Origin: Thermodesulfobium sp. 4217-1
Lineage (GTDB): Bacteria > Thermodesulfobiota > Thermodesulfobiia > Thermodesulfobiales > Thermodesulfobiaceae
Direction: 5' to 3'
DNA: 9,118 nucleotides
Assembly (NCBI RefSeq): GCF_039822205.1
Contig: NZ_JBAGBW010000039.1
Span: 1-9,118, forward strand
Below, piece by piece: positions 1 through 9,118 of the stretch. Position 1 is the first letter of the stretch. Every line of letters begins with the position of its first letter. The notes under the pieces were generated by a model that saw only the letters and a program-made list of their open reading frames with translations, searched no databases and was not told the DNA's origin. The translations under genes and the position numbers were made by a program.

Positions 1-146
1 CCCTTATCATCTTTGAACTGCTCATAAACCTCTTTGCGATTTGCAAGCATCTTGTTATAGACAAACCGCACACAGCCAAAAGTTTTATTGATAAGAATTT
101 CCTGTTCGGGAGCAGGGCATATGCGGTACTTGTAAGACTTATTCAT
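1..146 (-). CDS. tnpB: TnpB (IS605 OrfB) RNA-guided nuclease, N-terminal fragment cut by the window edge
   Basis: The first 48 codons read from ATG at 146 down to base 1. The translation opens MNKSYKYRICPAPEQEILIN and continues KTFGCVRFVYNKML, the classic N-terminus of IS605 OrfB/TnpB proteins (short basic strand, then the P..EQ......FGC.RFVYN helix). An in-frame TGA lies three codons upstream, so no longer start in this frame is possible. A GGTGAGA stretch about 5-10 bases upstream may serve as ribosome site. TnpB is a transposon-encoded RuvC-type, RNA-guided DNA nuclease that helps retain the element. Its RuvC domain, zinc finger and guide RNA would lie beyond the left edge, so whether this copy is intact is unknown. 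Confidence 0.85.
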   Translation of the reverse strand, partial: MNKSYKYRICPAPEQEILINKTFGCVRFVYNKMLANRKEVYEQFKDDK

Positions 147-262
147 ATCTTCTCACCCTGGTTTTCGATGTATTCATCGCCATACATAACTATACTGCTG
201 ATTTTATCATGGCTGTACTTTGGAGACAAGAACAAAATAAAGAGCGGCAATTCATCTCTCAC
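143..262 (-). CDS. Tiny reading frame overlapping the tnpB start; possible tnpA remnant
   Basis: A 39-codon frame opens with GTG at 262 and ends in a TGA that overlaps the tnpB start codon as ATGA, a common arrangement for translationally coupled tnpA-tnpB pairs. It begins MRDELPLFILFLSPKY and ends YIENQGEKI. The final YIENQ resembles the C-terminal end of some IS200-type TnpA proteins, but the rest, including the HUH and catalytic tyrosine motifs, is missing. It starts inside the loop of the end hairpin and has no clear ribosome site. It may be an internally deleted tnpA, or chance. I do not assign a function. Confidence 0.25.
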   Translation of the reverse strand: MRDELPLFILFLSPKYSHDKISSIVMYGDEYIENQGEKI

Positions 263-304
263 CTAATTCATTGCGATTCGTTGAGGCGGTGGATGAATTG
301 CCGC
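244..304 (-). repeat. Imperfect hairpin at the IS200/IS605-type end
   Basis: A perfect 13-bp inverted repeat, GCGGCAATTCATC, occupies 244-256 and 292-304. Inside it a further 4-bp stem pairs 260-263 with 288-291, leaving a 3-base bulge (257-259) and a loop at 264-287. Long subterminal hairpins with bulges are the sites recognised by Y1 transposases of this family, which fits the adjacent tnpB. It sits exactly where the lyase homology ends. It is followed by no T-tract on the minus strand, so a terminator is less likely. Confidence 0.7.
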
Positions 305-305
305 A

Positions 306-494
306 CAAGGTTAAATAGCCAACACCAGGCTCACCAAGCAAACTGGCTGAAACCTGATAACCTCCCATAGTAATAGCGTTAAATCCTGCTTTTTCAGCTA
401 TTTTTGCGCTAAAGGCATCGTAGACGCCTGGCAGTTCTAATATGTCTTTTGAATATAGAAGTTTTCTAAATAAGGTCGTTGCTCTTTTTGACAG
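306..494 (-). pseudogene. Isocitrate lyase/PEP mutase family gene, 5' remnant truncated by the IS element
   Basis: Reading from 494 down gives about 60 residues starting SKRATTLFRKLL and containing LPGVYDAFSAKIAEKAGF, then MGGYQVSASLLGEPGVGYLTL. This is the first beta-alpha unit of the isocitrate lyase/PEP mutase barrel (methylisocitrate lyase, dimethylmalate lyase, carboxyphosphonoenolpyruvate mutase and relatives). It aligns with the intact prpB of this window (GVYNPICALLAREAGF, SASLGLPDL). The frame then enters the IS hairpin and reaches TGA near 242. The metal-binding Asp pair and the KKCGH loop are lost, so it cannot be active. A strong AGGAGG (500-505) stands 5 bases before a CTG at 492-494. 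No ATG, GTG or TTG fits, and an in-frame stop lies just upstream, so the start is CTG, or an ATG that has mutated. The original substrate is unknown. Confidence 0.75.
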
Positions 495-536
495 TGTACC
501 CTCCTGAGAATTTTAGAAATACGATTATTATCTAAA

Positions 537-564
537 ATTATATACCTATTAGCTTGTTCATTAA
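537..564 (-). promoter_or_regulatory. Possible promoter of the truncated lyase gene
   Basis: On the minus strand a perfect TATAAT (537-542) lies about 43 bases before the CTG start. A weak TTAATG (559-564) is 16 bases further upstream. The -35 box matches poorly and the region is AT-rich, so this is tentative. Confidence 0.35.
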
Positions 565-617
565 TTATTTTTATTTTTAAACGACCATTTACTTATTTTT
601 ATATGTAGGCCTTTTTG

Positions 618-645
618 TTGACAAATTGCGCAATAGCCTTACAAT
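618..645 (+). promoter_or_regulatory. Sigma-70-type promoter of the MFS transporter gene
   Basis: A perfect TTGACA (618-623) is followed after 16 bases by TACAAT (640-645), five of six matches to consensus. Transcription would start near 652, leaving a leader of about 50 bases before the gene at 704. It is the best promoter by eye in the window. I see no obvious operator or riboswitch in the leader. Confidence 0.7.
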
Positions 646-703
646 AAATTAGTAATGTTGTAAGTTTAATTTAGCCGTCTTTATAATTTTTTAAGGAGGT
701 TCG

Positions 704-2089
704 ATGATGGGGGAAATTAAAGAAAATGCAAAGGAGAAACATTCTCAATCGAGCATCGCTGCTAGGTTAGAAAGGCTTCCTCTGAGCGGTTTTCATTGGA
801 ATTTTTTGTGGATGATAACTGCTGGAGAGTGGTTTGACACTCTTATTCTTCTAAGTTTAGGGTTACTTGTAGCATTGATCGGTATTAGTTTTGGATATCC
901 ATCTGGTAAGGGACCTATTATATTAATCTCTTATGCTTTTTTTGGAATGCTTTTTGGTGCAATTATTCTCGGCAGGCTTGCTGATATTTTTGGTAGAAGG
1001 ACAATGTACTTTTTTAATTTGTTAATTTTTGGAATTCCTCTAATCGTGGCTGCATTCCTCAACGATCTTAATATCATTTTGATATTGATATTTATTGCAG
1101 GAATGGGTATAGGCGCAGAAGGAGTTTTAATGGACACCTTTATAAGTGAAGTGATGTCCAGGAAGACAAGGGGCAAAAGACTTGCTCTGGCTTATACGGT
1201 AGTCGTCACTTCTGCACCTATTGGTGCTCTGCTTGCAGCAATTACCGAAAAAAATATGCCTCATGATGCCTGGAGAGTATTTCTCCTTTTTGCAGGTATT
1301 GGTGCACTGGTGGTTTGGGTTGCAAGGTTCAAGATGATTGAATCCCCAAGGTGGTTGGTTAGCAAGGGTAAATACAAAGAAGCAGATGAACTAATGACTA
1401 AGATTGAAAACGATATTATGAAAGAAAAGAATCTAAAATCTCTGCCAGAGCCAGAAATTAGAGCAGAAGCCAAACAAGAGGCATCGAAATATCTTGATCT
1501 GTTTAAGCCTGGCATCGTGGGCAAAACAGTTATGATGTTTATTTTTATGTTCTTTCAATCTGCTCTCTTTTATGGATTTACCGCATTAGTTCCATTGTTT
1601 TTGGGCAGCAGAGGGATAAACCTTAATCAGATATTTACTTTTACCTTTGTAGTGTATTCGGGCTTTTTAATTGGAAGCATATTTAATGTTTTTGTAATAG
1701 ATAAGATCGAACGTAAATACGGCTTAATAATATCTATTATTGCTGTAGGTGTATTCGGAGTCTTGTTCGCATTTTCAGGAGATATCTATTTGGCATTGCT
1801 TATGGGCTTTCTTACTACCTTTTCTCTTTGGAATATGTCAAACTTTTATCATCAATATAATGCAGAAATCTTCCCAACTCAAATCAGGGCTAGCGCCACT
1901 GGAACTTCTTATGCATTGAGCAGGCTTAGCTCAGCAATTTTGCCAACCTTTATAGGCACTGTCATTTATAAAGAATATGGTATTGGCGGAGCATTTGGAA
2001 TGCTTTGGTTTTTTATAATAATTCTTGTGTTAGATCTATATTTTCTTGGGCCAAAGAGCACTGGCAGGAAGCTGGAGGAAATTAAGTAA
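704..2089 (+). CDS. MFS transporter, metabolite:H+ symporter type (sugar-porter-like)
   Basis: An inner-membrane transporter of the major facilitator superfamily, about 460 residues with the length and hydrophobic pattern of a 12-helix carrier. The conserved loop between helices 2 and 3 reads GRLADIFGRR (residues 90-99). After helix 6 comes ESPRWL (213-218), the signature of the sugar/metabolite:H+ symporter branch, followed by a charged central cytoplasmic loop to about residue 270. The C-terminal half carries EIFPTQIRA, the matching conserved motif. AAGGAGG (693-699) precedes two adjacent ATGs. The second, at 707, has the better 7-base spacing and may be the true start. It is transcribed alone and converges on the tcu/prp operon, so it could move a substrate or product of that pathway, but this is inference. 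Many relatives carry organic or aromatic acids, so the substrate cannot be named. Confidence 0.85.
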   Translation: MMGEIKENAKEKHSQSSIAARLERLPLSGFHWNFLWMITAGEWFDTLILLSLGLLVALIGISFGYPSGKGPIILISYAFFGMLFGAIILGRLADIFGRRTMYFFNLLIFGIPLIVAAFLNDLNIILILIFIAGMGIGAEGVLMDTFISEVMSRKTRGKRLALAYTVVVTSAPIGALLAAITEKNMPHDAWRVFLLFAGIGALVVWVARFKMIESPRWLVSKGKYKEADELMTKIENDIMKEKNLKSLPEPEIRAEAKQEASKYLDLFKPGIVGKTVMMFIFMFFQSALFYGFTALVPLFLGSRGINLNQIFTFTFVVYSGFLIGSIFNVFVIDKIERKYGLIISIIAVGVFGVLFAFSGDIYLALLMGFLTTFSLWNMSNFYHQYNAEIFPTQIRASATGTSYALSRLSSAILPTFIGTVIYKEYGIGGAFGMLWFFIIILVLDLYFLGPKSTGRKLEEIK

Positions 2090-2109
2090 GCCTTTAAGTG
2101 AAAAAATAT

Positions 2110-2159
2110 ATAAAGCCCTTCAATAGATCAAAGTAAATTTGAGATTTGAAGGGCTTTAT
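2110..2159. terminator. Bidirectional intrinsic terminator between convergent genes
   Basis: A perfect 14-bp inverted repeat, ATAAAGCCCTTCAA at 2110-2123 and its complement at 2146-2159, encloses a 22-base loop. On the plus strand it is followed by a T-rich stretch (GCTTTTATATTTCTTT). On the minus strand it is followed by TATTTTTTC. It lies between the stop of the MFS gene (2089) and the stop of prpB (2164), so it can end both transcripts. Confidence 0.88.
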
Positions 2160-2163
2160 GCTT

Positions 2164-3039
2164 TTATATTTCTTTATTGAGATTTTCGTATTCTTTATAT
2201 TTAATCAGATCATATAATTCTTGTCTTGTTTGCATTTTGGAAATTAGATCTTGTTGAGTGCCATCTCTTAAGATATTTTCAAATCCTTCTAAGACAGCCT
2301 TGTTTGAAAGCCTTAGGGCGGTTACTGGAAAGATTACAAATTTGTACCCAAATTCCTTAAATTTTTGGATGCTGATATAGGGTGTCCTCCCGAATTCTGT
2401 CATATTTGCTAGCAGGGGGGCGCTAATTTCTTTTGAAAATAGTCTAAATTCATCTTCTGTTTCAAGCGCTTCTGGAAATATTACGTCTGCGCCAGCTTTT
2501 AGATACAGCTTAGCTCTTCTTATCGCTTCCTCTATTCCATATACGGCTTTTGCATCAGTTCGGGCAATTATTATAAGATCTTTCGATGATTTTCTTGCTA
2601 CAGATATCTTTTCTATCATCGCTTCTGTATCAACTATCTTTTTGCCAGATAAATGACCGCATTTTTTTGGCAAAACCTGATCTTCTATCTGGATAGCTGC
2701 TCCTCTTGCTTCCTCTATCTCTTTTGCTGTTCTTGAGACGTTTAAGGCTTCTCCAAAGCCTACATCTATGTCTACAATTAAGGGTAGGTTTGACGATCTA
2801 TAGATATATCGAGTCATCATTGACACTTCGCTTAACTCTATCAAACTTAAGTCTGGCAATCCAAGGCTAGCGCTGAGAGCTGCGCCTGACAAATAACAGC
2901 ACTGAAAGCCTGCCTCTCTTGCAAGAAGGGCGCAGATAGGATTGTATACTCCTGCAACGGGTATTATGTCATTCTCTTTCATTAGTCTTTTCAGGGAAAG
3001 AGAGGGATTTTCTTCTTGATTTTCTACCAACCAGGTCAT
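2164..3039 (-). CDS. prpB: 2-methylisocitrate lyase (isocitrate lyase/PEP mutase family)
   Basis: A cytoplasmic lyase of the methylcitrate pathway that splits 2-methylisocitrate into succinate and pyruvate. At 291 residues it has the usual PrpB length (E. coli about 296). Key residues are present: the Mg-binding pair in VDIDVGFG (Asp90, Asp92), the IEDQ strand (118-121) and the active-site loop KKCGH (125-129) with catalytic Cys127. The C-terminal stretch GTQQDLISKMQTRQELYDLI closely resembles E. coli PrpB, which favours methylisocitrate lyase over true isocitrate lyase or PEP mutase. It is the last gene of the operon, with its ATG only two bases after the prpD-family stop. The ribosome site is weak (GAGAG), so translation is probably coupled. 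No prpC accompanies it, so its substrate may arise from the tcuAB oxidation rather than from propionyl-CoA. Unmethylated isocitrate (giving glyoxylate) or dimethylmalate are alternative substrates. Confidence 0.88.
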   Translation of the reverse strand: MTWLVENQEENPSLSLKRLMKENDIIPVAGVYNPICALLAREAGFQCCYLSGAALSASLGLPDLSLIELSEVSMMTRYIYRSSNLPLIVDIDVGFGEALNVSRTAKEIEEARGAAIQIEDQVLPKKCGHLSGKKIVDTEAMIEKISVARKSSKDLIIIARTDAKAVYGIEEAIRRAKLYLKAGADVIFPEALETEDEFRLFSKEISAPLLANMTEFGRTPYISIQKFKEFGYKFVIFPVTALRLSNKAVLEGFENILRDGTQQDLISKMQTRQELYDLIKYKEYENLNKEI

Positions 3040-3041
3040 CT

Positions 3042-4409
3042 TTATACTCTCAGGTTCTTTGTTATATCTGAAATATTTTCACACTTATCCAGGTTCATTA
3101 TGATATCTATAATAGCATCTCTTTCTGAAGTGCTCAGGATCGATTCGGTATTGTCTTTAAATTTCTTAATGACTTCATCATCGGTCATCTTATTTTTTGA
3201 GTGGCCACGGGGATACATTATCTCTTTTGAATATGTTTGGTTGTCCCTTGTATTGAGCGTTATGCGATTGGGAATGCCTTCAGGATATAACTTAGCCAGC
3301 TCTAAATCTTCTTTTATCTTAATCTTCTTAAGAGTATTTTTTATAAAAGGATCGTTTAATTTATTTTTAGAGAAAGAATCCTTTGAGATATCTCCATCTA
3401 AGATACATGCAGCTGTAATGTATTGGAGGCTGTGATCTGCGGTCTCTTTTGTTTTCGGGCTCCATTTTTCTGGGTCTTTTGCGATAATATCGTATGCAGC
3501 TTGAAATGTTTCAATAGTGATATAGTCAATATCATCTGGTGATTTTATATATCTATGAAGTTCTTTAGAGATGTCTACTGCGCTTTGGGCATGGTACTCA
3601 ACAGGGTAAAATTTTATGTATGTATCTAATATTCTTCGGGGAGAGTCTGCGTTAAATAAAGAAATCAAAGCTTTGTCATCAAAGGCATCGCCATCAAGCA
3701 ATTCTCTAAAAAAACCCATTTCGCCTTCAAAGGGTTTATTTGGACCTGTCATACCACAAGATGCTTGAAGTGTCCCAAAGATAGCATTCCTTACGGAATT
3801 GGCAGCCGCTGCTCCCTTCCACATGGATAGCTCTCCCGAACGCGTCTGTCTCATTGATGAGTTTGGAACTATTGTAATAGAGATAGCATTTTCTATTGTT
3901 TCTTTTTTTAGCTTAAGCAGTCTGCCCAAGCCACATACTGTTCCAATTGAAATGTAATTTACATGATCCCATCCATGGTCTCTGAGGCTGGCTGCATCAC
4001 ATAAACTTACAGCTATCTCATAAGCTACAGCTATCGAATCTATAAGTTTTTTACCGCTTAGATTTTTCCATTCGGCTACAGACCATAAACCTGGTATCAT
4101 ATCGCTTGGATGAAGAGGCTCCTTCGAAAGATATGTATCGTTGAAGTCTAAATATCTCACGAGTACACAGTTTGCAAAAGCTGATATTTCAGGAGTAGTC
4201 TTAAAGTTTAGTCCAAAAAGACTTGCGCCATTTTTGTGTTCGAACATATAAGCATAGTTTCTAGCGGCTTTTGGTGTGCTCTCATGAAAAGCCAGGTACA
4301 TTACTCCAAATGAGTCGAGTATTCTTCTTTTTACTTCATGCGCTGTTTCTGGTGAGATATCCTTAACTTTTAACGCATAGTCTGAAAACAAATCAGTATA
4401 TTTGTCCAT
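3042..4409 (-). CDS. prpD: MmgE/PrpD-family protein, probable 2-methylcitrate dehydratase or aconitate-type hydratase
   Basis: A cytoplasmic, cofactor-free hydro-lyase of the MmgE/PrpD family. In the methylcitrate cycle PrpD dehydrates 2-methylcitrate to 2-methylaconitate. At 455 residues it is slightly shorter than E. coli PrpD (483). Family landmarks are RILDSFG (29-35), RYLDFNDTYL (85-94), GWDHVNY (about 146-152), TRSGELSMWKG (189-199), GMTGP (219-223), YPVEYHAQSA (268-277), KETADHSLQY (321-330) and a late YPRGH. I chose ATG at 4409, which has AGGAG seven bases upstream. A GTG five codons earlier is in frame but overlaps that ribosome site. It lies 31 bases after tcuB and two before prpB. 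The family also contains cis-aconitate decarboxylases and iminodisuccinate epimerases, so the reaction here is inferred: with TcuAB upstream the natural substrate would be an aconitate-type acid. High confidence for family, moderate for reaction. Confidence 0.8.
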   Translation of the reverse strand: MDKYTDLFSDYALKVKDISPETAHEVKRRILDSFGVMYLAFHESTPKAARNYAYMFEHKNGASLFGLNFKTTPEISAFANCVLVRYLDFNDTYLSKEPLHPSDMIPGLWSVAEWKNLSGKKLIDSIAVAYEIAVSLCDAASLRDHGWDHVNYISIGTVCGLGRLLKLKKETIENAISITIVPNSSMRQTRSGELSMWKGAAAANSVRNAIFGTLQASCGMTGPNKPFEGEMGFFRELLDGDAFDDKALISLFNADSPRRILDTYIKFYPVEYHAQSAVDISKELHRYIKSPDDIDYITIETFQAAYDIIAKDPEKWSPKTKETADHSLQYITAACILDGDISKDSFSKNKLNDPFIKNTLKKIKIKEDLELAKLYPEGIPNRITLNTRDNQTYSKEIMYPRGHSKNKMTDDEVIKKFKDNTESILSTSERDAIIDIIMNLDKCENISDITKNLRV

Positions 4410-4440
4410 TTCAACGCTCCTCACAATTAATAGTCGAAAC

Positions 4441-5532
4441 TTATTTATTCATTTCAGAAAAATACTTATATATTGACACATACCTGAAGACAGCATGCTG
4501 CAATTTACTAAAGGGGAGCATTATAAAGAAGGTTATGACGATGCTCAGATGAATTATCAATAAAATAGGCATAAATATTGTAGATCTGAAAAGTAAAACT
4601 AAAAAGCCAGTTAGAACGGACAGTAATAATATCATTATAAAATTAATGTCCATCGAGTTTACATTCTCGCTATATGGTATCCTATCCATTTTAGTTCTCA
4701 AATATAGCAGTCCAGTTAATCCTAAAAGCAATAATGCTCCGCCAATAGAGCCAAATATTACTGGCAGGCTGGTAAAAGTATATGGCGGCGAAATGTTTAA
4801 AATATGACTCATAAATGCAGCTATTAAAGTAGATATGAAAGTTATTTTGAATCCAAACAATACAAATTGGTGGTAAATCCTTCTTGAAAAGCTGTATTCT
4901 TCATCTGGATAATTGCAACCAAAGCCTCCTCCACCAAGGAACTCTAATAAGATTACGCTCTTTAATGATCTAATATGGCTGGAGAGTTTAAGGAAATCGC
5001 CTTTTTTTATACCAATATAATCGCAATAGTCAATAAAGTTTTTTATGTAGATGGTTAATGATATGGCGAATGGAATAAGCATTGTGATAATTAAAAAGTT
5101 TTCAGGTAAAATACTGTAAAACGAAGCATTTTGATCAACGATGACTATTAAACTCAATTTCCCAGTATAGATTATTGACGAGATAGTATAAAAAAGAAAT
5201 GAAACTATAAAAGTAGCAATGCTATAAAGATGCGGCTTATCAACGATATCTTTTGAGAATTTTGAATTTCTATAATTTTTATAGGTTTCCAGCCTCAATG
5301 TTCCAAAAACTTTTGGGATGTTTATATCAAAAGTATGGGGTGGAGCGTATTGGCATGCATAGTAGCAACCCCTACAGTCGTGACAAAGATTTGCCAGATA
5401 GATTATGTCATTGTCAGAAAAGGTTCTTCTCAATTCTATTGCTTTGAAAACAGGGCAAATGTTTTCGCAATATCTGCAAGCGTTGCAAATATTTAGTGAA
5501 AATCTTGCATCCTCAAAATTTTTATCGAACAT
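4441..5532 (-). CDS. tcuB: TcuB-like Fe-S/membrane electron-transfer protein
   Basis: The membrane partner that reoxidises the TcuA flavin and passes electrons towards the quinone pool. The N-terminal domain has two [4Fe-4S] ligand sets: Cys16, 19, 22 and 26, and Cys50, 53, 56 and 60, the second followed by the family motif APPH. From about residue 100 a membrane domain of roughly six helices follows, with the conserved GGGGFGCNYPDEE (about 200-212) and RRIYHQF, whose His221 is a candidate haem ligand. I place the start at ATG 5530-5532 (363 residues, MFDKNFED). A GGGAGAGAGG ribosome site stands just upstream, and this start overlaps the tcuA stop by 11 bases, as in coupled pairs. The in-frame GTG at 5574 would add 14 hydrophobic residues and overlap tcuA by 53 bases. 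Salmonella TcuB is similar in length and role. Family assignment is strong. Confidence 0.85.
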   Translation of the reverse strand: MFDKNFEDARFSLNICNACRYCENICPVFKAIELRRTFSDNDIIYLANLCHDCRGCYYACQYAPPHTFDINIPKVFGTLRLETYKNYRNSKFSKDIVDKPHLYSIATFIVSFLFYTISSIIYTGKLSLIVIVDQNASFYSILPENFLIITMLIPFAISLTIYIKNFIDYCDYIGIKKGDFLKLSSHIRSLKSVILLEFLGGGGFGCNYPDEEYSFSRRIYHQFVLFGFKITFISTLIAAFMSHILNISPPYTFTSLPVIFGSIGGALLLLGLTGLLYLRTKMDRIPYSENVNSMDINFIMILLLSVLTGFLVLLFRSTIFMPILLIIHLSIVITFFIMLPFSKLQHAVFRYVSIYKYFSEMNK

Positions 5533-6898
5533 TTGCAGCCTCTCTCCCAGCCGTAATACCAAAAACAGTACCAATAGTCAAACCTGTTCCTGCCATATAT
5601 CCCTTGCTCAATATGTTTCCAGACATAATCTCTCCAGCAGCGAAAACGTTTTCGAAAGGTTCCTCATTGTTTGTCAAAACCTGCGCATTTTTGTTTACTT
5701 TAACTGATAGATAAGTAAAAGTAATGCCAGGTCTTAGCGGATAGGCATAAAATGGTGGCTTATCGATAGGCAGCGCCCAATGGCTCTTGGGGGGTTCTAA
5801 ATCAACAGTTTTACAATTGTCTAAGATAGATGGATCGAATTCTCCTAAAGACAAATGATTGTTGTAATTTTCTATGGTTTTTATTAAATTTTCAGAATCA
5901 AGGTTAACCTTTTCGGAGAGCTCTTTTAGAGAATCGGCTCTGAATGCAGGAAAAGCGGATGGCATAAAAAGATTTACTACCTTAGAATCGAAAATTACAT
6001 GTCCTATCTGATCAGGTTGATTGATTAATATATGCCCCCAGATTGCATATCTCTTGGGCCATATATTTTCTCCTTCATCGTAAAATCTTTCAGCATTCTT
6101 GTTTACAACTATGCCAAAGGGTATGCAGTCTAACCTGGTCACTATGCCACCATCAAATTTTGGTGCTCTTGCATCCAATGCCAACATATGAGCATTTTTT
6201 GGATCTCCAATAGGCATTGCATCGTCTTCTATTAGAATTTGGAATATGTTTCCTTCATCATATGGGGTTCCTCTGATTATTAGATTTTTTGCTGGATCTC
6301 CCCAAATTTCTTTCAACTGTTCAATATTGCTCTGAAAGCCACCACATGCGAGGACTAAGCTTTTTGCGGTTATTTCATGAAGGCTATGTTTGTAGTTGAC
6401 TAAGACTGAATAAAATTTTTTGTTTTTAAACTTTAAATCAACCACAAATGCGTCATAAATAATTTTTACACCAACTTTTTGGCAATAGTGATAGTAGTTA
6501 TTAACCATGGACTTGCCGCCGCCAGAGAAGAATGCCACGCTGTTAGCTAAGTGAAGAGCGCCTTTTATGGTAGGCTGAAATTTGCACCCGTGATTTTGCA
6601 TCCAGAAGATGATGTCTTGGGATTTCTCTACACAAAATTTAGCCAATTCTTTATTCGTCTCGCCCTTTGTTACTTCGAGTATATCATTGTAGTAATTTTC
6701 TGCTGTGTATGAGCCAACTGTGTATGAATTTGGTTTATCGTGAGCATATCTGATATCTCTGGTATGACGGCTATTTCCCCCTCTGTAAAATATTGGGGAT
6801 CTTTCCAGTAGCAATACCCTTGCGCCGTTTTCTGTAGCGCTCATTGCAGCGCAAAGACCTGCGTTTCCGCCTCCAACTACTATAACGTCGTAGTCCAT
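5522..6898 (-). CDS. tcuA: FAD-dependent tricarballylate dehydrogenase-like flavoprotein
   Basis: A flavoprotein of the succinate dehydrogenase/fumarate reductase superfamily. TcuA of Salmonella oxidises tricarballylate to cis-aconitate, with electrons leaving through TcuB. The 458 residues (Salmonella about 467) open with a Rossmann FAD motif GGGNAG (9-14) and an acidic Glu32. The TcuA-type GGNSRHTR (40-47) follows, and the C-terminal flavin segment AAGE...KGYMAGTGLTIG spans about 420-443. There is no signal peptide and no haem motif, so it should act on the cytoplasmic face. The ATG follows the transporter stop by 16 bases, with AGGA five bases upstream, and the gene overlaps tcuB. In other members the same fold runs as a reductase (fumarate, urocanate), so reduction of an aconitate-type acid cannot be excluded. 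A methylated tricarboxylate is also a possible substrate given prpD and prpB downstream. Confidence 0.85.
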   Translation of the reverse strand: MDYDVIVVGGGNAGLCAAMSATENGARVLLLERSPIFYRGGNSRHTRDIRYAHDKPNSYTVGSYTAENYYNDILEVTKGETNKELAKFCVEKSQDIIFWMQNHGCKFQPTIKGALHLANSVAFFSGGGKSMVNNYYHYCQKVGVKIIYDAFVVDLKFKNKKFYSVLVNYKHSLHEITAKSLVLACGGFQSNIEQLKEIWGDPAKNLIIRGTPYDEGNIFQILIEDDAMPIGDPKNAHMLALDARAPKFDGGIVTRLDCIPFGIVVNKNAERFYDEGENIWPKRYAIWGHILINQPDQIGHVIFDSKVVNLFMPSAFPAFRADSLKELSEKVNLDSENLIKTIENYNNHLSLGEFDPSILDNCKTVDLEPPKSHWALPIDKPPFYAYPLRPGITFTYLSVKVNKNAQVLTNNEEPFENVFAAGEIMSGNILSKGYMAGTGLTIGTVFGITAGREAANVR

Positions 6899-6914
6899 AA
6901 TGTCCTAAATTAGA

Positions 6915-8207
6915 TTAATGCAATTCAATATCTTTTGTCTCCTTTGACAGCAAAGCTGAAAGCATAACCAAAATTTCTCCAAATATTATAAACGCACTCC
7001 ACATATTTGGGAAATTAGAAGAGGAAATTTTAGTGAACACTAAGAGTATTGCCGTTCCCCAGTTTCCGAAGATAAACCCGAAGTTAAATGAGATGCCTAC
7101 CGCTGTGCTTCTAACGTGTGTAGAAAATCTTTCAGACAGATAAGTAGGTGTGACTCCATATAGCCCAGCGGAGAAGAAGCCTAATATGCTTGCAAATACA
7201 GCACAATATGTAAAGTTAGTTGTTTTTGAGATGATCTGAGTAGCAAATAATGAAATTATGATTGCTATCAAGGAAAATGTTATGACAGTTTTCCTTCTTC
7301 CGATATAGTCGCTCACAAAACCAGAAGAAAGATATCCAATTACAGCTGCAGTTAGCGCTATTATTACTACATATAGCGTTTGTGGAAAAGCAAAAAGTTT
7401 TCCTAATGCCAAAACGGTAGGGAAAAACCCAAGAGTTAAACCATAAATCCAGGACATTCCGACCATAAAAAGAATTCCTGTAAGAACCTCTTTCAAGGTT
7501 TCGCCATTTTTTAAAATTTCAGTCAAAGGCATTTTCTTAGTTTTGCCCTCTTCTTTCGCCCTTTCCCATTTTGCAGACTCTATCATTCTGTACTTTACAA
7601 CAAGAAGTGCAATGACTGTTAAGACTATCGAAGACCAGAACATCCATCTCCAGCCATAATTTGCAAAGCTCTCTTTTGGAATTGCATAGTGTAAAAATAA
7701 AAATAGTATAGCTGCAACCAAGAAACCTACTGCATATCCTGCCTGTATTGCTCCTCCCCAACGCCCTCTCTTATTTTTTTCTGCAGATTCTACTATGATA
7801 ACTGCGCTATTGCTGTATTCTCCTCCTGCAAATATGCCAGTCAATGCCCTTAAAAATGTTAGTAAAATTGGAGCCCAAACGCCTATACTATGATAGTTTG
7901 GCAAGAATCCTGTAAGAAATACAGAAAGCCCTAATCCAGCTACTGCAGCAAATATTGCTTTTCTTCTGCCAATTTTGTCGCCAAGAATACCGAAAAGTAT
8001 CCCCCCTAAAGGTCTAAAAACCAGTGTAATGGTATAAATGCTCCATACTCCTATAATGGCTATTGCAGAACTCTTTGGAAAAAACTGAGGTGCAAGAATA
8101 GGTATTAACAAGAACATCATACTTAGATCAAAGCCGTCCACCATCCAGCCAATAAATGCGCCCGGATAGACATTCCATGGATTAATCTTTTTTTGATCAG
8201 CTTCCAT
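6915..8207 (-). CDS. MFS organic-acid:H+ symporter, TcuC-like by position
   Basis: An inner-membrane transporter of about 430 residues with a 12-helix pattern. GWMVDGFDLSM (about 20-30) in the first helix, GDKIGRRK (76-83) between helices 2 and 3, and RALTGIFAGGEYSNS (120-134) followed by a Glu and RGRWGG place it among the metabolite/sialate/lactate-type H+ symporters. The tricarballylate carrier TcuC and citrate carriers are related. It is the first gene of the operon, 16 bases ahead of tcuA, which makes uptake of the TcuA substrate its likely job. The symbol tcuC is withheld because orthology cannot be judged by eye. Ribosome sites GGGAGG and AAAGGGG stand 10 and 5 bases before the ATG. 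It is a different MFS branch from the carrier at 704-2089, so the two are not a recent duplication. Confidence 0.82.
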   Translation of the reverse strand: MEADQKKINPWNVYPGAFIGWMVDGFDLSMMFLLIPILAPQFFPKSSAIAIIGVWSIYTITLVFRPLGGILFGILGDKIGRRKAIFAAVAGLGLSVFLTGFLPNYHSIGVWAPILLTFLRALTGIFAGGEYSNSAVIIVESAEKNKRGRWGGAIQAGYAVGFLVAAILFLFLHYAIPKESFANYGWRWMFWSSIVLTVIALLVVKYRMIESAKWERAKEEGKTKKMPLTEILKNGETLKEVLTGILFMVGMSWIYGLTLGFFPTVLALGKLFAFPQTLYVVIIALTAAVIGYLSSGFVSDYIGRRKTVITFSLIAIIISLFATQIISKTTNFTYCAVFASILGFFSAGLYGVTPTYLSERFSTHVRSTAVGISFNFGFIFGNWGTAILLVFTKISSSNFPNMWSAFIIFGEILVMLSALLSKETKDIELH

Positions 8208-8230
8208 TTGCCCCTTTACCTCCCAAATTT

Positions 8231-8252
8231 ATTTGTGTTAAACAAATCAATT
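8231..8252. repeat. Inverted repeat in the operon leader, overlapping the 9-mer AAATCAATT
   Basis: ATTTGT-GTTAA-ACAAAT (8231-8247) is a 6-bp inverted repeat just downstream of the candidate operon promoter. It overlaps AAATCAATT (8244-8252), the same 9-mer that forms one arm of the palindrome in front of the cupin gene (8425-8433). This could be a repressor site, but short repeats arise easily in such AT-rich DNA. Confidence 0.3.
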
Positions 8253-8264
8253 AGATATTTATAT

Positions 8265-8293
8265 ATCTTAAATTATATTATCTTTATGTTCAA
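8265..8293 (-). promoter_or_regulatory. Candidate promoter of the tcu/prp operon
   Basis: On the minus strand TTGAAC (288-293 of the 8000s, i.e. 8288-8293) and TAAGAT (8265-8270) are separated by 17 bases, placing a transcription start near 8258, about 50 bases before the first gene. A perfect TATAAT also lies inside the spacer but has no good -35 partner. The sequence is AT-rich, so the choice is tentative. Confidence 0.4.
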
Positions 8294-8311
8294 TATGCTT
8301 AAAAAGTAAGA

Positions 8312-8324
8312 CACGACGATCGTG
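8312..8324. promoter_or_regulatory. GC-rich short palindrome between divergent genes, candidate operator
   Basis: CACGA-CGA-TCGTG is a perfect 5-bp inverted repeat (an alternative centre gives ACGATCGT). It stands out as a GC-rich island in an AT-rich intergenic region. It lies about 20 bases upstream of the candidate -35 of the operon, a typical activator position. No regulator gene is present in the window to link it to. Confidence 0.3.
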
Positions 8325-8358
8325 CTGATAACTTATATAGCTTCTTTAAAGATAAGAG

Positions 8359-8390
8359 GTTAAATATTAACTGAGAAAGTTAAGATAACT
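8359..8390. promoter_or_regulatory. Two tandem 13-bp inverted repeats, candidate operator pair
   Basis: GTTAA-ATA-TTAAC (8359-8371) and AGTTA-AGA-TAACT (8378-8390) have centres 19 bases apart and share GTTA/TAAC half-sites. The second overlaps the candidate -35 box of the cupin promoter, which would suit repression. One such repeat could be chance; the similar pair is somewhat more suggestive. Confidence 0.35.
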
Positions 8391-8409
8391 CTAAAAATTT
8401 TCCTATAAA
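8380..8409 (+). promoter_or_regulatory. Candidate promoter of the cupin gene
   Basis: TTAAGA (8380-8385) and TATAAA (8404-8409) are 18 bases apart, giving a start near 8416 and a leader of about 65 bases. The -35 box has four of six matches, so this is tentative. Confidence 0.35.
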
Positions 8410-8424
8410 CATTGTGGTAAAATT

Positions 8425-8444
8425 AAATCAATTGAAATTGATTT
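8425..8444. promoter_or_regulatory. 20-bp palindrome in the cupin leader, candidate operator
   Basis: AAATCAATT-GA-AATTGATTT has two perfect 9-bp arms around a 2-base centre. The tiny loop argues against an RNA hairpin and for a dimeric DNA-binding protein. It sits between the candidate promoter and the ribosome site, a position suited to repression. One arm recurs at 8244-8252 in front of the oppositely transcribed operon. Confidence 0.45.
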
Positions 8445-8482
8445 TTAGGGAAGGGCTGTTTTTAATTAAAAGGAGGTAAACA

Positions 8483-8827
8483 ATGAAACCTATTTTTTTT
8501 AGATCGGCACAAAGCTACGAGCCTCAAAAAGATTGGAAGCGCACAAGCCTTTGCAATCAAGAATCCATATCAATAGAACATTTTGTAAAGCCTCCACATC
8601 ATTCTTCTCCAGAACACTTTCACCCTAGCGCTCAAATTTTAGTTGTGTTAAAGGGCAAAATGTCTGTAAAAAACCAGGATAGCGAAGTCGTGCTATCGGA
8701 AAACGATTGCGTATATATAGAGCCGAACGAAATGCACACTGTAGTAAACGTATTAGATGAACCCTCAATTGGCCTTGATATTTTTGTGCCTGGCAGGGAT
8801 TTTAGCTTTTGGCTAAATAAGCTATAA
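8483..8827 (+). CDS. Small single-domain cupin protein
   Basis: A 114-residue protein made of one beta-barrel cupin domain, probably cytoplasmic, with no signal peptide. Cupin motif 1 reads HHSSPEHFHPSAQILVVLKG (about 39-58), with metal-ligand candidates His45 and His47. The usual Glu of this motif is Gln51. Motif 2 is EPNEMHTVVN (80-89), with His85. The ligand set HxH...Q...H is common in small cupins that bind Fe, Mn or Zn. AGGAGGT (8471-8477) stands five bases before the ATG, fixing the start. It is divergent from the tcu/prp operon and shares its regulatory region, so co-regulation is possible. Small cupins serve as isomerases, decarboxylases, dioxygenases or ligand sensors. I cannot choose among these, and no DNA-binding domain is present. 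Confidence 0.75.
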   Translation: MKPIFFRSAQSYEPQKDWKRTSLCNQESISIEHFVKPPHHSSPEHFHPSAQILVVLKGKMSVKNQDSEVVLSENDCVYIEPNEMHTVVNVLDEPSIGLDIFVPGRDFSFWLNKL

Positions 8828-9001
8828 ATTATCTAAAATATTTAACATGTGTATCGATTGATAGATAATACATATCATTACCTTACCTGTTAAGGTACTT
8901 GATACATTTCAACCTGTTTAAGTTGCGAATCTAATATATGAAAAAATAATCTGAATTATAAAAATATGATTTCAATAATCAAATAATAAAAAATTCTTTA
9001 A
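8828..9001. other. AT-rich intergenic stretch with a weak hairpin, no gene seen
   Basis: All frames are broken by frequent stops and I see no RNA gene. TACCTTA-CCTGT-TAAGGTA (8879-8897) is a 7-bp inverted repeat that could end the cupin transcript, but no T-tract follows. A related CAACCTGTTTAAGTTG (8910-8925) repeats the core ACCTGTT(T)AAG, so the pair may instead be a protein-binding site. Part of the right end could be the decayed start of the radC-like gene. Confidence 0.4.
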
Positions 9002-9118
9002 TCTAATCGACCTCGTGAAAAGATGGAAAAATAGGGTCAAAGGCTCTATCAAATCTTGAACTCTTTGCTGTTATTTTGGGGAGCGGAATAAGGGAAAAGA
9101 TGTTTTTGAAGTAGCCAA
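9002..9118 (+). pseudogene. radC: RadC/UPF0758-family gene, N-terminal fragment with two frameshifts, cut by the window edge
   Basis: The plus strand encodes the RadC N-terminal region in three consecutive frames. RPREKMEK is read at 9008-9031 and stops at TAG 9032-9034. GSKALSNLELFAVILGSGI is read at 9034-9090. GKDVFEVA is read at 9093-9116 and runs off the edge. Joined, they match the RadC pattern RPRE.L...G...LS..ELLA.LLG.G..G..V..LA. Each junction is repaired by adding one base (TA to TAT/TAC for Tyr, and AG to a Lys or Arg codon), so two single-base deletions explain the breaks. No start codon or ribosome site is seen upstream, where TAA closes the frame at 8999-9001. RadC proteins have a C-terminal JAB/MPN metalloprotease-like domain, and their role is uncertain. 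Sequencing errors are an alternative to real decay, but two within 60 bases beside intact genes makes a pseudogene likelier. Confidence 0.72.

Follow-up and report, generated by a model that had tools for sequence, protein, structure and literature searches.

In Thermodesulfobium sp. 4217-1, genes for tricarballylate oxidation share an operon with a dehydratase gene and a lyase gene of the methylcitrate pathway. The enzymes are of known kinds but newly combined, and their substrates are predicted from their sequences; in the literature collection searched, no paper names both tricarballylate and methylisocitrate lyase, and the original prediction likewise knew of no description of this combination. 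The window analyzed is one whole contig of 9,118 nucleotides, with the operon at positions 2164–8207 of the minus strand. We tentatively favor its interpretation as a tricarboxylic-acid scavenging operon with two entry points, one importer, and one downstream hub.

Structure and conservation of the operon

The five co-directional genes are arranged in the order MFS carrier, tcuA, tcuB, MmgE/PrpD-family gene, and prpB, and neighboring genes either overlap slightly or are separated by 2 to 31 nt (Table 1). The start chosen for tcuB was the ATG at 5532, giving an 11-nt overlap with tcuA (a TTG at 5574 is an alternative), while that chosen for prpD was the ATG following an AGGAG, 31 nt after tcuB and aligned with the Desulfurella acetivorans start (alternative, GTG at 4424). 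The predicted terminator was confirmed between prpB and the convergent MFS gene as a hairpin with a U-rich tract (2110–2159, −21.8 kcal/mol, z −4.8), and none of 200 shuffled sequences was as good.

Table 1. Features of the operon and its flanks in the 9,118-nt window
Feature	Position	Strand	Remarks
MFS carrier, MHS (metabolite:H+ symporter) type, first gene of the operon	6915..8207	−	TIGR00883
tcuA, FAD-dependent tricarballylate dehydrogenase family	5522..6898	−	16 nt after MFS
tcuB, membrane Fe-S electron-transfer subunit	4441..about 5532	−	TIGR02484, two cysteine clusters
MmgE/PrpD-family protein, predicted Desulfurella-type 2-methylcitrate dehydratase	3042..about 4409	−	66% to AHF97589
prpB, methylisocitrate lyase (predicted)	2164..3039	−	2 nt after prpD; TIGR02317
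Bidirectional intrinsic terminator, common to operon and convergent MFS gene	2100..2159	−	14-pair hairpin, U-rich tract
Flanking convergent MFS transporter (sugar/aromatic-acid type), outside operon	704..2089	+	present in 4/4 species
Flanking divergent small cupin protein, outside operon	8483..8827	+	–

The genus is an isolated one, and comparison was made among four species genomes (G000 to G003, where G000 is the present genome). The operon is intact and has the same gene order in two of these, G000 and G002, between which dN/dS is 0.08–0.11 over tcuA, tcuB, prpD, and prpB; purifying selection on prpD and prpB equals that on tcuA and tcuB. With order kept in a second species and all four of these genes under purifying selection, the operon is not a chance arrangement, and the packed five-gene unit described in the original prediction is borne out. 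In the other two species the MFS-tcuAB portion is intact, while prpD-prpB is reduced to a clear deletion remnant behind tcuB in G001 and replaced by a decayed scar in G003; prpD-prpB is thus separable from tcuAB. The tcuAB-prpD-prpB linkage is conserved in G002, lost or decayed in G001 and G003, and was found within the genus only.

This loss or decay in two of four species might suggest that prpD-prpB is a hitchhiking pair of marginal function that is leaving the genus, and the state of related genes is in keeping with this: the left end of this contig and the end of contig C2 each carry a broken copy of a paralogue, prpB2, and G003 has a pseudogene of a further prpB paralogue. Such a history is nevertheless improbable given that prpD and prpB, compared between G000 and G002, have a dN/dS of 0.08–0.10 and so match tcuAB.

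The searches made outside the genus found no tcuAB-prpD-prpB linkage. Scanning of genome contigs for PrpD returned a sister MAG only, and when 386 sampled genomes were searched with TcuA, no true TcuA was found outside the genus. Among 20 plasmid-borne tcu loci, taken with mostly 7–8 kb on each side, PrpD was present in none and prpB in one, where it is convergent. In a MAG of the Desulfurella phylum, tcuAB adjoins CRISPR-Cas-like genes.

Assignment of the encoded proteins

Family membership was judged against NCBI equivalog cut-offs. TcuA exceeds those of NF006130 (640 bits, cut-off 369) and TIGR02485 (511 bits, cut-off 372). TcuB, with cysteine clusters CNACRYCENIC and CHDCRGCYYAC, exceeds that of TIGR02484 (271 bits, cut-off 247) and does not reach that of a second TcuB model, NF011607 (293 bits, cut-off 524). 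Identity to plasmid-borne relatives is about 48–52% for TcuA (with most TcuAs) and about 33% for TcuB. The carrier matches TIGR00883 best (226 bits) and scores just 112 bits with the TcuC model NF011656 (cut-off 445); it belongs to the same broad MFS class as TcuC, but is not a confident TcuC orthologue. In this the operon differs from tcuABC of Salmonella enterica and related proteobacterial tcuAB loci, which it otherwise resembles in having TcuA and TcuB above cut-offs and a carrier gene within the operon; the known tcu loci also lack prpD and prpB, both of which are present here. A TcuA search of a phage collection returned mostly distant flavoproteins (about 24%), along with two contigs labelled Acinetobacter phage that gave a 49% match.

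The PrpD-like protein clearly belongs to the PrpD family (Pfam E 6e-69), yet falls far below all three PrpD equivalog cut-offs; D. acetivorans AHF97589 likewise falls below all three, though its activity has been shown (PMC11861179). D. acetivorans provides the nearest relatives of both PrpD and PrpB (66% to AHF97589 and 63% to AHF97590, respectively), and in trees each is sister to one pair in genome G237 (support 0.999–1.0), identified as AHF97589/AHF97590 by exact matches to six of six published primers. AHF97589 is a 2-methylcitrate dehydratase and AHF97590 a methylisocitrate lyase (5 U/mg), encoded together with prpC as AHF97589-AHF97590-AHF97591; the study that assayed the pair could assign it no role in vivo, considered its function unclear, and warned against inferring function from purified-enzyme activities (PMC11861179). 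Although prpD and prpB adjoin in the same order in both organisms, the D. acetivorans operon has a citrate/2-methylcitrate synthase and no tcuAB, whereas the present one has tcuAB in a genome with no PF00285 synthase.

PrpB exceeds the TIGR02317 cut-off (395 bits, cut-off 354) and does not reach that of a second model, NF008455 (305 bits, cut-off 353). Among the active-site and methyl-pocket residues of methylisocitrate lyase that were checked, it keeps KKCGH, F186, P236, R241, and R270 (E. coli numbering), so that its earlier assignment as a putative methylisocitrate lyase is upheld at these residues and by the first model. These residues are also its likeness to the E. coli/Salmonella prpBCDE system, from which the operon differs in that PrpD shares just 27% identity and does not reach the family cut-offs, PrpB is 40% identical, and prpC is absent. 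Two other assignments were rejected: cis-aconitate decarboxylase for the PrpD-like protein (22% identical, with a PrpD-like YPVEYHAQ instead of FPAHLATH), and isocitrate lyase for PrpB, which retains F186 and P236 of the methyl pocket and is encoded in a genome where malate synthase was not found.

Predicted pathways and their significance

Family searches, on which all genome-wide absences reported here rest, found no PF00285 citrate/methylcitrate synthase, no malate synthase, and no methylmalonyl-CoA mutase in any of the four genus genomes; as a control, the PF00285 search detected the family in G237 and in 13 of 14 named genomes. The claim that methylcitrate synthase is lacking is borne out for the PF00285 family, and with the mutase also missing no standard propionate route was found. 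A prpC/prpE/acnD set just outside the window was rejected, since the syntenic complete genomes (G001 and G003) show no prpC nearby. The neighbors of the tcu locus in these genomes encode ABC and MFS transporters, a cupin, and an acetate-CoA ligase of the AcsA type.

Because the synthase is missing genome-wide, the organism probably takes up preformed tricarboxylic acids from the environment, and the expected source of substrate for prpD-prpB is imported 2-methylcitrate or 2-methylaconitate, not propionate. The MHS-type carrier would import tricarballylate and related tricarboxylates; TcuA, judging by its family, would convert tricarballylate to cis-aconitate, with TcuB passing electrons to the membrane quinone pool. 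PrpD would dehydrate imported 2-methylcitrate to 2-methylaconitate, as others have shown for its closest homologue. Both products would then be hydrated by an aconitase/LeuCD-type enzyme encoded elsewhere beside isocitrate dehydrogenase, after which PrpB would cleave 2-methylisocitrate to succinate and pyruvate, and isocitrate dehydrogenase would convert isocitrate to 2-oxoglutarate. Contig C19 carries a cluster encoding an aconitase/homoaconitase/LeuCD-type pair, a monomeric NADP-isocitrate dehydrogenase, a 2-oxoacid oxidoreductase, and a succinyl-CoA ligase. Loss of prpDB with retention of MFS-tcuAB in G001 and G003 is as expected of two separable entries. A methylcitrate-cycle prpD-prpB pair of the Desulfurella type, lacking the synthase, may have become linked with tcuAB early in the history of the genus.

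The original prediction was of a single, self-contained route without aconitase, in which TcuAB desaturates tricarballylate or its methylated form, PrpD hydrates the product to isocitrate or methylisocitrate, and PrpB releases succinate with glyoxylate or pyruvate. This is unlikely, although the tight packing of genes in catalytic order, the absence of methylcitrate synthase from the genome, and purifying selection on tcuA, tcuB, prpD, and prpB are all consistent with it. Methyltricarballylate has no natural source known to us, which counts against such a route, as do the methyl-pocket residues of methylisocitrate lyase carried by PrpB. Characterized PrpDs, including AHF97589, interconvert 2-methylcitrate and 2-methylaconitate and do not act at methylisocitrate (PMC11861179), and conversion of methylaconitate to methylisocitrate is an aconitase step according to Horswill and Escalante-Semerena (2001), as cited in PMC12290011. 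PrpB would therefore still need aconitase, and independence of that enzyme is not borne out; the position of the PrpD step and the retention of MFS-tcuAB after prpDB loss in two species also make a single linear pathway less likely. The branch from tricarballylate to glyoxylate is weakened because no malate synthase was found in the genus genomes and extracts of D. acetivorans had no measurable isocitrate lyase activity (PMC11861179). A version in which PrpD hydrates 2-methylaconitate directly to 2-methylisocitrate, so that the five genes alone would give a strict anaerobe a dedicated pathway from an imported C-methylated tricarballylate or 2-methylaconitate to succinate and pyruvate, is a long shot; if true, it would suggest a role for the unexplained Desulfurella prpDB cluster.

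A methylcitrate cycle could also be hidden, with a Re-type citrate synthase (NifV/HMGL) condensing propionyl-CoA with oxaloacetate, PrpD, aconitase, and PrpB serving to oxidize or detoxify the product, and the tcuAB neighborhood being incidental. The closest prpDB pairs on contigs extending beyond them do occur together with a citrate/methylcitrate synthase gene, and the genome encodes two NifV/homocitrate-synthase-like proteins, among which a Re-type enzyme making cellular 2-methylcitrate could be found. However, Re-citrate synthases are not, to our knowledge, known to use propionyl-CoA. The AcsA-type acyl-CoA ligase that G001 and G003 encode close to the tcu locus is in keeping with such a cycle, but its score passes the acetate model and falls short of the two propionate cut-offs; this, the lack of a PF00285 synthase, and the location of prpDB inside the tcu operon make a hidden cycle rather unlikely.

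Methylcitrate-cycle enzymes are normally taken as a sign of propionate oxidation. Under the favored scavenging model, their presence in a tricarballylate operon of a synthase-free genus predicts the use of external tricarboxylates, and the arrangement makes the role of the Desulfurella prpDB pair concretely testable. The host is a hot-spring-type sulfate reducer, and the operon points to a capacity for heterotrophy in a phylum whose known sulfate reducers are autotrophs. Going by a title quoted in PMC13220968, one heterotrophic species has meanwhile received a name, T. fumaratoxidans.

Operon structure and its fate within the genus

The window is the entire contig C39, 9118 bp at 36% G+C in a genome of 2.0 Mb, and the operon it carries is real and conserved. 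The original prediction of five genes with a shared terminator is confirmed by co-directional genes in the order MFS carrier, tcuA, tcuB, prpD (MmgE/PrpD family) and prpB, by tight spacing (tcuA starts 16 nt after the carrier, tcuB overlaps tcuA by 11 nt, prpD follows tcuB after 31 nt and prpB follows prpD after 2 nt), and by a strong hairpin and U tract at the operon end, a terminator common to a convergent MFS gene. Upstream of the carrier gene lies a short hairpin (GCACGATCGTCGTGT) followed by a T-rich stretch (CTTACTTTTT), which could be a terminator or attenuator. A divergent gene codes for a small cupin protein, whose G001 orthologue adjoins an AcsA-type acyl-CoA ligase.

Coordinates of the operon genes and other features
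Feature	Sequence	Position	Strand	Remark
MFS carrier	window	6915-8207	-	operon gene
tcuA	window	5522-6898	-	operon gene
tcuB	window	4441 to about 5532	-	operon gene
prpD	window	3042 to about 4409	-	operon gene
prpB	window	2164-3039	-	operon gene
Hairpin	window	8311-8325	-	putative terminator or attenuator
Cupin protein	window	8483-8827	+	divergent
prpB2 N-terminal piece and cut-off OrfB	window	252-512; 3-152	-	broken in G000
prpB2 C-terminal piece and transposase	L039	6971-7450; 7875-9266	-	
prpB2	L104	6919-7797		intact, G002
PrpB homologue of TCA-type cluster	L038; L106; L107	2697-3575; 6664-7542; 6139-6411		petal-death-like
prpB remnant	L036	11765-12160		G001
tcuA, tcuB	L141	4010-6482		Desulfurella-phylum MAG

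Conservation was assessed across four species, the window's own genome (G000) and G001 to G003, the remaining sampled genomes sharing the domain at most; G001 (1,898,865 bp) and G003 (1,774,794 bp) are complete, and G002, the sister genome, is the public MAG BP4.bin65. The isolation of this genus and the G+C content of the window point to Thermodesulfobium, of which a heterotrophic species, T. fumaratoxidans, was named in 2026 (cited in PMC13220968). The linkage, to be sought in relatives, is conserved in G002, which keeps the order tcuA-tcuB-prpD-prpB on a contig that stops just past tcuA, leaving the carrier out of view. Between G000 and G002, dN/dS is 0.10 for prpB, 0.08 for prpD, 0.11 for tcuB and 0.10 for tcuA, so that prpD and prpB are under purifying constraint equal to that on tcuAB. 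MFS-tcuA-tcuB is whole in G001 and G003, and neither has an intact prpD or prpB. In G001, tcuB is followed by a remnant left by a deletion, with 70 bp of prpD (90% identity) fused to the last part of prpB with the terminator (330 bp, 95.8%), and the sole trace in G003 is a weak match to the prpB start (85 bp, 72%) that was equaled in 0 of 300 dinucleotide shuffles. The five-gene operon thus predates both losses, and the prpDB half was lost in two species while tcuAB was retained. The G001 prpB remnant is 96% identical to the window and the adjoining MFS gene 83%; exchange between lineages is therefore possible, and this pattern of identities suggests that recombination preceded the G001 deletion.

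Relatives of PrpD and PrpB

Beyond the genus, the window's PrpD most resembles those of G237 (66%), G350 (54%), G221 (53%), G359 (43%) and G294 (43%). The order prpD-prpB-citrate synthase occurs in G237, G350 and G359, and the G294 contig ends past prpB. G237 is Desulfurella acetivorans, as all six published primers for AHF97589, AHF97590 and AHF97591 match its locus (L088) exactly at gene ends. Purified AHF97589 converts 2-methylcitrate to 2-methylaconitate, and AHF97590 is active as a methylisocitrate lyase (5 U/mg) and can work in reverse from pyruvate and succinate too (Pettinato et al., 2025; PMC11861179). No in vivo sign of a methylcitrate cycle was seen in D. acetivorans, and the authors called the cluster's function unclear (PMC11861179). 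In FastTree trees, the placement proposed as a check, the window's PrpD and PrpB are each sister to this assayed pair (support 0.999-1.0). Whereas citrate synthase follows prpD-prpB in D. acetivorans, the window's operon has tcuAB instead, and PF00285 is absent genome-wide.

The window's PrpB retains the checked E. coli PrpB residues, including KKCGH, F186, P236, R241 and R270, except for a few substitutions found also in other methylisocitrate lyases. The window's PrpD bears the PrpD-like motif YPVEYHAQ; this motif and an identity of only 22% to cis-aconitate decarboxylase argue against that enzyme. The other two PrpB-like proteins of the genus are nearer to petal death protein (R241Y, R270F). 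One of them, prpB2, is broken in G000: the N-terminal part stops close to a truncated IS605-type OrfB at the window's left end, and the C-terminal part, on contig C2, adjoins another transposase. The other, within a TCA-type cluster, is intact in two genomes, G000 and G001; the G003 copy is a pseudogene.

Metabolic setting and a proposed working

Searches of all four genus genomes, with working positive controls, found no Si-type (PF00285) citrate/methylcitrate synthase, no malate synthase and no methylmalonyl-CoA mutase; the predicted absence of methylcitrate synthase is thereby upheld for the PF00285 family. TCA-cycle genes are present in G000-G003 despite the missing Si-type synthase. Two of four full HMGL-family proteins are NifV/homocitrate-synthase-like, and one of these may be a Re-citrate synthase. 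A cluster on contig C19 encodes a monomeric NADP-isocitrate dehydrogenase, a petal-death-like PrpB homologue, an aconitase/homoaconitase/LeuCD-type pair, a 2-oxoacid oxidoreductase and succinyl-CoA ligase (SucCD).

The original prediction also had TcuAB, PrpD and PrpB forming a self-contained linear route lacking aconitase. PrpD interconverts 2-methylcitrate and 2-methylaconitate, and the 2-methylisocitrate for PrpB comes from aconitase (Horswill and Escalante-Semerena, 2001, as cited in PMC12290011). By this known chemistry PrpD would lead the linear route to citrate or methylcitrate, which makes that route the less likely reading. The favoured reading, an operon with two entries, accounts for more. 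TcuAB would convert tricarballylate, the probable TcuA substrate, to cis-aconitate, and PrpD would convert 2-methylcitrate, of presumed supply, to 2-methylaconitate, the carrier importing putative substrates. A LeuCD-type candidate aconitase would hydrate both products alike, after which isocitrate dehydrogenase would act on isocitrate and PrpB on 2-methylisocitrate. With two separate entries, prpDB could disappear while tcuAB persisted.

Occurrence outside the genus

The enzymes are of known kinds; what is new is their combination and the missing synthase, and a literature search found the combination of genes in no paper. A PrpD scan of genome contigs for the linkage found only the sister MAG, no true TcuA occurred outside the genus among the 386 sampled genomes searched, and PrpD was near plasmid tcuB at none of 20 loci (mostly 7-8 kb taken on each side), one of which, in Paracoccus yeei, has a convergent prpB. 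The linkage is provisionally restricted to the genus, coverage of Pseudomonadota chromosomes being narrow. A Desulfurella-phylum MAG carries tcuAB without prpDB on a short contig, where both genes (tcuA at 55% to the window) adjoin CRISPR-Cas type III-like genes.
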